From Jatrophihabitans endophyticus (GTDB lineage Bacteria; Actinomycetota; Actinomycetes; Mycobacteriales; Jatrophihabitantaceae), in assembly GCF_900129455.1 (NCBI RefSeq), contig NZ_FQVU01000002.1:744001-808000 (forward strand): DNA of 64,000 bases, in the 5' to 3' direction. Positions 1 through 64,000 of this stretch are shown one piece after another (within the stretch, counting starts at the first letter, position 1; every line of letters starts with the position of its first letter). The translations under genes and the position numbers were made by a program. The notes beneath the pieces are model-generated. The model was given only the letters and a program-made list of their open reading frames with translations. It searched no databases and was not told the DNA's origin.

Positions 1-3000
1 GCGGACGGTCCGATGACCGCCCGGCTCGTGGCGCGTCTGGCGGCCGACGGCATCACCGCCACCGAGCTGCCCGCCGATCGGCGCGCCAGCCGCGAGGACG
101 TGCGCGACGTCGTGGCCGAGCTCCGCGCCGGCGGCCAGGCCCCCGACGCCTACCTGCAGTGGATCCCGGAGACGTCGGGCGAGCCGGCCGCCGAGCTGGC
201 CGCCGGGCTGGAGCCGTTGCTGCGGGTGACCGGCGCCGTCCTGGGCGGTCGGCGCGCCGCGCCGCTGCGGGCGGTCGTCGGCTACGCCGCGACCGGCTCC
301 GGCCGGCCGTGGCAGGCCGCGCTCGGCGGCACCGTGCGCAGCCTGGCCCACGAGTCGAGCACGTTCCGCGGTGCCCTCGTCGCCGTGGACGCCGACCCCG
401 ACCGGGTTGCCGAGGAGCTCTGTGCCGAGCTGCTGGCCGGCGCCGACGAGCCGGTGCGTGAGGTCCGCCTGCGCGACGGCCGTCGCACCGTCCGCACGGT
501 GGTGCCGGTCGAGTCGGTCGAGCCGGTCGAGCCGGTCGAGCCGACCTTCGAGGGCGTCTGCCTCGTCACCGGCGGCGGCGGCCGCATCGGCCGGCACCTC
601 GCCGCGCATCTCGCGACCCGCGGCCACCGGGTGGTGCTCGTCGGGCGGAGCGCGGCCGACGCCGGGGAGTTCGCGACGCTCGGGACCGAGGACGCACCGG
701 TCCGTTACGAGCAGGCCGATGTCGCCGACGCCGAGCAGGTGGCCGCGCTCGTGCGACGGGTCCGCGAGGTCGACGGCCGGATCGGCTGCGTGGTGCACGC
801 CGCCGGGGTCACCCGCGACGGCCTGGTCGGCGTGAAGACCGAGGCGGAGGTCGCCGAGGTGCTCGCGCCGAAGACCACCGGCCTGGCCCACCTCGACGCG
901 GCCCTCGGTGACGACCGCCCCGACCTGCTGGTGCTGTTCTCCTCGCTCGCGGCATGGACCGGCAACCTCGGGCAGACCGACTACACCTTCGCCAACGCCT
1001 ACCTCGACGCCTACGCCGAGAACGCCGGCGAGGGTGTCGTGTCGATCGGCTGGCCGCTGTGGGCCGACGGCGGCATGGCCGTCGACCCGGCCACCGCGGC
1101 GCTGCACGCGCGGGTCTTCCACAGCGCCCTGCTGCCCACCGACGCAGGCCTCGACGCCTTCGACCGGGTGATCGCGTCCGGCCTGCCCTGCGTCTTCGTG
1201 AGCAGCGAGCGGCCGGCCGCCGCCACCGACGAGCCGGGCGGCGAGGTGGGCGAGCAGACCGACGCGTCCCGGAGCGCGGCGCCCGAACCGAACGCGGGGA
1301 CCGACCCGACGGCGGTGCTGCGGGCCGTCGAGGACGAGGTGCGCTCCATCGCGGCCGGCTTCCTCATGGTCGAGCCCGAGCACGTCGACCTCGACGCCGA
1401 CCTGATGGACACCGGTTTCGACTCCATCTCGCTCACCGAGCTGGTCAACGCGGTCAACGAGCGGCACGACCTGGAGCTGCTGCCCACCGTCTTGTTCGAA
1501 GCGGTCAGCCTCGGCGAGTTCGCGGCCCACCTGGTCGAGAACCACGAGGCCGCGTTCGCGGTCGAGGCGGACGCACCCGGCGGCGACGAGCCGGACACAA
1601 CCGGCAGCGACGAGACGGACGCGACCGGCGGCGACGAGCCGGCCGCGTCCGCGGCGCCGGCCGGGGGCGAGCCGTCGCCGGCCGACGCGGACGAGACCAG
1701 TATCGCGGTGGTCGGCGTCGCCGCGATGCTGCCGGGCAGCGCCGACCTCGACGAGTTCTGGCGTCACCTCGCGGCCGGGGACGATCTGACCGGGCCGCCG
1801 CCCGCGGACCGTCGCGAGCTGCACGCCGACCCGGTCACCGCCGGCGTGCGGGGCGGCTTCCTCACCGCGAACGTCCGCGCCTTCGACGCGACCCTGTTCG
1901 GCGTCTCCCCGCGCGAGGCCGCGATGATGGACCCGCAGCAGCGGTTGTTCCTGCAGACCGTCTGGCGCCTGTTCGAGGACGCCGGACACGCGCCGGAGAG
2001 CTTCGCCGGGACGCGCACCGGGTTGTTCGTGGGCATGTCCGCCTGCGACTACGACGACCTGTTGCGCGAGCACGACGTCCCGATCGAGGCGCACACCGCG
2101 AGCGGCGTCGCCAACTGCATCCTCGCGAACCGCGTCTCGCACCACTTCGACCTGCGCGGCCCGAGCGAGGCGATCGACACCGCGTGCTCGAGTTCGCTGG
2201 TCGCCCTGCACCACGCGACCCAGGCGATCGGCAGCGGCGAGTGCACGCAGGCCGTCGTCGGCGGCGTCAACCTGCTGCTGACTCCCGGCCTGTTCGCCGC
2301 CTTCACGCAGTCGGGCATGCTCAGCGCCGACGGCCGGTGCCGGACCTTCGACGCCGCCGCCGACGGCTACGGCCGGGGCGAGGGAATCGGCGCCGTCCTG
2401 CTCAAGCCGCTCGCGGCCGCCCGCCGCGACGGTGACCACGTGTACGCGATCGTGCGGGCCAGCGCCGTCAACCACGGCGGTCACGCCGCGTCGCTCACCG
2501 CACCGAACCCGCAGGCGCAGGCCGAGGTCATCGTCGACGCCTACCGCCGTGCCGGGCTCGATCCGGCGACCATCAGCTACGTCGAGGCGCACGGCACCGG
2601 CACCTCGCTCGGCGACCCCATCGAGATCGACGGGCTGCGCCGTGCCTTCGCCGAGTTCGGCGTGACCGAGGGCGACGTCGCCCTCGGCACCGTCAAGGCC
2701 GTCGCCGGGCACCTCGAGTCCGCCGCGGGCATCGCCGGCGTCGTCAAGGTGCTGCTGTGCGCGGAGCACGGCCAGCTGCCGCCGGCGGCGAACTTCACGA
2801 CCCCCAATCCCCATCTCCGGCTGGAGCGGTCGCCGTTCGCGGTCAACACCCGGCTGCGCGACTGGACGGGGGTCGAGGTCGACGGCCGCCGGGTGCGCCG
2901 CGCCGCGGTCAGCTCGTTCGGCTTCGGTGGGACGAACGCGCACGTGGTGCTCGACGCCGCGGCCGGCCGCGACGAGCGTCCGCTCGACGTCGCCGGGCCG

Positions 3001-6000
3001 TTCCTGCTCCCGCTGTCCGCGCCCACGCCCGCGGCGCTGACCGGCTACGCGAGCGTGCTCGCCGACGCTGTCGCCGACGCCGGTGCCGCACAGCTGCCCC
3101 GGATCGCCTACACGCTGCAGTGCGCTCGGGCCGAGCTGCGGCACCGCGGCTGCGTCCTCGCCGCGGACGTCGACGGCGCCGTGCGGTCGCTGCGCGCGCT
3201 CGCCGCGGGCGAGGACACCGACGGTGTGTGGACCGGTGCGGCGCGCCGCGACGCCGAGCAGCCGGCCGGCGACGACCTCGCCGACGTCGCCGCCGCGTGG
3301 GTCGGCGGCGCGGCGGTGGACTGGGCGGCCCGCTGGCCGAGCGGCACGCCGCGGGCCCGGGTCCCGAGCTTCGCCTTCGCCGACACCGAGTTCTGGTTCG
3401 ACGACACCGCGCCCGCCGCGGCCGAGACGAGCAACAGCAAGCAGCCGCAGGACGCCGCGACCGCGACGGCGGCGGCTGCGACGACCACGCCGCCGGCCGC
3501 ATCGGCCCCCGGCGTCACGGGACAGCCAGAGGAGGACGCCGTGTCCGATCCGGAGCCGGCGCGGCCCACCGCCACCGGGAAGATCACGCTCGCTCCCGCG
3601 CGTACGGCCGCGGCGACGGCACCCCCCGCCCCGGCGGCGCCCCGTGAGCCGGCGGCACCGACGACGGCCACGACCGAGGAGACGCCGACGCCTGCGACGA
3701 CGGCGGGCGGCTCCAGCGCTACGACGATCCGTGAGCTGCTCGCGCACGTGCTGGGCACCGAGGCCGCCGACGTCGACGACGACGCGCCCTTCGGCGAGCT
3801 CGGCCTCGACTCGATCTTCCGCATGGAGCTCGTCAAGCGCATCAACGACGACTACGGCGTCGAGCTCAAGGCCGACGACCTCTACGACCACGACTCGGTC
3901 GGCGCGCTGTCGGCGCACGTCGACGAGCTCGCCGCCGACGCCCCCGCCCGGCCGTCCGCCGCCGAGACCGCCGCCGACGTCGCGGCCGACACCGACGTCG
4001 CGGCCGCCGCCGATACCGCCGCCGCCGATGTCGACGTCGCGACAGCCGCCGCCGACACCGACAACGCCGCTGACAACGCCGATACCGAGGCCGACACCGG
4101 GGCCGACACCCGGGCCGACACCCGGGCCGACATCGACACGATGCAGGCCCTCATCGACGAGGCGACGGAGGGCGGGTTCGACGGCACGGCCAGCTTCACC
4201 GACAACGGCTTCAGCAGCTTCGACATGCTGCGCGTCGTGAGCACCCTCGAGGGTCGCTTCGGCCCGTTGCCCAAGACGCTGCTCTTCGACCATCCGACGC
4301 TGCCCGACCTCGTCGACGAACTGCACGCCCGCTACGGCGACACGGTGTCGCACCGGCTCAACGGCGGCGGCGCGAACGGCCACGCCGGTCGCGAGCAGTC
4401 CGAACCGCCCGCGGCGCAGCCGGCGGGGCCGCTGCCCACCGCGCACGCCAAGCGGGACCTCGGCGGCGACGCCGAGATCGCGGCCGTCGTCGCGGCGCTC
4501 GACGAGCAGTGGGCGAAGGAGGGCGGGCTCGCCGGTCGCGACATCGCGCCGATCGTCCTGCTCGGAGCCGAGCGCAAGGGCTACTTCCACGTCGGCATCG
4601 GCACGAACGCGTTGCTGGCGTGGAGTTACGTGGGGCCCGAGGACTACTTCCGCGAGCTCGCGGCCCAGCTGCTGCGCTTCGCACGCGCGAACTCGCTGCG
4701 GCCGAACTTCCTGTCCCTGCTGCCGCTCGGCGAGGTCGGCGGGGAGCGGGTGACCTGCACGCCGTTCGGTGCCGTGCAGCGCCTCGACGATCTCGCCTCG
4801 TTCACGCTGGCGGGCAACAAGATGAGTCGGCTGCGCTACATGGTGCGCCGCTTCGCGCGGGGCGCCGACGTGCGCACCGAGGAGTACCGCCCCGGCAGCG
4901 ACGCCGCGACCGACGAGCGGGTCGCGGACCTCGTCGACCGGTGGGCCGAGAACAAGGAGATGGTGAATCCCTACGTCGCCGTCGTGCGGGAGGAGATCCG
5001 CAACGGCAGCCTCCCGGAACGCCATCGGATGTTCCTGACGCACCGCGACGAGGAGCTGGCCAACGCGATCGTCCTCACCCGAATCGGCTCGGAGAACGGG
5101 TACCTGCTCGACGTCGAGTTCTACCCCACGGACGCGCCGCTGGGCGGCCTCGAGACGGCGCTCGTGCACGTCATCGAGCAGCTGGCCGGCGAGGGCGACA
5201 CCATGTTCAGCTTCGGGGCCAGCTTCGGTGTCTCGATCGCCGCGACCGACAACCCCGCGCCCGAGATCGCCGACGGCCTCGCCGAGCTCCGCTCCGTCGG
5301 CGTCTTCGGGGAGGGCAACTTCAAGTTCAAGAACAAGTTCCGTCCCACGAACGTGCCGATCTACCTGTGCCAGCCGGCCGGGGACGAGCGGACGCCGCTC
5401 GCCGACGTCATCCTGCTGATCGCCGACCCGGACCTCGGCGCCGCCGCACCCGAGCCGGCCGCCGGCCCCGAGCCGGCCGCCGCATCCGAGCCGACCGCCG
5501 CACCCGCGCCGGCACCGGCCCGACACGCCGCAGGGCCGGCGGAGCAGGACGATGCCGCGCCGACCGCCCCCACGGACGACGCGGCCGCCGTCCTCGCCGC
5601 ACACGGTTACAACCCCCTCGCGGTGGCGCACGACGACGTCGAGCTCGACCTCGGCACCGACTCGTGGGCCGAGCTCGACGGCCCCGCGATCCGCGCCCGC
5701 ACCGCGCACCTCGCCTCCCTCGCCACCAGACGTGTGCCGGATCGCTGGGACTGGCTGCCGTTCCGCCACGTCGCGCTGACCGGCTCCGGTTCGTCGGCCA
5801 CCGAGCTGCTGTGCCGCTCGCTGCGCACCCGCGGCCGCGTCCTGCACAACGCGGTCTTCCCGACCTGGGTCGCGCCCCTGGTCACCGGCGGCTTCGAACC
5901 GGTCGACATCGGCGCCGGTGACGAGCCTGGGTCGCTCGACGTGGGCCGGCTCGCGACCCTGCTCGACGAGGGCGACGTCGCCTTCGTGTGCCTGGAGCTC

Positions 6001-7662
6001 GCGGTGAACGCCGGCGGCGGGCGTCCCGTGACACCCGACGAGCTGACGGCCGTGCGCGGACTGGCCGACGACCACGACGTGCCGCTCGTGCTCGACGCGA
6101 CCCGGGTGCTCGACAACGTCCTGGCGGTCGCGGAGGACACGACGCACGACCCCGACGACAGAACCGTGTGGGACGCCGTGCGGGACACGCTCGCCGCCGG
6201 CGACGTCGTGCTGCTGAGCCTGACGAAGAACTTCGGCGTCACGACCGGCGGCCTGCTCGCGACCGACGACGACGAGCTCGGCGCCGCGATCGCGGCCGAC
6301 GCCCGAGCACGACGCCGCGACCTGTCCCTGACCGCGCGCAAGCTCGCCGCCGTGGCGCTCGCCGACACCGAGGGGGTCGTCGAGCTCGCCCGGGCCCGGC
6401 GCGCCGCGGCGCGCGCCCTGCACGAGCCGCTGCGCGCGGCGGGCCTGCCGGTGCTCGACACCGCAGGGCACTGCGTCGTCCTCGACACCACCCGGCTGCC
6501 CGCCTGCGACGGCTTCGACCACCCGCAGCTCGCCACGCTCGGCTGGATCCTCGGCCACAGCGGCGTGCGCGGCGCCCCGCACCTGTCCGACGCCGAGTCG
6601 ATGCGCGGGGCCGTCCGCTTCGCCGTCCCGTTCGGGCTCGACGTCGACCGCGCCGCAGAGGCAGGCCACGCGATCGTCGCGGCGCTGTCACGCGCGGACG
6701 GCCCGGTCGACCTCGTCCGGGTGCAGGACGGCTCGGACGCGGCGAGCGCGGCGTTCCATCCGCGCGCCGCGGTTCCCGACGACGTCGCCGACGCGCTGGC
6801 CGAACCGACCGACCCGGCCGCGGCGGGCGACAACGCCGCCGTGCTCGTCGAGCACTGCCCGCAGGTCGAGCGCCGCGTCGTCGACGCCGCCGGCGGCAGG
6901 GTCGAGGTCTTCGTCGCCGGCGACGGCCCGACGCTGCTGCTGCTGCCGCCGTTCAACATCGGCGCGGGCGTCTTCGCCGAGCAGTTCGCCGGCCTGACCG
7001 ACCGGTTCCGGCTCGTCGCGGTGCACCACCCGGGCGTCGGCGCCAGCACGGGGGTGGCCGACCTGACCTTCGACGGGCTGACGGCCATGCTGCGCGACGT
7101 CCTCGACGCCGTCGGCCCGACCGAGCCCGCGCATCTGGTGGGTGCGTCCTTCGGTGGCCTGCCCGTGCTGTCGTTCGCGCTGCGGTTCCCGGAGCGGACG
7201 GCGTCGATCACCCTGCTCGGCAGCTCGTTCAAGATCGGCAATCGCGTCGGGGAGGTCAACCGGCTGCAGGTCGTCGCCGACGAGGACTTCGACAACGTCG
7301 TCGCGGGCTCGCACTCCGAGCGCGTGCGTACGCACCGGGACCGCTGGCAGGAGCTGCTGCTGCGCTGCGAGTCCATGGACCCGCGGACCGGGCTGCGCTA
7401 TCTCGACGTCTTCGCGGCGCGTCCCGACCTGCGCGAGCGGCTGCCCGAGATCACCGCGCCCGTCCTCGTCGTCCACGGCACGCACGACACGGTGATCCCG
7501 GTCAAGACGGCGCATCTGATCCACGGGCTGATCGAGGACGCCGACTACGTCGAGCTGACCGAGGCCGGACACTTCCCCGGCCTCACCGACCCGGCGCGCG
7601 TGAACGCTGCGATCACCGCCCTGGTGACCGAGCGGACGGCGTCACCCGAGACGGTGGGGTGA
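1..7662 (+). CDS. lnmJ: AT-less polyketide synthase, LnmJ-like, KR-ACP-KS-ACP-ACP-DUF-SH-TE (5' end cut by window)
   Basis: The frame is open from base 1, so the gene starts upstream. Residues are counted from the Met codon at base 13. KR spans about 180-355 (TGGGGRIG; Ser near 310; Tyr324). ACP1 has GFDSIS at Ser471. KS spans 563-985 (DTACSSS, Cys725; EAHGTGT; GHLESAAG). ACP2 has GLDSIF at Ser1267. ACP3 is atypical, with GFSSFD at Ser1402. A DUF of about 320 residues spans 1487-1808. SH spans 1858-2235 and is tryptophanase/tyrosine phenol-lyase-like: NAGGGRPVT, DATR (Asp2028, Arg2031) and SLTKNFGVTTGGLL, whose Lys2072 aligns with the PLP lysine of tryptophanase. TE spans 2285-2549 (GASFG Ser2379, Asp2492, His2520). 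There is no AT domain, so loading must be in trans. Known family: in leinamycin LnmJ the SH domain is a cysteine lyase that leaves a thiol on the chain. The family assignment is by motif and order; the product is inferred. Confidence 0.93.
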   Translation, partial: ADGPMTARLVARLAADGITATELPADRRASREDVRDVVAELRAGGQAPDAYLQWIPETSGEPAAELAAGLEPLLRVTGAVLGGRRAAPLRAVVGYAATGSGRPWQAALGGTVRSLAHESSTFRGALVAVDADPDRVAEELCAELLAGADEPVREVRLRDGRRTVRTVVPVESVEPVEPVEPTFEGVCLVTGGGGRIGRHLAAHLATRGHRVVLVGRSAADAGEFATLGTEDAPVRYEQADVADAEQVAALVRRVREVDGRIGCVVHAAGVTRDGLVGVKTEAEVAEVLAPKTTGLAHLDAALGDDRPDLLVLFSSLAAWTGNLGQTDYTFANAYLDAYAENAGEGVVSIGWPLWADGGMAVDPATAALHARVFHSALLPTDAGLDAFDRVIASGLPCVFVSSERPAAATDEPGGEVGEQTDASRSAAPEPNAGTDPTAVLRAVEDEVRSIAAGFLMVEPEHVDLDADLMDTGFDSISLTELVNAVNERHDLELLPTVLFEAVSLGEFAAHLVENHEAAFAVEADAPGGDEPDTTGSDETDATGGDEPAASAAPAGGEPSPADADETSIAVVGVAAMLPGSADLDEFWRHLAAGDDLTGPPPADRRELHADPVTAGVRGGFLTANVRAFDATLFGVSPREAAMMDPQQRLFLQTVWRLFEDAGHAPESFAGTRTGLFVGMSACDYDDLLREHDVPIEAHTASGVANCILANRVSHHFDLRGPSEAIDTACSSSLVALHHATQAIGSGECTQAVVGGVNLLLTPGLFAAFTQSGMLSADGRCRTFDAAADGYGRGEGIGAVLLKPLAAARRDGDHVYAIVRASAVNHGGHAASLTAPNPQAQAEVIVDAYRRAGLDPATISYVEAHGTGTSLGDPIEIDGLRRAFAEFGVTEGDVALGTVKAVAGHLESAAGIAGVVKVLLCAEHGQLPPAANFTTPNPHLRLERSPFAVNTRLRDWTGVEVDGRRVRRAAVSSFGFGGTNAHVVLDAAAGRDERPLDVAGPFLLPLSAPTPAALTGYASVLADAVADAGAAQLPRIAYTLQCARAELRHRGCVLAADVDGAVRSLRALAAGEDTDGVWTGAARRDAEQPAGDDLADVAAAWVGGAAVDWAARWPSGTPRARVPSFAFADTEFWFDDTAPAAAETSNSKQPQDAATATAAAATTTPPAASAPGVTGQPEEDAVSDPEPARPTATGKITLAPARTAAATAPPAPAAPREPAAPTTATTEETPTPATTAGGSSATTIRELLAHVLGTEAADVDDDAPFGELGLDSIFRMELVKRINDDYGVELKADDLYDHDSVGALSAHVDELAADAPARPSAAETAADVAADTDVAAAADTAAADVDVATAAADTDNAADNADTEADTGADTRADTRADIDTMQALIDEATEGGFDGTASFTDNGFSSFDMLRVVSTLEGRFGPLPKTLLFDHPTLPDLVDELHARYGDTVSHRLNGGGANGHAGREQSEPPAAQPAGPLPTAHAKRDLGGDAEIAAVVAALDEQWAKEGGLAGRDIAPIVLLGAERKGYFHVGIGTNALLAWSYVGPEDYFRELAAQLLRFARANSLRPNFLSLLPLGEVGGERVTCTPFGAVQRLDDLASFTLAGNKMSRLRYMVRRFARGADVRTEEYRPGSDAATDERVADLVDRWAENKEMVNPYVAVVREEIRNGSLPERHRMFLTHRDEELANAIVLTRIGSENGYLLDVEFYPTDAPLGGLETALVHVIEQLAGEGDTMFSFGASFGVSIAATDNPAPEIADGLAELRSVGVFGEGNFKFKNKFRPTNVPIYLCQPAGDERTPLADVILLIADPDLGAAAPEPAAGPEPAAASEPTAAPAPAPARHAAGPAEQDDAAPTAPTDDAAAVLAAHGYNPLAVAHDDVELDLGTDSWAELDGPAIRARTAHLASLATRRVPDRWDWLPFRHVALTGSGSSATELLCRSLRTRGRVLHNAVFPTWVAPLVTGGFEPVDIGAGDEPGSLDVGRLATLLDEGDVAFVCLELAVNAGGGRPVTPDELTAVRGLADDHDVPLVLDATRVLDNVLAVAEDTTHDPDDRTVWDAVRDTLAAGDVVLLSLTKNFGVTTGGLLATDDDELGAAIAADARARRRDLSLTARKLAAVALADTEGVVELARARRAAARALHEPLRAAGLPVLDTAGHCVVLDTTRLPACDGFDHPQLATLGWILGHSGVRGAPHLSDAESMRGAVRFAVPFGLDVDRAAEAGHAIVAALSRADGPVDLVRVQDGSDAASAAFHPRAAVPDDVADALAEPTDPAAAGDNAAVLVEHCPQVERRVVDAAGGRVEVFVAGDGPTLLLLPPFNIGAGVFAEQFAGLTDRFRLVAVHHPGVGASTGVADLTFDGLTAMLRDVLDAVGPTEPAHLVGASFGGLPVLSFALRFPERTASITLLGSSFKIGNRVGEVNRLQVVADEDFDNVVAGSHSERVRTHRDRWQELLLRCESMDPRTGLRYLDVFAARPDLRERLPEITAPVLVVHGTHDTVIPVKTAHLIHGLIEDADYVELTEAGHFPGLTDPARVNAAITALVTERTASPETVG

Positions 7663-7665
7663 GCC

Positions 7666-8610
7666 GTGACCGTCCTGGCGGGGCGACCGCCCCTGGCCGC
7701 GTCCGGCACCGGCTGGCTCGAACGGACGCAGGTCGTCACCCCGGCGATGTGCGGGCACAACTCGCTGTTCGTCGGCCAGCTCGGCGACTGGACGTGGGAC
7801 GCCGTCGGCGCGACGTGCGGGCTCGATCCGTACACGGCGGTCGACGACGCGGGCCGGCCCGCCTACCTGTCCTTCGCCTACTTCCGGGTCGCGTCGGCCA
7901 CCGGGCTGACCACCGAGTCGATCGGCTTCGGTGACCGGTTGGCGGTGCGCTCCAAGGTGCTGACGTGCGGCCGGTCCTCCGTGCTCGCCCTGCACCAGGT
8001 GCAGCGCGAACCGACGACCGGGTCCGCACCCGCCCGGCTGGCGGACTTCTTCGCGCGCACCGCGCCGCACACCATCCACGCCGAGACCTTCAACCGGTGG
8101 ATCTCCCGCTCGCGCGCGGACACGAACCACGACCTGCGCACCGCGGCGCCCGCCGGGTTCGACGGTGGCTCGCTCGACCCCGTGCCCGACGAGTTCAGTC
8201 CGCGGGTGCCGTACACGCAGGTGCGCCGACACGGCTCGTTCCGCTCCCCCGACGACCCGGCGGCGGACGTCCACGTCGCGCTGCAGTACCCGGTCGAGGC
8301 GAGCCGGGACCTCAACGGCGCCGGGCTGCTGTACTTCGCGTCCTACTTCTCGATCGTCGACTGGGCGATCGTGCGGCTGTGGCGCGAGGCCGGCCGGGAC
8401 GCGAGTCGCTTCCTCGCCCGCGAGGTGCTCGACCGGCAGGTCTGCTTCCTCGGCAACGCCGACGCCGACGACGTCCTCGACGTCGCGGTGTCCTCGTCGG
8501 CCGACGGCGAGGACGAGGTCGTCGACGTCGTCCTGCGTCGCGCCGGCTCCGGCGCGGTGCTCGCCGCCGCACGCCAACGGATCCGCGACCACGAAGGAGG
8601 ACCGGCATGA
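7666..8610 (+). CDS. lnmK: LnmK-like bifunctional acyltransferase/decarboxylase
   Basis: This 314-residue protein begins with GTG three bases after the PKS stop and ends in an ATGA overlap with an ACP gene. Length, place (directly after an LnmJ-like PKS and before an ACP and an HMG-CoA-synthase-like gene) and motifs such as CGHNSLFVGQLGDW and AYLSFAYFRV fit LnmK, a double-hot-dog enzyme. LnmK loads methylmalonyl-CoA onto a discrete ACP and decarboxylates it to propionyl-ACP, the donor for beta-alkylation. LnmK uses a tyrosine nucleophile (Tyr62 as I recall); Tyr67 or Tyr72 here could be its equivalent, but I could not align them. The substrate here is inferred, and malonyl-CoA is not excluded. 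Confidence 0.85.
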   Translation: MTVLAGRPPLAASGTGWLERTQVVTPAMCGHNSLFVGQLGDWTWDAVGATCGLDPYTAVDDAGRPAYLSFAYFRVASATGLTTESIGFGDRLAVRSKVLTCGRSSVLALHQVQREPTTGSAPARLADFFARTAPHTIHAETFNRWISRSRADTNHDLRTAAPAGFDGGSLDPVPDEFSPRVPYTQVRRHGSFRSPDDPAADVHVALQYPVEASRDLNGAGLLYFASYFSIVDWAIVRLWREAGRDASRFLAREVLDRQVCFLGNADADDVLDVAVSSSADGEDEVVDVVLRRAGSGAVLAAARQRIRDHEGGPA

Positions 8611-8849
8611 CCGACGTTCGCGAGGTCGTGACGGCGACGGTACGGGAGATCCTGCCCGACGTCGGCGTCGACGAGATCCGCCCCGACCGCCACCTGCGCG
8701 ATCTGGGCGCCGACTCGGTCGACCGCGTCGAGATCATCGGCGCGGTGCTGGACCGGCTGTCGCTCGACGAGCCGCTGTCCAGCTTCAGCGACCTGCCCGA
8801 CATCGAGGCGATGGTCGACCTCCTCGAGCGGCTGCGGGCGACGGCGTGA
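8607..8849 (+). CDS. lnmL: Discrete acyl carrier protein (LnmL-like)
   Basis: An 80-residue ACP whose phosphopantetheine site is GADSVDRVEI (Ser39 by count). The ATG overlaps the stop of the preceding decarboxylase gene, with GGAGG eight bases upstream. Its own stop overlaps the GTG of the next gene, so translation is probably coupled along the block. The DSVDRVE context is typical of the stand-alone ACPs of HMG-CoA-synthase cassettes rather than of in-module ACPs. In leinamycin the equivalent ACP carries the propionyl donor made by LnmK. That role is inferred here from gene order. Confidence 0.9.
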   Translation: MTDVREVVTATVREILPDVGVDEIRPDRHLRDLGADSVDRVEIIGAVLDRLSLDEPLSSFSDLPDIEAMVDLLERLRATA

Positions 8850-10102
8850 ACCCGCCCGCCGTGGGCATCGAGGCCCTCGACGTCTACTGCGGCATCGCAC
8901 GCATCGGGGTCGCCGAGCTGTTCGCCGGGCGTGGCCTGGACACAGACCGGCAGCAGAACCTGATGATGACCGAGAAGTCGGTCGGCCTGCCGTGCGAGGA
9001 CCCGGTGACCAACGCCGTGAACGCGGCCCGGCCGCTGGTCGACGCGCTCGCTCCCGAGGAGCGTGACCGCATCGAGGTCCTGGTGACCTCGACCGAGTCC
9101 GGTGTCGACTTCAGCAAGTCGCTCGCGTCCTACGTGCACGAGCACCTGGGCCTGTCGCGGCGGTGCCGGCTCGTCGAGGTCAAGCAGGCCTGCTACGGCG
9201 CGACCGCGGCGGTGCAGCTGGCGACGGGCTATCTCGCCTCCGGGATCTCGCCGGACGCGAAGATCCTCGTCGTCGCGACGGACGTGCCGCTGGTCGACGA
9301 GCACGCCGAGTACACCGAGCCGGCCATGGGCTTCGGCGCGGCAGCGGTCCTGCTCGGGACGCGCCCGAGGATCCTGACGATGGATCTCGGCGCGTTCGGC
9401 ACCCACAGCTACGAGACGTTGGACTCCGCTCGACCGGGTCCGACCTTCGACATCGCCGACTCGGACCGCTCGCTGTTCGCGTATCTCGACTGCCTGGCGA
9501 ACTCGTTCCGGGGCTACCGCGACCGCGTCGAGGGTGCCGACTTCGCCGCGACGTTCGACTACCTCGCGATGCACACGCCGTTCGCCGGCATGGTCCGGGC
9601 GGCGCACCGCAAGATGATGCGCGACTTCGCCCGGGACGCCGACCAGGAGGAGGACTTCGAGCGGCGTCTGGCGCCGGCACTGCGCTACCCGAGCCGGGTC
9701 GGCAACCTCTGCTCGGGCTCGGTCTATCTCGCGCTGGCGAGCGTCATCGACAACGCCGCGGTCGACGACGGCGCGCGCGTCGGCCTCTACTCCTACGGAT
9801 CGGGCTGCTCGTCGGAGTTCTTCAGCGGCGTCGTCGACGGCACGTCGCGCACGACGCTCGCCGCGCAGGGGATCGGCGCGGCGCTCGACGCCCGCGTCGA
9901 GGTGCCGTTCGACGACTACGTCGACCTGCTGGCCCGGAGCAGGGACTGCCTCGTGCCGGAGCGCGATCGCAGCGTCGATCCGGACGAGTACGCCCGCTGG
10001 TACGACGCCCGCGGCGCGACCCGCGACCTGCTGGTGTGGACGGGCACCAAGGACTACCACCGCACGTACGACTGGATCACGTCACGAGGAGCCACGACAT
10101 GA
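8846..10102 (+). CDS. lnmM: HMG-CoA synthase-like beta-branching enzyme (LnmM-like)
   Basis: 418 residues from a GTG start overlapping the ACP stop. The HMG-CoA synthase triad is visible: Glu in TSTESGVDFSK, Cys in EVKQACYGAT, and His in YLAMHTPF; the late SGSVYLALAS segment also fits. In trans-AT polyketide pathways this enzyme adds an acyl-ACP donor to the beta-keto group of the PKS-bound chain, starting a beta-alkyl branch. It sits between two discrete ACP genes, which fits a beta-branching cassette rather than mevalonate synthesis. The dehydratase/decarboxylase partner (an enoyl-CoA-hydratase homologue, LnmF in leinamycin) is not in this window and may lie upstream. Confidence 0.93.
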   Translation: MNPPAVGIEALDVYCGIARIGVAELFAGRGLDTDRQQNLMMTEKSVGLPCEDPVTNAVNAARPLVDALAPEERDRIEVLVTSTESGVDFSKSLASYVHEHLGLSRRCRLVEVKQACYGATAAVQLATGYLASGISPDAKILVVATDVPLVDEHAEYTEPAMGFGAAAVLLGTRPRILTMDLGAFGTHSYETLDSARPGPTFDIADSDRSLFAYLDCLANSFRGYRDRVEGADFAATFDYLAMHTPFAGMVRAAHRKMMRDFARDADQEEDFERRLAPALRYPSRVGNLCSGSVYLALASVIDNAAVDDGARVGLYSYGSGCSSEFFSGVVDGTSRTTLAAQGIGAALDARVEVPFDDYVDLLARSRDCLVPERDRSVDPDEYARWYDARGATRDLLVWTGTKDYHRTYDWITSRGATT

Positions 10103-10362
10103 CTGCCGGAACCACGACACCAGACAGGGCACGGGTCTTCGAGGTGGTCCGCGAGGTGACCGCCAAGGTGCTGCCGGACGTGGACACGTCGGGCATGACC
10201 ATCGACGGGACCCTGAGCGACCTCGGCGCCAACAGCATCGACCGCGCCGACATCGCGACCATGGCGATGATGGAGCTCGGCGTGAAGGTGCCGGCCAGGG
10301 AGTTCGCGGGCGTCAAGGACATCGGCACGCTCGTCGACGTGCTGCTGGCGCAATTGCCATGA
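10099..10362 (+). CDS. Second discrete acyl carrier protein of the beta-branching cassette
   Basis: An 87-residue ACP with the attachment motif GANSIDRAD. It starts with ATG overlapping the preceding stop (ATGA), preceded by a GAGGAG-like site, and its stop overlaps the start of the ketosynthase gene. The GANSIDR signature is that of donor ACPs paired with decarboxylative ketosynthases in HMG-CoA-synthase cassettes. Its coupling to the Ser-type KS suggests it carries malonyl groups to be decarboxylated to acetyl. Having two donor-type ACPs in one cassette is unusual for the leinamycin type. Confidence 0.88.
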   Translation: MTAGTTTPDRARVFEVVREVTAKVLPDVDTSGMTIDGTLSDLGANSIDRADIATMAMMELGVKVPAREFAGVKDIGTLVDVLLAQLP

Positions 10363-11621
10363 CCGCGCCGGGCGTCGTCACCGGAGTGGGTGCGGTCTGC
10401 TCGGTCGCGGGCGACGTCGCCGCCTTCGAGAAGGCGTTACGGGCCGGTACGTCGGGCTTTCGTGCCGTGTCGGACGACACCGCCGAGGACGGCGTGCGGC
10501 TGCTCGCGCCACTGGCCGACTTCGACTTCGAGACGGCGCTCGAGAACACCGCGACGCTCTCGCCCGAACGGCGCGACGCCGTGCGCCGCGTCGGGCTGCG
10601 CGCACCGCTCCCGGTCCAGGCGACGCTCTCGGCCTGCGCGCAGGCCTGGGCCGACGCCGGCCTGGACGCGGTCCCGACGCGGCCGGACCGCGTCGCGATC
10701 CTCGTCGGCGGCAGCAACCTCACGCAGCGCTACGTGTCGGACAACCGCGAGGTGTACGAGGAGGAGCCCGCGTACCTGCCCGCGCGGTACGCGCTGCGGG
10801 CCCAGGACACCGACTTCGTCGCCGCGATCAGCGAGGCGTTCCACGTCCTCGGTGAGGGGTACACGGTGGGGGCGTCCTCCTCCAGCGGGAACGCGGCGGT
10901 GATCCTGGCGTCCCGGCTGCTCGCCGTCGGCGCCGCGGACGTGTGCCTCGCCGTCGGCCCGATGACCCAGTTCGAGCCGGCGATGCTCGCCGCGCTGGAC
11001 AAGCTCGGCGTGCTCGCCGAGGCCGACGGCGAGCCCGGTGAGCAGGACGTCGGCCCGCGCCCCTTCGACCGGCGCCGCGACGGTTTCGTGCCCGGCGAGG
11101 GGGCCGGCTGCGTGATCCTCGAGTCCCCGCGCTCGGCCCGCATGCGCGGCGTCGACACGATCGTCGAGCTCGGTGGCGTGGCGCAGGCGATGGACGGCAC
11201 GACTTTGCCCGACCCCAACGTGCACGGCGAGGCCCGGGCGATGGCCAAGGCGCTCGACGAGGCCGGCATCCCCGTCGACCGCGTCGACTACGTGAACGCG
11301 CACGCGACGGCCACACCCGCCGGCGACGACACCGAGGCCGAGGCCGTCCGCAGCCTGTTGCGGGCCGGCCGGCCGTGGGTCAACGCGACCAAGGGCCTGA
11401 TCGGCCACTGCCTGAGCGCGGCCGGCGTCATCGAGGCGGTCGCGACGGTGATCCAGATGCGGCACGGGTTCGTGCACCCGAATCCCGCGCTGGATCGCCC
11501 GATCGACCGCTCGCTGCGGCTGGTCGGGGCCGAGGCGGTGACCGCCGAGCTGCACTGCGCGTTGAGCAACAGCTTCGGCTTCGGCGGCTTCAACAGCAGC
11601 ATCGTGCTCCTCCGCGACTGA
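10359..11621 (+). CDS. Stand-alone decarboxylative ketosynthase with Ser in place of the active-site Cys
   Basis: A 420-residue FabF-fold protein overlapping the ACP stop. The position of the usual nucleophilic Cys reads GASSSSGNAAV, with no cysteine. The two catalytic His contexts remain (NAHATATPAGDDTEAEA and KGLIGHCLSAAG), and the C-terminal glycine-rich FGFGGFNSS is intact. The Cys-to-Ser form with an ASxSGN motif is known for ketosynthases of beta-branching cassettes (PksF/CurC type) that decarboxylate malonyl-ACP but do not condense. Translational coupling to the preceding ACP supports that pairing. An alternative is a chain-length-factor-like scaffold with no activity. Confidence 0.88.
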   Translation: MTAPGVVTGVGAVCSVAGDVAAFEKALRAGTSGFRAVSDDTAEDGVRLLAPLADFDFETALENTATLSPERRDAVRRVGLRAPLPVQATLSACAQAWADAGLDAVPTRPDRVAILVGGSNLTQRYVSDNREVYEEEPAYLPARYALRAQDTDFVAAISEAFHVLGEGYTVGASSSSGNAAVILASRLLAVGAADVCLAVGPMTQFEPAMLAALDKLGVLAEADGEPGEQDVGPRPFDRRRDGFVPGEGAGCVILESPRSARMRGVDTIVELGGVAQAMDGTTLPDPNVHGEARAMAKALDEAGIPVDRVDYVNAHATATPAGDDTEAEAVRSLLRAGRPWVNATKGLIGHCLSAAGVIEAVATVIQMRHGFVHPNPALDRPIDRSLRLVGAEAVTAELHCALSNSFGFGGFNSSIVLLRD

Positions 11622-11716
11622 CGCCGCGAGCGGCGCCGACCGCGGAGGGGACGCGCTGTATTGAGCAGACCCCCGCCACGGGGCTTGCTTGGCTCGGATC
11701 GGACGGGACCGAGGAC

Positions 11717-13129
11717 ATGACCACTCAACTGGAACCAGCCAGGCCCGGGGACACCCCCCGCGCCGTGAGCGCCGTGTGCGCGGAACGCTTCGATGCGCTC
11801 TTCGACACGTGGCGGGCGATCGACCGGGGCGAGGGTGTCGACGTCGCCAGGGGCGCGGTGGCGGGCGTGGACACCGTCGCTTTCGCGACCGACCCGGGCA
11901 CACAGGGCGGCGCGCTCGGCGCGGACGGCTGTCGCGCCATCGTGGCGGCGACGGAACTCGCTGTCGCGCAAGGGATTCCGGTCGTCGGCATCTGGCGATC
12001 CGGGGGCGCCCGGCTTGGGGAGGGCGTCGACTCGCTCGACGGCATGGCGCGGGTGTTCGCCGTCAAGAGCACCGCCAGCGGCCGGGTCCTGCAGCTGTCG
12101 CTCGTCGTCGGCCCCTCGGCCGGCGGCGCGGCCTACGGCCCGGCCCTCACCGACGTCGTCGTCATGGGCCCCGAGGGCAGGATCTTCGTCACCGGCCCCG
12201 ACGTGGTGCGCAACGCCACCGGTGAGGACGTCGACATGGAGCGTCTCGGCGGTCCGGACACGCAGGGGCGCAGCGGTGTCGCGCACGTGGTGTGCGAGAC
12301 CGACGACGAGGCGGTCCGACGGTCCCGCGCGATCATCGAGCTCACCTCGCGGTTGGGCTCGGCGCACGACGACGACGAGGAGCGCGACGACCCGGGCGAG
12401 TTGCTGCCCGGATCGGGGCGCCGGGCCTACGACGTCGTGCCGATCGTGCGGGCGCTGCTCGACGGTGGCGAGTACCTCGAGTTCCAGGCGGGCTGGGCGC
12501 GCAACGTCACCACCGGGCTGGGTCGGCTCGGCGGGCGCACCGTGGGCGTGGTCGCGACCAATCCGTTGCACCTGGCGGGCTGCCTGGACGCGTCGAGCGG
12601 CGACAAGTCCGGGCGCTTCGTGCAGTGGTGCGACGCCCTGGGCATCGCCCTGGTGTTCCTGGTCGACGTCCCGGGCTACCTCCCCGGCCTCGGCCAGGAG
12701 GAGGCAGGCGTCGTCCGCCGCGGCGCGAAGCTGTTGCACGCCTACGCCACGGCATCGGTGCCCCGCCTCACCGTCGTCCTGCGCAAGGCCTTCGGCGGCG
12801 CCTACATCGCGATGGGCAGTCGTGGCCTCGGCGCCGACCACGTCCTCGCCTGGCCGGAGGCCCGGATCGGGGTCATGGGCGCGGAGGCCGCCGTCGAGAT
12901 CCTGCACCGCCGCGAGCTCGTGGCGATCGCGGACGAGCAGGACCGTGCGAACCGCCTCGCCGAGCTGGCCGACGACTACCTCACCGGTGTGGGCGGCCTC
13001 GAGCGTGCGCTCGAGACCGGTGTCGTGGACGCCGTCGTCGCGCCGGCGGCGACCCGCCGGCACCTGATCGCCGCGCTGCGCGACAGCGGCGCCCCCCACG
13101 GCAGCGACCGACCCAATCCGCCCCTGTGA
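11717..13129 (+). CDS. Acyl-CoA carboxylase carboxyltransferase (beta) subunit
   Basis: 470 residues from the ATG at 11717. Two crotonase-fold halves are visible: the N-half has GIWRSGGARLGEG and PSAGGAAYGPALTD, the C-half has VDVPGYLPGLGQE and KAFGGAYIAMGS. These match biotin-dependent carboxyltransferases of the acetyl/propionyl-CoA carboxylase family, which make malonyl- or methylmalonyl-CoA. A 95-base gap separates it from the KS gene, so it may have its own promoter. In this cluster it would supply extender or branch units. No biotin carboxylase/carrier (alpha) subunit is in the window, so it would need a partner from elsewhere in the genome. Confidence 0.9.
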   Translation: MTTQLEPARPGDTPRAVSAVCAERFDALFDTWRAIDRGEGVDVARGAVAGVDTVAFATDPGTQGGALGADGCRAIVAATELAVAQGIPVVGIWRSGGARLGEGVDSLDGMARVFAVKSTASGRVLQLSLVVGPSAGGAAYGPALTDVVVMGPEGRIFVTGPDVVRNATGEDVDMERLGGPDTQGRSGVAHVVCETDDEAVRRSRAIIELTSRLGSAHDDDEERDDPGELLPGSGRRAYDVVPIVRALLDGGEYLEFQAGWARNVTTGLGRLGGRTVGVVATNPLHLAGCLDASSGDKSGRFVQWCDALGIALVFLVDVPGYLPGLGQEEAGVVRRGAKLLHAYATASVPRLTVVLRKAFGGAYIAMGSRGLGADHVLAWPEARIGVMGAEAAVEILHRRELVAIADEQDRANRLAELADDYLTGVGGLERALETGVVDAVVAPAATRRHLIAALRDSGAPHGSDRPNPPL

Positions 13130-13166
13130 CAGCGACGAGCGCAACCGAGGACGAGGAGTCACGCCC

Positions 13167-14276
13167 ATGACCGAACACATCGAGGTCGCCATCGTCGGCG
13201 GCGGACAGAGCGGCCTCGTGGCCGGCTACTACCTCCAGCGCGCCGACATCCCGTACGTGATCCTCGATGCCGGTCCCGAGGCCGGTCACTCGTGGCGGCG
13301 CCGGTGGGACTCCCTGGAGCTGTTCACGATCGCCCGGTACTGCGAGCTGCCCGGGATGCGGTTCCCCGGTGGGTGGAACCGCTTCCCCGACAAGGACGAG
13401 CTCGCCGACTACCTGGAGATGTACCACCGAACATTCCGCCAGCCGGTCCGCTGGAACACCGCGGTCACCATGGTCGACCGAGCGGCCGACGGCGGCTACG
13501 TCCTGCACACGAGCGCGGGTGACATCACCGCCACGCAGGTCGTCCTCGCCACCGGGGCCTACCGGAACACGTTCACGCCGTCGATCGCCGCGGGCCTGTC
13601 CGACGACGTCGTGCAGGTCCACACCGGCGACTACCGCAATCCGTCGACGATCCCGGGCGGGCGGGTCGTCGTCGTCGGTGCGGCCAATTCCGGCGCGCAG
13701 ATCGCCGTCGACCTGCACGAGACGCACGACGTGCTGCTGTCGCAGGGATCGCCCATCCCGCACGGCCCCCGCAAGTTCCTCGGCATCGGCCTGCACTGGT
13801 GGGGCGACAAGCTCGGCATCATCGCCAAGCCGCTGCTCGGCGAGCGCGACCGCATCCACAAGAAGACGATCCTCGTCGGCAAGAGCCTGCAGAAGATCGC
13901 CAAGGAGACCGGCGTGCAGCTGCGCGACCGCACGGTCGCGTGCGAGGGCAGGACCGTCACCTTCGAGGACGGCACGTCGGCGGAGGTCGACGCGGTGGTC
14001 TGGGCGACGGGCTTCCGGCCCGACTACACGAAGTGGGTGTCCCTCCCGATCTTCGGTGAGGACGGCTTCCCCCGGCACGTCCGGGGGGTCGTCGACGAGG
14101 CTCCGGGCCTCTACTTCCTCGGCATGCAGTGCCAGTACACCTACGGCTCGGGGCTCATCTGGTGGGTGAAAGAGGACGCCGAGTACCTCGTCGACAAGAT
14201 CCGCGGGTACGAGCCGACGGCGCCGGACCCCTCGGCTCCCCTGCCCACAGTTGAGCAGACGGCAGCGACCGGCTGA
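13167..14276 (+). CDS. Flavin-dependent monooxygenase (FMO/CzcO-like)
   Basis: 369 residues, ATG preceded by GACGAGGAG. Two Rossmann motifs are visible: VGGGQSG near residue 11 for FAD and VVVVGAANSG near 170 for NAD(P)H. Between them lies an FMO-type signature (VHTGDYRNP), and the ATGFRPDY motif precedes the C-terminus. This arrangement fits group B flavoprotein monooxygenases of the CzcO/YczA type, which oxygenate carbon or heteroatoms using NADPH. It lies in the same transcriptional direction as the polyketide genes and the P450, so a tailoring role (possibly sulfur or carbon oxidation) is plausible but unproven. Confidence 0.88.
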   Translation: MTEHIEVAIVGGGQSGLVAGYYLQRADIPYVILDAGPEAGHSWRRRWDSLELFTIARYCELPGMRFPGGWNRFPDKDELADYLEMYHRTFRQPVRWNTAVTMVDRAADGGYVLHTSAGDITATQVVLATGAYRNTFTPSIAAGLSDDVVQVHTGDYRNPSTIPGGRVVVVGAANSGAQIAVDLHETHDVLLSQGSPIPHGPRKFLGIGLHWWGDKLGIIAKPLLGERDRIHKKTILVGKSLQKIAKETGVQLRDRTVACEGRTVTFEDGTSAEVDAVVWATGFRPDYTKWVSLPIFGEDGFPRHVRGVVDEAPGLYFLGMQCQYTYGSGLIWWVKEDAEYLVDKIRGYEPTAPDPSAPLPTVEQTAATG

Positions 14277-14291
14277 CCGCAGGATCTGATC

Positions 14292-15494
14292 ATGAGCTCG
14301 AGCACCGCGCCGACCTCCGAGCTGACGTACCCGATGGCCCGGGAGACCGTCCTCGACCCGCCGCCGACGTACGCGTCACTGCGCGCCGAACACCCGATCA
14401 CGAGGGTGCGGCTCGACTTCGACGACAGCGAGGTCTGGCTGGTCACGAGGTACGAGGACGCGAAGACGATCCTCACCGACACCCGGTTCAGCTCGGACTT
14501 CCAGACGCCCGGCTTCCCCGCCCGGCTCACGTCGCAGCCGCCCGGCCCCGGGACGTTCATCCGCATGGACCCGCCGGACCAGCAGCGGTTGCGCCACCTG
14601 CTGCACCCGGAGCTGTCACGCAAGCGGGTGGACGAGCTGCGCCCCACGGTCGAGGGGTTCGTCGCCGAGCTGCTCGACCGCATGATCGAGAAGGGGCCAC
14701 CGGCCGACCTGATCGCGGACTTCGCGCTGCCGCTGCCGTCCCAGGTCATCACGACGCTGCTCGGCGTCCCGTACGAGGACCGCGAGTTCTTCCACGACAC
14801 GACGCGCGTGATGGGCGAGCAGACGACGCCGCCCGAGGAACGGCTGCGCGTCCGCAACCAGCTCAAGGAGTACCTCGACGACCTCGTCGCGGCCAAGGAC
14901 GCCGAACCCGGTGACGACCTGCTCAGCCGGATGTGCGAGCGCCGGGTCGAGGCCGACGTCAGCATCGAGGAGGTCGTCGGCATCGCGACGCTGCTCATGG
15001 TCGCCGGGTACGAGACCGTCGCGAACCAGATCGGTGTGGGCACCGTCGCGCTGCTGCAGAACCCGGACCAGCTCGCGGACCTCAAGGCGCATCCGGACAA
15101 GATCCGTGGTGCCGCGGACGAGATCGTGCGGCACCAGACGGTGACCGACTACGGCGCCCGCCGGGCCGCCACCGCCGACATCGAGGTGGGCGGCACCACG
15201 ATCCGCAAGGGCGACGGCGTGCTGGTCGTGTTGTCGTCGGCGAACCGCGACGAGTCGGTCTTCACCGATCCCGACGAGCTCGACATCAACCGCAAGACCC
15301 AGGACCACCTCGCCTTCGGCTGGGGCCCGCACCAGTGCGTCGGGCACCTGCTGGCGCGCGTCCAGCTCGAGTGCGCATGGGCTGCCCTGTTCGAGCGGCT
15401 GCCCGACCTGCGTCTCGACGTCCCGCTCGACGAGGTCCCGTTCCGCTTCGACATGTTCGTCTACGGCGTTCGCGGGCTGCCCGTCACCTGGTGA
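14292..15494 (+). CDS. Cytochrome P450, bacterial class I type
   Basis: 400 residues. The oxygen-activation motif AGYET sits in the I-helix region, a K-helix EIVR follows, and the haem loop reads FGWGPHQCVG with Cys349 as the axial ligand. Length and lack of membrane anchor fit soluble actinomycete P450s that use separate ferredoxin partners; no ferredoxin gene is in the window. It starts 15 bases after the monooxygenase stop, so the two are likely co-transcribed. In the leinamycin pathway P450s perform late hydroxylations. The target here is unknown. Confidence 0.93.
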   Translation: MSSSTAPTSELTYPMARETVLDPPPTYASLRAEHPITRVRLDFDDSEVWLVTRYEDAKTILTDTRFSSDFQTPGFPARLTSQPPGPGTFIRMDPPDQQRLRHLLHPELSRKRVDELRPTVEGFVAELLDRMIEKGPPADLIADFALPLPSQVITTLLGVPYEDREFFHDTTRVMGEQTTPPEERLRVRNQLKEYLDDLVAAKDAEPGDDLLSRMCERRVEADVSIEEVVGIATLLMVAGYETVANQIGVGTVALLQNPDQLADLKAHPDKIRGAADEIVRHQTVTDYGARRAATADIEVGGTTIRKGDGVLVVLSSANRDESVFTDPDELDINRKTQDHLAFGWGPHQCVGHLLARVQLECAWAALFERLPDLRLDVPLDEVPFRFDMFVYGVRGLPVTW

Positions 15495-15533
15495 CGGCGG
15501 CACCACACCAACAAGAGATGAGGAAACGGTCAG

Positions 15534-16457
15534 ATGAGTGATGCCACCACCACGTTCGCGATCCCGCCGGCCCAGGACCAGACCTCGGTCGCCGACGAGG
15601 ACCTGCTCACGTCGGCCAACGCCGGCGTCGTCGTCGAGCGCACCGCCCAGCTGAAGAACGGATTTCACGCGGAAGGGCGCCAATTCGCCCGCGGCCTCGC
15701 CGAGCTGATCAACACGAAGATGCAGGGCACCGCCACGGTCTTCGTGTACGAGGAGACGTTCGGCATCAAGGACAAGATGCACTTCTTCATCCACCTGAGC
15801 TCGCTCGCCGCGTACGAGGTCATGGTGGCGATGGGCAGCAAGGACGACGAGTACCGCGCGCAGCTCAGTCCGGCCGAGCAGGAGAAGGCGGCCAGCTGGG
15901 ACAAGATCTTCGTCGACGGCGGCCTGCAGGAGACCGTCCTGCTGCCGCAGTTCTGGGGGATGTACGGCACCAAGGTCGACGGCGAGAAGGAACGCGACTC
16001 CGACGTCTACAAGGACGAGAAGCCGGTCGTCGGAATCCCCGGCGCGCGCGAGCAGGTCGCCCTGCCGATCGAGCAGATCCTGCACTCGGGCAACTCCGGC
16101 ATCGTCATGCACCGCACCGCACAGCTCGAGTACGACTACCGCTCGGAGGGGCGACAGTTCGCGCGCGAGGTCGCCGAGTCGATCAACGAGAACCTGCCCG
16201 GCGAGGCCACCGTGTTCGTCTACGAGGAGGCCTTCGGCACCGCGGACCGGCTGCACTGGCTGATCCACCTGAAGTCGATCACGTCCTACTACCGCTTGCT
16301 CGAACTGCACGTCCGCAACGAGCAGGTGCGCGAGCTGTACTTCCAGGAGAAGATCGCGCCGGAACGGGGCGGTGGCACCTGGGCCAAGATGTTCGTCCCC
16401 GGGAGCATGGTCGACGTCGCGCTGACGCCCCAGCACTGGGGCATGTACGCCACCTGA
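15534..16457 (+). CDS. Protein of unknown function with two tandem homologous domains
   Basis: 307 residues. I do not recognise a characterised family. The protein is an internal duplication: residues about 25-150 and 180-305 share RTAQL, EGRQFAR, ATVFVYEE, FG..D..H(F/W)..IHL and PQ(F/H)WGMY in the same order. Each half resembles a small antibiotic-biosynthesis-monooxygenase or dabb-like ferredoxin fold in size, but no catalytic residues can be named. It has no signal peptide or membrane segment. The ATG follows a GATGAGGAAA site 39 bases after the P450 stop, which suggests it belongs to the biosynthetic operon. Homologues may exist in other leinamycin-type clusters (a DUF6039 or LnmX-like identity is possible but unverified). 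Confidence 0.7.
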   Translation: MSDATTTFAIPPAQDQTSVADEDLLTSANAGVVVERTAQLKNGFHAEGRQFARGLAELINTKMQGTATVFVYEETFGIKDKMHFFIHLSSLAAYEVMVAMGSKDDEYRAQLSPAEQEKAASWDKIFVDGGLQETVLLPQFWGMYGTKVDGEKERDSDVYKDEKPVVGIPGAREQVALPIEQILHSGNSGIVMHRTAQLEYDYRSEGRQFAREVAESINENLPGEATVFVYEEAFGTADRLHWLIHLKSITSYYRLLELHVRNEQVRELYFQEKIAPERGGGTWAKMFVPGSMVDVALTPQHWGMYAT

Positions 16458-16502
16458 TCACGGTCGCAACGGCGTACCCCCGAGACTCCCGGAGGAACCG
16501 AC

Positions 16503-17789
16503 GTGTCGTCCGCTGCCTTCGCGGTGGTCGCCGAGCTCGCCTGCGTGTTCGTCGTCGCCACCGCGCTGGGGTGGCTGTGCCGGCGCCTCGTGGGCATCCC
16601 CGTCCTCGGTGAGCTCGTCGGCGGAGCGCTGCTCGGCCCCACGCTCGTCGGCGACCGCGATCCGGCGGTCGTCCGCTGGTTCAGCGGCGCGCACGCCGGC
16701 CCGACCAGTGTCTTCGCGCTCGTCGGCACGCTCGCGGCGACGCTGCTGGTGGGGGTCACCGCGCTCGAGCTGAACCTGCGTGCGGTGCGGCGCGACCGGC
16801 ACGCGGTCGTCCGCATCGCGGTCGCGGCGCTCGCCGTCCCGGGCCTGCTGGGGATCGTGGCGGCGCTCGCGCTGCCCGCCGCGGTCCGCGGGCACCCGTC
16901 GCACGAGGCCGGGTTCGTCGTCTTCGTCGGCGTCGCGCTGGGGGTCAGCGCGCTCCCGGTGGCCGCGATCACGCTCAAGCAGCTCGGACTGTTCCGGCGG
17001 CGGATCGGGCGGTTGATCCTGTCGGCGGCCGCCATCGACGACGTCGTCGGGTGGTTGCTGCTGGCCGTGTTGACCGCGGTCGTGGCGCGCGCGGGCGCCA
17101 CCGCGTTGCCGGTGACCCTGCTGGGGGTCGTCGTGCTGATCCTCGTCCCGGTGATCGGGCGTCGGCCGACGACCGCGCTGCTGGCCCGGGTCGTGGAGCG
17201 GCCCCCGGGATGGTCCATCCTGGTCGCGCTCGTCGCCATCGCCGTCCCGGCGCTGATCGCCAAGTACAGCGGCGTCGAGCTGCCGATCGGGGCGATGGCC
17301 GGTGGCGTCCTGCTCAGCCTGTGCCCGGACCTGCCGGCGCCGGCGCGGCGGTTGCTGGCCCGCGTCGCGACCGGGATCTGCGGTCCGCTGTTCCTGGGCA
17401 TCGCCGGCATGCATCTCGACGCCCGGGTGTTCCGGGAGCCCGTCGTGCTCGTGAGCGGCGTCGTCCTGCTACTGCTCGCCGGGGCCGGCAAGGTCGTGGG
17501 CGGTTACGTCGGGGCACGGAGCGCGGGTGTCAACCGGCGTACCGCGTTGGCCACCGGCGCGGGTCTGAACGCCCGCGGCATGGTCGAGATCCTGATCGCG
17601 TCGATCGGGCTCAAGGCCGGCCTGCTGACCGAGGCGATGTACTCCATCCTCGTGGGCATCGCCGTCCTGACGTCCGTCATCACGCCGATCCTGCTGCGGC
17701 TGATCCTGCCGGACGAGGTCGTCGTGCAGACGACGGACGTCGAGCCGGAACCTCGGGCCGACGCCGGGTCGGTTACGCACGCCGGGTGA
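16503..17789 (+). CDS. Cation/proton antiporter, CPA2 (NapA/KefB-like) family
   Basis: 428 residues, GTG start with GGAGGAA upstream. About twelve hydrophobic segments are evident. The conserved acidic pair of CPA2 antiporters appears in AAAIDDVVGW, and GELVGGALLGPTLVGDRD matches the first helices of the family. A KefB-type C-terminal TrkA-N domain is absent. These transporters exchange Na+ or K+ for H+ across the cell membrane. Such genes are often found at the end of polyketide clusters, where they may help self-protection or export, but a housekeeping role is equally possible. Confidence 0.85.
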   Translation: MSSAAFAVVAELACVFVVATALGWLCRRLVGIPVLGELVGGALLGPTLVGDRDPAVVRWFSGAHAGPTSVFALVGTLAATLLVGVTALELNLRAVRRDRHAVVRIAVAALAVPGLLGIVAALALPAAVRGHPSHEAGFVVFVGVALGVSALPVAAITLKQLGLFRRRIGRLILSAAAIDDVVGWLLLAVLTAVVARAGATALPVTLLGVVVLILVPVIGRRPTTALLARVVERPPGWSILVALVAIAVPALIAKYSGVELPIGAMAGGVLLSLCPDLPAPARRLLARVATGICGPLFLGIAGMHLDARVFREPVVLVSGVVLLLLAGAGKVVGGYVGARSAGVNRRTALATGAGLNARGMVEILIASIGLKAGLLTEAMYSILVGIAVLTSVITPILLRLILPDEVVVQTTDVEPEPRADAGSVTHAG

Positions 17790-17813
17790 CTCCATCGGGC
17801 AGGATGTGGCGGC

Positions 17814-18341
17814 ATGACCCGGTACGTCGCGCTCCTGCGTGCGGTGAACGTCGGCAGACGGCGGGTGGCCATGGCCACCTGCCGTGGTGTGCTCGCGGAC
17901 CTCGGTTACGACGACGTCGAGAGCTACGTCAACAGCGGCAACCTGATGTTCGACGCGTCGGGCGGGTCCGCGGCGCTGGAGAAGAAGATCCGCGCCGCGC
18001 TCGAGGCCGAGTACGACTTCGAGCTCACCACCTTCGTCCGCACCGCGGCGCAGATCCGGACGCTGGTCGAGGCGAAGCCGTTCGGGACGGTGGAGCCCCC
18101 GAACACCCACTTCGTGCTGTTCCCCCTGACCAAGATGACCGCCGCCGAGACGAAGGCCGTCGAGGACATGTCCAACGACCACGACGAGCTGCTCATCCGT
18201 GGCCGCGACGTCCACTGGCTGATCCACGCCAAGTCGACCGAGACGACCCTCGGCCCGAAGGAGTGGCGCGACGCCCTGCCGGACAACACGACCACCGCCC
18301 GCAACATGACGATGCTGACCAAGCTGGCCGAACGGCTCTGA
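17814..18341 (+). CDS. DUF1697 family protein
   Basis: 175 residues, ATG 24 bases after the antiporter stop. The N-terminal pattern YVALLRAVNVG followed by ESYVNSGNLMF, and the later FVRTAAQIR, match DUF1697 proteins, a widespread family of about 175-180 residues without a proven biochemical role. No membrane segment or signal peptide. It is followed by a strong palindrome that may end transcription of this strand. Its membership in the biosynthetic cluster is doubtful; it is more likely the first core gene after the cluster. Confidence 0.88.
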   Translation: MTRYVALLRAVNVGRRRVAMATCRGVLADLGYDDVESYVNSGNLMFDASGGSAALEKKIRAALEAEYDFELTTFVRTAAQIRTLVEAKPFGTVEPPNTHFVLFPLTKMTAAETKAVEDMSNDHDELLIRGRDVHWLIHAKSTETTLGPKEWRDALPDNTTTARNMTMLTKLAERL

Positions 18342-18358
18342 TCCCGCCGCCCCCATCA

Positions 18359-18418
18359 CCTTCCTCGGCGAGTTGGTTGATCATCAAGCCTGTTGATCAA
18401 CCAACTCGCCGAGGAAGG
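18359..18418. repeat. Perfect 25-bp inverted repeat, possible bidirectional terminator
   Basis: Bases 18359-18383 and 18394-18418 are exact reverse complements, separated by a 10-base loop. The arms are less GC-rich than their surroundings and centre on GTTGATCA. The palindrome lies between the end of the DUF1697 gene and the 3' end of the tRNA-Leu gene on the other strand, so it can serve both as a factor-independent terminator. There is no T-run. Its length and perfection exceed what a terminator needs, so a repeat-family copy is also possible. Confidence 0.8.
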
Positions 18419-18428
18419 AGAGATCGGG

Positions 18429-18511
18429 TGGGCAAGGGGGGAGTTGAACCCCCACGTCCTTTCGGACACACGGACCTGAACCGTGCGCGTCTGCCATTCC
18501 GCCACTTGCCC
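18429..18511 (-). tRNA. tRNA-Leu(CAG)
   Basis: On the minus strand the 83-base sequence folds as a class II tRNA. The acceptor stem pairs GGGCAAG with CTTGCCC, and the discriminator is A. The anticodon stem CACGG/CCGTG encloses the loop TTCAGGT with anticodon CAG (plus-strand 18476-18478). A long variable arm TCC-GAAA-GGA follows, then a T arm with GTTCAACTC. The 3' CCA is not encoded. Confidence 0.96.
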
Positions 18512-18693
18512 GGGCTCGCGCACCTGGACCGGGTCCGGGCAACGCTGGTTGGCTCCGCCACGTTAGCACGCGCCACGTGCCGGAAATCGGCCCCTGGGGC
18601 GACGCCCGATAGACTCGTCGCCGCTCACGTCGCCAGGCGTGCAGCCCCGTATGCCCGGACGCCCGAATCGACGACGAAGGACAGGGGGACGCG

Positions 18694-19731
18694 GTGAGCC
18701 TTGCGCAACGCTTCGAGCGCCGTCTCGAGGCGCTGGTCGGCGGCGCGTTCGCCCGGGTCTTCAAAGGCCAGGTCGAACCGGTCGAGATCGGCACGGCGCT
18801 GCAGCGCGAGGCCGCCGACAAGCGCAACGTGATGGGCAACGGCCAGGTCCTCTCGCCCAACCGTTACCGCGTGACGCTCTCGCCGTCGGACTACGAACGA
18901 CTGGTGCCGTGGGAGAACCAGCTCACCAACTCGCTGGCCGAGCTCGTCCAGGAGTACCTGGACGAGAGCAGCTGGCAGACGACGGGCGACATCGAGGTCT
19001 ACCTGGCACGCGACGACGAGCTGCACACCGGCGTCTTCGGTGTCGCCTCGCGCATGGAGTCCGCCGCTCCCCCGCGCCGGCGCCCGCACGACTCGCTGTC
19101 GATGCCGATCGTCCCCGGCGTCCCGCTCGGCGAGTACCCCGAGCCGGCGGGCAACGGCGCCTCGGGTCACCCGCACGGCCAGTTCGCCCCGCCGGCCGAG
19201 CCGGCCGCGGTCCCCGGATTCGGGCAGTCCCCCTACGGCGACCCGGCGGCCGGGCAGCAGCCCCACGGCCAGCCCCAGGGTCAGCCGCAGTACGGCCAAC
19301 AGCAGTACGGCCAACAGCAGTACGGGCAACAGCAGTACGGGCAACCCCAGTACGGCCAGCCGCAGTACGGTCAGCCGCCCTTCGACCAGGGTCAGCAGGG
19401 CCAGCCCGGCGGCGGGTACCAACAACCGCCGCCGCCACGCCGGCAGGCCGCGATGCTCATCGTCGACCAGTCGAACCGTCGTTTCGACCTGCGCAGCGGC
19501 AGCAACGTCATCGGCCGTGGCACCGACAGCGACCTCCAGCTGCTCGACCAGGGCATCTCCCGCCGTCACGTCGACATCCAGTTCGACGGCAACTTCGCCA
19601 CCGCCTACGACCTCGGCTCGACGAACGGCACGACCGTCAACGGCCACGAGATCAGCAGCCAGCTGCTGCGCCACGGCGACGTGATCCGCATCGGCCACAC
19701 CCGCATCGTCTTCCACCAGGAACGCACGTGA
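18694..19731 (+). CDS. fhaA: FHA domain protein FhaA (DUF3662-FHA)
   Basis: 345 residues from a GTG. Residues 1-115 are the DUF3662 domain (AQRFERRLEALVGGAFARVF start), 150-250 are a Gln/Pro/Tyr-rich linker with QYGQ repeats, and 255-345 form an FHA domain with GRG, SRRH and GSTNGT. FhaA binds phosphothreonine on PknB-type targets and, in mycobacteria, regulates the lipid II flippase MviN and polar wall growth. It opens the fhaA-fhaB-pstP-rodA-pbpA-pknB cluster. A sequence GATAGACT at about 18608 could be a -10 element for the operon. Confidence 0.95.
   Translation: MSLAQRFERRLEALVGGAFARVFKGQVEPVEIGTALQREAADKRNVMGNGQVLSPNRYRVTLSPSDYERLVPWENQLTNSLAELVQEYLDESSWQTTGDIEVYLARDDELHTGVFGVASRMESAAPPRRRPHDSLSMPIVPGVPLGEYPEPAGNGASGHPHGQFAPPAEPAAVPGFGQSPYGDPAAGQQPHGQPQGQPQYGQQQYGQQQYGQQQYGQPQYGQPQYGQPPFDQGQQGQPGGGYQQPPPPRRQAAMLIVDQSNRRFDLRSGSNVIGRGTDSDLQLLDQGISRRHVDIQFDGNFATAYDLGSTNGTTVNGHEISSQLLRHGDVIRIGHTRIVFHQERT
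19288..19374 (+). repeat. In-frame 15-base tandem repeat in fhaA
   Basis: Near-identical units of about 12-15 bases encode QYGQQ/QYGQP six times in the linker between the DUF3662 and FHA domains. Small differences between units are mostly synonymous. Copy number may vary between strains by slippage without breaking the frame. Confidence 0.85.
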
Positions 19732-19762
19732 CGCGCGGGTCGAGACGCCGCGGGGCGATCGC

Positions 19763-20239
19763 ATGAACTCTGCCCTCGCCCTGCAGCTGTTCCGCTTCGG
19801 GTTCCTGATCCTGCTGTGGCTGTTCGTGTTCGGCTGCACGCGGGTCATCCGCTCCGACCTGCGCACCAGCGGCCAGTCGCGGGTGGCGACGCCCCCGCCG
19901 GCCCGCCGTCGTGGCAAGAACGCTGCCGGTGCTCCCGCCCGCACGCCCGGTCAGCCGACGCAGCTGGTCGTCACCGAGGGCGGCCTCACCGGCACCCGGA
20001 TCGGGCTCACCGGCGCGCCGGTGCTCATCGGCCGCGCCAACGACTCCACCCTCGTCCTCGAGGACGACTACGCCAGCACCCGGCACGCGCGCATCAGCCT
20101 GCAGGACACGCAGTGGGTCGTCGAGGACCTCGGCTCGACCAACGGCACCTACCTCGGCCAGCGCAAGCTCGACGGCCCCGTCCCGCTGGAGGTCGGTGTT
20201 CCGCTGCGCATCGGCAAGACCGTCCTGGAACTGCGCTGA
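19763..20239 (+). CDS. fhaB: FHA domain protein FhaB (FipA-like)
   Basis: 158 residues. An N-terminal membrane segment (FRFGFLILLWLFVFGCTRV) is followed by a basic linker and an FHA domain with GRAND, STRHARI and GSTNGTYLG. In mycobacteria FhaB/FipA is a PknA/PknB substrate that links FtsZ and FtsQ at division. It lies 31 bases after fhaA and 64 bases before pstP, in the order known from other actinobacteria. Confidence 0.94.
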   Translation: MNSALALQLFRFGFLILLWLFVFGCTRVIRSDLRTSGQSRVATPPPARRRGKNAAGAPARTPGQPTQLVVTEGGLTGTRIGLTGAPVLIGRANDSTLVLEDDYASTRHARISLQDTQWVVEDLGSTNGTYLGQRKLDGPVPLEVGVPLRIGKTVLELR

Positions 20240-20303
20240 TGGCAACCGGAATGAGTGCGGACCTGCGCATCGCGGGGTCATCCCGCAACGGAGCGTGCCG
20301 CTG

Positions 20304-21734
20304 ATGGCGCTGTACCTCCGCTACGCGGTGCGCTCGGACCTCGGTCTCGTGCGCAACAACAACGAGGACTCCGTCTACGCCGGGCCGCGGCTGCTCGCGA
20401 TCGCCGACGGGATGGGCGGCCACGCCGCGGGCGAGGTCGCCAGCAAGATCGTCATCGGGACGATGGAGCCGCTGGACGAGGACCGCCGCATCGACGACCT
20501 GATGGGCTCGCTGCGCGACACGGTCAACGAGGCCAACCAGGGCATCGCCGACGCCGTGAAGCAGCGCAAGGAGCTCGAGGGCATGGGGACGACCCTCACC
20601 GCCCTGCGCTTCGTCGGCGGGCAGGTGGGGCTCGTCCACGTCGGCGACTCGCGCGCCTACCTGCTGCGCAACAACCTGCTCACGCAGATCACCCACGACG
20701 ACACCTACGTGCAGTACCTCGTCGACAGCGGCAAGCTGACGCCCGACGAGGCCAAGGACCACCCACGCAAGTCGGTGATCCTGCGGGCGCTGCTCGGCAC
20801 CGAGGTCGAGCCGGACGTCTCCATCCGCGAGGCACGCCACGGCGACCGCTACCTGCTGTGCTCCGACGGACTGTCCGACGTCGTCTCGTCCGAGACCATC
20901 CTCGAGACGCTGCGCATCCCCGACGTCCAGGAGTCCGCCGACCGGCTCGTCGAGCTCGCGCTGCGCGGCGGCGGGCCGGACAACGTCACCGTCATCGTCG
21001 CCGACGTCATCAACGCCCGCGTCGGTGACGTCATCGACGACGTCCCCGTCATCGCCGGCGCCTTCGTCGACCCGGCGGCGGCGGACGTCCCCGGCGACGC
21101 GAGCGCCGCCGAGCGCGCCGCGCAGATGGCCCGGAAGGGCGCGGCCCCGCCGCCGAGCGAGCCGGCCGAGCCCACCCGGCGCCGGCGCTTCCGGTGGAAG
21201 CCGTGGTTGATCGGGCTGGCCGTGGTGGCGGTGGTGGTCGCCGCCCTCGGCGGGGCCTACGCGTGGACGCAGACGCAGTACTTCGTCGGCCCGGACGGCA
21301 GGGGCAGCGAGGTCGCCATCTTCCGCGGCGTCAACACCGAGTTCGGCCCGCTCAAGTTCTTCACCGTCTACAAGAACACCAACCTCGAGATCGCCGACCT
21401 AAACGCGTCGGTCCGCTCCCAGGTCGAGGGCGGGATCGCGGCCGACAGCATCGCCGCCGCGGAGCGCATCGTGACCAACCTCCGCGACAACCGGCTGCCG
21501 GTGTGCGTGACGGACACCCCGACCCCCACGCCGACCCCGACGCCCACGGCGAAGTCGAGCGTCAAGTCCAGCGGGAAGTCCAGCGCGGCACCGGGCAGGT
21601 CGACCGCCAAGCCGCGGCGCGGCGCGCCGTCCGGCGCCCGGACCACTCCGTCCGCGGGGACGACGACCTCGGCGGCGAGCCCCGCACCCACGGCGTCCAC
21701 GCCGCGGCCGCGACCCGGGGTGGACTGCCGATGA
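20304..21734 (+). CDS. pstP: PP2C serine/threonine phosphatase PstP
   Basis: 476 residues from the ATG at 20304, chosen because the protein then starts like other PstP proteins just before RSDLGLVRNNNEDS. PP2C motifs are intact: DGMGGHAAGE, HVGDSRAYLL, LLCSDGLSD and GGPDNVT, including the metal-binding aspartates. One membrane helix follows near residues 301-325, and the outer part ends in a Ser/Thr/Pro-rich tail. PstP dephosphorylates PknB and its cell-wall and division targets. The stop overlaps the rodA start (ATGA). Confidence 0.96.
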   Translation: MALYLRYAVRSDLGLVRNNNEDSVYAGPRLLAIADGMGGHAAGEVASKIVIGTMEPLDEDRRIDDLMGSLRDTVNEANQGIADAVKQRKELEGMGTTLTALRFVGGQVGLVHVGDSRAYLLRNNLLTQITHDDTYVQYLVDSGKLTPDEAKDHPRKSVILRALLGTEVEPDVSIREARHGDRYLLCSDGLSDVVSSETILETLRIPDVQESADRLVELALRGGGPDNVTVIVADVINARVGDVIDDVPVIAGAFVDPAAADVPGDASAAERAAQMARKGAAPPPSEPAEPTRRRRFRWKPWLIGLAVVAVVVAALGGAYAWTQTQYFVGPDGRGSEVAIFRGVNTEFGPLKFFTVYKNTNLEIADLNASVRSQVEGGIAADSIAAAERIVTNLRDNRLPVCVTDTPTPTPTPTPTAKSSVKSSGKSSAAPGRSTAKPRRGAPSGARTTPSAGTTTSAASPAPTASTPRPRPGVDCR

Positions 21735-23152
21735 CGGGCACGCTGACCCCGCTGCAGCGCATCCCGACCCGCCGCAACGTCGAGCTGATGCTGTTGGTCT
21801 TCGCGGTGCTGATCGTGGTGGCGGCCGAGACCGCGGTCGAGGCCGCGCGCGAGGGCAGGCTCGAGCCGTCGCGCCTGTTGACGTACGCCGCGGTGCCGCT
21901 GGCGCTCGGCCTCATCACGCATCTGGTGATCCGCCAGGTGGCGCGCTACGCCGACCCGCTGATGCTGCCGATCGTCGTCCTGCTCAACGGGCTCGGGCTG
22001 GTGATGATCCATCGGCTCGACCTCGGTCGCCAGGAACAGTCCCCGAGCGACTTCGCCGCCCAGGCGCCGAAGCAGGTGGTCTGGATCGCGCTGGGGCTGG
22101 TGCTGTTCCTCGCCATCCTGCTCGTCGTGCGCGACCACCGCGCGTTGCAGCGTTACGCGTACACGCTGGCCCTGGCCGGGCTGTTCCTGCTCATGCTCCC
22201 GGTCGTGCTGCCGGCGCAGTTCAGCGAGATCCCCGAAGCACCCGGCGCCCACATCTGGATCCGCGTCGCGGGCTTCTCGATCCAGCCGGGCGAGATCGCC
22301 AAGATCCTGCTGACGATCTTCGGTGCGGCCTACCTCGTCCAGAAGCGGGACGTCCTGGCGCTCGCCGGCCGCCGCGTGCTCGGCATCGACTTCCCGCGCG
22401 GGCGCGACTTCGGCCCGCTGCTGCTCGCCTGGCTGGTGTGCATCGCCATCCTGGTGCGGGGCAGCGACCTCGGCACCTCGCTGCTGTTCTTCGGCCTGTT
22501 CGTCGTCCTGCTCTACGTCGCGACCGAGCGGGTCAGCTGGGTCATCGTCGGCGTGCTGCTCTTCGCCGGCGGCGCGTACGTCGCGTACCAGATCTTCGGC
22601 AAGGTGCAGGAGCGCGTGAGCGTGTGGCTGCACCCGTTCTCGGCGGCCAACGTGTCCCCCGGTTACGACCCGACCTACCAGCTGCGGCAGTCGCTGTTCG
22701 GACTCGGCACCGGCGGGATCTTCGGCACCGGTCTCGGTAGCGGCCACCCCGAGCTCGTCCCGCTGCCGGCGACCGACTTCATCATCTCCTCCTTCGGCGA
22801 GGAGACAGGCCTGTTCGGGCTCATCGGGCTGCTCACGCTCTACGCCCTGCTGGTGGCGCGCGGGTTCGCCGCCGGCCTCGCGGTGCGCGACGCGTTCGGC
22901 AAGCTGCTGGCCTGCGGCCTTGCGTTCCTGTTCGCCCTGCAGCTGTTCGTCGTCGTCTCCGGCGTGACGAGGCTGCTGCCGGCCACCGGCCTCACGACAC
23001 CGTTCCTGTCCTACGGCGGCAGCTCGATGCTGGGCAGCTGGGCGATCCTCGCCCTGCTCGTCCGGGTCTCCGACGCCGCGCGGCGGCCGGCGACCACGCC
23101 CCCGTCCCCGCCACCCACGACGACCGCGATGCAGGAGGCGGTGCCGGCGTGA
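21731..23152 (+). CDS. rodA: Peptidoglycan glycosyltransferase RodA (SEDS family)
   Basis: 473 residues with about ten to twelve membrane helices. SEDS landmarks are present: GAHIWIRVAGFSIQPGEIAK, the ATDFIISSFGEE region and the late PFLSYGGSSML. RodA polymerises lipid II into glycan strands with a partner class B PBP, here encoded next to it. The ATG overlaps the pstP stop and its stop overlaps the pbpA GTG, so expression of phosphatase, polymerase and transpeptidase is coupled. Confidence 0.96.
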   Translation: MTGTLTPLQRIPTRRNVELMLLVFAVLIVVAAETAVEAAREGRLEPSRLLTYAAVPLALGLITHLVIRQVARYADPLMLPIVVLLNGLGLVMIHRLDLGRQEQSPSDFAAQAPKQVVWIALGLVLFLAILLVVRDHRALQRYAYTLALAGLFLLMLPVVLPAQFSEIPEAPGAHIWIRVAGFSIQPGEIAKILLTIFGAAYLVQKRDVLALAGRRVLGIDFPRGRDFGPLLLAWLVCIAILVRGSDLGTSLLFFGLFVVLLYVATERVSWVIVGVLLFAGGAYVAYQIFGKVQERVSVWLHPFSAANVSPGYDPTYQLRQSLFGLGTGGIFGTGLGSGHPELVPLPATDFIISSFGEETGLFGLIGLLTLYALLVARGFAAGLAVRDAFGKLLACGLAFLFALQLFVVVSGVTRLLPATGLTTPFLSYGGSSMLGSWAILALLVRVSDAARRPATTPPSPPPTTTAMQEAVPA

Positions 23153-24738
23153 ACAAGCCCATCCGCAAGGTGTCCATCGCGATCGCCGTGCTGTTCCTGG
23201 CGCTGTTCGTGAACCTCAACGTGGTGCAGGTGCTGCAGGGCAGCTCCTACCGCAATAACACCGACAACCGCCGGGTGCTGCTCAACGAGTACTCCAACCC
23301 ACGCGGGCAGATCACCGTCGGCGGCGACGCGGTCGCCGAGTCGGTCGCCACCGACGACCAGCTCAAGTACCTGCGCAAGTACCCCGACGGCCCGGTCTAC
23401 GCGCCCGCCACCGGCTACTACTCCATCGTCTACGGCAAGGAAGGCATCGAGGACTCCACGAACAGCATCCTGACCGGCAACGACCCGGATCTGTTCGGCA
23501 CGAAGCTGGCCGACCTGCTCACGGGCCGCGACCCCAAGGGCGGCAGCGTCCAACTCACCCTGAACGCGCGCGCCCAGAAGGCGGCGTACGAGGCGATGGG
23601 CAACCGGCGGGGTGCGGTCGTGGCGCTCGACCCCAAGACCGGGGCGATCCTGGCAATGGTCTCGACGCCGTCCTACGACCCGAACAAGCTGTCCGGGCAC
23701 GACACCGGCGCGATCCAGCGCGCCTGGGAGGCCTACAACAAGAGCACCAAGGACCCACTGCTCAATCGCACCACCAAGCAGGTGTATCCGGCCGGGTCGA
23801 TGTTCAAGGTCATCGACACCGCCGCGGCGTTGGCCGACGACTCGAAGCTGACGGCCAGCACCCGCCTCGCGGCGCCCAACAGCTACTGGCCGCTCGACAC
23901 CGAGCGCAAGAGCGCGTGCCCGGCCAACGGCGAGGCGGCATGCGTCGAGAACTTCGACGGCGAGGTGTGCGACAACGGCAAGACCGCGACCCTCGCCCTC
24001 GCGCTCGCCAAGTCGTGCAACACGACGTTCTCCAAGCTGGTGGCCGAGGACCTCGGTGGGACGAAGCTGGCGCAGATGGCGCAGAAGTTCGGTCTCGACG
24101 CCCCGTACAGCGGCGACGACCCCGGCGACCTGTGTCGGCCGGCGGTGTTCGAGGTGCCGTTGCCGGTGTGCCACTCGACGCCGGGCAGCGAGAGCGACCT
24201 CCGCTCGCCCGACACCCTGGCGCAGACCGCCATCGGGCAGCGCGACGTCGGCGTCACCCCGCTGCAGGCGGCGATGCTGTCGGCCGCGGTGGCCAACAAC
24301 GGCACGCTGATGAAGCCCTACCTCATCAACAAGGAGCTTCGGCCGGACCTCTCCGTGCTGCGCGAGGCCGACCCCGAGCAGCTCAGCCAGGTCCTCACTC
24401 CCGAACGCGACGCCGAACTGGTCCAGATGATGGAGGGTGTGGTCGAGAGCTCGCAGGGCACCGGCGGCCCGGCCCGCATCCCGGAGCTGCAGGAGGTCAA
24501 GGTCGGCGGCAAGACCGGCACGGCCGACCACGGCGTCCGGGGCAAGGACGGCAAGTTCCCGCCGCCGCACGCCTGGTTCACCGGCTTCGCCCTCGCCAAG
24601 GGCGACCCGAAGATCGCGGTGTCGGTGATCATCGAGGACGGCGGGGTCAGCGGCAACGAGACGACCGGCGGCCTGGCCGCCGCGCCGGTGGCGAAGAAGG
24701 TCATGTTGGCCTACCTGCGCTCGATCGGTGTCAAGTGA
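23149..24738 (+). CDS. pbpA: Class B penicillin-binding protein PbpA
   Basis: 529 residues from GTG. A single N-terminal membrane anchor (VSIAIAVLFLALFVNLNVVQV) is followed by the dimerisation domain and a transpeptidase domain with the SxxK motif in GSMFK, SxN in SCNTTF and KTGTAD. It cross-links peptidoglycan in the periplasmic space together with RodA. Length is that of mycobacterial PbpA (about 490-530). It directly precedes pknB with a 55-base gap; the pknA gene that separates them in mycobacteria is absent. Confidence 0.96.
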   Translation: MNKPIRKVSIAIAVLFLALFVNLNVVQVLQGSSYRNNTDNRRVLLNEYSNPRGQITVGGDAVAESVATDDQLKYLRKYPDGPVYAPATGYYSIVYGKEGIEDSTNSILTGNDPDLFGTKLADLLTGRDPKGGSVQLTLNARAQKAAYEAMGNRRGAVVALDPKTGAILAMVSTPSYDPNKLSGHDTGAIQRAWEAYNKSTKDPLLNRTTKQVYPAGSMFKVIDTAAALADDSKLTASTRLAAPNSYWPLDTERKSACPANGEAACVENFDGEVCDNGKTATLALALAKSCNTTFSKLVAEDLGGTKLAQMAQKFGLDAPYSGDDPGDLCRPAVFEVPLPVCHSTPGSESDLRSPDTLAQTAIGQRDVGVTPLQAAMLSAAVANNGTLMKPYLINKELRPDLSVLREADPEQLSQVLTPERDAELVQMMEGVVESSQGTGGPARIPELQEVKVGGKTGTADHGVRGKDGKFPPPHAWFTGFALAKGDPKIAVSVIIEDGGVSGNETTGGLAAAPVAKKVMLAYLRSIGVK

Positions 24739-24793
24739 CGAGTTCGACGTCGCACCCCCGGGGCGGCGGCAGCATGCGAAACGAGGACCACAG

Positions 24794-26638
24794 ATGACCC
24801 AGCCGCGGATCGTCGGCGAGCGCTACGAGCTCGGTGAGCTGATCGGCTACGGCGGCATGGCCGAGGTGCACCGCGGCCGCGACCTGCGCCTCAACCGTGA
24901 CGTCGCGATCAAGCTGCTGCGCGCCGACCTGGCCCGCGACCCGTCCTTCCTGAACCGGTTCCGGCGCGAGGCGCACTCGGCCGCGGGCCTGAACCATCCG
25001 TCGATCGTCGCGGTCTACGACACCGGCGAGGACGCGACCCCTGACGGCTCCACGGCCCCGTTCATCGTCATGGAGTACGTGGAGGGCCGGACCCTGCGCG
25101 ACATCCTGCGCTCCGAGGGGCCGCTGCCGGCACGTCGCGCCATGGAGATCGTCGCCGACATCGCCAACGCGCTCGAGTTCAGCCATCGCAACGGGATCAT
25201 CCACCGCGACATCAAGCCGGCCAACGTCATGATCACGCAGGCCGGTGCGGTGAAGGTGATGGACTTCGGCATCGCGCGGGCGGTCGCGGACACGTCGGCG
25301 ACGGTCACCCAAACGGCGAACGTCATCGGGACCGCGCAGTACCTGTCCCCCGAACAGGCTCGCGGGGAGTCCGTCGACGCGCGTTCGGACGTCTACTCCG
25401 CCGGCTGCGTGCTCTACGAGCTCGTGACGGGCGTCCCGCCGTTCCAGGGGGACTCGCCGGTCGCCGTCGCCTACCAGCACGTGCGGGAGAACCCGGTCAT
25501 GCCGTCGGCACGCAACGCCGACGTGCCGCGGGCGGTCGACTCGATCGTCATGAAGGCGCTCGCCAAGAACCAGCTCAATCGCTACCAGTCCGCCGGCGAC
25601 ATGCGCTCGGACCTGCAGCGAGCCCTCGCCGACCAGCCGGTCACTGCCGAGGCGGTGATGACCGACGCCGAGCGCACCCAGTTCATCGCCCGCACCCCGG
25701 CGCCGGCACCCGTGCCCGCACGTCCCGTCGACTACGACGACGACGAGGGCGACCATCGACGCACCGGGCTCATCTGGGCCGCCGTCGTCGTCGCCCTGCT
25801 GCTCGTCATCGGCCTCGGCACCTTCCTGATCTTCGGCTCGGACTCGGGCAACGAGAAGAAGATGGTCACGCTCGACTCGGTCATCGGGCAGACCCCCCAG
25901 GCCGCGGTGACATCGCTGCGCGAGCAGAACCTGCAGCCACAGCGCGGCGGCGAGTCGCCCGGTCCGTGCAAGGACGACAGCGGCGCCAGCATCACCGTCA
26001 ACGAGGGCTACGTCTGCCTGACCAGCCCGACGCCGGGGACCGAGCTCCCCGAGGACTCGGTGGTGAAGTACTACACGTACAAGGCCAAGCTCTCGATCGT
26101 CCCGCTCGTCGAGGACCGCTCGTTCAAGGACGCCGTCGAGCTGCTGCGCAACGCGAACCTCTCCTACACCCGCAAGTACCGCAACAGCGCGGACAAGCGC
26201 GGCACCGTGCTGGAGCAGGGCACGTCGGCCAACGAGGCGGTCAAGCCCGGCACGAAGATCCTGCTCTACGTCTCGAGCGGCACGCTGAAGCTCCCCGATG
26301 TCGTGGGCAAGACCCTCGACGACGCGCGCAACGCGATCCCCGACGACTTCGGCGACCCGGAGATCCGCGAGCGCACCACCCGCAAGCAGTCGCAGGACGG
26401 CACCGTCGCGGCGCAGGAACCGGGTGCCGGCTCGTACCCGGTCAAGACCAAGATCATCCTCGAGGTCTACCGCTACTCGCGTCCGTCGCCGACCTGCACG
26501 ACGCCGCCGGCGTCCCCGACGGGGACGCCCACCGGGCGGTCGACCTCGGCCTCCCCCGACCCGTCGGGCACGGCGGCGACCACGCCGTCCCTGCCGGCCT
26601 GCACGTCGTCGTCCTCGTCGGGGTCGCCGTCGCGGTGA
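24794..26638 (+). CDS. pknB: Serine/threonine protein kinase PknB with three PASTA domains
   Basis: 614 residues from the ATG at 24794 (MTQPRIVGERYELG). The kinase domain spans about 1-275, with a glycine loop IGYGGMAEV, HRDIKPAN, DFGIARA and an activation loop rich in Thr (TSATVTQTANVIGT). A membrane helix lies near residues 325-345. Three PASTA repeats follow outside the membrane (starting near MVTLDSVIG, IVPLVEDRS and LPDVVGKTL), and then a Thr/Ser/Pro tail. Mycobacterial PknB usually has four PASTA units. It senses muropeptides or lipid II and phosphorylates wall-growth proteins. It ends 10 bases from a convergent sensor kinase gene. Confidence 0.95.
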   Translation: MTQPRIVGERYELGELIGYGGMAEVHRGRDLRLNRDVAIKLLRADLARDPSFLNRFRREAHSAAGLNHPSIVAVYDTGEDATPDGSTAPFIVMEYVEGRTLRDILRSEGPLPARRAMEIVADIANALEFSHRNGIIHRDIKPANVMITQAGAVKVMDFGIARAVADTSATVTQTANVIGTAQYLSPEQARGESVDARSDVYSAGCVLYELVTGVPPFQGDSPVAVAYQHVRENPVMPSARNADVPRAVDSIVMKALAKNQLNRYQSAGDMRSDLQRALADQPVTAEAVMTDAERTQFIARTPAPAPVPARPVDYDDDEGDHRRTGLIWAAVVVALLLVIGLGTFLIFGSDSGNEKKMVTLDSVIGQTPQAAVTSLREQNLQPQRGGESPGPCKDDSGASITVNEGYVCLTSPTPGTELPEDSVVKYYTYKAKLSIVPLVEDRSFKDAVELLRNANLSYTRKYRNSADKRGTVLEQGTSANEAVKPGTKILLYVSSGTLKLPDVVGKTLDDARNAIPDDFGDPEIRERTTRKQSQDGTVAAQEPGAGSYPVKTKIILEVYRYSRPSPTCTTPPASPTGTPTGRSTSASPDPSGTAATTPSLPACTSSSSSGSPSR

Positions 26639-26648
26639 CCCGGCGTCC

Positions 26649-28094
26649 TCAGCCGCCGTCGAGCGGCAGCCACACCTCGGCGCGCAGGCCCGGGTGGCCG
26701 TCGGCGCGGTCGGTCAGCCGCACGCGGCCGCCGTGGTTGCGCACGATGTCACGCACGATCGGCAGCCCGAGCCCGGTGCCGCCGGTGTCGCGCGAACGGG
26801 ATTCCTGCACCCGGTAGAAGCGGTCGAAGACCCGCTCGCGCTCGCCGACGGGGATGCCGGGGCCGTCGTCCTGGACGCCGAGGCGCACGCCCGGCCGGCC
26901 ACTCCGCGCCGCCTCGACCAGGTCGACGTCGACGGCCGTGGCGGCGTAGCGCACCGCGTTGTTGACGAGATTGATGACGACGCGACGCAGCGCGTCGGGG
27001 TCGCCGTCGACCGCCGGCCCGGGGTGGTCCCCGGAGGGCACGGGGGTCGTCACGGTCACCGGCACCCGCGCCTGGCCGTAGCCGCCGACGACCGTCGTGA
27101 CCAGCTCGGCCAGGGGGACGGCTTCGCGCCGCAGGGTGCCGGTCTCGTCCAGGCGCGCCAGGGAGAGCAGGTCCTCCACCAGCCGGTCGAGGCGGTCCAC
27201 GTCGACCAGGACGTCGTCGACGAGCCCCGTCCAGTCGTCCTCCGGCCCGAGCCGCTGGCCCACCTCGAGCTGGACGCGCAACGAGGCGAGCGGCGAGCGG
27301 AGCTCGTGCGCGGCATCGCCGACGAAGGTGCGCTGCCGCGAGGTCGCCGAGTCGATGCGGTCGAGCATGGCGTTGAGCGTGACGGCGAGCCGGTGGATCT
27401 CGTCCTGGGCACGCGGCACCGGCAACCGCTGCTCGGCGAGCCCCGCGGCGGTGATGTCGGCCGCGCCGTGCCGCAGCGCCGCTACCGGACGCAGGGCCAG
27501 GGCGACGGAGGCGTACGTCGCCGCCGCCATCAGCAACACCGCGAGCGGGCCGCCGATGAGCGCGGCACGGGTGAGGATCCGCAGGCTGTCGTCCACCCGG
27601 TAGATGTCGGTGAGCACGACGACGGTGCGGCTGCCGACATTGCGCGCGACCGCGCGATACCGCGGTGCCGAGCTGCCCTCGTCCCCGGATGTGAACTCGA
27701 TGCGGTTGCCCCCGCGCACCTCGGCCAACTGGTCGGGCGTCAGCAGCGACACCGTGCGGTCGGTGCCCTGCGACGCCGCGAGCACCGAGTCGTTGCGGTC
27801 GAGCACCTGCACCGCGGCGATGCCGCCGGTCGTCGGCTGCACGACCTTGGGGACGTCTCCGGTACGGACCTGGCGCGCGATGTCGCGCGCCGTCTGCACG
27901 GCGTTCTGGTCGAGGACGCGGGTGAGCGCGTAGCGCTGCAGCACCAGCAGCAGGACGGCGCCGGTGATGACGGCGATCGAGAACAGGGCCGTCGCCAGCA
28001 GGGTCAGCCGCGCGCGAAGGGACTGGCGGGCCCACCACTCGCGCGGCAGCACGAGGCCGCGGCCGACCAGCCGCGCCGCCTCGCTCGAGTTCAT
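26649..28094 (-). CDS. Sensor histidine kinase (MprB/TcrY-like)
   Basis: 481 residues. Two membrane helices (one near residues 30-52, one near 160-180) flank an extracellular sensor region. A HAMP segment follows, then HisKA with the phospho-acceptor in DAAHELRSPLASL, and a HATPase domain with NLVNNAVRYA, DDGPGIP and GTGLGLPIV. It lies 31 bases after a response-regulator gene on the same strand, so the two form an operon. The signal is unknown. It resembles the MprB/TcrY group of actinobacterial kinases. Confidence 0.93.
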   Translation of the reverse strand: MNSSEAARLVGRGLVLPREWWARQSLRARLTLLATALFSIAVITGAVLLLVLQRYALTRVLDQNAVQTARDIARQVRTGDVPKVVQPTTGGIAAVQVLDRNDSVLAASQGTDRTVSLLTPDQLAEVRGGNRIEFTSGDEGSSAPRYRAVARNVGSRTVVVLTDIYRVDDSLRILTRAALIGGPLAVLLMAAATYASVALALRPVAALRHGAADITAAGLAEQRLPVPRAQDEIHRLAVTLNAMLDRIDSATSRQRTFVGDAAHELRSPLASLRVQLEVGQRLGPEDDWTGLVDDVLVDVDRLDRLVEDLLSLARLDETGTLRREAVPLAELVTTVVGGYGQARVPVTVTTPVPSGDHPGPAVDGDPDALRRVVINLVNNAVRYAATAVDVDLVEAARSGRPGVRLGVQDDGPGIPVGERERVFDRFYRVQESRSRDTGGTGLGLPIVRDIVRNHGGRVRLTDRADGHPGLRAEVWLPLDGG

Positions 28095-28125
28095 CGCCGG
28101 CTCGGGTGCTCGCGGGTCCGGGGCG

Positions 28126-28800
28126 TCACGCCTCGGCGGTGAGCCGGTACCCCGCTCCGCGCACCGTCTGCAGCGTCTGCCGGCCGAACGGCACGTCGAT
28201 CTTGCGGCGCAGGTAGCCGACGTACACCTCGACGACGTTGGCGTCGCCGTCGTAGTTGGCGTCCCAGACGTGGTGCAGGATGTCGGCCTTGCTCACGGCG
28301 TCGCCGGCGCGGCGCATCAGGAACTCGAGCAGCGAGAACTCACGGGGCGTGAGCTCTACGCCGGTCTCGCCCCGGTGGACGGTGTGCGCGGCGGGGTCGA
28401 GCACCAGGTCGCCGACGGTCAGCGACGCGGGCCGCGGCTGCACGCCGCGCCGCAGCAGGGCGCGGATCCGGGCGAGCAGGACGACGAAGGAGAACGGCTT
28501 GGTCAGGTAGTCGTCGGCGCCGAGGTCGAGCGCGTCGGCCTCGTCGTACTCGCCGTCCTTGGCCGTCAGCATCAGGATGGGCACCCAGTTCTCGGCCGCG
28601 CGCAGCTGCTCGATGATCCGGTAGCCCGAGAGCTCCGGCAGCATGATGTCGAGGATGACGGCGTCGTAGGTCGTCTCCTGGGCCAGGTGCAGCCCGTCGG
28701 GACCGGTGTGGGCGACGTCGACGGTGAACCCCTCCGCGCCGAGACCGCGCTGCAGGGCCGAGGCCAACCGGATCTCGTCCTCCACGATCAGCAAGCGCAC
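28126..28800 (-). CDS. OmpR/PhoB-type response regulator
   Basis: 224 residues from the GTG at 28800, chosen because GGGAGG lies just upstream and the protein then begins VRLLIVEDE, the usual receiver start; an upstream ATG would add about 16 unlikely residues. The phospho-acceptor Asp lies in AVILDIMLP, and the conserved Lys in LTKPF. The C-terminal winged helix (LTPREFSLLEFLMR ... VEVYVGYLRRKID) binds DNA. It precedes the histidine kinase in an operon and diverges from the LolA-like gene. Confidence 0.95.
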   Translation of the reverse strand: MRLLIVEDEIRLASALQRGLGAEGFTVDVAHTGPDGLHLAQETTYDAVILDIMLPELSGYRIIEQLRAAENWVPILMLTAKDGEYDEADALDLGADDYLTKPFSFVVLLARIRALLRRGVQPRPASLTVGDLVLDPAAHTVHRGETGVELTPREFSLLEFLMRRAGDAVSKADILHHVWDANYDGDANVVEVYVGYLRRKIDVPFGRQTLQTVRGAGYRLTAEA

Positions 28801-28951
28801 GCGCGGACCTCCCTCGTATCGGTCGACCTGTGGGTGTGCCGAGGGCACGTCAGCGGTCGGTGGACGCGGTTGTCAGACTGCCAGTGTGGACCTCGACAGC
28901 CACGGTCATACCTCAGCCCCACCACAGCGCCGTCTCTTCACCCTTGGCCCG

Positions 28952-30052
28952 GTGAACGTCCCTCCGGTCGTGCGGCGCCATCCGGCGCTGCGCTGGCTCG
29001 CCCCGCTCGCCGTCGTCGGCGTCGCCGGGCTCGCGGCCACCGGCGTCTTCCGGGCCCAGGCGACGTCCGAGTCGCTGCCGGCGACGTCGCCGAAGGCCAT
29101 CATCGCCGCGGTGCAGTCACCGGAGCACAGCGGCTTCTCCGGCACCGTCGTCTCCCGGCTGTCGCTCGGCCTGCCCGAGCTGCCCTCCTTCGGCGGGGAC
29201 GACGACGGCTCGTCGCTCGCCTCGCTGCTGACCGGCTCGCACACCCTGCGGGTCTGGTACGGCGGGGCCACCCAGCAGCGCATCGCGCTGCTCGGCGCCA
29301 CCGACGAGACCGACCTCTTCCGCTCCGGCCGCCAGCTGTGGGAGTGGTCGAGTGCCGACCGGGTCGCGATCCACACGCTGCTGCCGGCCCGTCCCGCCGG
29401 CGCCGAGCAGCTGCCCGACCCCGCCACCACCCTGACCCCGTCCGGCGTGGCGAGCGGTGTGCTGCACGACCTCGATCCCACGACGAAGGTGTCGGTCCGC
29501 TCGAACGCCCGCGTCGCCAACCGCGACGCCTACGAGCTGGTCCTCGTGCCCCGCACCGCCGCGACGCGGGTCGGCTCCGTGCACATCGCCGTCGACGGCA
29601 AGACGAAGGTGCCGCTGGGGGTGCGGGTCTACGCCCGCGGCTCGCGGACGCCCTCGATCGACGTCGCCTACACCAGCATCAGGTTCGAGCGGCCGTCGCG
29701 GACGTACTTCTCCTTCACCCCGCCCTCGGGCGCGACCGTGCGCCACGTCGAGCTGGACCGGCACGGCAACGTCGACGCGAGCGGGACGGATCGTGCCGCC
29801 CGGCCGAAGCGGCATCGGCTGCAGGTCACGGGCAGCGGCTGGACGAGCGTGTGGAGCGCGCAGGTCGGCCGGGCCAGGGCCGCGAAGCTCACGCACGGCA
29901 CGGCGCGTCAGCTCTCCACCCCGGTGTCGGGCAGTTGGGGTCGGGGCCGGCTGCTGAGCTCCGATCTGCTGAACGCGCTGGTCATCGACGACGGCCGGGT
30001 GTTCGCCGGCGCCGTCGAGCCGGACGCGCTCTTCGCGGCCGCCGCTAAGTAG
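28952..30052 (+). CDS. LolA/RseB-like secreted or membrane-anchored lipid-binding protein
   Basis: 366 residues if the GTG at 28952 is the start; GTG at 28886 is also possible, and neither has a clear ribosome-binding site. A hydrophobic anchor (LAPLAVVGVAGLAATGV) follows a short basic start. The body has the beta-rich half-barrel pattern of LolA/RseB-like (DUF2092-type) proteins: SGFSGTVVSRLSLG, LRVWYGG, SVHIAVDGKTKVPLGVRVYA and DVAYTSIRF. It is followed 14 bases later by an ABC exporter. This trio is common in actinobacteria and may act in envelope sensing or lipid handling. Confidence 0.78.
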   Translation: MNVPPVVRRHPALRWLAPLAVVGVAGLAATGVFRAQATSESLPATSPKAIIAAVQSPEHSGFSGTVVSRLSLGLPELPSFGGDDDGSSLASLLTGSHTLRVWYGGATQQRIALLGATDETDLFRSGRQLWEWSSADRVAIHTLLPARPAGAEQLPDPATTLTPSGVASGVLHDLDPTTKVSVRSNARVANRDAYELVLVPRTAATRVGSVHIAVDGKTKVPLGVRVYARGSRTPSIDVAYTSIRFERPSRTYFSFTPPSGATVRHVELDRHGNVDASGTDRAARPKRHRLQVTGSGWTSVWSAQVGRARAAKLTHGTARQLSTPVSGSWGRGRLLSSDLLNALVIDDGRVFAGAVEPDALFAAAAK

Positions 30053-30066
30053 CCCCGGGGCGGCAG

Positions 30067-31011
30067 ATGACGTCGACGATGACGTCGGCGATCGCGTCGA
30101 CCGGGCTGACGAAGCGCTTCGGCTCCGCCACCGTCGTCGACGGCCTCGACCTCGCCGTGCCGACCGGCTCGGTGTACGGCTTCCTCGGGCCCAACGGGTC
30201 GGGCAAGACGACCACGATCCGGATGCTGCTGGGGCTGGTGCTCCCGAGCTCGGGCACCCACCAGCTGCTGGGGCACGATTTCGCGAGTTCCGGCGCGATG
30301 TCCCTGGAACGCGTCGGGGCACTGGTCGAGGGGCCGGCGTTCCATCCGTACCTGTCCGGCCGCGCGAACCTGGCGCGGCTCGACGCCGCCGATCGGACCG
30401 CGAGCGCTCGCACCGCCACCGCGCGCATCGGCGAGGCCCTCGACCGGGTCGGGCTGGCCGCCGCGGCGCGCAAGCGCTACCGCGCCTACTCGCTCGGGAT
30501 GCGGCAACGGCTCGGTATCGCCGCGGCCCTGCTGCGCCCCCGGGACCTGCTCGTCCTCGACGAGCCCACGAACGGTCTCGATCCGCAGGGCACCCGCGAG
30601 GTCCGGGCGTTGATCGACGAGCTGTCCCGCGGCGGCACGACGGTCTTCCTGTCCTCCCATCTGCTGAGCGAGATCGAGCACCTGTGCACCGAGGTCGGGG
30701 TGATGAGCGTCGGTCGGCTGGTGTGGCAGGGCAGCATGGCCGAGCTGCGCGGCCGGCAGCGCCCCGTGGTGCGGGTCGACACCGGGCAACCCGAGGCCGC
30801 CGAGCGGGTGCTGGCCGAGCACGACGTCGGTGACCTGCGACGCTCGGACGGCGCGGTGCACGGCACCGCCGGCGCCGCGCTGCAGCCCGAGCGGCTGGTG
30901 GCGGCGCTGGTCGCCGCCGGCGTCGGCGTGCGCGGCTTCCGGGTCGAGGCGCCGAGCCTCGAGGAGCAGTTCGTCGGGTTGACGGGAGAGGGGTTCGATG
31001 TCTCCGGTTGA
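30067..31011 (+). CDS. ABC transporter ATP-binding protein
   Basis: 314 residues. Walker A GPNGSGKTTT, signature YSLGMRQRLG, Walker B LLVLDEPTNGLDP and the H-loop in FLSSHLLSE are all intact. The C-terminal extension of about 80 residues, rich in Val, Arg and Glu, is usual for DrrA/CcmA-like exporters. It overlaps the permease gene by 14 bases, and the two probably form a homodimeric export complex with the LolA-like protein upstream. Confidence 0.94.
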   Translation: MTSTMTSAIASTGLTKRFGSATVVDGLDLAVPTGSVYGFLGPNGSGKTTTIRMLLGLVLPSSGTHQLLGHDFASSGAMSLERVGALVEGPAFHPYLSGRANLARLDAADRTASARTATARIGEALDRVGLAAAARKRYRAYSLGMRQRLGIAAALLRPRDLLVLDEPTNGLDPQGTREVRALIDELSRGGTTVFLSSHLLSEIEHLCTEVGVMSVGRLVWQGSMAELRGRQRPVVRVDTGQPEAAERVLAEHDVGDLRRSDGAVHGTAGAALQPERLVAALVAAGVGVRGFRVEAPSLEEQFVGLTGEGFDVSG

Positions 31012-31825
31012 GCTGCGCGCCCCCGCCCGGTTCCTGCGTTCCGAGCTCGGCATGGTCTTCGGCCGCCGCCGCAACGCCGTCCTGCTCTCGGTGCTCGGCC
31101 TCGTGCCGGTGCTGATCTGCGTGTCGGTGCGGGCCAGCGGACGGTCCGGCCGGGGCAGCACGATCTTCGGCGGCATCACCGAGAACGGCCTGTTCGCCGC
31201 CCTGGCCGCCCTGCTCGTGGCCGGGCCGCTGTTCCTGCCGCTGGTCGTGGCGGTCGTCGCGGGTGACGCCGTCGCCGGCGAGGCGCACTCCGGGACGCTG
31301 CGTTACCTGCTGAGCGTGCCGGTCGGTCGGACCCGGCTGCTGGCGGTGAAGTTCGCCGCCGCCGCGGCATGGTGCGTCGCGTGCGTCGCGGTGGTCGCGG
31401 TGCTCGGCGTGCTCGCGGGACTCGTGCTGTTCCCCTCCGGGGAGCTGACCCTGCTCTCCGGCCGTGCCGTCTCCTACACCGACGGCCTCGGCCGGCTGGC
31501 GCTGGTGTCGGCGTACGTCGCGGCCTCGTTGCTGATGGTGGCGGCGCTCGGGCTGTTCGTGTCGACCATGACCGAGGTGCCGATCGCCGCCATCGCGGCC
31601 ACGCTCACCCTCACGATCGCGAGCCAGGTCGCCGACGCCGTCCCGCAGCTCGCCGTCATCCAGGGTTGGCTGCCGACCCACCGCTGGCTGCGGTGGGTCG
31701 ACCTGCTGCGCGACCCCGTCGCCACCGACGGGATGGCGGCCGGCCTGCTCGTGACGCTCGGCTACGTGGCGCTGTTCGTCTCGCTGGCCTGGGCGCGCTT
31801 CGGCGGCAAGGACGTCACCAGCTGA
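30998..31825 (+). CDS. ABC transporter permease (ABC-2 type)
   Basis: 275 residues, overlapping the ATPase gene. Six membrane helices are visible, and a cytosolic segment AGEAHSGTLRYLLSVPVGRTRLL has the coupling-helix pattern of ABC-2 permeases. It partners the preceding ATPase. The substrate is unknown; neighbouring LolA-like protein suggests a lipid or lipoprotein-related cargo. The gene ends close to a convergent AhpD-like gene. Confidence 0.92.
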   Translation: MSPVELRAPARFLRSELGMVFGRRRNAVLLSVLGLVPVLICVSVRASGRSGRGSTIFGGITENGLFAALAALLVAGPLFLPLVVAVVAGDAVAGEAHSGTLRYLLSVPVGRTRLLAVKFAAAAAWCVACVAVVAVLGVLAGLVLFPSGELTLLSGRAVSYTDGLGRLALVSAYVAASLLMVAALGLFVSTMTEVPIAAIAATLTLTIASQVADAVPQLAVIQGWLPTHRWLRWVDLLRDPVATDGMAAGLLVTLGYVALFVSLAWARFGGKDVTS

Positions 31826-31832
31826 GCGGTCG

Positions 31833-32417
31833 CTACCGGCCGCGGTCGAGGTGGTGGTACTCCTCGTTGGGACGCTGCCCGGTGGCCAGTGCCATCCGGT
31901 TGGTGAAGTTGTACATGCTGGCGATCTCGGCGACGTCCCAGATCTCGTGGTCGGTGAGGCCCACGTCGCGCAACCCGACGAGGTCGGCCTCGCTCATCTC
32001 GTGCGGACGGGCGGTGAGCTTCTCCGCGTACCCGCAGATGGCGGCGCGCCGCTCGTCGAGCCCGGCGTGCCGCCAGTTCGTCGCGACGTAGTCGGCGGTC
32101 AGCTCCGCCTCGGCCGTCCCACCCAGGGCGACCCGGAGCGCGTGCCCGTGGGACACGATGCAGTAGGTGCACCGGTTCCACGCGCTGACGACCACGGCGA
32201 TCATCTCGCGGTCGGCCGCGTCGAGCCCCGGTGTCGGCTCGTGCAGCAGCTTGTAGTGCCCGAACCAGGCGGAGAGGCGCTCCGGTCGGTAGCTGAAGGC
32301 GCGGAACACGTTCGGCACGAAGCCGACCTGTTCGCGAGCCTTCGCGAACAGGCCCCGCAGCCGTTCGGGGAGCTCCGCCTCGTCGGGGACCGGGAAGAAC
32401 CACGTCGCGCGCGCCAT
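31833..32417 (-). CDS. Carboxymuconolactone decarboxylase/AhpD-like peroxidase-related protein
   Basis: 194 residues from the ATG at 32417 (a GTG two codons upstream is an alternative). The central [10 protein letters not shown] carries the CxxC and distal His of AhpD-like alkylhydroperoxidases, and the flanking [12 protein letters not shown] and [12 protein letters not shown] match the peroxidase-related subgroup of about 190 residues. It probably reduces peroxides via a dithiol, although the physiological reductant is not visible. Convergent with the ABC permease, it diverges from the LOV phosphatase with a 58-base gap. Confidence 0.9.
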
Positions 32418-32475
32418 GCCCACGACGGTAGTGCTCGGCTCCCGGTGCCCGTGCCCTTCCCGATAGCATCACGCG

Positions 32476-34644
32476 GTGACCGAGCAGTCGACGGACGGTG
32501 GTGCGACGGGAGCGGACGCCGCCCTCGCGACGCTGCTGCCCCCTCTCGTCCACGAGGCGAGTGCCGCCGTGCTGGTGGTCGACCTGCAGCGGCGCGAGGT
32601 CACCTTCGCCAACGACCTGGCCCGGCAGCTGGCCCCCGAGCGCGACCTGCCGATCTCGGTGGACGACTGGTCGCAGGCCGCGGGGCTCGAGGACGTCACC
32701 GGCGGCCACCTGCCCGAGGGGCCGACCGAGTCGACCGTCAGCCCGGCGGAGTCCCTGCTGCGGGTGGCGCAGGGCGAGCCGGCGACCGGCGAGGCGATCA
32801 CCGCGATGCGGGCGACCGCCGCCACCGACGCCCGCGAGGTGCTCTGGGTGCTCGGCCTGCCCCTCGACGGCGCGCCCGCGGCGCTCGCGAACCTGGCGCT
32901 GGTCGTGTTCCTGCCCGCGCGCAACGCCCGGCTGGTCGCGGGCGTGCAGGAGTCCGCCGCCGACCTGCGCGACCGCGCCGTGCTCGCGACGCGGGTCTCG
33001 TTCACGATCACCGACCCGAACGAGCCCGACGACCCGCTCGTCTGGGTCAACCCGGCGTTCTCGCAGACCACCGGATACACCTTCGACGAGGCGGTCGGGC
33101 GCAACTGCCGCTTCCTGCAGGGCGAGGGCACCGATCGCGAGATCATCGACCAGATCCGCGACTGCCTGCGCGAGGAGCGTCCGCTCACCACGACGTTGCT
33201 GAACTACCGCAAGGACGGCACGCCCTTCTGGAACGAGCTGTCGATCTCGCCCGTGCGTGACAGCGACGGTGCGGTGACGCACTTCGTCGGCGTGCAGGCC
33301 GACGTCACCGGCCGCGTCGAGGCGCAGCAGTCGCGTGACGACGCGTTGTCGCAGGTCGCGCGCGCCGCCGACCGGCTCGCGCTGCTCGCGGACTTCACGT
33401 CGCGGATGGCGATGAGCCAGCAGCCCACGCACATCCTGCAGCTGCTGGCCGACGCGCTGGTCCCGCAGGTCGGCACCTGGTGCGCCCTCTACACCCTGGA
33501 CGACGCCGGGCACGTCTCGCGGCCGTACGTCATGCACGAGCGGGCCGACATCGACCCGGCGGTCGCCGACCTCGTCGAGTCGCTGACCGCGGTGGTGCCC
33601 GACCAGCTGCGCGGCAGCAGCCCCATCTGGCCGGTCCTGCGCGGCGAGGTCCGCGACGTGCTCATCCGCGACTACGAGGACACGCCGGCGTCGGAGACGG
33701 GGGCGGGCGACGACGAGCGCACCGCACTGCTGCGCCGGCTCGGTACCCGCAGCATCGTCGTGGTCCCCCTGCTCGCCCGCTCGGGGATCCTCGGCTGCGT
33801 CGCGCTCGTCGCCGACGAGTCGCGACCCCCGTTCGGCGAGACCGACCTCGCACTGGTCCAGGACCTCGCGGTGCGCGCCGGGCTGATGCTCGAGAACACC
33901 CAGCTCTACGCCCGCGAGCGCGCCGCCGCCGCGACGCTGCAGCGCAGTCTGCTGCCGCGACTGCCCCGACTCGACGGCGTCACCATCGCCGCCGAGTACA
34001 TCCCCGCCGCCGACGAGGCCGCGGTCGGCGGTGACTGGTACGACGTCTTCGCCCTGCGCGGCGGGGCGGGTGTCGGCGTCGTCGTCGGCGACGTCATGGG
34101 GCACAACTTCGACTCCGCCGCCCGGATGGGCAAGCTCTCCACCATCGTCCGCTCCTACGGCTGGCCGGGCAGCGAGCCGCAGACCGTGCTCACCGCGGTC
34201 GACGAGCTGCTCGAGGGCGGCGGCCTGGACTTCCTGGCCACTTGCGTCTACGCGACGCTCAGCCTCGACGAGCGCGGTGCGCAGCTGCGCTACTCCAGCG
34301 CGGGTCACCCACCGGCGATCGTGCGCGGTCCCGACGGCGTGGTGCACGTGCTCGACGCCGCCCGGGGACCCATGATCGGCGTCTCGCGGCTGCTCGCGGA
34401 CTCGACGCGTCCCGCCGACGCCGTCGTGTCCCTGGAGCGGGGCAGCACCCTCATCTGCTTCACCGACGGCCTCACCGACGCCTTCGGCCCGGAGCCGGAC
34501 ATGGACGAGGGGCTCGCCGAGCTGTGCCGGCTCGCCGCCGCCCTGCCACTGGACGCCTCGCCGCGCCAGCTCATCGAACGGCTGACCGCCGCGGCCGTGC
34601 GGCACTCCGACGACGTCGCCGTCGTCGCGATGCGCATCGACTGA
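32476..34644 (+). CDS. Blue-light LOV-GAF-PP2C (SpoIIE-type) phosphatase
   Basis: 722 residues from GTG. Residues 1-160 look like a divergent PAS. Residues about 165-285 are a LOV domain with the photoactive motif GRNCRFLQG, Cys211 being the flavin-adduct cysteine; the later NYRKDGTPFWNEL and VQADVT supply the flavin-contacting Asn and Gln positions. A GAF domain spans about 300-465, and a SpoIIE/RsbU-type PP2C phosphatase 490-722 (GGDWYDVF, VVGDVMGH, TDGLTDAF). Such proteins dephosphorylate anti-sigma-factor antagonists, switching on alternative sigma factors. No anti-sigma or antagonist gene is adjacent. Light control is inferred from the intact motif. Confidence 0.92.
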   Translation: MTEQSTDGGATGADAALATLLPPLVHEASAAVLVVDLQRREVTFANDLARQLAPERDLPISVDDWSQAAGLEDVTGGHLPEGPTESTVSPAESLLRVAQGEPATGEAITAMRATAATDAREVLWVLGLPLDGAPAALANLALVVFLPARNARLVAGVQESAADLRDRAVLATRVSFTITDPNEPDDPLVWVNPAFSQTTGYTFDEAVGRNCRFLQGEGTDREIIDQIRDCLREERPLTTTLLNYRKDGTPFWNELSISPVRDSDGAVTHFVGVQADVTGRVEAQQSRDDALSQVARAADRLALLADFTSRMAMSQQPTHILQLLADALVPQVGTWCALYTLDDAGHVSRPYVMHERADIDPAVADLVESLTAVVPDQLRGSSPIWPVLRGEVRDVLIRDYEDTPASETGAGDDERTALLRRLGTRSIVVVPLLARSGILGCVALVADESRPPFGETDLALVQDLAVRAGLMLENTQLYARERAAAATLQRSLLPRLPRLDGVTIAAEYIPAADEAAVGGDWYDVFALRGGAGVGVVVGDVMGHNFDSAARMGKLSTIVRSYGWPGSEPQTVLTAVDELLEGGGLDFLATCVYATLSLDERGAQLRYSSAGHPPAIVRGPDGVVHVLDAARGPMIGVSRLLADSTRPADAVVSLERGSTLICFTDGLTDAFGPEPDMDEGLAELCRLAAALPLDASPRQLIERLTAAAVRHSDDVAVVAMRID

Positions 34645-34647
34645 TCG

Positions 34648-34705
34648 CCTGCCCGTCGCCGTGGTCGCTGCGGCGCCCCGCGGAACGACCACCCGAGCGG
34701 GCAGG
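34648..34705. terminator. Hairpin between convergent genes
   Basis: Arms 34648-34667 and 34686-34705 are imperfect reverse complements (CCTGCCCG ... GTGGTCG with CGACCAC ... CGGGCAGG). The hairpin sits three bases after the phosphatase stop and ten before the convergent thioredoxin gene ends, so it can stop transcription from both sides. No T-run is present. Confidence 0.7.
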
Positions 34706-34715
34706 GCGGGTGGGG

Positions 34716-36512
34716 TCAGCCCAGCAGGGTGAGATCCAGCCGGCCGGTGCCGTCGTCGCCGACCGTGACGGGCAGTCCCCAGTCCTGCCGGGCCAGGTAG
34801 CACGCGGGATGGTCGGCGTCCGGCGCGTCGTCGCAGGAGGCGGCCTGGGCCGTGACGTGCAGGACGCCGGCGCCCGGCGCGAGCCGCAGCCGGCGCCGCA
34901 GGTCGGTGGACTCGCCGGCACCGTCGACGAGCAGTTCCGGTGGCGACGCGGTCACCGCCACCCGGACCGAGGGGCCGTAACGGTCGTCGAGCTTGCGTCC
35001 GGGCGGTACCCGGAAGAGCACGGCGAGCTCGACCTCGCCGGCTGCCACGGCGGTCGCCGGGCGCTCGGTGCGCTGCGCCGCGCCGGTGACGACCTCGTCG
35101 CCCAGGGGGGTGGCGGTGAGGCGGTGCCCGGCGGACTCCACGACGACGAGCGTGTCGCCGACGAGCAGGGCGGCCGACGGCTCGGCGAGGTCGCGAGCCA
35201 GCGTGGTGACGGCGTCGGTCGCCGGGTCGTAGCGCCGGACGGCGCCGTTGTAGGTGTCGAGGACGGCCGGGGAGCCGTCGGGCAACACGGTGACTCCGAG
35301 CGGGTGCTGGAAGCGCGCACTCGCCGCCGGGCCGTCCACGTGGCCGAAGTCGAACAGCCCCTCGCCGACCACGGTCCGGACGACGCCGTCGGTGTCGAGA
35401 TGGCGCAGCGCGGAGGACTCGGCGTCCACGAACCACACCCGCTCGCCGGCCACGGCGAGCCCGGACGGCTGGGCGAGCCAGGTGTCGAGCGCGGCGCCGT
35501 CGCGCAGCCCCTCGACGGTGGTGCCGGCGAGCACCTCGGCGGTCCCGGCGACCGGGTCGACGGCCAGCAGCAGGTGGACGCCCGCGGCGGCGACGACGGC
35601 ACGGTCGGCGGCCGGCCACCAGACGACGTCCCACGGCGAGAGCGCGAGCGGGATCGGGCCGGTGACGGTGAGCTCGTCGGCGAGCAGCGCCGGCAGGTCG
35701 AGGGTCGCGATCAGCGCACCGTCGGCGAGGCGGACGCCGCGCAGCACGTGCTGGGCGGTGTCGGCGACCAGGACGTCGTAGTCGGTGAGCCCCGCGGGCA
35801 GCAGGGCGAGCCCGTTCGGCTCGGCGAAGGGGGCGCCGCGCTCGCCGGTCCCGATGCGGCGCAGCTCGGTGGTGCCGTCGAGCTCGAGCTCGACCAGCTG
35901 GTGGTGGCCGGCGTCGGCGACGAGCAGCGAGTCCCGGTCGCGGCCGGTGCGCTGCGCGGGCAGCAGCACCGCATCGGCGGGGAAGCGCAGCGTTCCCGGG
36001 ACGGGTGCCGGCGGGCGGTACGGGTCGTCGCCGCGCCGCAGCGTCCCGCGCGCCTCGTGCTCGGGCGCGAGGGTGTCGACGAGGGCGCCCAGGGCCTCGA
36101 CCTGCCCCTCGCCGGCGGCCTGCGCGACCACGTACCCCTCCGGGTCGATCAGCACCAGCGTGGGCCAGGCGCGCACCGCGTACTGCTGCCACGTCGCGAG
36201 GCGCGGGTCGTTGACGACGGGGTGGTGCACCTCGTGGCGCTCGACGGCGGCCGCGAGCGCGGCCGGGTCGGCCTCGTGGGGGAACTTCGGCGAGTGCACG
36301 CCGACCACGGTCAGCACCTCGGCGTAGCGGCGCTCGAAGGGGCGCAGCTCGTCCAGCACGTGCAGGCAGTTGCCGCAGCAGAACGTCCAGAAGTCCAGCA
36401 GGACGAAGCGGCCCCGCAGGCCGGCGAGGGTCAGTGGCTCGGCTGAGTTGAACCAGTCGCCGGCCACCAGTTCCGGCGCCCGCACCCGCGGGCCTGTTCT
36501 CACGGCGTCCAC
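34716..36512 (-). CDS. NHL-repeat thioredoxin-fold protein (NHLRC2-like)
   Basis: 598 residues. Residues 1-165 form a TlpA-type thioredoxin domain with the motif WTFCCGNC, that is a CxxC preceded by another Cys. A beta-propeller of NHL repeats follows (ADAGHHQLVELEL, EPNGLALLP, PSGLAVAGERVWFVD, FQHPLGVTVLPDGSPAVLDTYN), with a C-terminal beta domain. No signal peptide is visible, so it is likely cytosolic. The layout matches human NHLRC2 and its bacterial homologues, whose function is poorly known. Confidence 0.92.
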   Translation of the reverse strand: MDAVRTGPRVRAPELVAGDWFNSAEPLTLAGLRGRFVLLDFWTFCCGNCLHVLDELRPFERRYAEVLTVVGVHSPKFPHEADPAALAAAVERHEVHHPVVNDPRLATWQQYAVRAWPTLVLIDPEGYVVAQAAGEGQVEALGALVDTLAPEHEARGTLRRGDDPYRPPAPVPGTLRFPADAVLLPAQRTGRDRDSLLVADAGHHQLVELELDGTTELRRIGTGERGAPFAEPNGLALLPAGLTDYDVLVADTAQHVLRGVRLADGALIATLDLPALLADELTVTGPIPLALSPWDVVWWPAADRAVVAAAGVHLLLAVDPVAGTAEVLAGTTVEGLRDGAALDTWLAQPSGLAVAGERVWFVDAESSALRHLDTDGVVRTVVGEGLFDFGHVDGPAASARFQHPLGVTVLPDGSPAVLDTYNGAVRRYDPATDAVTTLARDLAEPSAALLVGDTLVVVESAGHRLTATPLGDEVVTGAAQRTERPATAVAAGEVELAVLFRVPPGRKLDDRYGPSVRVAVTASPPELLVDGAGESTDLRRRLRLAPGAGVLHVTAQAASCDDAPDADHPACYLARQDWGLPVTVGDDGTGRLDLTLLG

Positions 36513-36567
36513 GCCTGATGCAAGCCGCGGGCCGCCCGCGGTAATCCCGCGGACCGTCCCGCGTGGG

Positions 36568-36705
36568 TCAGCGGCTGTAGAAGCCGCTGCGGGCCGCGGC
36601 AGCGACGAGCTCCTGCTGCATGGCCGGCGACGCCTTGTCGAAGGCGCGGTTGAACTCGCGAAGCTGGCGGCGGCGAGCCACCCGGCGGCTGATCTTGTTG
36701 GTCAT
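36568..36705 (-). CDS. Small basic protein of 45 residues
   Basis: A 45-residue frame starts at the ATG at 36705, with a near-perfect GGAGGAAGAG site just upstream. The N-terminal half is strongly basic (KISRRVARRRQLREFNRAF) and the C-terminal half is Ala-rich and helical, ending SGFYSR. The upstream stretch 36715-36775 is the most AT-rich in the area and may hold the promoter. I do not recognise a function; similar short basic proteins are widespread in actinobacteria. Too short for routine gene callers. Confidence 0.8.
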   Translation of the reverse strand: MTNKISRRVARRRQLREFNRAFDKASPAMQQELVAAAARSGFYSR

Positions 36706-36820
36706 CTCTTCCTCCTTCGTTTGTTAAGTCAATCGGAGGAAGAACGGAATAGATTACGGCAGGATGCCCGAAAGTGGCTAACGTCACCAGGTACTTCACC
36801 GCGGTCTCACCGCAGGATCC

Positions 36821-38317
36821 TCAGAGCAGCGCCAGCCCGGGGTCGGTGAGGATCGTGGCGACGTCGGACAGGAACTGCGAGCCCTGCTGCCCGTCCACGA
36901 GCCGGTGGTCGAAGGACAGTCCGAGCTGGGTGACCCACCGTGGCTCGATCCGCTCCTCGGCGCCGCTGCCCACCACCCACGGCATCCGGCGGATCGCGCC
37001 GACGGCGAGGATGCCGGCCTCCCCCGGGTTGAGGATGGGGGTGCCGGTGTCGACGCCGAACACGCCGACGTTGGTGATCGTGAACGTGCCGCCGGCCATG
37101 TCGGCCGGCGACGTGCGTCCCGCGCGGGCGGTGGCGGTGAGGGCGCCGATGGCCTCGGCCAGCTCCCGCAGCGAGAGGCGGTCGGCGTCCTTGACGTTGG
37201 GGACGACGAGCCCGCGGTCGGTCGCAGCCGCGATGCCCAGGTTGACGTAGTGCTTGAGCACGATCTCGCCCGCGGCGTCGTCCCACGTGGCGTTGACCTC
37301 GGGCGTGCGCGCTGCGGCGAGGACGACGGCCTTGGCGACGAAGAGCAGCGGCGACACCTTCACGTCCCGGAACTCGCGCCGGGCGGCGACGCGGTCGCGC
37401 AGCTCCATCGTCGCGGAGACGTCGACGGTCACGAACTCGGTGACGTGCGGTGCCGTGAACGCGGAGGCGACCATGGCCGCGGCGGTGTGCTTGCGGACGC
37501 CCTTCACCGGGATCCGGGTCTCGCGCGCACCGTGACCGGCCCGCGCCGGCGCGGCCGACGCCGCTGCCGCCGGTGCCGGCGGTGTCGACGACGACCCGTT
37601 CGCGGCGAGCTGGACGTCGTCGCGCGAGATCGTGCCGTGCGGGCCGGTCGGGGCGACGAGGGTCAGGTCGACGCCGAGCTCCTTCGCCAGCTTGCGCACC
37701 GGCGGCTTGGCCAGCGGCCGCAGCGACGTGACCGACTCGACCGGCGCCGGGGGCGCCGGGGGCGCCGGGGGCGCCGGGGGCGCCGGGGGCGCCGGGGGCG
37801 CCGGGGGCTCGGCCACCGCCGGGCCGGGGGCGGGGTGCTCGGCGGTGGCCGGCGGCAGGTTGAACGACACCTGCGCGCCGGCGGCGGTGACCGGCGGCGG
37901 CTCGGCGCGGCGTCGACGGCGTCGCCCGCCCGAGCTCTCCCGCGGGCCGTAGCCGACCAGGGTCAGCTGCTTGTCCTCGCCGGCCTCGGCGACCACGCCG
38001 TCGGCGGCGGTCGGGACGGCGGGAACGAGGTCCTCGGCCGCGGCCGGCGCTGCCGCCGCTGCCCCGTCGCCGACGCCGCCGGTGTCGATCGAGATGATCG
38101 GGGTGCCGACCGGCACGGTCTCGCCCTCGACCGCATGCAGCCCGGTGACGACGCCGGCGAACGGCGACGGCAGCTCGACCGCGGCCTTGACCGTCTCGAC
38201 CTCGGCGATGGTGTCGTTGACCTCGACGGTGTCACCGACCGCGACCAGCCACTTGAGGATGTCGCCCTCGGTGAGCCCCTCGCCGAGATCCGGCAGCTTG
38301 AACTGCTCGATGCTCAC
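36821..38317 (-). CDS. bkdC: Branched-chain 2-oxoacid dehydrogenase E2 (dihydrolipoyl acyltransferase)
   Basis: 498 residues. One lipoyl domain covers 1-80 with Lys44 in ETVKAAVEL as the lipoylation site. A long Ala/Pro linker follows, then an E3-binding domain (VRKLAKELGVDL ... GTISRDDV) near 195-230 and the catalytic domain ending with DHRLVDGQQGSQF, whose His and Asp act in acyl transfer. It is the third gene of the bkdA-bkdB-bkdC operon, 88 bases after the E1-beta gene. Pyruvate dehydrogenase E2 is an alternative, but the separate E1 subunits fit branched-chain keto acids. Confidence 0.92.
   Translation of the reverse strand: MSIEQFKLPDLGEGLTEGDILKWLVAVGDTVEVNDTIAEVETVKAAVELPSPFAGVVTGLHAVEGETVPVGTPIISIDTGGVGDGAAAAAPAAAEDLVPAVPTAADGVVAEAGEDKQLTLVGYGPRESSGGRRRRRRAEPPPVTAAGAQVSFNLPPATAEHPAPGPAVAEPPAPPAPPAPPAPPAPPAPPAPVESVTSLRPLAKPPVRKLAKELGVDLTLVAPTGPHGTISRDDVQLAANGSSSTPPAPAAAASAAPARAGHGARETRIPVKGVRKHTAAAMVASAFTAPHVTEFVTVDVSATMELRDRVAARREFRDVKVSPLLFVAKAVVLAAARTPEVNATWDDAAGEIVLKHYVNLGIAAATDRGLVVPNVKDADRLSLRELAEAIGALTATARAGRTSPADMAGGTFTITNVGVFGVDTGTPILNPGEAGILAVGAIRRMPWVVGSGAEERIEPRWVTQLGLSFDHRLVDGQQGSQFLSDVATILTDPGLALL
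37742..37806 (-). repeat. Nine-base tandem repeat in the E2 linker
   Basis: Seven copies of a 9-base GC-only unit encode repeated Ala-Pro-Pro in the flexible linker between the lipoyl and E3-binding domains. Unit length is a multiple of three, so slippage would change only linker length. Confidence 0.9.
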
Positions 38318-38405
38318 GCCGCGTCCTCACTTCGTTCCGGGCGACGGCGCGAGGCACGAGGCGCGCTGTGACATTGGTTCGCTCCGCAGGCTTCGCTCAC
38401 GCTGG

Positions 38406-39392
38406 TCAGTACTCCAGGATCGTGTCGACGGCGTCCAGGACGCGGTCGAGGTTGGGCAGCCACTCGTGCTCGAGGCGGCTCGGCGGGTAGGGCGTGTCGT
38501 AACCCGCGACGCGCAGCACTGGCGCCTCGAGCGAGTAGAACGCCTCCTCGGTGACCTTGGCGGCGATCTCCGCGCCGACGCCGAAGCTCTGCGGCGCCTC
38601 GTGCACGACGATCAGCCGGCCCGTCCGCCGCACCGACTCGACGACCGTGGGGACGTCCAGCGGCGAGACCGAGCGCAGGTCGACGACCTCGAGGTCGAGC
38701 CCGTCCTCGGCGGCGACCGCGGCGGCCTCGATCAGGGTGGGGACGGTGGGGCCGTAGCCGGCCAGGGTCACCTGCCGGCCGGGGCGGACGACGCGCGCGG
38801 AGTACAGCGGTGTCGGCGATCCGGCGATCTCGGCCTTCGCGGCGTGATAGAGCCGCTTGGGCTCGATGAAGACCACCGGGTCGTCGTCGGCGATCGCCTC
38901 CTGGATCATCCAGTAGGCGTCGGACGGGTTGCTGCACGCGACGACCTTCAGCCCGGCCGTGTGCGCGAAGTACGTCTCGACCGACTCGCTGTGGTGCTCG
39001 ACGGCGCCGATGCCGCCACCGGACGGGATGCGGATCGTGATCGGCATCTTGACCTTGCCGGCCGAGCGGTTGTGGAACTTGGCCACCTGGCTGACGATCT
39101 GGTCGAAACCGGGGAAGACGAAGCCGTCGAACTGGATCTCGCACACCGGGCGGTACCCGCGGATCGCGAGGCCGACGGCGGTGCCGATGATCGCCGACTC
39201 GGCGAGCGGCGTGTCGATCACCCGGGCCTCGCCGAAGTCCTTCTGCAGCCCGTCGGTGATGCGGAAGACGCCGCCGAGCTTGCCGACGTCCTCGCCCATC
39301 ACGACGACCTTGGGGTCGGCCTCGAGCGCCTTGCGCAGGCCGTCGTTGAGGGCCTTGGCCATCGTCTTCTTCTCGGCGGCGGGCTCGCTCAT
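38406..39392 (-). CDS. bkdB: Branched-chain 2-oxoacid dehydrogenase E1 beta subunit
   Basis: 328 residues. Landmarks of thiamine-diphosphate E1-beta chains are present: VMGEDVGKLGGVFRIT, TPLAESAIIGTAVGLA, EIQFDGFVFPGFDQI and the C-terminal DTPYPPSRLEHEWLPN. It pairs with the E1-alpha subunit to decarboxylate branched-chain oxoacids and reductively acylate E2. The start lies in one copy of an 18-bp repeat whose other copy spans the end of bkdA, and a GGAGGTG site survives just upstream. Confidence 0.94.
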   Translation of the reverse strand: MSEPAAEKKTMAKALNDGLRKALEADPKVVVMGEDVGKLGGVFRITDGLQKDFGEARVIDTPLAESAIIGTAVGLAIRGYRPVCEIQFDGFVFPGFDQIVSQVAKFHNRSAGKVKMPITIRIPSGGGIGAVEHHSESVETYFAHTAGLKVVACSNPSDAYWMIQEAIADDDPVVFIEPKRLYHAAKAEIAGSPTPLYSARVVRPGRQVTLAGYGPTVPTLIEAAAVAAEDGLDLEVVDLRSVSPLDVPTVVESVRRTGRLIVVHEAPQSFGVGAEIAAKVTEEAFYSLEAPVLRVAGYDTPYPPSRLEHEWLPNLDRVLDAVDTILEY

Positions 39393-39555
39393 GCCGACAC
39401 CTCCGCAAGTCGTCCTGCGTTGCCGGGTGCTCTGTCGACTGGCGACCTTCCGCCCGACTGGCGACCTACAGGTCGCCAGTCGGCGGGTAGGTCGCCAGTC
39501 GACGTGGGAAGTCGCCAGTCGGAACCACCGCGGGACGCGCTCATGCCGACACCTC
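39386..39555. repeat. 152-bp insertion with 18-bp flanking duplication and palindromic 12-mers
   Basis: An 18-bp sequence at 39386-39403 recurs exactly at 39538-39555. Between them lie five copies of a 12-mer GACTGGCGACCT: at 39437-39448 and 39456-39467 in one orientation, and at 39470-39481, 39489-39500 and 39510-39520 (first base changed or lacking) in the other. The second and third copies form a 12-bp perfect hairpin with a 2-base loop. The repeat covers the stop of bkdA and the start of bkdB, as if a former ATGA overlap was split by an inserted element. Confidence 0.85.
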
Positions 39556-40653
39556 GCTGACGAACTCGACGAAGTCGTCGCGCTGCCCGCGCAGGTCGTC
39601 GGGCATCGTGACGTGGACGTGCTCGAAGACCGACTCCGGGGTCGGGTCGGGCAGGGCGCGGCAGCCGGCGCGGACGTGCTCGGCGAGCCCCTTGGCCTCG
39701 GCCTCGATGCCGTCGAAGAAGTCGGCGCCGAAACCCGCCTCGCGGCTCAGGTAGGCGCGGACGCGTTCGAGGGGGTCCTTGAGCTTCCAGGTCTCGGCCT
39801 CGCTGCCGAGCCGGTAGCGGCGCGGGTCGTCGTTGGTGGTGTGCGGGTTCATCCGGTAGGTGAAGGCCTCGATGAACGTCGGCCCCTGCGCGCTCCGGGC
39901 ATCGTCGAGCGCCTTGCGGGTGACCGCGAGGCTCGCGAGCACGTCGTTGCCGTCGACGCGGACCCCCGGGAAGCCGAACCCGCTCGCCCGCCGGTAGAGC
40001 GGCACCCGGCTCTGCACGCCGACCGGCTCGCTGATCGCCCACTGGTTGTTCTGGCAGAAGAAGACGACCGGCAGGTTGGCCGCGCCCGCCCAGACGAAGG
40101 CCTCGTTGACGTCGCCCTGGCTCGACGCGCCGTCGCCGAAGAACGCGATGACCGCGGTGTCGCGGTTCGGGTCGCCGGTGCCGACCGCGCCGTCGCGCAC
40201 GACGCCCATCGCGTAGCCGGTCGCGTGCAGCGTCTGCGCACCGATGACGATCGTGTACAGGTTGAAGTTGTTCTCGTTGGGGTCCCAGCCGCCGAGGTTG
40301 GTGCCGCGGTAGAGCCCCAGCAGCGTGAGCGGGTCGACGTCACGGCACCAGGCCAGGCCGTGCTCGCGGTAGGTCGGGAAGGCCATGTCCTGGGTTCGCA
40401 GCGCGCGCCCGGCGCCGATCTGGGCGGCCTCCTGGCCGAGCAGCGACGCCCACAGGCCGAGCTCGCCCTGGCGCTGCAGCGCGATGGCCTCGGTGTCGAT
40501 CCGGCGCACCATCACGAGGTCGCGGTACAGCGAGCCGATCTCGTCGTCGGTGATGTCCAGCGGGTAGTCCGGGTGCTCGACGCGCTGACCCTCGGGTGTC
40601 AGCAGCTGGACGAGGTCCGGCTCCGGGTGCACGGCATGGACGTGTTCACTCAC
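39541..40653 (-). CDS. bkdA: Branched-chain 2-oxoacid dehydrogenase E1 alpha subunit
   Basis: 370 residues. The thiamine-diphosphate motif GDGASSQGDVNEAF ... NN is intact, preceded by GQEAAQIGAG and YREHG. The regulatory loop region YRMNPHTTNDDPRRY is present. With bkdB and bkdC it forms the branched-chain oxoacid dehydrogenase, whose acyl-CoA products feed branched fatty acid synthesis. The gene ends EVSA-stop in an ATGA context that was probably once the start of bkdB. Confidence 0.94.
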   Translation of the reverse strand: MSEHVHAVHPEPDLVQLLTPEGQRVEHPDYPLDITDDEIGSLYRDLVMVRRIDTEAIALQRQGELGLWASLLGQEAAQIGAGRALRTQDMAFPTYREHGLAWCRDVDPLTLLGLYRGTNLGGWDPNENNFNLYTIVIGAQTLHATGYAMGVVRDGAVGTGDPNRDTAVIAFFGDGASSQGDVNEAFVWAGAANLPVVFFCQNNQWAISEPVGVQSRVPLYRRASGFGFPGVRVDGNDVLASLAVTRKALDDARSAQGPTFIEAFTYRMNPHTTNDDPRRYRLGSEAETWKLKDPLERVRAYLSREAGFGADFFDGIEAEAKGLAEHVRAGCRALPDPTPESVFEHVHVTMPDDLRGQRDDFVEFVSEVSA

Positions 40654-40879
40654 TCGCGACTCCTCGGCTGGGCGACGGCGGCCGGGGTCTTCCGGACGTC
40701 CGCCTCGTGCGATCGGGCCTTGACCCGTGCGGTCCGTTGGTACAGGGGTGGCGTACCGGGCGGACTACACAGGGGTTCCTACCATATCCGTGACGGCGGT
40801 CACCTCGGCTCCCGAACGCAGGATGCCGGCCGAGTGATCGGTCAGGACACGGCGGCGCGCACGAAATCGCGAGGACGGC

Positions 40880-41275
40880 ATGGTCGACTGGGACAAGCAC
40901 GAATCGCCGCCGGCCGTGCCGCCGTCGTACCCCGTGCCGCCGTCGTACCCCGTGCCGCCGCCGTACCCCGTCGCGCCGTACGGCTACGGGCCGCCGCCCC
41001 GCGGCCTGCTGCCGCCGCACCTCAAGCCGTCGACCAACGTGGGGTGGGCGATCGGAGCGCTGCTGACGTTCTGGCCGCTGGCGATCCCGGCCTTCCTCGC
41101 CGCCAACAAGGTGGACGACCTCTGGTTCCGCGGCGACGTGGCCGGTGCCCACAAGGCCTCGGCTGACGCGCGCAGGTTCGGCATCATCGGCGTCGTCGTG
41201 GGGTGCGGCCTCGCGGTGGCCGCCCTCGTCTTCGTCTTCGTCGCCCTCACGGTGCTGGTGCACACCGCGGTCTGA
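40880..41275 (+). CDS. CD225/dispanin-like small membrane protein
   Basis: 131 residues. A Pro/Tyr-rich cytosolic start with YPVPPSYPVPP repeats precedes two membrane helices (near residues 58-75 and 98-125). The segment AIPAFLAANKVDDLWFRGD and the following AHKASADARRFGII match the CD225/dispanin pattern seen in many actinobacterial proteins next to signalling genes. No function is established. It diverges from bkdA with a 226-base gap that includes an A+T-richer stretch, and converges with the helicase gene. Confidence 0.8.
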   Translation: MVDWDKHESPPAVPPSYPVPPSYPVPPPYPVAPYGYGPPPRGLLPPHLKPSTNVGWAIGALLTFWPLAIPAFLAANKVDDLWFRGDVAGAHKASADARRFGIIGVVVGCGLAVAALVFVFVALTVLVHTAV

Positions 41276-41290
41276 GCGCAGAGTGCAGGA

Positions 41291-43354
41291 TCAGGTGAGC
41301 TCGGCGGGGAGCGGTTCGGCGTGCACGACCCGCACCCGTGACACCGCGCGGGTCAGGACGACGTAGAGGCGGCGCAGGCCGTCGAGCCGCGACGGTTCGG
41401 CGGCGACGATCGCCGCGGGCTCGGCCACCACGACCGAGTCGTACTCGAGTCCCTTGGCCGCCGAGGCCGGCACGACGGTGACCCGCGTGGCGGCATCGTC
41501 GGGTCCGTCGTCGGGTCCGTCGTCGAGCAGCCGCGCCGCGACACCGGCGGCCTGCAGGTCCTCAAGCGCGGCGCTCGCCCGCGCGTCGGGGACGATGACG
41601 CCGACGGAGCCCGGCGCCGCCAGGCAGTCGCGCACCTCGGCCGCGACGGTGCCGCCGGGGACGAGGCGGAACGCGTCCTCGCCCTGGCGTACCGAGGTCG
41701 CGGGCGGGACGCCGGGGGCGATGTGGGGCAGCAGCCGGTTCGCGACGGCGAGCACCTCGCCCGGCACGCGGTACCCCGCGGTCAGCGGCAGCACCGCAGC
41801 GGCGTGGCCGAGGTGGTCCAGGGTGCGTGCCCAGTCCCCGGGGGCCCACGGCGTCGTGGCCTGCGCGAGGTCGCCGAGCACGGTCACCGACCCCAGGGGG
41901 CAGCGGCGCGCGACGGCGCGGCACTGCATGGCCGAGAGGTCCTGCGCCTCGTCGACGACGGCGTGGACGAAGGTGTCCTGGGGGCGCAGCAACGCGTCGA
42001 TCTCGTCGAGCAGGACGACGTCGGCCGGCGTCCAACGGATCGTGCGCAGCGAGCGCGGCGCCGGCCGGTGCAGCGCCTCGCGCTCGGCCTCGGACAGGCT
42101 CGTGCCGGCGCACCGCGCGAGGAAGTCGGGGTCGTCGTAGAGCCGGGCGAGCAGGGCCGGCGCCGTCAGCTCGGGCCAGACCGAGTCCACCCACTCGCGC
42201 ACCGGCTGCGAGCGGGCGACCCGTGCCGTCTCGGCGTCGGTGGGCGCGCCGCCGGCGTCCTCGCGCTGCCGGCGGACGTCCTCGGCGGCCTGCATGCGCA
42301 GCCGGTCGCGGGCGGCGGCCCACCGCAGGCCCGGCCCCAGCGCTCGGCGGGCGTCGTCGACGTAGCGGCGCAGCCCGTGCGCGTACACCCGGTAGCGCTT
42401 CGTCCCCACGACCGCGACGAGGTCCTCGGTGGGTTTGCGCGCGTGCGAGACGACGGCGCGCCGGATCACCTCGGCCAGCCGGGCGTCGCCCTTGAGGACG
42501 GCCAGCGCGACGGGCTCGTCGCCGCGCGCCTGGTGCCCGAGCAGCCCGGCGACCGTGGACTGCGTGATCCCGCCCTCGCCGAGCGAGGGCAGCACCTGCG
42601 CGATGTAGTGCAGGAAGGCCTGGTTGGGGCCGACGACCAGCACGCCGGAGCGTCGCAACCGCTCCGGGAAGGTGTAGAGGAGGTAGGCGGCGCGGTGCAG
42701 GCCGACCGCCGTCTTGCCTGTCCCGGGCGCACCCTGGACGCACAGCGAGGTGTCGAGATCGGCGCGCACGAGCTCGTCCTGGTCGGGCTGGATCGTGGCC
42801 ACGATGTCGCGCATCGGCCCCACGCGGGGTCGCTCGATCTCGGCGCGCAGCAGCTCGGAGTCCAGCCCGAGCGCCTCGCCGCGGTCGAGCTGCTCGTCCT
42901 CGAAGGACGTCAGCCGGCCGTCGGCGAAGCCGAAGCGGCGTCGCAGCCGCACGCCCATCGGCTCGTCGGCGGTCGCGCGGTAGAAGCCGCGCGCGATCGG
43001 TGCTCGCCAGTCGATCACCACCGGGTCGCCGGCGTCGTCGCGGACGTGCCGGCGGCCGATGTGCAGCACCTCGGGGCCGCGACGGCCGTCGTCGGGTTCC
43101 CGGTCGGTCCGGCCGAAGAACGCGGGGGCGTTGGGGTCGGCGGTGAGGGTGGTCAGCCGCTGCGCCCGCAGCGCGCCGAGCGCGTGGCTGGCGAGCTCGT
43201 CGACGCCGTAGTCGGCGATGTGCTCGGCGGTGTCGACCATCGCGAGCAGGCAGCGACGGGCGTGCGCCAGATGCTCGCCCTCGGCGGCGAGTACGGGGTC
43301 GGCGGCGGGGTGGGAGGTGGGGGATGCGGGGTCCGGACGCTGGTCGGCAGCCAC
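41291..43354 (-). CDS. HelD/HelR-family RNA polymerase-associated ATPase
   Basis: 687 residues from GTG. Walker A is GAPGTGKTAVGL near residue 206, and a UvrD-like core follows (VVDEAQDLSAMQC, LGDLAQATTPW, LTAGYRVP). The N-terminal VVIDWRAPIARGFYRAT is the signature of HelD-like proteins rather than DNA-repair helicases. Actinobacterial HelD/HelR proteins insert into RNA polymerase, free it from stalled complexes and in some species confer rifampicin tolerance. A stand-alone gene here, convergent with the CD225-like gene. No mobile DNA is nearby. Confidence 0.88.
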   Translation of the reverse strand: MAADQRPDPASPTSHPAADPVLAAEGEHLAHARRCLLAMVDTAEHIADYGVDELASHALGALRAQRLTTLTADPNAPAFFGRTDREPDDGRRGPEVLHIGRRHVRDDAGDPVVIDWRAPIARGFYRATADEPMGVRLRRRFGFADGRLTSFEDEQLDRGEALGLDSELLRAEIERPRVGPMRDIVATIQPDQDELVRADLDTSLCVQGAPGTGKTAVGLHRAAYLLYTFPERLRRSGVLVVGPNQAFLHYIAQVLPSLGEGGITQSTVAGLLGHQARGDEPVALAVLKGDARLAEVIRRAVVSHARKPTEDLVAVVGTKRYRVYAHGLRRYVDDARRALGPGLRWAAARDRLRMQAAEDVRRQREDAGGAPTDAETARVARSQPVREWVDSVWPELTAPALLARLYDDPDFLARCAGTSLSEAEREALHRPAPRSLRTIRWTPADVVLLDEIDALLRPQDTFVHAVVDEAQDLSAMQCRAVARRCPLGSVTVLGDLAQATTPWAPGDWARTLDHLGHAAAVLPLTAGYRVPGEVLAVANRLLPHIAPGVPPATSVRQGEDAFRLVPGGTVAAEVRDCLAAPGSVGVIVPDARASAALEDLQAAGVAARLLDDGPDDGPDDAATRVTVVPASAAKGLEYDSVVVAEPAAIVAAEPSRLDGLRRLYVVLTRAVSRVRVVHAEPLPAELT

Positions 43355-43591
43355 GATCGGATGACGCTACGGGACGGGGGCAACGGCTTTTCCCGCCCGC
43401 GGCTTTCGTCCGCATATGTGGTCCGTATGACGTTCGATCATGAATTCTGTGTGTGTCGAGCTGCTGACGGATCGCTGAGAGGCCGGTTACGATCCGCGCG
43501 GCAGGCTGACCGGAACGTCCGCGGGTGCGGCGTTCGACCGGTGCGTCACGAGCGCATCCGACGGTCGTAGAACCCTGTCGCTGGGGATGGC

Positions 43592-46500
43592 ATGGCTTTG
43601 ATCCGTTCGGGCGGGAGATCCCTGCCCTTGGCCGTTGCGGTGACGACCGCAGCCGTCGTGGCGACCTCCTTCGCCGCGGCCACGACCGCCGGGGCCGCGC
43701 CGGCCTCGAAGAAGCCCTCGCCCGGGATCGCGACACCGTCGCACTCGCTGCACGGGAAGACGGCCGGCAAGTCGCTGGGCAGCCTGCCCGCCGGCGTGCC
43801 GAAGAAGGGCTCGTACGGCTTCCTGCTCACCCTCGACGCGAAGTCCACCGTCGCGGCCGCCAAGGCCGCGCGGGCGCAGGGCAAGGCCGCCGCCCGGAGC
43901 GCCGCGAAGACGCAGAGCGCGAAGATCGCCACGGTGCAGCGCAGCGTCACCGGTGACCTGCCCGACGGCTCGAAGGTCATCTACCGCACGCGCTCCGTGG
44001 TCGCGGGCGTCGCGGTCCGCACCGACGTCAAGAACTACGGTGCGCTGCGTGGCATCGACGGCGTGACGGGCGTCTACCCGATCACCCCCAAGAAGCCCAC
44101 CAACTCCTACGCGGTGCCGCACCAGAACGCGCCGCAGGCGTGGCAGACGTACGGCGACCGTGGCCAGAACGCCACGATCGCCATCATCGACACCGGCATC
44201 GACTACACCCACACCGACTTCGGCGGCCCGGGCACGCAGGCCGCCTACGCCCAGGCCGGCTCGAGCGCGCAGCAGGCGAACCCGACCGTCTTGCCGACGG
44301 ACAAGGTCATCGGCGGCTACGACTTCGCCGGGGACGACTACAACGCCGACCCCACCGCCGATCCGGACGGCTCCTTCCCCTACCAGCCGATCCCGCGGCC
44401 GGACAACAACCCGTTGGACTGCAACGGCCACGGCTCGCACGTCGCCGGCACCGCCGCCGGCCAGGGCGTCAACGCCGACGGCTCCACCTACACCGGCACG
44501 TACGGCACCGGCACGAGCTTCGACAACTTCAAGATCGGCCCCGGCATGGCGCCCGAGGCCAAGCTGTACGCGTTCCGCGTCTTCGGCTGCGAGGGCAGCA
44601 CCGACCTCACCGGTGCCGCCATCGAGGCGGCCATCGACCCGAACGGCGACGGCGACCCGGCCGACCACGTCGACGTCGCGAACCTGTCGCTGGGCTCGGA
44701 CTTCGCGCCGCCCGGTGACGCCGACACGGTGCTGGTCCAGAAGGCCACCGACGCCGGCGTGACCATGGCCATCGCCTCGGGCAACAACGGCGACCTCTAC
44801 GACACCGGCGGCTCGCCGGGCAACGCGCCGTCCGCGCTCACCGTGGCGGCCAGCCAGGACGCCTCGGCCGTCGTCGACTCGCTGAACGTCACCGCGCCCG
44901 CGCCGGCCAAGTACCCGGCCGAGCGCTCGATCGCCTACGACTGGGCGAACGACCCCGACCTGGCCGGCGACGTCGCCCGGCTGACCGACCCGACGAACCT
45001 CACCGGCTGCAAGGCGCTGAACGCCGCCGACGCGGCGGCCGTCAACGGCAAGATCGCCTTCGTCAACTGGCACGACGCGGCGCCCGAGTGCGGGTCGGTC
45101 GCGCGCAGCGGCAACCTCGCCGCGGCCGGCGCCACCGGGTTCATCTTCGGTAGCGACGCGGAGAGCTTCTCCGCCGGCATAACCGGCAGCGCCAAGATCC
45201 CGGGCGTCCTCGTCGCGCAGTCGGGTGCCACGGCGATCCGCAACCAGCTCGCGGCCGGCACGACCGTCACCATCGGCTCGACGACGGCCAACGGCACCAA
45301 GCAGGAGGACGAGTCGCTCAACGAGACCCTCGCGGACTTCTCGTCGCGCGGCGTGCGGGGCAAGGACGGCGTCAAACCCGACGTCACCGCGGTCGGCTCG
45401 ACGGTGTTCTCCGCCGCCGACGGCACCGGCACCGAGGGCGTCAACGAGAGCGGTACCTCGATGGCCACGCCGATGACCGCCGGCCTCGCCGGGTTGGTCA
45501 CCTCGCAGCACCCGGAGTGGTCGGCCGAGCAGGTCAAGGCCGACATCATGAACACCGCCGGCCAGGACCTCTACACCGGCACCAACCACACCGGCGACAC
45601 CTACGCCCCCAACCGGGTCGGCGCGGGCCGGATCGACGCGAAGGCCGCGCTCGACAACACCGTGCTCGCCTACACCACCGGCACCGGGGTTCCGACCGGC
45701 ACGGTGAGCGCGTCGTTCGGTCCGCTGGAGGTCACGAAGGACACCCAGCTGCAGAAGACGATCACGGTCCAGAACACCGGCGCGGCGGCGGCGACGTACG
45801 ACGTCGACTTCGACGACCGCACGATCATCCCGGGCGCCGAGTACTCGGTCTCGCCCGCGACGGTCACCGTCGCGGCCGGCGAGACCTCGACGGTCACCGT
45901 GACGCTGACGCTCACCCGCAACCAGCTGACCAAGACGATCGACCCGACCGTCAGCCGGGAGCAGGCGGGCGTGCCGCGCGAGTACGTGGCGGACGCCAGT
46001 GGTCTGGTCACGCTGACGCCGACCTCGGGCAACGTCCCGGGGCTGCGGGTGCCGGTCTACGCCGCACCGCGGCCGACGTCGACGATGACGCAGGCCAAGT
46101 CGGTGACGCTGCCGAGCGGGCAGGTGGCCACCGCCGAGCTGCCGTTCACCGGTGACCGCGTCAACCAGGGCAGCGGCGCCACCAAGGTGCAGTCGCTGGT
46201 CGCCGGCTTCGAGCTGCAGGCGACGAGCGGCAAGGCGCCGACGTGCTCGGCGACGGTGACCACGGGTTGCGTGCACTCGGCGGAAGAACTCGGGGCCGAC
46301 CTCAAGTACGTGGGGACGACCTCGAACGCGCCGCAGCTGATCGCGAACGACGAGGACCCGTTGGCCTCCGAGGGCAACGGCCTCGCCTACTTCGCGGTCT
46401 CCATGCAGGGGCCGTGGCGCACGCCGGCGGGCTACCAGGACGCCGAGGTCTACATCGACAGCACCGGCGACGGGAAGGCCGACGTCGTCACCTACAGCAC

Positions 46501-47299
46501 GCGGTTGCCGAGCGGGGCCGACCAGACCGACGTCCTCGTCGCCCAGACGGTCGACCTGAACACCGGCAAGACCCTCGACGTCGAGGGTCTGGACGCCCGG
46601 CTGGGCGACACCGACGCCGCGCTGTTCGACAGCGACACCCTCGTGCTCCCGGTCGGGCTGCAGTACCTGCCCGGCCTGAGCTCGACCAAGTCGCGGATCA
46701 GCTACTCGGTGCTCACCTTCACCGGGTCGTCGTCGGGTCCGGTCGACCAGGTCGGCGACGTCGGTTCCGACAACACGCTGGTGGGCGCGAAGACGATGGA
46801 CGTGCTCAACCCGGGTGTCGCCGTGTACGGCTCGTACAACGGCGACACCGACCCGCTGCTCTACGTCGACTCGCCGAACACGTTCGTCAAGATCCGGCGG
46901 GACGCCAAGGCCTACGCGGCCGACGGTGCGCAGGGCGCGTTGCTGGTCCACTTCCACAACGCGGTCGGCAACAAGGCGCAGCTGGTGTCCTTCGCCAAGA
47001 CGAAGAGCACCGTCGGGCTCACCATGACCCCGAACCCCGCCACGCACGGCAAGAAGCTCAGCGGCGTGGTGACGGTGACGGCGAGCAACGGGGTGGCCCC
47101 CACCGGCACCGTCACGCTCAAGCGCGTGACCGGTGGCGGGGCGCCGGCCACCGTCGCGACCGGCAAGCTGGTCAACGGCAAGGTGACCCTGGGATACACG
47201 CCGAAGAACGCCGGCACGTACAAGTACCAGGCGAGCTACTCCGGTGACTCGCTGTACGCCGCCGGGAACTCCGCGGCGGTGTCGGTCAAGATCAAGTAA
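43592..47299 (+). CDS. Secreted subtilisin-like (S8) serine protease with PA and Ig-like domains
   Basis: 1235 residues. A signal peptide (basic start, hydrophobic core and AAATTAGAAPA cleavage region) precedes an I9-type propeptide. The S8 triad is intact: Asp200 in IIDTGID, His280 in NGHGSHVAG and Ser623 in SGTSMATP. A PA insert of about 130 residues lies between His and Ser. The long C-terminal half holds a fibronectin-like domain, an uncharacterised beta-rich region and an Ig-like repeat ending near the C-terminus. Exported and probably released for protein degradation. The 237-base upstream region is relatively A+T rich (43410-43450). Confidence 0.93.
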   Translation: MALIRSGGRSLPLAVAVTTAAVVATSFAAATTAGAAPASKKPSPGIATPSHSLHGKTAGKSLGSLPAGVPKKGSYGFLLTLDAKSTVAAAKAARAQGKAAARSAAKTQSAKIATVQRSVTGDLPDGSKVIYRTRSVVAGVAVRTDVKNYGALRGIDGVTGVYPITPKKPTNSYAVPHQNAPQAWQTYGDRGQNATIAIIDTGIDYTHTDFGGPGTQAAYAQAGSSAQQANPTVLPTDKVIGGYDFAGDDYNADPTADPDGSFPYQPIPRPDNNPLDCNGHGSHVAGTAAGQGVNADGSTYTGTYGTGTSFDNFKIGPGMAPEAKLYAFRVFGCEGSTDLTGAAIEAAIDPNGDGDPADHVDVANLSLGSDFAPPGDADTVLVQKATDAGVTMAIASGNNGDLYDTGGSPGNAPSALTVAASQDASAVVDSLNVTAPAPAKYPAERSIAYDWANDPDLAGDVARLTDPTNLTGCKALNAADAAAVNGKIAFVNWHDAAPECGSVARSGNLAAAGATGFIFGSDAESFSAGITGSAKIPGVLVAQSGATAIRNQLAAGTTVTIGSTTANGTKQEDESLNETLADFSSRGVRGKDGVKPDVTAVGSTVFSAADGTGTEGVNESGTSMATPMTAGLAGLVTSQHPEWSAEQVKADIMNTAGQDLYTGTNHTGDTYAPNRVGAGRIDAKAALDNTVLAYTTGTGVPTGTVSASFGPLEVTKDTQLQKTITVQNTGAAAATYDVDFDDRTIIPGAEYSVSPATVTVAAGETSTVTVTLTLTRNQLTKTIDPTVSREQAGVPREYVADASGLVTLTPTSGNVPGLRVPVYAAPRPTSTMTQAKSVTLPSGQVATAELPFTGDRVNQGSGATKVQSLVAGFELQATSGKAPTCSATVTTGCVHSAEELGADLKYVGTTSNAPQLIANDEDPLASEGNGLAYFAVSMQGPWRTPAGYQDAEVYIDSTGDGKADVVTYSTRLPSGADQTDVLVAQTVDLNTGKTLDVEGLDARLGDTDAALFDSDTLVLPVGLQYLPGLSSTKSRISYSVLTFTGSSSGPVDQVGDVGSDNTLVGAKTMDVLNPGVAVYGSYNGDTDPLLYVDSPNTFVKIRRDAKAYAADGAQGALLVHFHNAVGNKAQLVSFAKTKSTVGLTMTPNPATHGKKLSGVVTVTASNGVAPTGTVTLKRVTGGGAPATVATGKLVNGKVTLGYTPKNAGTYKYQASYSGDSLYAAGNSAAVSVKIK

Positions 47300-47315
47300 G
47301 CACCGGCACGGCCAC

Positions 47316-47351
47316 ACGCCGCCGTCGGGTCCTCGGACCCGGCGGCGGCGT
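47316..47351 (+). terminator. Terminator of the S8 protease gene
   Basis: A 16-base arm (47316-47331) pairs with 47336-47351 at 15 of 16 positions across a CTCG loop, 17 bases after the protease stop. A short T-containing tail follows. This is a strong factor-independent terminator. Confidence 0.88.
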
Positions 47352-47388
47352 TCGTGCGTCGGGGGGTCGGTCGGTCAGACTGACGGTC

Positions 47389-47928
47389 ATGAGCGTGATC
47401 AGGACGATCTCGAGCCGCGAGGTGTTCCGCAGCGACTGGCTGCGGCTGCGCGAGGACGAGGTCGAGTTCCCCAACGGCAGTCGTGGCCGGTACGCCGTCG
47501 TCGACAAGCAGGACTTCGTGCTGGTGCTCGCCCGGGAGGACGACGGCTTCTGGCTCGTCGAGCAGTACCGCTACCCGATCGGGCGACGGGAGTGGGAGTT
47601 CGTGCAGGGCGGCTGGCCCGCCGGCGGGTCGGGCACGCCACGGGAGCTGGCCGAGGCGGAGCTGCGCGAGGAGACCGGGCACCGGGCCGGCTCGCTCACC
47701 CACCTCGGCCGGCTGCACGCGGCGGTGGGGTTCTGCTCGCAGGGTTACGACGTCTTCCTCGCGACCGATCTCGTCGCGGGGGAGCCCGAGCGCGAGGCCA
47801 CCGAGTCCGACATGGTCGCGCGCTGGCACTCCGACCACGACGTCACCGCGATGGTGCGTGACGGTCGGCTGGCCGACGCGCACAGCGTCGCCGCGTTCGG
47901 CCTCTGGCGCACCGTCGCCGAGGGGTGA
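47389..47928 (+). CDS. Nudix hydrolase, ADP-ribose pyrophosphatase-like
   Basis: 179 residues. The Nudix helix reads TPRELAEAELREETGH: the core EExG is intact, but the first Glu of the usual GX5E part is replaced (GSG) and the Arg of REUxEE is Ala. The rest, including ISSREVFRSDWLRLREDEVE and VEQYRYPIGRREWEF, matches ADP-ribose or nucleoside-diphosphate-sugar pyrophosphatases. Activity is plausible, since the metal-binding Glu residues of EExG remain. It stands alone between a terminator and a convergent protease gene. Confidence 0.88.
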   Translation: MSVIRTISSREVFRSDWLRLREDEVEFPNGSRGRYAVVDKQDFVLVLAREDDGFWLVEQYRYPIGRREWEFVQGGWPAGGSGTPRELAEAELREETGHRAGSLTHLGRLHAAVGFCSQGYDVFLATDLVAGEPEREATESDMVARWHSDHDVTAMVRDGRLADAHSVAAFGLWRTVAEG

Positions 47929-47956
47929 CGGCGCGCGGACGCGTGGGCCGTCGGGC

Positions 47957-49774
47957 TCAGCGCACGACGACGCGCTGCGTGACCACCGATGCCTGGTGTC
48001 GCGAGTCGCGCACCGTGAGCGTGACGGTGTAGGTGCCCTTCTTCTTGTAGGTGTGGTGCACCGAGCCCTTGGTGCTGGTCGTGGTGCGGCGATCGCCCCA
48101 CTTCCAGGTGAGCTTGGTGACCTTCGTGCGCGGCAGCGGTTCGCGCACGATCGCCCGGTACGACCGGGACTTCTTCGCCCGCACGGGTGACGAGTGCTTG
48201 ATAGCGACGGCGGGATCGGTGCGCTTGAACAGCTTCGTCGCCCGGGGCGTCCCGACACCGGTGGGGCCGTCGAACCCGGTCGTGGCGTTGCACTCGCGGT
48301 CCCGTGCCGCCGGGACGGCCTCCCCGTCGCGCGCGAAGCTGCAGTCCAGCAGCCCGGCCTCGTTGTCGTAGATGTTGTTGGGGTTGCGCCGGTCGACGTT
48401 CGCGTAAGCGTGCGACGTGGACGTGTAGTCGGCGACGGCGCTGCTGCACGCGGCCGTGGTGTCGGTGCCGCAGAAGCCGTTGCCGCCGACCTTGACGTCG
48501 TAGCGGGTCGAGGCGTGCGCGGCGGCATTGCCGTAGAGGGCGGTCGCCGGGTAGCGGGACCCGCGGGGGCCGCCGGCGAGCGCGTACATCCCGGCGGCCA
48601 GCGGCGCGGACAGCGACGTGCCGCCGACGGTGACCCACCCCTTCGAGCCGTAGCTGTCGTAGACGTCGAAGCCGGTCATTGGGTCGGCGAGCAGCGCGAC
48701 GTCGGTCGCGAGCCGGCGGCCCTTGCAGCCGGCGCTCGCGTAGCCGGCCGCGTGGGCCTGCCACGACGGTGCCGTGTAGTACTTGCTGCAGCCGCCGCCC
48801 GAGGCGCCCATGGCCGAACGGCGCAGGTGCCCGGTGGCGTCGTGCGCACCGTTGCCGTTCCACACCGTCTCGCTCGTGCGGTGGTTGCGACTGTCGAGGC
48901 GGAGCGTCGTGCCGCCCACGGCGACGACGGTCGGCGAGGAGGACGGGAACGACGCCGCGTCGTCACCGTCCACCAGGCCGTTGCGGGCGCTCGTGTAGTT
49001 CGTCCAGTCCCAGCCGTACCACCCGCTGTCGCCGGTCGAGGCGATGACGGCGACCCCGGGGTGGTCGAACGCCTTGCGGGTGCGGGTCGAGACCTTGTGC
49101 TCGGGCGCGCCGAAGGAGTTGGTCACGATGTCGGCGCCGAGGCGCACCGCGGTGTTCTCCGCGTTCGCGAGATCGGAGTCGTACGGGCCGTCGGCCTCGA
49201 CGAGCAGGATGCGGCACGTGTTGCACACCGCGCGGACGGCCTGCGTGTCGAGGGCGACCTCGCCGGCGGCGTCCTTGTCGCGCTTCGGCAGGGGCGAGGC
49301 CTTGCCGCGCTCGTTGACCTTGCGGAAGGACCGGCTGGTCTCGCTCGGCAGGCCGTAGTGGTGGTCGAAGCGGTTGAGGTCGTGCAACACCGTCGGCGCG
49401 TCGTGCCAGAGCACGATGCCCACCGTGAGGGAGCGCCGGTTCACCTTCGGGTCGAAGCCGTAGGCGCCGGCCAGCGCCTTGGGCGCGTAGCCGCCCTTCG
49501 GGCCGTGGGAGGCGGTAGGCCGGTAGGCGTGGGCCCCGGCCGTGCCGCGTGCGACGTCCACCCGCTCGAGTGCGAAGCAGCGCATCGCGCTGGGGTCGCT
49601 CGGCGTCGCGCACAGCGGGCGGACCACCGCGTACCGGGTCGCCGTGCCCGATGACGCCGACGACGCCGCTGAGGGCGCGGCCCCGCTCGCGGTCGGGGCG
49701 ATCGCGCTGAGCGCGGTCGCGCCCAGCAGGGCGGCGACGGCGGCGACGACGACGCGGGCAGGGGTCGTTCGCAT
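47957..49774 (-). CDS. Secreted sedolisin (S53) peptidase with C-terminal PKD domain
   Basis: 605 residues from the ATG at 49774, chosen because it gives a clean signal peptide (MRTTPARVVVAAVAALLGA). The propeptide-less core has the S53 pattern: Glu and Asp in GEVALDTQAV, the oxyanion Asp in ASTGDSGW, and the nucleophile in GGTSLSAPLAAG. A Ca-binding region follows, then a C-terminal PKD-like domain (KLTWKWGD ... HHTYKKKGTYTVTLTV). The enzyme would act outside the cell, typically at acid pH. It faces the Nudix gene and lies beside pckG on the same strand. Confidence 0.9.
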   Translation of the reverse strand: MRTTPARVVVAAVAALLGATALSAIAPTASGAAPSAASSASSGTATRYAVVRPLCATPSDPSAMRCFALERVDVARGTAGAHAYRPTASHGPKGGYAPKALAGAYGFDPKVNRRSLTVGIVLWHDAPTVLHDLNRFDHHYGLPSETSRSFRKVNERGKASPLPKRDKDAAGEVALDTQAVRAVCNTCRILLVEADGPYDSDLANAENTAVRLGADIVTNSFGAPEHKVSTRTRKAFDHPGVAVIASTGDSGWYGWDWTNYTSARNGLVDGDDAASFPSSSPTVVAVGGTTLRLDSRNHRTSETVWNGNGAHDATGHLRRSAMGASGGGCSKYYTAPSWQAHAAGYASAGCKGRRLATDVALLADPMTGFDVYDSYGSKGWVTVGGTSLSAPLAAGMYALAGGPRGSRYPATALYGNAAAHASTRYDVKVGGNGFCGTDTTAACSSAVADYTSTSHAYANVDRRNPNNIYDNEAGLLDCSFARDGEAVPAARDRECNATTGFDGPTGVGTPRATKLFKRTDPAVAIKHSSPVRAKKSRSYRAIVREPLPRTKVTKLTWKWGDRRTTTSTKGSVHHTYKKKGTYTVTLTVRDSRHQASVVTQRVVVR

Positions 49775-49897
49775 GGACAGCCTTCGGGTTCGAGGGGTCG
49801 GGGCGCTCAGTGTGGCCGGTGGGTCCGACCGTTCCGAACTCACCCACCATGCTTAACGCCAGCCTAACAGCGGGCGGGTGCGGCGTACAGGACGAAA

Positions 49898-49920
49898 GGC
49901 CCGGCCGACCGGCCGGGCCC
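49898..49920 (-). terminator. Terminator of pckG
   Basis: On the minus strand a 10-bp GC stem (GGCCCGGCCG with CGGCCGGGCC) with a two-base loop is followed by TTTCGTC. It lies 26-48 bases after the pckG stop and in front of the sedolisin start. Confidence 0.85.
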
Positions 49921-49945
49921 CTCGTGATCGTCCTGACGCGGCGGG

Positions 49946-51775
<1,830 letters not shown>

Positions 51776-51968
51776 GCGAGATCTCCTAGGCGTCGACAGC
51801 GGTGAGCAACCGGGCGCGCGCCGACCCGGGAGGGCCGGCGCGGCAGCGGAGGAATTCCCGGACTCTAACGGCCGGGAACGCTTTCACACTGTGTCGAACG
51901 GGTGCGTGACTCCTCACATCACACGACGGCCGGTGTCACGAATCCCTTGCAAGGCAGGCGATCCAGCA

Positions 51969-52400
51969 TCACGAGTGCAGTCGGAGCCCCTTCGTGATCT
52001 TGTCGGCGTCCTTGCGGTCGCAGCGGAAGGCGAGGCCGGCCAGCGAGAGGTCGTCGTGTCTCACCGCGGCGACCGCGGCGCGGTTCTCCCCGTCGTTGCC
52101 GGTGCCGAACAGCTCGTCGGTGAAGACGCTGGGCACGGCGCCGCGCGACAGGGCGCGGGTCATCGTCCGGCGCAGCTCGTCGGCGCTCGCGGCGAAGACC
52201 AGGGTCGGCTGCCCGAACATCGGCAGGTACCGCGTGCCGTCCGCGTCGCGGTAGGGCTTCCCGATCGACTCCGGGGCCGTCGCGGCGATGCCGCTCACGA
52301 GGAACGCCGTCATGTTCAGCTTCTGCCAGGTGGCGAGGTCGTCGCGCACCGCGACGACGAGCTTCGTGTCGGCGCGCGGGGTGACCGTTGATTCGGACAT
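51969..52400 (-). CDS. DUF2000 family protein
   Basis: 143 residues from the ATG at 52400; a further upstream start would overlap the divergent promoter region. The order TKLVVAVRDDLATWQKLNMTAF, GKPYRDADGTRYLPMFGQP and LVFAASADEL identifies DUF2000, a family with a peptidyl-tRNA-hydrolase-like fold and no known role. It lies 80 bases from a divergent Lrp/AsnC regulator, a pairing that suggests it is that regulator's target. Confidence 0.88.
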   Translation of the reverse strand: MSESTVTPRADTKLVVAVRDDLATWQKLNMTAFLVSGIAATAPESIGKPYRDADGTRYLPMFGQPTLVFAASADELRRTMTRALSRGAVPSVFTDELFGTGNDGENRAAVAAVRHDDLSLAGLAFRCDRKDADKITKGLRLHS

Positions 52401-52480
52401 AGGGACGAACGCTAGCCGTTGGTTGGGCAACGGGACTGCTGTCCCGAACTTCGTTCGGCCCTCGGGCACAATCCACGGTC

Positions 52481-52936
52481 ATGGACGAACTCGATTCGGC
52501 GCTGGTGCGCGAACTGCAGGTCGACGGTCGACGCAGCAACCGCGACCTGGCGGCGACGGTGGGTGTGGCGCCCTCGACCGCGCTCGAGCGCACCCGTGCC
52601 CTGTGGCGCAACGGCGTGCTCGTCGGGGTGCACGCAGAGGCCGATCTCGGCCGGCTGGGCCGGCCGGTGCAGGCGATGATCACGGTGCGGCTGCGGCCGC
52701 AGTCACGTGCGGTCGTGCAGGGTTTCCGCGACTTCGTGCTCACGCTGCCGCAGGTGCTGCAGGTCTTCGTCACCACGGGCAGCGAGGACCTGCTCGTACA
52801 CGTCGCCGTCCCCTCCACCGACGCGCTGCGCGACTTCGTCCTCGACGCGTTGACCAAGCGCCGCGAGGTCGCCGGTCTGCGCACCGAGGTCGTGTACGAG
52901 CACGTGCGCAACCCCGTCGTGGAGCGGTTGGGGTGA
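52481..52936 (+). CDS. Lrp/AsnC-family transcriptional regulator
   Basis: 151 residues. An N-terminal helix-turn-helix (ELQVDGRRSNRDLAATVGVAPSTALERTRAL) is followed by an RAM effector domain (QAMITVRLRPQSRA, VFVTTGSEDLLVHVAV). Such regulators sense amino acids or related small molecules as octamers. It is divergent from the DUF2000 gene, so the 80-base shared region (52401-52480) probably holds its operators. Confidence 0.93.
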   Translation: MDELDSALVRELQVDGRRSNRDLAATVGVAPSTALERTRALWRNGVLVGVHAEADLGRLGRPVQAMITVRLRPQSRAVVQGFRDFVLTLPQVLQVFVTTGSEDLLVHVAVPSTDALRDFVLDALTKRREVAGLRTEVVYEHVRNPVVERLG

Positions 52937-52947
52937 CCGCCCCTCGC

Positions 52948-53007
52948 GCTTGCCCCTCGGTGTGGTCGCGTTCCTGCGCCCGGGAGCGGCCACACGGAGG
53001 GGCAAGC
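52948..53007. terminator. 22-bp imperfect palindrome between convergent genes
   Basis: Arms 52948-52969 and 52986-53007 pair at 20 of 22 positions around a 16-base loop. The palindrome lies between the ends of the Lrp-type gene and the tldE gene and can terminate both. It shares GTGGTCGC-type and GCCCCTCG/GCCCGTCG-type segments with the hairpin at 34648. Confidence 0.75.
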
Positions 53008-53019
53008 GGGAGGAGATGC

Positions 53020-54408
53020 TCAGGACGCCGGGCTGACCGTCGACATGTTGAAGTCCGGGATGCGCAGCGGCGGCATGGCGGTGCGGCGGAAGTAGTCGCT
53101 CCACTCGCGCGACAGGGTGGGCACGGTGGCACCTACCTCGCTCGTCCGCCGCAGCAGGTCGAGCGGCGACTCGTTCCAGCGGAAGTTGTTCACCGCGCCG
53201 CGGACCTCGCCGTCCTCGACGAGGAAGACGCCGTCGCGGGTGAGACCGGTCAGCAGCAGATTCTGCGGGTCGACCTCGCGGATGTACCACATGCTCGTCA
53301 CCAGCAGGCCGCGTTCGGTGCGCGCGACCATGTCCTCCAGCGAGGCCGTTCCGTCGGCGGACTCGAGCAGCAGGTTGTCGATCACGGGGCGCGGCTCGGT
53401 CCCGGTGCGGGTCGCCCACGCGCGGGTCCGGATCAGCTCGCCCAGCACGCCACCGTCGAGCCAGGACGTCGCGCCGAGCGGGTGGCCGTTGTCGAAGACC
53501 GACTGCAGTCCCGCGCTCGACGACGTCGCGATCTCGAAGGGGGCGCAGCCCAACCCCGGGGCGGACGGATCGGAGTGCAGCCGCAGCGGCAGCTCGGTGA
53601 GGCGCTCCCCGAGCCGGCTCTGCCCGGCCGGGCCTGCGAAGGCGCTGCGCCCTTCCTCGGCGTCGCGCGCCGACGCGCTCCAGTAGGCGTAGATCATCAG
53701 GTCGGCGACCGACGTGGGCGGGAGCAGCGTCTCGTACCGGCCGGGGTCCAGGTCGAGACGGCGGCGCCCCCACTGCAGCCGCTGCTCGAGCTCCGCCGTC
53801 GCCGTCTCGACGTCGATGTCGAGGAAGTCGTTGGTGTAGCGCCCCGACCACGTGGAGCCGGTGAGGTCGGCGGTCTTGCCGTTGAGCTCGAGGCGTCCCG
53901 AGGGCTGGTCGAAGCGCCGGCGCAGCCCGGTGGACGTCGCGAGGAAGTAGGAGGTCAGCTCGTGCTCGGCGAAGCCGTAGAGCAGCCGGTCGGCCGCGCG
54001 CCAGGAGGGCAGGACGCGGCCGAGCGCGGCGGCGAAGGGTTCGAAGACCGCGACCGAGGTCTCGGCCGGGTCGGCGTCCCAGTCGTCGTCGTGCCGGTAG
54101 GGGTCGACGAGCGGCGCGGCGTCGTCGGCCGGCTCGGCGTCCCGTGCGGCGAGCTCGGCGGCGTGGACGAGCTCGGTCACGTCGTCGACGGTGGTCACCG
54201 CGCGGGTCACGACACCGGCGGACGTCCCGCCCGCCTTGTCGACGGTGGCGACGACGGTCAGCGAGCGTGACCGCATCTCACCGTTGGTGGTTAGCGCGTT
54301 CGCGGCCCAGCGGAGGTTCGTCTCGCTGTGGTCGGCGGCGAGGACCACGCAGCCGTCGGCGGTGCACGCCGCGAGCGCGGCCTCGACCAGCTCCTGTGGT
54401 GCGGTCAC
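53020..54408 (-). CDS. tldE: TldE/PmbA-family protein
   Basis: 462 residues from the GTG at 54408, two bases after the tldD stop, so the two are coupled. It has the TldD/PmbA fold (GRYETLLPPTSVADLMIYAYWSA, GATSWLDGG, RWNESPLDLL) but no HExxxH motif, as expected for the non-catalytic partner. With TldD it forms a heterodimeric protease that trims unfolded peptides, and in other bacteria processes antibiotics or toxins such as microcin B17 and CcdA. Confidence 0.9.
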   Translation of the reverse strand: MTAPQELVEAALAACTADGCVVLAADHSETNLRWAANALTTNGEMRSRSLTVVATVDKAGGTSAGVVTRAVTTVDDVTELVHAAELAARDAEPADDAAPLVDPYRHDDDWDADPAETSVAVFEPFAAALGRVLPSWRAADRLLYGFAEHELTSYFLATSTGLRRRFDQPSGRLELNGKTADLTGSTWSGRYTNDFLDIDVETATAELEQRLQWGRRRLDLDPGRYETLLPPTSVADLMIYAYWSASARDAEEGRSAFAGPAGQSRLGERLTELPLRLHSDPSAPGLGCAPFEIATSSSAGLQSVFDNGHPLGATSWLDGGVLGELIRTRAWATRTGTEPRPVIDNLLLESADGTASLEDMVARTERGLLVTSMWYIREVDPQNLLLTGLTRDGVFLVEDGEVRGAVNNFRWNESPLDLLRRTSEVGATVPTLSREWSDYFRRTAMPPLRIPDFNMSTVSPAS

Positions 54409-54410
54409 GG

Positions 54411-55928
54411 TCAGCGTCCCCCCTCGGCCCGCGTGTTGAGGACGTTGATGCCGCGGAACAGTGCGGCGGGCGCACCGTGCGACACCGCCCCCACCTGGCC
54501 GGGCTGGCCCTTGCCGCAGTTGAGCGCGCCGCCGAGCAGATAGGTCTGCGGCCCGCCCACGGCGGCCATGGCGCCCCAGAAGTCGGTCGTCGTCGCCTGG
54601 TACGCGACGTCGCGGAGCTGGCCGACCACCCGGCCGTTCTCGATGCGGTGGAACTGCTGGCCGGTGAACTGGAAGTTGAACCGCTGCATGTCGATCGACC
54701 AGGAGCGGTCGCCCTTCACGAGGATGCCGTGCTCGACGCCGCCGACGAGCTCGTCCAGTGACGGCCCGTCTGGCGCCGGCTGCAGGGAGACGTTGGCCAT
54801 CCGCTGCAGCGGGATGTGCCCGGCCGAGTCGGCGAACGCGCAGCCGTTGGACCGTGCGGACCCGAGCGCGGCGGCGTTCGCCGCGGCCATCTGCCGGTTG
54901 AGCTGGTAGCCCACGAGCACGCCGTCGCGCACGATGTCGAACTGCTGGCCGGCCACGCCCTCGTCGTCGTAGCCGATGGTGGACAGCCCGTGCTCGACCG
55001 TCCGGTCGCCGGTGACGTTCATGAGCGGGTTGCCGTACTGCAGCGTCCCGAGCTGGTCGAGCGTGGCGAAACTGGTGCCGGCGTAGGCGGCCTCGTACCC
55101 CAGCGCGCGGTCGAGTTCGGTGGCGTGCCCTATCGACTCGTGGATCGTCAGCCACAGGTTGGTCGGGTCGATGACCAGGTCGTAGCGACCGGGCTCGACG
55201 CTCGGCGCCTTCACGTGCTCGCGCAGCAGGCCGGGCAGCTCGTCGATCTCGGCGTCGAAGTCCCACCCCGTGCCGGTCAGGTGCTCCCAACCCCGCCCGA
55301 CGGGCGGCGCCAGCGTGCGCATGGAGAAGAACCCGCCGCCGGCCCGGTCGACGTGCACCGCGGTGAGCTCCGCCTCGAGCCGGATGCGCTGCTGCGTGGT
55401 GACGGTGCCGGCGGTGTCGGCGTAGAACTTGTTCTCCAGCACCTGCAGCACCGAGGCGTCCGCGTGGTCGACCCCGTCGGCGGCCAGCAGCCGTTCGCTG
55501 AGCTCGGCCAGCCGCCCGATGCGGTCGGCGTCGGGGACGGTGAACGGGTCGACGTCGTAGGCCGACACCCACGTGACGTCGGCGTAGACCTCCTCCGGCG
55601 CGAGCTCGACCGGCTCGGCCCGCAGCGGCCGGCTGACCCGTGCCGTGGCGACCGCCCGCTCGGCGAGCTGCCGTGCGCCCTCGGCCGTCCGGGTCACGCC
55701 GGCGGCGAACCCCCACGTGCCGTCGTGGACCACGCGCACGGCGAGGCCGACGTCCTCGCTGTCGCCGAGCGAGTCGACCCGGGCGTCGCGCAGGCGCAGC
55801 GACCCGGTGCGGATGCGTTCGAGGCGGAAGTCGGCGTGCTCGGCACCGAGCTCCTGGGCCCGCGTCAGCGCGTCGGCGGCGAGTCCGCGCAGCGGCATGG
55901 CCTCGAAGGACGGGTCGATGTCCGGCAT
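54411..55928 (-). CDS. tldD: Metalloprotease TldD
   Basis: 505 residues from the ATG at 55928 (MPDIDPSFEA), which fits the family; longer open frame upstream overlaps the divergent phosphatase. The zinc motif HESIGHATELDRA is the HExxxH of TldD. The C-terminal domain ends with GGALNCGKGQPGQ and GINVLNTRAEGG. It is the catalytic partner of TldE, and its gene comes first in the pair. Confidence 0.93.
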   Translation of the reverse strand: MPDIDPSFEAMPLRGLAADALTRAQELGAEHADFRLERIRTGSLRLRDARVDSLGDSEDVGLAVRVVHDGTWGFAAGVTRTAEGARQLAERAVATARVSRPLRAEPVELAPEEVYADVTWVSAYDVDPFTVPDADRIGRLAELSERLLAADGVDHADASVLQVLENKFYADTAGTVTTQQRIRLEAELTAVHVDRAGGGFFSMRTLAPPVGRGWEHLTGTGWDFDAEIDELPGLLREHVKAPSVEPGRYDLVIDPTNLWLTIHESIGHATELDRALGYEAAYAGTSFATLDQLGTLQYGNPLMNVTGDRTVEHGLSTIGYDDEGVAGQQFDIVRDGVLVGYQLNRQMAAANAAALGSARSNGCAFADSAGHIPLQRMANVSLQPAPDGPSLDELVGGVEHGILVKGDRSWSIDMQRFNFQFTGQQFHRIENGRVVGQLRDVAYQATTTDFWGAMAAVGGPQTYLLGGALNCGKGQPGQVGAVSHGAPAALFRGINVLNTRAEGGR

Positions 55929-55977
55929 GAGCCGAACGTACCCGGCTGCAGCACATCCGCTCGGGCAGACTGACGCG

Positions 55978-56514
55978 GTGACCACCCCCGTCCGCGTCGT
56001 GTTCGTCTGCTCGGGCAACATCTGCCGCTCCCCCACCGCCGAGGTCGTGCTCGCCGCGCAGGCGGCGGCCTCGGGACGCGGTGAGCTCGTCCGGGTCGCC
56101 AGCGCGGGAACGGGCGGCTGGCACGTCGGCGACGACATGGACCGCCGGTCGCGCCGGACGCTCGAGGCGGCGGGGTACGCGTGGCCGCGGCACCGGGCGC
56201 GGCAGTTCGGACCGGCGGACTTCGCCGACCACGACCTCGTCGTGGCGCTGGACTCGGGTCATCGCGCCGAGCTGTGCGACCTCGCCGACGAGACGGCTGA
56301 CCCGTCGTCGTCGCGCGCGAAGGTCGTCCTGCTGCGCGAGTTCGACCCCGAGGCGAGCGACACCGACCGCGATGTCGCCGATCCGTACTGCGGCGGATCC
56401 GGCGGGTTCACCGAGGTGCTCGCGCAGATCGAGCGCAGCTGCGCCCGGCTGCTCGATGCGGTCACGCGGGACGGCGTCGTTCCGCGTCAGCAGACCGACT
56501 TGCCGCCCTTGTAG
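55978..56514 (+). CDS. Low-molecular-weight protein tyrosine phosphatase
   Basis: 178 residues from the GTG at 55978. The P-loop VCSGNICRSP is the CX5R(S) catalytic signature, and the general acid lies in DVADPYCGG. The order and length fit PtpA-like phosphatases of actinobacteria. It is divergent from tldD, and its 3' end overlaps the convergent metallopeptidase gene by 28 bases. Confidence 0.94.
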   Translation: MTTPVRVVFVCSGNICRSPTAEVVLAAQAAASGRGELVRVASAGTGGWHVGDDMDRRSRRTLEAAGYAWPRHRARQFGPADFADHDLVVALDSGHRAELCDLADETADPSSSRAKVVLLREFDPEASDTDRDVADPYCGGSGGFTEVLAQIERSCARLLDAVTRDGVVPRQQTDLPPL

Positions 56515-57950
56515 CCCTTGATGAAGGACTGGATGCGCTGCAGGCCCGTGGTGTCGCGAGCGCCGAACGCGCTGTCCTGCGGCACTTCGTCGAGCAGCGC
56601 GGCCACGCCCTCGTCGAGGTCGGCGGGCGAGAGCAGGAAGCCGCCCGGCGGGTCCTCGACGTTGATGTCCTTGGCGTACGCGCCGGTGTAGCAGATGCCC
56701 GCCTGCAGCGCGGCGGCGCCGTCCAGGCTGCGGCTGAACAGCTGGTGGCGCACCGCGAAACCCCACCCGATGGAGAACATCGTGCCGAGCGCGAAGTCGG
56801 CCGGCTGATTCGACAGCAGCGTGACGTTGCCGTTCTGCCGGTCCACGTCGACGTCGGGCAGGCTGTTGTAGGTGCGTTGCGCCAGTGCGGTGCTGAAGTA
56901 GACGGTGTTGTCGTCCGGGCAGTAACCGAACTCGGTCGACGCGTCCGCCCCGCACTTCGGGTGGGCGGCCTGGGCGATCTTCACCGGCTTGAACGTCTTG
57001 CCGATGCTCTGCGCGGCGGAGGTCCAGAAGCGGTTGAGGTCCTTCACGAACGGGTTGTTCGCGCTGGTGTCCACGACCTTCGCGAACGCGGTGTTGCCGC
57101 CGGACGCCTCGTCCTCCGGCGAGTTGTACGGCCGTTCGGTGAAGGTGCGCGACGAGAAGTAGCCGTCGCTGTAGCAGTACGTGACGCCCTTGTCGAAGCC
57201 GTCGGCCACCGCCGACAACCGGTCGAAGCCGTTGCCGTGCGAGATGTCGTCGATGTTCTCGGGCGTGCTGTCGCGGCCGTTGAGGAAGCCCTCCAGCGCG
57301 TCGTCGACCTTCGCCAGCGTGATGTCGCGAAAGTGCGGGGCCCGCTGCTGGGTGGCGGCCTTCGCCCACGCGCCGGCGGCGCAGTCGGCCTGCGACTCCG
57401 TGTAGATGGTCTTCGGGTCGTCGTCGAAGACGCCGAGCCGCTCCTGGACCGCGTGCCCGAACTCGTGGGCGAAGATGAGCGCGACGACGAAGTCGCCGTA
57501 CTTCTTGGCCAGCTCGGCGAACAGGTGCTTCGGCGCGCGGTCCCACACGATCGAGTCGTCGAGGCGGCAGTAGGCGGCGTTGTCGACGAGGAAGCCGATG
57601 GAGCGCTCGGCGCACGCGTTGTCCTCGACCGGCTGACCGTCGGCGCTGCGGTTCTCGGCGACCTTCAACCCGTCGACCGAGTACAGCCCACCCTTGATCG
57701 GCTCGAGCTGCTTGCCGCCGGACACCTTCGGGTACGAGGTGCGCCAGAACGACTCGATGTCGGCGAGCGCGTTCTGGGCGACGCGGTCGAAGCTGCTGGT
57801 CGAGTCGACGCCCTTGACGCTGAGCTTCGCGTCCGGCGCGTTGGCCAGCGTGGGCGTACCGTCCACGACCGCGTTGCAGCCGGTGAGGGCCAGCGCGGTC
57901 ACCGCCGCGAGCGACGCCATCCTGATCAACCGGCTGAATCGCGTTCGCAC
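56487..57950 (-). CDS. Lipoprotein zinc metallopeptidase (neutral, YpfJ-like)
   Basis: 487 residues from the GTG at 57950, with AAGGGA upstream. A signal peptide with lipobox LTGC anchors it outside the membrane. The zinc motif HEFGH lies in ALIFAHEFGHAVQERLG, with the third ligand probably Glu in YTESQADCAAGAW. This fits neutral zinc metallopeptidases of the M48/YpfJ-like superfamily, about 480-500 residues. The C-terminus overlaps the convergent phosphatase gene. Confidence 0.88.
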   Translation of the reverse strand: MRTRFSRLIRMASLAAVTALALTGCNAVVDGTPTLANAPDAKLSVKGVDSTSSFDRVAQNALADIESFWRTSYPKVSGGKQLEPIKGGLYSVDGLKVAENRSADGQPVEDNACAERSIGFLVDNAAYCRLDDSIVWDRAPKHLFAELAKKYGDFVVALIFAHEFGHAVQERLGVFDDDPKTIYTESQADCAAGAWAKAATQQRAPHFRDITLAKVDDALEGFLNGRDSTPENIDDISHGNGFDRLSAVADGFDKGVTYCYSDGYFSSRTFTERPYNSPEDEASGGNTAFAKVVDTSANNPFVKDLNRFWTSAAQSIGKTFKPVKIAQAAHPKCGADASTEFGYCPDDNTVYFSTALAQRTYNSLPDVDVDRQNGNVTLLSNQPADFALGTMFSIGWGFAVRHQLFSRSLDGAAALQAGICYTGAYAKDINVEDPPGGFLLSPADLDEGVAALLDEVPQDSAFGARDTTGLQRIQSFIKGYKGGKSVC

Positions 57951-58039
57951 GGCGTTCCCTTCTGCGCAGCTGTCCGGGCAGTGTAAACGGCTCAGCGCGG
58001 CGTACGCCCTCCGCGCGACCCATTTGGAACACTGGACCG

Positions 58040-58807
58040 ATGGGGCGGCACTCGGCACCGGACGACGACGTCGCGAGCGACGTCCTGACCCGGCCCGCGG
58101 ACGACACGCCGCGGCCGCACCCCGGCCGGCACTCCCGGCCGGGGGCCGACGACACGGCAGCCGACGCCACCGACGACACGGCCGAGGCGCGCGACGAGCT
58201 CCAAGCCCGGCCCGAGGACCACCCCGGCGACGACTCCGACGACGACGGTGGCCCGCACACCGGTGGTCTCGACCTGATCGAGGACGCGCTCTCCCGCGGG
58301 CGCCCGCGTCCGGCGCGCGACTCCGACGGGCAGGCCGACGGGCACGCCGACGAGCCGGTGGCGAGCGACGAGACCGTCCAGATCGCCGCGATCGCCGATC
58401 CGGTGCTCGACCGGCGCGTTCCCGAGGCCGAGACCGCGCAGCTGCGCGCGGTCACGGACGCGTCGCCGCCGCAGGCGACGGGCGGGGCCACGGCGGCGCA
58501 GACACCGGCGCAGGGCGCCGAGCACACCGAGCACACCGGGCACGCCGACGCGCCCCCGCAGGTCTCCGACGTGGCCCTGCTGCGCGGGGACTCCGCGCTA
58601 CGCGCCCGGGTCGCCGCGGCCGTCGTCGCGCCCTTCGTCCTCTACGTGCTCGTGCTCATCGTGCTCGACGAGTTCGAGCCCCGCACGGCGCTGATCTGGA
58701 TCTGGCTGCCGCTGGTGACCGCCGGCGTCGTCGCGGGGCTGCTGCTCGACCTCGCCCACCGTCGTGCGGTGGCCCGCGTCCCCGAGGTCGACCGGAGCGA
58801 CGGGTAG
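58040..58807 (+). CDS. Hypothetical acidic protein with two C-terminal membrane helices
   Basis: 255 residues. The first about 175 are acidic and low complexity, rich in Asp, His and Pro, and include two PGRHS-type repeats. Two membrane helices follow (near 195-215 and 220-245). No known family is recognised. It is divergent from the lipoprotein metallopeptidase gene (89 bases) and ends four bases from a convergent kinase gene. Confidence 0.72.
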   Translation: MGRHSAPDDDVASDVLTRPADDTPRPHPGRHSRPGADDTAADATDDTAEARDELQARPEDHPGDDSDDDGGPHTGGLDLIEDALSRGRPRPARDSDGQADGHADEPVASDETVQIAAIADPVLDRRVPEAETAQLRAVTDASPPQATGGATAAQTPAQGAEHTEHTGHADAPPQVSDVALLRGDSALRARVAAAVVAPFVLYVLVLIVLDEFEPRTALIWIWLPLVTAGVVAGLLLDLAHRRAVARVPEVDRSDG

Positions 58808-58811
58808 GGCG

Positions 58812-59774
58812 TCACGTCGAGCGGTGCGCTGCCAGTTCGCTGCGTCGGGGCGGGTTCGCGCCGGCGCGCGAGCACGTGATCCCGGCGACGAGTGCGGCGT
58901 GGACGAGGACGGCCCCGAGCACGTCGTCACCGGCCGCGCCGGCCGCGCCGGGACGTACCAGGTCGCGGTCGCAGAGCGCGTCGAGCAGGCCGCTCATGAA
59001 CGCGTCACCCGCGCCGACGGTGTCGGCGACCTCGATCGGCAGGATCGGCCGCCGTACCTCCCCGTCGGCGGTGTGCGCGACCGACCCCTCGCCGCCGCGG
59101 GTGACCACCACGAGCTCGGGGCCGAGCTCCAACCACGACCGCGCGATCTCGTCGGCGTCGGCGTCGGGGTAGAGCCAGGCGATGTCCTCGTCGCTGGTCT
59201 TCACCACGTGGGCGAGCGGCAGCGCCCGCTCGATCCGGGCGCGAGCCGCGGTGCGATTCGGCTGCAGGTGCGGCCGCACGTTGGGGTCGTAGCTGACGAG
59301 GACCTGCTCGCGCAGCGCCGCCACCCGTCGCAGCACCGCGTCGTCCCCGGGCGGCAGCCAGGACGCCAGCGAACCGAAGTGCAGCGCCGCCAGTCCGTGT
59401 GTGGGCACGGCGGCGAGCTCGGCGTCGGTCCAGCGGAAGTCCGCGGTGCCGTCGACGCCGAAGCGGTACCGCGCGCTCCCGTCGGACTCGGCGGCGAGCT
59501 CCACCAACGCGACGGTCGTCGTCTCGTGGGCGTCGACCGACAGCGAGAGGTCCACGCCGGAGCGCTCGGCGTGCCGCCGCAGGATCGTCCCGAGCGGATC
59601 GTGCGACAGCCGGCCCACGAACGAGACGGGTCGCTCCAGGCGGGCGAGTCCGATGGCCACGTTGTAGGGGCTGCCGCCGGGGCGGGCCAGCCGTGGGTCG
59701 TCGTCGCCGGTCTCGACGACGTCGATGAGCGCCTCGCCCAGCACCGCGATCGTGCCGTCCGTCACGTCTGCCAC
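58812..59774 (-). CDS. PfkB-family sugar kinase, fructokinase-like
   Basis: 320 residues. The N-terminal glycine pair and substrate motif appear in GGSPYNVAIGLARLERPVSF, and the ATP-binding motif DTVGAGDAFMSGLL carries the catalytic Asp. This fits ribokinase/fructokinase-type PfkB kinases. The start is a GTG at 59774; a second GTG four codons later is possible. The preceding minus-strand gene ends 24 bases upstream, so they may be co-transcribed. Confidence 0.9.
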   Translation of the reverse strand: MADVTDGTIAVLGEALIDVVETGDDDPRLARPGGSPYNVAIGLARLERPVSFVGRLSHDPLGTILRRHAERSGVDLSLSVDAHETTTVALVELAAESDGSARYRFGVDGTADFRWTDAELAAVPTHGLAALHFGSLASWLPPGDDAVLRRVAALREQVLVSYDPNVRPHLQPNRTAARARIERALPLAHVVKTSDEDIAWLYPDADADEIARSWLELGPELVVVTRGGEGSVAHTADGEVRRPILPIEVADTVGAGDAFMSGLLDALCDRDLVRPGAAGAAGDDVLGAVLVHAALVAGITCSRAGANPPRRSELAAHRST

Positions 59775-59798
59775 GACGCGACCCTACGGCGGGTGGGC

Positions 59799-60728
59799 TC
59801 AGCCGCGATACGGGCCGAGCGGGACGGAGCGGCCGCCGGCGCGGAACAGCGAGCTGGGCAGGTCGTGCCCGACGGCGCGCTCGGTGACGCGGGCGGCCGC
59901 GACGACCGCCGCGAGATCCACACCGGACTCGATGCCGGCGTCCTCGCTCCAGTAGACGAGCTCCTCGGTGGCGATGTTGCCGCTGGCCCCGGGCGCGAAC
60001 GGGCAGCCGCCCAGACCGCCGACGCTCGCGTCCAACTGCCGGACGCCGGCCAGCAGGACGGCGAGCGCGTTGGCCTGGCCGGTGCCGCGGGTGTCGTGGA
60101 AGTGCGCCCCGACCTCGACACCGGGCGCGGCGGCCCGCACGGCCTCGATCAGCTCGACCGCCCGGCGCGGGGTGACCGTGCCGATCGTGTCGCCGAGGCA
60201 GAGCCGGTCGGCGCCGTGGCCGAACGCGGCGCGGACGACGTCCAGCGTGCGCTCCGGCGGCGTGGGCCCGTCGAAGGGGCAGTCCCAGGCGGTCGCCACG
60301 ATGACCTCCACGCTGCCGCCGGCATCGTGCGCGAGATCGACGATCTCGCCGATCGCCGCGCTGGCCGCGGCGGTGTCACGCCCGGCGTTGGCCCGGCTGT
60401 GGGAGTCGGCCGCGGACACCACGTACTCGAGGTCGGCGATGCCGGCGTCGATCGCGCGTACCGCGCCCCGGGTGTTCGCGACCAGGGCCGAGAACGCGAC
60501 GTCCGGCCACTGGTCGAGGTGTTTGGCCACCTCGTCGGCATCGGCGAGCGCGGGCACCGCCCGCGGCGAGACAAAGCTCGTCACCTCGACCCGCCGCACC
60601 CCGGTGGCCACGATCGCCTCGAGCATCCGCAGCTTGTCGGCGAGCGGCACCGGTTCCTCGAGCTGCAGCCCGTCGCGCATGCCGACCTCGCGGATGTCGA
60701 TGCGGTCGGGAAGTGCGAGCACCGTCAT
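59799..60728 (-). CDS. mvaB: HMG-CoA lyase-like enzyme
   Basis: 309 residues. The DRE-TIM features are visible: REVGMRDGLQLEEPV near the start, DTIGTVTPRRAVELI, HFHDTRGTGQAN and the active-site loop GLGGCPFAPGASGNIATEE with the lyase cysteine. It cleaves hydroxymethylglutaryl-CoA or a related substrate to acetyl-CoA and acetoacetate in leucine breakdown. It precedes the kinase gene on the same strand. The upstream end marks the last core gene, since the RHS fragment begins within 20 bases. Confidence 0.92.
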   Translation of the reverse strand: MTVLALPDRIDIREVGMRDGLQLEEPVPLADKLRMLEAIVATGVRRVEVTSFVSPRAVPALADADEVAKHLDQWPDVAFSALVANTRGAVRAIDAGIADLEYVVSAADSHSRANAGRDTAAASAAIGEIVDLAHDAGGSVEVIVATAWDCPFDGPTPPERTLDVVRAAFGHGADRLCLGDTIGTVTPRRAVELIEAVRAAAPGVEVGAHFHDTRGTGQANALAVLLAGVRQLDASVGGLGGCPFAPGASGNIATEELVYWSEDAGIESGVDLAAVVAAARVTERAVGHDLPSSLFRAGGRSVPLGPYRG

Positions 60729-60742
60729 GGCACGAGTATCCG

Positions 60743-61759
60743 CCTCCGGCCAACGGCACCATCACCACCGTGCGCAGCTACTGCTACGACGACAACGGCA
60801 ACCGCACAAGCCGCGATGCCTCCTCGAGTACTACCGACTGTGCGACCGCCAATCCGACCTCCAGCTTCGACGGTGCCAATCAGCAACTAACCGGGCCCGA
60901 CGGCGCCAACTCCGACTTCGCCTACGACCTCGACGGTAACGAGACCAGCGCGGCCAGCAAGCCCCTGACCAACGCCTACACCCGCGCCACCGGCTGGAGC
61001 GACAACCAGCAGGCCACCACCGTCGCCGTCAACGGTGACCCCGCCGCGAGTAGCAGCTATCTCGGCGCCAGCCAGGACACTCTGCTCAGCGCCGGCAAGT
61101 CCGCCACCAGCAGCGACACCCTGCGCAACACGAACCTCGGCGTCACCCGCGTCACCGGCCTCGTCAACGGCGCCACCAGCACCGACATGACCGTCACCCG
61201 AGACCCCGACGGCCTCATCCTGTCCCTGCGCGACTCCAGCGGTGACCGTTACTACCCGCTGTCCGACAACCAGCACAGCGTCCTGCGCATCGTCAACGCC
61301 ACCGGCAACGCCGTCGACTCCTACAGCTACGACCCCTTCGGCGTCCGCACCGTCAACACCAACGCCTACCCCCAGCCCTTCGGCTACACCGGCGAATACA
61401 CCAACCCCACCACCGGCCTCGTCCACCTCGGCGCCCGCTGGTACGACCCCAGCCAAGGCCGCTTCACCTCCACCGACCCCGAAACCCACCCCGGCGACAT
61501 CAACCAAACCAGCCCCTACCCCTACGCCGGCAACGACCCCATCAACCACACCGACCCCACTGGCCATAGCTTCTTCAGTGCAGTAGGCGACTTTGTGGGG
61601 ACCGTCGGCACCTTCGCGGGCACCGGCGCCGCCGTAGGCGGGACGATTGGCCTATTTGTTGGCGGGCCACCAGGAGCCGCGACCGGAGCAGTTATCGGCG
61701 GCGCCGTCGGTACCATCGCAGGCGTGGCTTATGGGATTGCGGACATCTTCGTTGACTAG
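60743..61759 (+). pseudogene. RHS-repeat protein, 5'-truncated, with glycine-rich C-terminal tip
   Basis: The RHS/YD-repeat sequence begins abruptly (YCYDDNGNRT) some 15 bases from the start of the lyase gene, without a signal peptide or the long N-terminal repeats. YD-type repeats (FAYDLDGNET) continue to the RHS core signature: YGxR-type YDPFGVRT, PFGYTGEYTNPTTGLVHLGARWYDP and RFTSTDPE ... NDPINHTDPTG. After this the base composition drops and a 65-residue glycine-zipper tip follows, the usual position of a polymorphic toxin. It is either a detached tip cassette or a remnant of a longer gene. Confidence 0.88.
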
Positions 61760-62072
61760 CGCATCGGACACGACGGGTATCCCGACCTTGCGCGTTCGGT
61801 CCGACCGGTGGCTAGGGGTGCTTCCGCTCCACCGAGTGCTCGTGGACGGAATTGAAGTTGGGCGTCTCAGCCGTCGGCGGCAACTCTCCGTTCGCGTCGC
61901 GCCGGGGGCGCACACGTTGCGCATTGCGTTTCGAACTAGGCAGACGGACAGTCTCGAATTCGTAGCGTCGCCGTTTCAAACCATTAGCATCGTCCTGCAA
62001 TTTCACGCGCCGATGGTGCTTAGTCTTAAGCACGGAGCCAGCCTGATAGTAGAGTCGGGTCACGGGGAGTAA
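61731..62072 (+). CDS. Small PEGA-like protein, candidate immunity partner
   Basis: 113 residues from the ATG at 61731, overlapping the RHS stop by 29 bases. The segment HRVLVDGIEVGRLSRRRQL followed by VRVAPGAHTLRI is the beta-strand pattern of PEGA-like domains. The gene has lower GC than the core. Its coupling to the RHS tip makes an immunity role possible, but the sequence does not show it. Confidence 0.55.
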   Translation: MGLRTSSLTSASDTTGIPTLRVRSDRWLGVLPLHRVLVDGIEVGRLSRRRQLSVRVAPGAHTLRIAFRTRQTDSLEFVASPFQTISIVLQFHAPMVLSLKHGASLIVESGHGE

Positions 62073-62492
62073 AGGAAACTGGGGGTCAATGCACGCTCTC
62101 GAACGGGCGTGATGCAGGGATAGGTGACTTCTGACTTCTGGTGCTGCTGCGCTGGGAGAGAGGACGTCGCTGTGCCTGCTCCGTATCCGCAAGAGTCGTC
62201 TTCGGCTTAATTGTGAGCCAGCATCCGATCTATATGCTTCTGGATTCGCTTGCAGTTCTGCTTGGCGCCTGCGCCTTGATGCGCAACCCCGATAAGTCGG
62301 ACGATCCGGGTTGAGGCCCGACATCAATATGCTGCGGACGTTTCACCCGGCCACGGCCCGCTGTAGTCGTGGATGCACCACAAAGACGGGCATGACACGC
62401 CGATAATAGATATCATGTCAAGCTGACGATCGAGTACCAGCAGGGTTGGCCGCGCATCATCCTTGTCGCGTGCTCAATTGCCGCGGTCACAC
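62073..62492. other. 420-base stretch with no supported gene
   Basis: Lower GC than the rest of the window, without a convincing coding frame, ribosome-binding site or repeat. A minus-strand open frame through 62327-61812 has no recognisable domain and overlaps the small gene. It looks like decayed accessory DNA. Confidence 0.6.
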
Positions 62493-63720
62493 CTAACGCT
62501 GCTGACGCGAGCCGCCGCCCTGGCGCGGAGGCCGTTTGTAGGGTCCTGCGCCCTTCCCTCGGAGGCCGGTTTCATTCGCCGCCGAGCGCTGCGGCGGGGC
62601 CGGCCGAAGTGGCGCGCCGCTGGTCGACAGGCCGGCGACGTCGGCCGCGCTGCGGGCAGAAGAGGGTGTCGATCGACCAGGGCCGCCGGCAGTCGTCGCC
62701 GGACTCGGCGTCGCCGGTGGGACGGTGCTCAGCCGGTCGGCCGCGGCACGGGCGGCGGCGGCCTGGTGAGCGCGGTCCTGCGTGGCGCGCAGGTCGGCGA
62801 CCGCCGAGGTGAGAGAGGCCAGTGCGATCGACAGTGCAGCAGCCTGGGCGGCGGGTGCTGGTTGCCGGCGGTGAGCAGAGTGACCATGCGGGCGGTGGCG
62901 CGTAGCGCGGTGCCGGTGTCGGTGCGGCGTGGGGTGCGGAGGTCGACCTCGCGGCCGGCGCGGTCGAACGCGTCCGCCGCGTCGGTCAGGGCCCGCCGGC
63001 GTCGCCCTCGAGGCCGGCGGCTGCGGCAGCGAGCGTGTCGCTGGCCGCCCCCGCCGCGTCCGCGGCCGCGGCGGGATCGGTGGCAGCGTCGGCGTGGATG
63101 CGCTCCGCAGGCTCGCGCACGATCCTCTCAACTTCGCGCCACGCCTGCTCGGCGGCGGGCCCGTCGAGCCGCGGCCGCGCCGCGCGGCCGGACGCCGCGC
63201 GGGCGGTCTGCGTCACCGGCGGCGTCACTGGCTCGGCCGCCGGCGGCGGTACCGGTGCCGGCGCCGCCGGCCTGCCGCTCCGTCGTCTCGATCAGTCCCC
63301 AGCGGGCGTGCAGCTTCGGCCAGGACAGGTCGGGCGCGAGTTTGCCGCCGCCGAAGCGGACGGGCTCGCCAGCCGCGTTGGTCCAGTCGTTGAGGCTGAC
63401 GCTGTAGCCGGTGATCTGGTCCGGCTGCTGCGTGGACATCCGCGGCCAGACGGTCACGCCATCGCCGGCCAGCCGCGTCGTGAACTCGTCGAAGTCGTGG
63501 CTGGATGCGACGGCGGCCTGCACCTTGCGGCGCAGCTCGTCCCGCGGCGAGACGCGACGGCCGGCGCGCTCGGCGGTCCCGTGCTCCTTGACCCTGGCCG
63601 GGCGGGGGCGGTCTTGTCATGCTGCTCGGCAGTCGAGCGCCGCCCTAACTTGTCCCCGAACCGCTCGGCCGGCTGCCTGAGCCGCGCGTAGTCGCCCCAC
63701 GCGCGCGCCAACCACTCGCC
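62493..63720 (-). pseudogene. Relaxase/mobilization protein remnant, broken by several frameshifts
   Basis: Read on the minus strand, the relaxase-like protein sequence is spread over different frames. From high to low coordinates: an N-side part (WGDYARLRQPAERFGDKLG), then VSPRDELRRKVQAAVASSHDF ... TGYSVSLNDWTNAAGEP and GGGKLAPDLSWPKLHARW, the best conserved stretch of actinobacterial mobilization proteins; then AWREVERIVREPAERI in another frame; then the Ala-rich C-terminus ASLTSAVADLRATQDRAHQ. Frame changes fall near 63600, 63235, 62990 and 62870. No nickase catalytic part is in the window. Sequencing errors rather than decay remain possible. Confidence 0.72.
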
Positions 63721-64000
63721 CTCGCGGGGCGACGACGCGGTGTTCCATCGCCGCAGCGCACGCCCCTGCACCGCTCGTCATCGGACGCCGTCCGGTCCTG
63801 CGTCGTTGCGCAGACCAACTCGGCCGTAACCCGGAGCGGCGCGGGCGCTGCGCGATCACGCCCACCTACTCCCGTCGACGCCACTGCCCGACCCTGGTCG
63901 CGAGGTTGGCTAGGTCCTCGAACAGCGCCGAATTCGGGACCATTGGCCGCTGCCGCAGTCCCGTACCGCGCCCACACTGGCGGCCAGTCGGGTTGGTCGG
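63721..64000. other. Right edge, probable continuation of the broken mobilization gene
   Basis: No intact gene can be supported. The minus strand keeps open frames of high GC without recognisable domains; they may be frameshifted N-terminal relaxase sequence cut by the window edge. Confidence 0.4.

Follow-up and report, generated by a model that had tools for sequence, protein, structure and literature searches.

The five genes at 7666–11621 of the 64,000-nucleotide stretch of the Jatrophihabitans endophyticus genome that was analysed (the window) are very probably the downstream end of a largimycin-like cluster, a hybrid NRPS/AT-less PKS of the leinamycin family, in which two dedicated donor systems introduce two β-branches. 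The two enzyme sets apparently attach two different carbon branches, each at its own position on the molecule. The pairing of the two systems is real but ordinary, and the arrangement has already been described. What was observed directly is the gene content and domain order, the active-site residues, the co-occurrence of the genes across genomes and the existence of two lineages of HMG-CoA-synthase-like enzyme (HMGS).

The cassette encodes, in order and all on the forward strand, LnmK, an ACP, an HMGS, a second ACP and a KS with a Cys-to-Ser change. All five reading frames are open, the four junctions between them are all 4-base overlaps (three ATGA, one GTGA), and LnmK follows the upstream PKS gene after a gap of 3 bases. 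A preliminary description of this DNA had given the same gene names, the Cys-to-Ser change and a tight packing with 4-base overlaps of all frames; family and PDB matches, Ser175 and the overlaps at all four junctions bear it out.

LnmK (7666–8610, GTG start) is a predicted acyltransferase/decarboxylase that would convert methylmalonyl-CoA to propionyl-ACP. It matches PF18238, NCBIfam TIGR04098 (E 1.2e-82, 277 bits against a cut-off of 100) and the PDB LnmK entries 4hzn, 4hzo, 4hzp and 6x7l (E about 1e-73). In the alignment with the 6x7l chain, its Tyr67 pairs with a Tyr that counts as position 62, and Tyr62 is presumably the catalytic residue of LnmK. Assignment to the LnmK family was based on a score above the cut-off together with this aligned Tyr, and both were found; a loss of the catalytic tyrosine, considered in the preliminary description, was not. 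The equivalent of Tyr67 is kept in all 26 LnmK rows aligned, and the N-terminal motif of LnmK is kept too. The LnmK of locus L042, whose match was fragmented, is in neither this set nor the LnmK trees. Donor ACP 1 (8607–8849, PF00550), in the LnmL/LrgL position, is the predicted propionyl carrier and is 47–63% identical to the ACP following LnmK in all 15 leinamycin-type loci compared.

HMGS 1 (8846–10102), in the LnmM/LrgM1 position, is predicted to act at module 8. It matches PDB 8s81, CurD and PksG chains with E 1e-105 or better and groups with the LnmK-linked HMGS of the 15 loci with 100/100 support; gene order and tree show the place and lineage expected for a module 8 cassette. Donor ACP 2 (10099–10362, PF00550), the predicted acetyl carrier for a second HMGS and assumed counterpart of LrgA, matches NF005502 at E 7e-22 with 77.4 bits, slightly below the cut-off of 79. 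The KS (10359–11621), predicted to be decarboxylating and assumed to be the LrgD counterpart, matches the NF005490 polyketide KS model with 453 bits (cut-off 445). Its Ser175 lies at the Cys position of FabF and both active-site His are kept. The Ser and both His were found in all 15 distinct sequences, the cluster's own counted, which fits the decarboxylating KS of HCS cassettes.

The preceding stretch (1–7662, forward strand) encodes the C-terminal portion of an AT-less PKS of 7281 aa; the whole gene is G000:C2:729817-751662, and the ORF start listed at 13 falls inside it. It contains the module 8 KS domain (1699–2796; Pfam ketoacyl-synt N and C, protein residues 563–928), the DUF domain (LPG_synthase_C) of a DUF-SH-TE unit (4630–5370; PF09924, E 1.9e-15), the SH domain, a PLP-dependent beta-eliminating lyase that is of thiocysteine-lyase type by position (5758–6459; PF01212, E 1.4e-22), and a thioesterase domain (6928–7593; PF00561). 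The terminal module is ordered KS-ACP-ACP-DUF-SH-TE by Pfam domains, the order used to recognise the leinamycin family. The DUF-SH-TE stretch has near end-to-end matches at 41–51% identity in 11 of the 15 leinamycin-type loci and partial matches, or matches in pieces, in the other 4.

Four further genes on the forward strand follow the cassette. An AccD6-like acyl-CoA carboxylase carboxyltransferase subunit (11717–13129; PF01039; PDB AccD6 4fb8, E 1.8e-134), 95 bases downstream of the Ser-type KS, is a possible supplier of extender units. The other three are probable cluster members: a flavin-dependent oxidoreductase-like tailoring gene (13167–14276) with a 64% identical homologue downstream of the same cassette in locus L029, a cytochrome P450 (14292–15494; PF00067) with homologues in L029 (66%) and L043 (65%), and a DUF6039 protein (15534–16457; PF19505, E 8.7e-133).

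A second HMGS, HMGS 2, is encoded at G000:C2:719421-720671, on the same contig, ending 23.3 kb upstream of the window. The single HMGS of the preliminary description is therefore correct inside the window but not in the genome – the window edge falls downstream of the second gene. HMGS 2 is 50% identical to HMGS 1, a second DUF6039 copy lies directly 5' of it, and an ECH-family gene (ECH1) lies directly 3'. An ECH domain (C2:734509-735165) lies inside the giant PKS, in a 7298-aa open frame, as expected of an ECH2 within a PKS module. HMGS 2, ECH1 and this domain are 9–25 kb upstream of the window, on one contig with a discrete AT gene, and all three have open reading frames. With the second donor ACP and the decarboxylating KS, a second HMGS and ECH1 make up the largimycin-type gene set, all of which is present. 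In the HMGS tree, a single 100/100 branch splits HMGS 1 (16 rows) from HMGS 2 (11 rows; without the second-HMGS row of L047, genome G445, and without the split copy of G435), and Jatrophihabitans endophyticus is found on both sides.

The upstream region also encodes NRPS C, A and PCP domains, nitroreductase-family domains and stretches of PKS in which no AT domain was matched, besides the discrete AT gene (C2:721416-723659). A hybrid NRPS/PKS with no cis AT and a trans AT nearby is a further mark of the leinamycin family. The upstream loading-side genes are an AMP ligase, a SyrB2-like halogenase and an abhydrolase; the halogenase matches PDB 2fct at E 1.2e-145, with the DWHQADTFANASG stretch common to both.

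In the 15 leinamycin-type loci, too, module 8 is directly followed by LnmK with an LnmL-like ACP and an LnmM-like HMGS. Eight of the 15 share the full five-gene order, as do 2 out of another 6 leinamycin-type loci in genomes of the same taxonomic order. On these counts, and with both systems published for largimycin, the pairing is ruled out as new. The statement that known pathways use either LnmK or the Ser-type KS does not hold, as largimycin is described as employing both (PMC9396626). That the pairing might already be common in characterised clusters, also raised there, is largely the case: one characterised pathway has it, and the 8 of 15 loci were counted regardless of characterisation status.

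A second HMGS (58% or more identity over the longest match to HMGS 2), a Ser-type KS (E 1e-50 or better) and an ECH domain (E 1e-30 or better) occur together in 11 of the 15 genomes, while 3 have none of the three and one, G441, has weaker copies on a contig other than that of LnmK. For two of the 11, G439 and G445, the parts are spread over different contigs of draft genomes, and membership of one cluster is uncertain; the second HMGS of G435 is broken up over two frames. A Ser-type KS is present in all 12 genomes with the second HMGS (the cluster's own and the 11), yet it lies apart from K-L-M in 3 of the 11, so adjacency per se is not functional evidence. A halogenase relative is found in 11 of the 15 genomes but fits the second branch imperfectly – G446 has the branch set without the halogenase, and G448 the reverse.

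In the following scheme, substrates, module assignment and branch chemistry are inferred by analogy with largimycin and weishanmycin, whose pathways are characterised. In one arm, LnmK would put methylmalonyl on ACP 1 and decarboxylate it to propionyl-ACP 1, whose unit HMGS 1 would add to the β-ketone carried by the first ACP of module 8; the adduct would be dehydrated by ECH1, and the carboxylated C3 branch would then undergo thiocysteine addition and cleavage by DUF-SH. In the other, the trans-AT would put malonyl on ACP 2, the Ser-type KS would decarboxylate it to acetyl-ACP 2, and HMGS 2 would add the acetyl unit at the module holding the ECH domain, where ECH1 and then the in-module ECH2 domain would produce a C9 exomethylene.

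Of the three options in the preliminary description – a choice of branch unit, a second branch, or one redundant arm – the second branch is the best reading, and since a second HMGS lies upstream, neither of the others is needed. In a donor choice, HMGS 1 would take propionyl-ACP 1 or acetyl-ACP 2 at one module and produce mixed branch units. HMGS 1 is indeed flanked by both donor ACPs in a tightly packed operon, and weishanmycin WsmS, which groups with LnmM, is reported to be served by the acetyl donor ACP WsmT (PMC7618002), so an LnmM-like enzyme is able to use acetyl-ACP. Against this, the cluster has an HMGS 2 of its own lineage, which is accompanied by a Ser-type KS in all 12 genomes found to have it, and the largimycin donor ACPs are each reported to work with their own HMGS (PMC7618002). 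Donor choice at one HMGS was rejected as the main reading on HMGS 2, ECH1 and the ECH domain upstream, and is very unlikely.

A redundant or decaying arm is highly improbable. The five open frames with their 4-base overlaps, the retained Tyr and N-terminal motif of LnmK, the retained His residues of the KS, and the presence, in open frames, of the ECH1, ECH domain and HMGS 2 that the acetyl arm needs all speak against decay, which was rejected; the LnmK lineage, unusual for this type of cluster, is an indirect point in favour. LnmK and ACP 1 could instead make a propionyl starter unit in the fashion of lomaiviticin-type type II PKSs, as Lom62 is reported to do in lomaiviticin biosynthesis (PMC7247197), and LnmK does group (100/100) with LnmKs beside discrete KS-type pairs and an AT gene. 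This is improbable in the extreme: LnmK is joined to its ACP and HMGS directly 3' of module 8, and the loading-side AMP ligase and halogenase fit an amino acid starter. No discrete KS gene pair was seen among the ORFs annotated from C2:694001 to window position 16457.

Within the two-branch reading, the lineage of LnmK is distinctive. In the LnmK trees it groups with 100/100 support with LnmKs adjoining discrete-KS (type II PKS-like) genes in Salinispora, Rhodococcus and Kineosporia; these neighbours are pairs of discrete KS-type genes with an AT gene, as in Salinispora. The closest relatives, in Salinispora and others, are 58% identical. A single clade of leinamycin-type LnmKs including that of Jatrophihabitans endophyticus was rejected. 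In an enlarged tree, the leinamycin-type LnmKs are not monophyletic even without the cluster's LnmK – LnmKs from other contexts fall among them – so either direction of transfer is possible. The LnmK family model, applied to a sample of 396 genomes of the phylum, found Jatrophihabitans endophyticus alone above the cut-off, with 7 weak matches, and there was no LnmK match in 23 other genomes of the same genus or family, many of them incomplete. HMGS 1, in contrast to LnmK, is of the ordinary leinamycin type.

The chances are about even that the cluster's LnmK and those of the type II PKS side share one lineage; the cluster would then be the closest relative, on the β-branching side, of the starter-unit enzyme of lomaiviticin type, and would record how an enzyme that makes donors passed between β-branching and chain-start roles. 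As the other LnmKs of the lineage lie next to type II PKS-like genes, the donor ACP partner could differ. The partner or substrate range of LnmK might have changed, with cross-feeding between the donor ACPs as one possibility. The lineage offers a handle on how LnmK-type enzymes shifted between β-branching and starter-unit roles.

The locus is a further largimycin-type two-branch cluster, contiguous and apparently complete, from an actinobacterium, and its two donor ACPs and two HMGS lineages make a clean comparative case for matching of donors and acceptors in β-branching. The closest known system is largimycin (lrg) of Streptomyces argillaceus, in which LrgK/L/M1 are described as giving a propionyl-derived C3 branch and LrgA/D/M2 an acetyl-derived C9 branch; the mutants ΔlrgKLM1 and ΔlrgM2 support one HMGS per branch (PMC9396626). 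As here, lrgKLM1 lie downstream of the PKS that carries module 8, with a separate donor ACP, decarboxylating KS, second HMGS, ECH1 and in-module ECH2 domain, and with a halogenase within a discrete loading set (PMC9396626). The AMP ligase, SyrB2-like halogenase and abhydrolase match LrgS/LrgH/LrgY, to which three corresponding loading functions are ascribed (PMC9396626). In the comparison with lrg, which was made by its description, the ACP and Ser-type KS directly after K-L-M in one overlapping operon are a possible difference of the cluster here, and its LnmK from the lineage beside type II PKS-like genes is another.

Weishanmycin (wsm) likewise has one HMGS that groups with LnmM, WsmS, and one of another lineage, WsmD, each reported to be specific in vitro for its own acceptor ACP, which supports one HMGS per branch (PMC7618002). 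As proposed here, an ECH2 domain (wsm module 5), an exomethylene branch and a carboxylated module 8 branch are described, but one donor ACP (WsmT) and one KS0 serve both branches and no AT/DC is named in the wsm cassette as described, whereas two donor ACPs and LnmK are found here (PMC7618002). Leinamycin (lnm) has the same KS-ACP-ACP-DUF-SH-TE module 8 (PMC7618002) and is described as using LnmK/L/M to form its C3 branch (PMC9396626). Beyond these, the cluster here has an acetyl arm and a second HMGS, neither of which is known from lnm. The myxovirescin PKS belongs to a different family, and a point of difference is that TaC can complement TaF. Like the cluster here, myxovirescin is described as having two HMGSs (TaC/TaF) for two different branches (PMC7618002). 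Lomaiviticin Lom62, like LnmK, is reported to form a propionyl unit from methylmalonyl-CoA (PMC7247197), but makes a starter unit for a type II PKS, while LnmK here sits with an HMGS in a β-branching cassette.

The five genes described on the forward strand of the window are an LnmK homologue (7666–8610), an ACP (ACP 1, 8607–8849), an HMG synthase (HMGS 1, 8846–10102), another ACP (ACP 2, 10099–10362) and a ketosynthase (10359–11621). The coordinates, as given in the preliminary description, and a reading of the junctions bear out this arrangement, with four-base overlaps at every junction in the set (three ATGA, one GTGA); a three-base gap separates the stop of the preceding PKS gene from the LnmK start. 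LnmK scores 277 bits against TIGR04098 (cut-off 100) and matches solved LnmK structures at an E-value of about 1e-73. Its Tyr67, counted by hand on the structure alignment, lies opposite Tyr62 of LnmK, which we take to be the catalytic residue. The proposed Cys-to-Ser ketosynthase also holds up – Ser175 stands where FabF has Cys, and both His are retained. An AccD6-like carboxyltransferase subunit gene (11717–13129) starts 95 bases after the ketosynthase, and its product may be a source of malonyl- or methylmalonyl-CoA for the cassette. The sole tRNA found within the window, tRNA-Leu (CAG), is on the reverse strand at 18427–18511, about 2 kb past the last probable cluster gene.

The PKS gene before LnmK ends in the order KS-ACP-ACP-DUF-SH-TE (Pfam matches: ketoacyl synthase, PP-binding, LPG_synthase_C, beta-eliminating lyase, alpha/beta hydrolase), reported as the terminal module of all leinamycin-type systems (PMC7618002). 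The reading frame from window position 13 is just the end of this 7281-aa gene, which starts 14.2 kb ahead of the window. The window spans 744001–808000 of its contig (C2), and an ECH domain is found within the giant PKS at 734509–735165 of this contig. HMGS 1 had been described as the single HMG synthase; a second, HMGS 2, 50% identical to it, is encoded outside the window, upstream on C2 at 719421–720671. Directly after it is an ECH-family gene (a frame in L005, a stretch of this upstream region), and a discrete AT gene and NRPS and PKS genes are also upstream of the window on this contig. Farther upstream than this group are an AMP ligase, an abhydrolase gene and a halogenase-like gene (PDB SyrB2 2fct, E-value 1.2e-145, with the same DWHQADTFANASG stretch). 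The cluster encodes two DUF6039-like proteins, 36% identical to each other (window 15534–16457 and about 4450–5411 of L005); one of the genes is directly upstream of HMGS 2, the place reported for lrgE, and homologues are present in two leinamycin-type loci (L036, L043). The NRPS-linked KS in L005 (within 2–3691) keeps its active-site Cys, and is probably non-elongating because VECAAAGAT replaces the usual His-bearing motif, VEAHGTGT.

A tree built from 27 HMGS proteins separated the 16 LnmK-linked from the 11 second-position proteins by a 100/100 branch, with one J. endophyticus protein on each side. HMGS 1 is ordinary for the family, 56–70% identical to other leinamycin-type HMGSs. These two lineages agree with the reported grouping of leinamycin-type HMGSs by module served, in which WsmS lies close to LnmM, and with in vitro work in which neither WsmD nor WsmS could stand in for the other (PMC7618002).

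HMGS 2, the Ser-type KS (E-value at most 1e-50) and the ECH domain (at most 1e-30) were sought as a set in J. endophyticus and 15 leinamycin-type genomes. All three were found jointly in J. endophyticus and 11 of the 15, with second HMGSs 58–65% identical to HMGS 2. At these limits three genomes had none of the set (a Pseudomonas, H3(2019), at locus L035, and two Actinokineospora), and in Streptomyces sp. CB01635 weaker copies shared one contig, with LnmK on another. Among the 11, the second HMGS of Streptomyces sp. Tue 6430 is split over two frames, two draft genomes (G439, G445) have the pieces on separate contigs, and in three (Saccharothrix, Micromonospora and Streptomyces sp. NBC_01669) the Ser-type KS is away from the K-L-M genes. 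Ser and both His were conserved in all 15 distinct KS sequences, the cassette KS included (duplicates counted once). A halogenase relative was also found in 11 of the 15 genomes, not the identical 11: NBC_01669 has the second-branch set but no halogenase relative, and the reverse holds for Actinokineospora spheciospongiae.

The best reading of this gene content and lineage is that two arms make two branches, with substrates and positions suggested by analogy to largimycin. LnmK, ACP 1 and HMGS 1 would install a propionyl-derived branch at module 8, the terminal PKS module (C3 position), while ACP 2, the Ser-type KS, HMGS 2 and the ECH2 domain would install an acetyl-derived branch at an earlier module (C9 position); a single ECH1 would be common to both. 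The second branch was one option raised in the preliminary description. Another, a choice of donor in which HMGS 1 uses either, is weakened, but keeps some plausibility because the single acetyl donor of weishanmycin is reported to serve both of its HMGSs (PMC7618002), a difference from the two arms proposed here.

A scan of the genome_contigs collection with a pattern from the LnmK alignment, which divergent copies would escape, found 26 loci. Fifteen were called leinamycin-type, having LnmK, ACP, HMGS and a whole or partial SH-TE; one (L035) is in Pseudomonas, outside the actinobacteria. The search suggested earlier, for lnmK clusters with an adjoining Ser-type KS, was positive at eight of the 15 (L027, L028, L029, L031, L032, L036, L038 and L042), where ACP and KS directly follow HMGS as in the cassette. 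At six loci (Rhodococcus, four Salinispora, Kineosporia) LnmK adjoins a pair of discrete KS-type genes together with an AT-type gene; we infer that these are type II PKS loci, family models having been run on L023 and L020 only, and genus and gene content suggest that the Salinispora loci are lomaiviticin clusters. The others were four in Planctomycetota and one in Acidimicrobiia. None of the 11 non-leinamycin-type loci had an HMGS match in the stretch examined. The Planctomycetota MAG OFTM357 carries LnmK-like genes on four contigs (L037, L039, L040, L041), each with KS-like matches nearby and no HMGS match in the stretch examined.

A second search, of 397 genomes of the same order, found LnmK in 15 besides J. 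endophyticus. Ten were leinamycin-type in the stretch examined, four already in the first set and six additional, two of which (G555, G767) have ACP and KS directly after HMGS. The other five were one discrete-KS locus (G618) and four loci (L123–L126; G622, G591, G772, G522) whose LnmK-like genes had no HMGS match in roughly 6.5 kb around them, a further kind of context.

The cassette LnmK shares 58% identity with the LnmKs of the six discrete-KS loci and 39–47% with those at 14 of the 15 leinamycin-type loci; the LnmK of L042 matched just in pieces (41–62%). It clustered with the discrete-KS LnmKs (L020–L025, L115) at 100/100 in trees of 26 and 37 rows, and forcing it among leinamycin-type LnmKs, a group chosen after the tree had been seen, cost 120 and 144 log-likelihood units, respectively. 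This lineage does not fit the ordinary picture, while the neighbouring HMGS 1 is ordinary. The leinamycin-type LnmKs of the 37-row tree were not one clade even without the cassette LnmK. A leinamycin-type origin of the starter-unit enzymes would fit because the G767 LnmK is the next neighbour of the cassette and discrete-KS set, at modest support (89/72). One such enzyme is Lom62, which in the lomaiviticin pathway of Salinispora pacifica reportedly converts methylmalonyl-CoA to a propionyl starter (PMC7247197).

The premise that known pathways use one donor system or the other was wrong – largimycin is reported with LrgK/L/M1 plus LrgA and LrgD (PMC9396626). The pairing in the cassette is an already known kind of system, and the remaining interest is in the LnmK lineage. 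The same source reports loading proteins LrgS/LrgH/LrgY, LrgM2, LrgF (ECH1), LrgG (AT), an ECH2 domain in LrgJ module 5 and tandem ACPs in module 8. With one-to-one counterparts assumed from annotation, the gene content reported there is that of this cluster.
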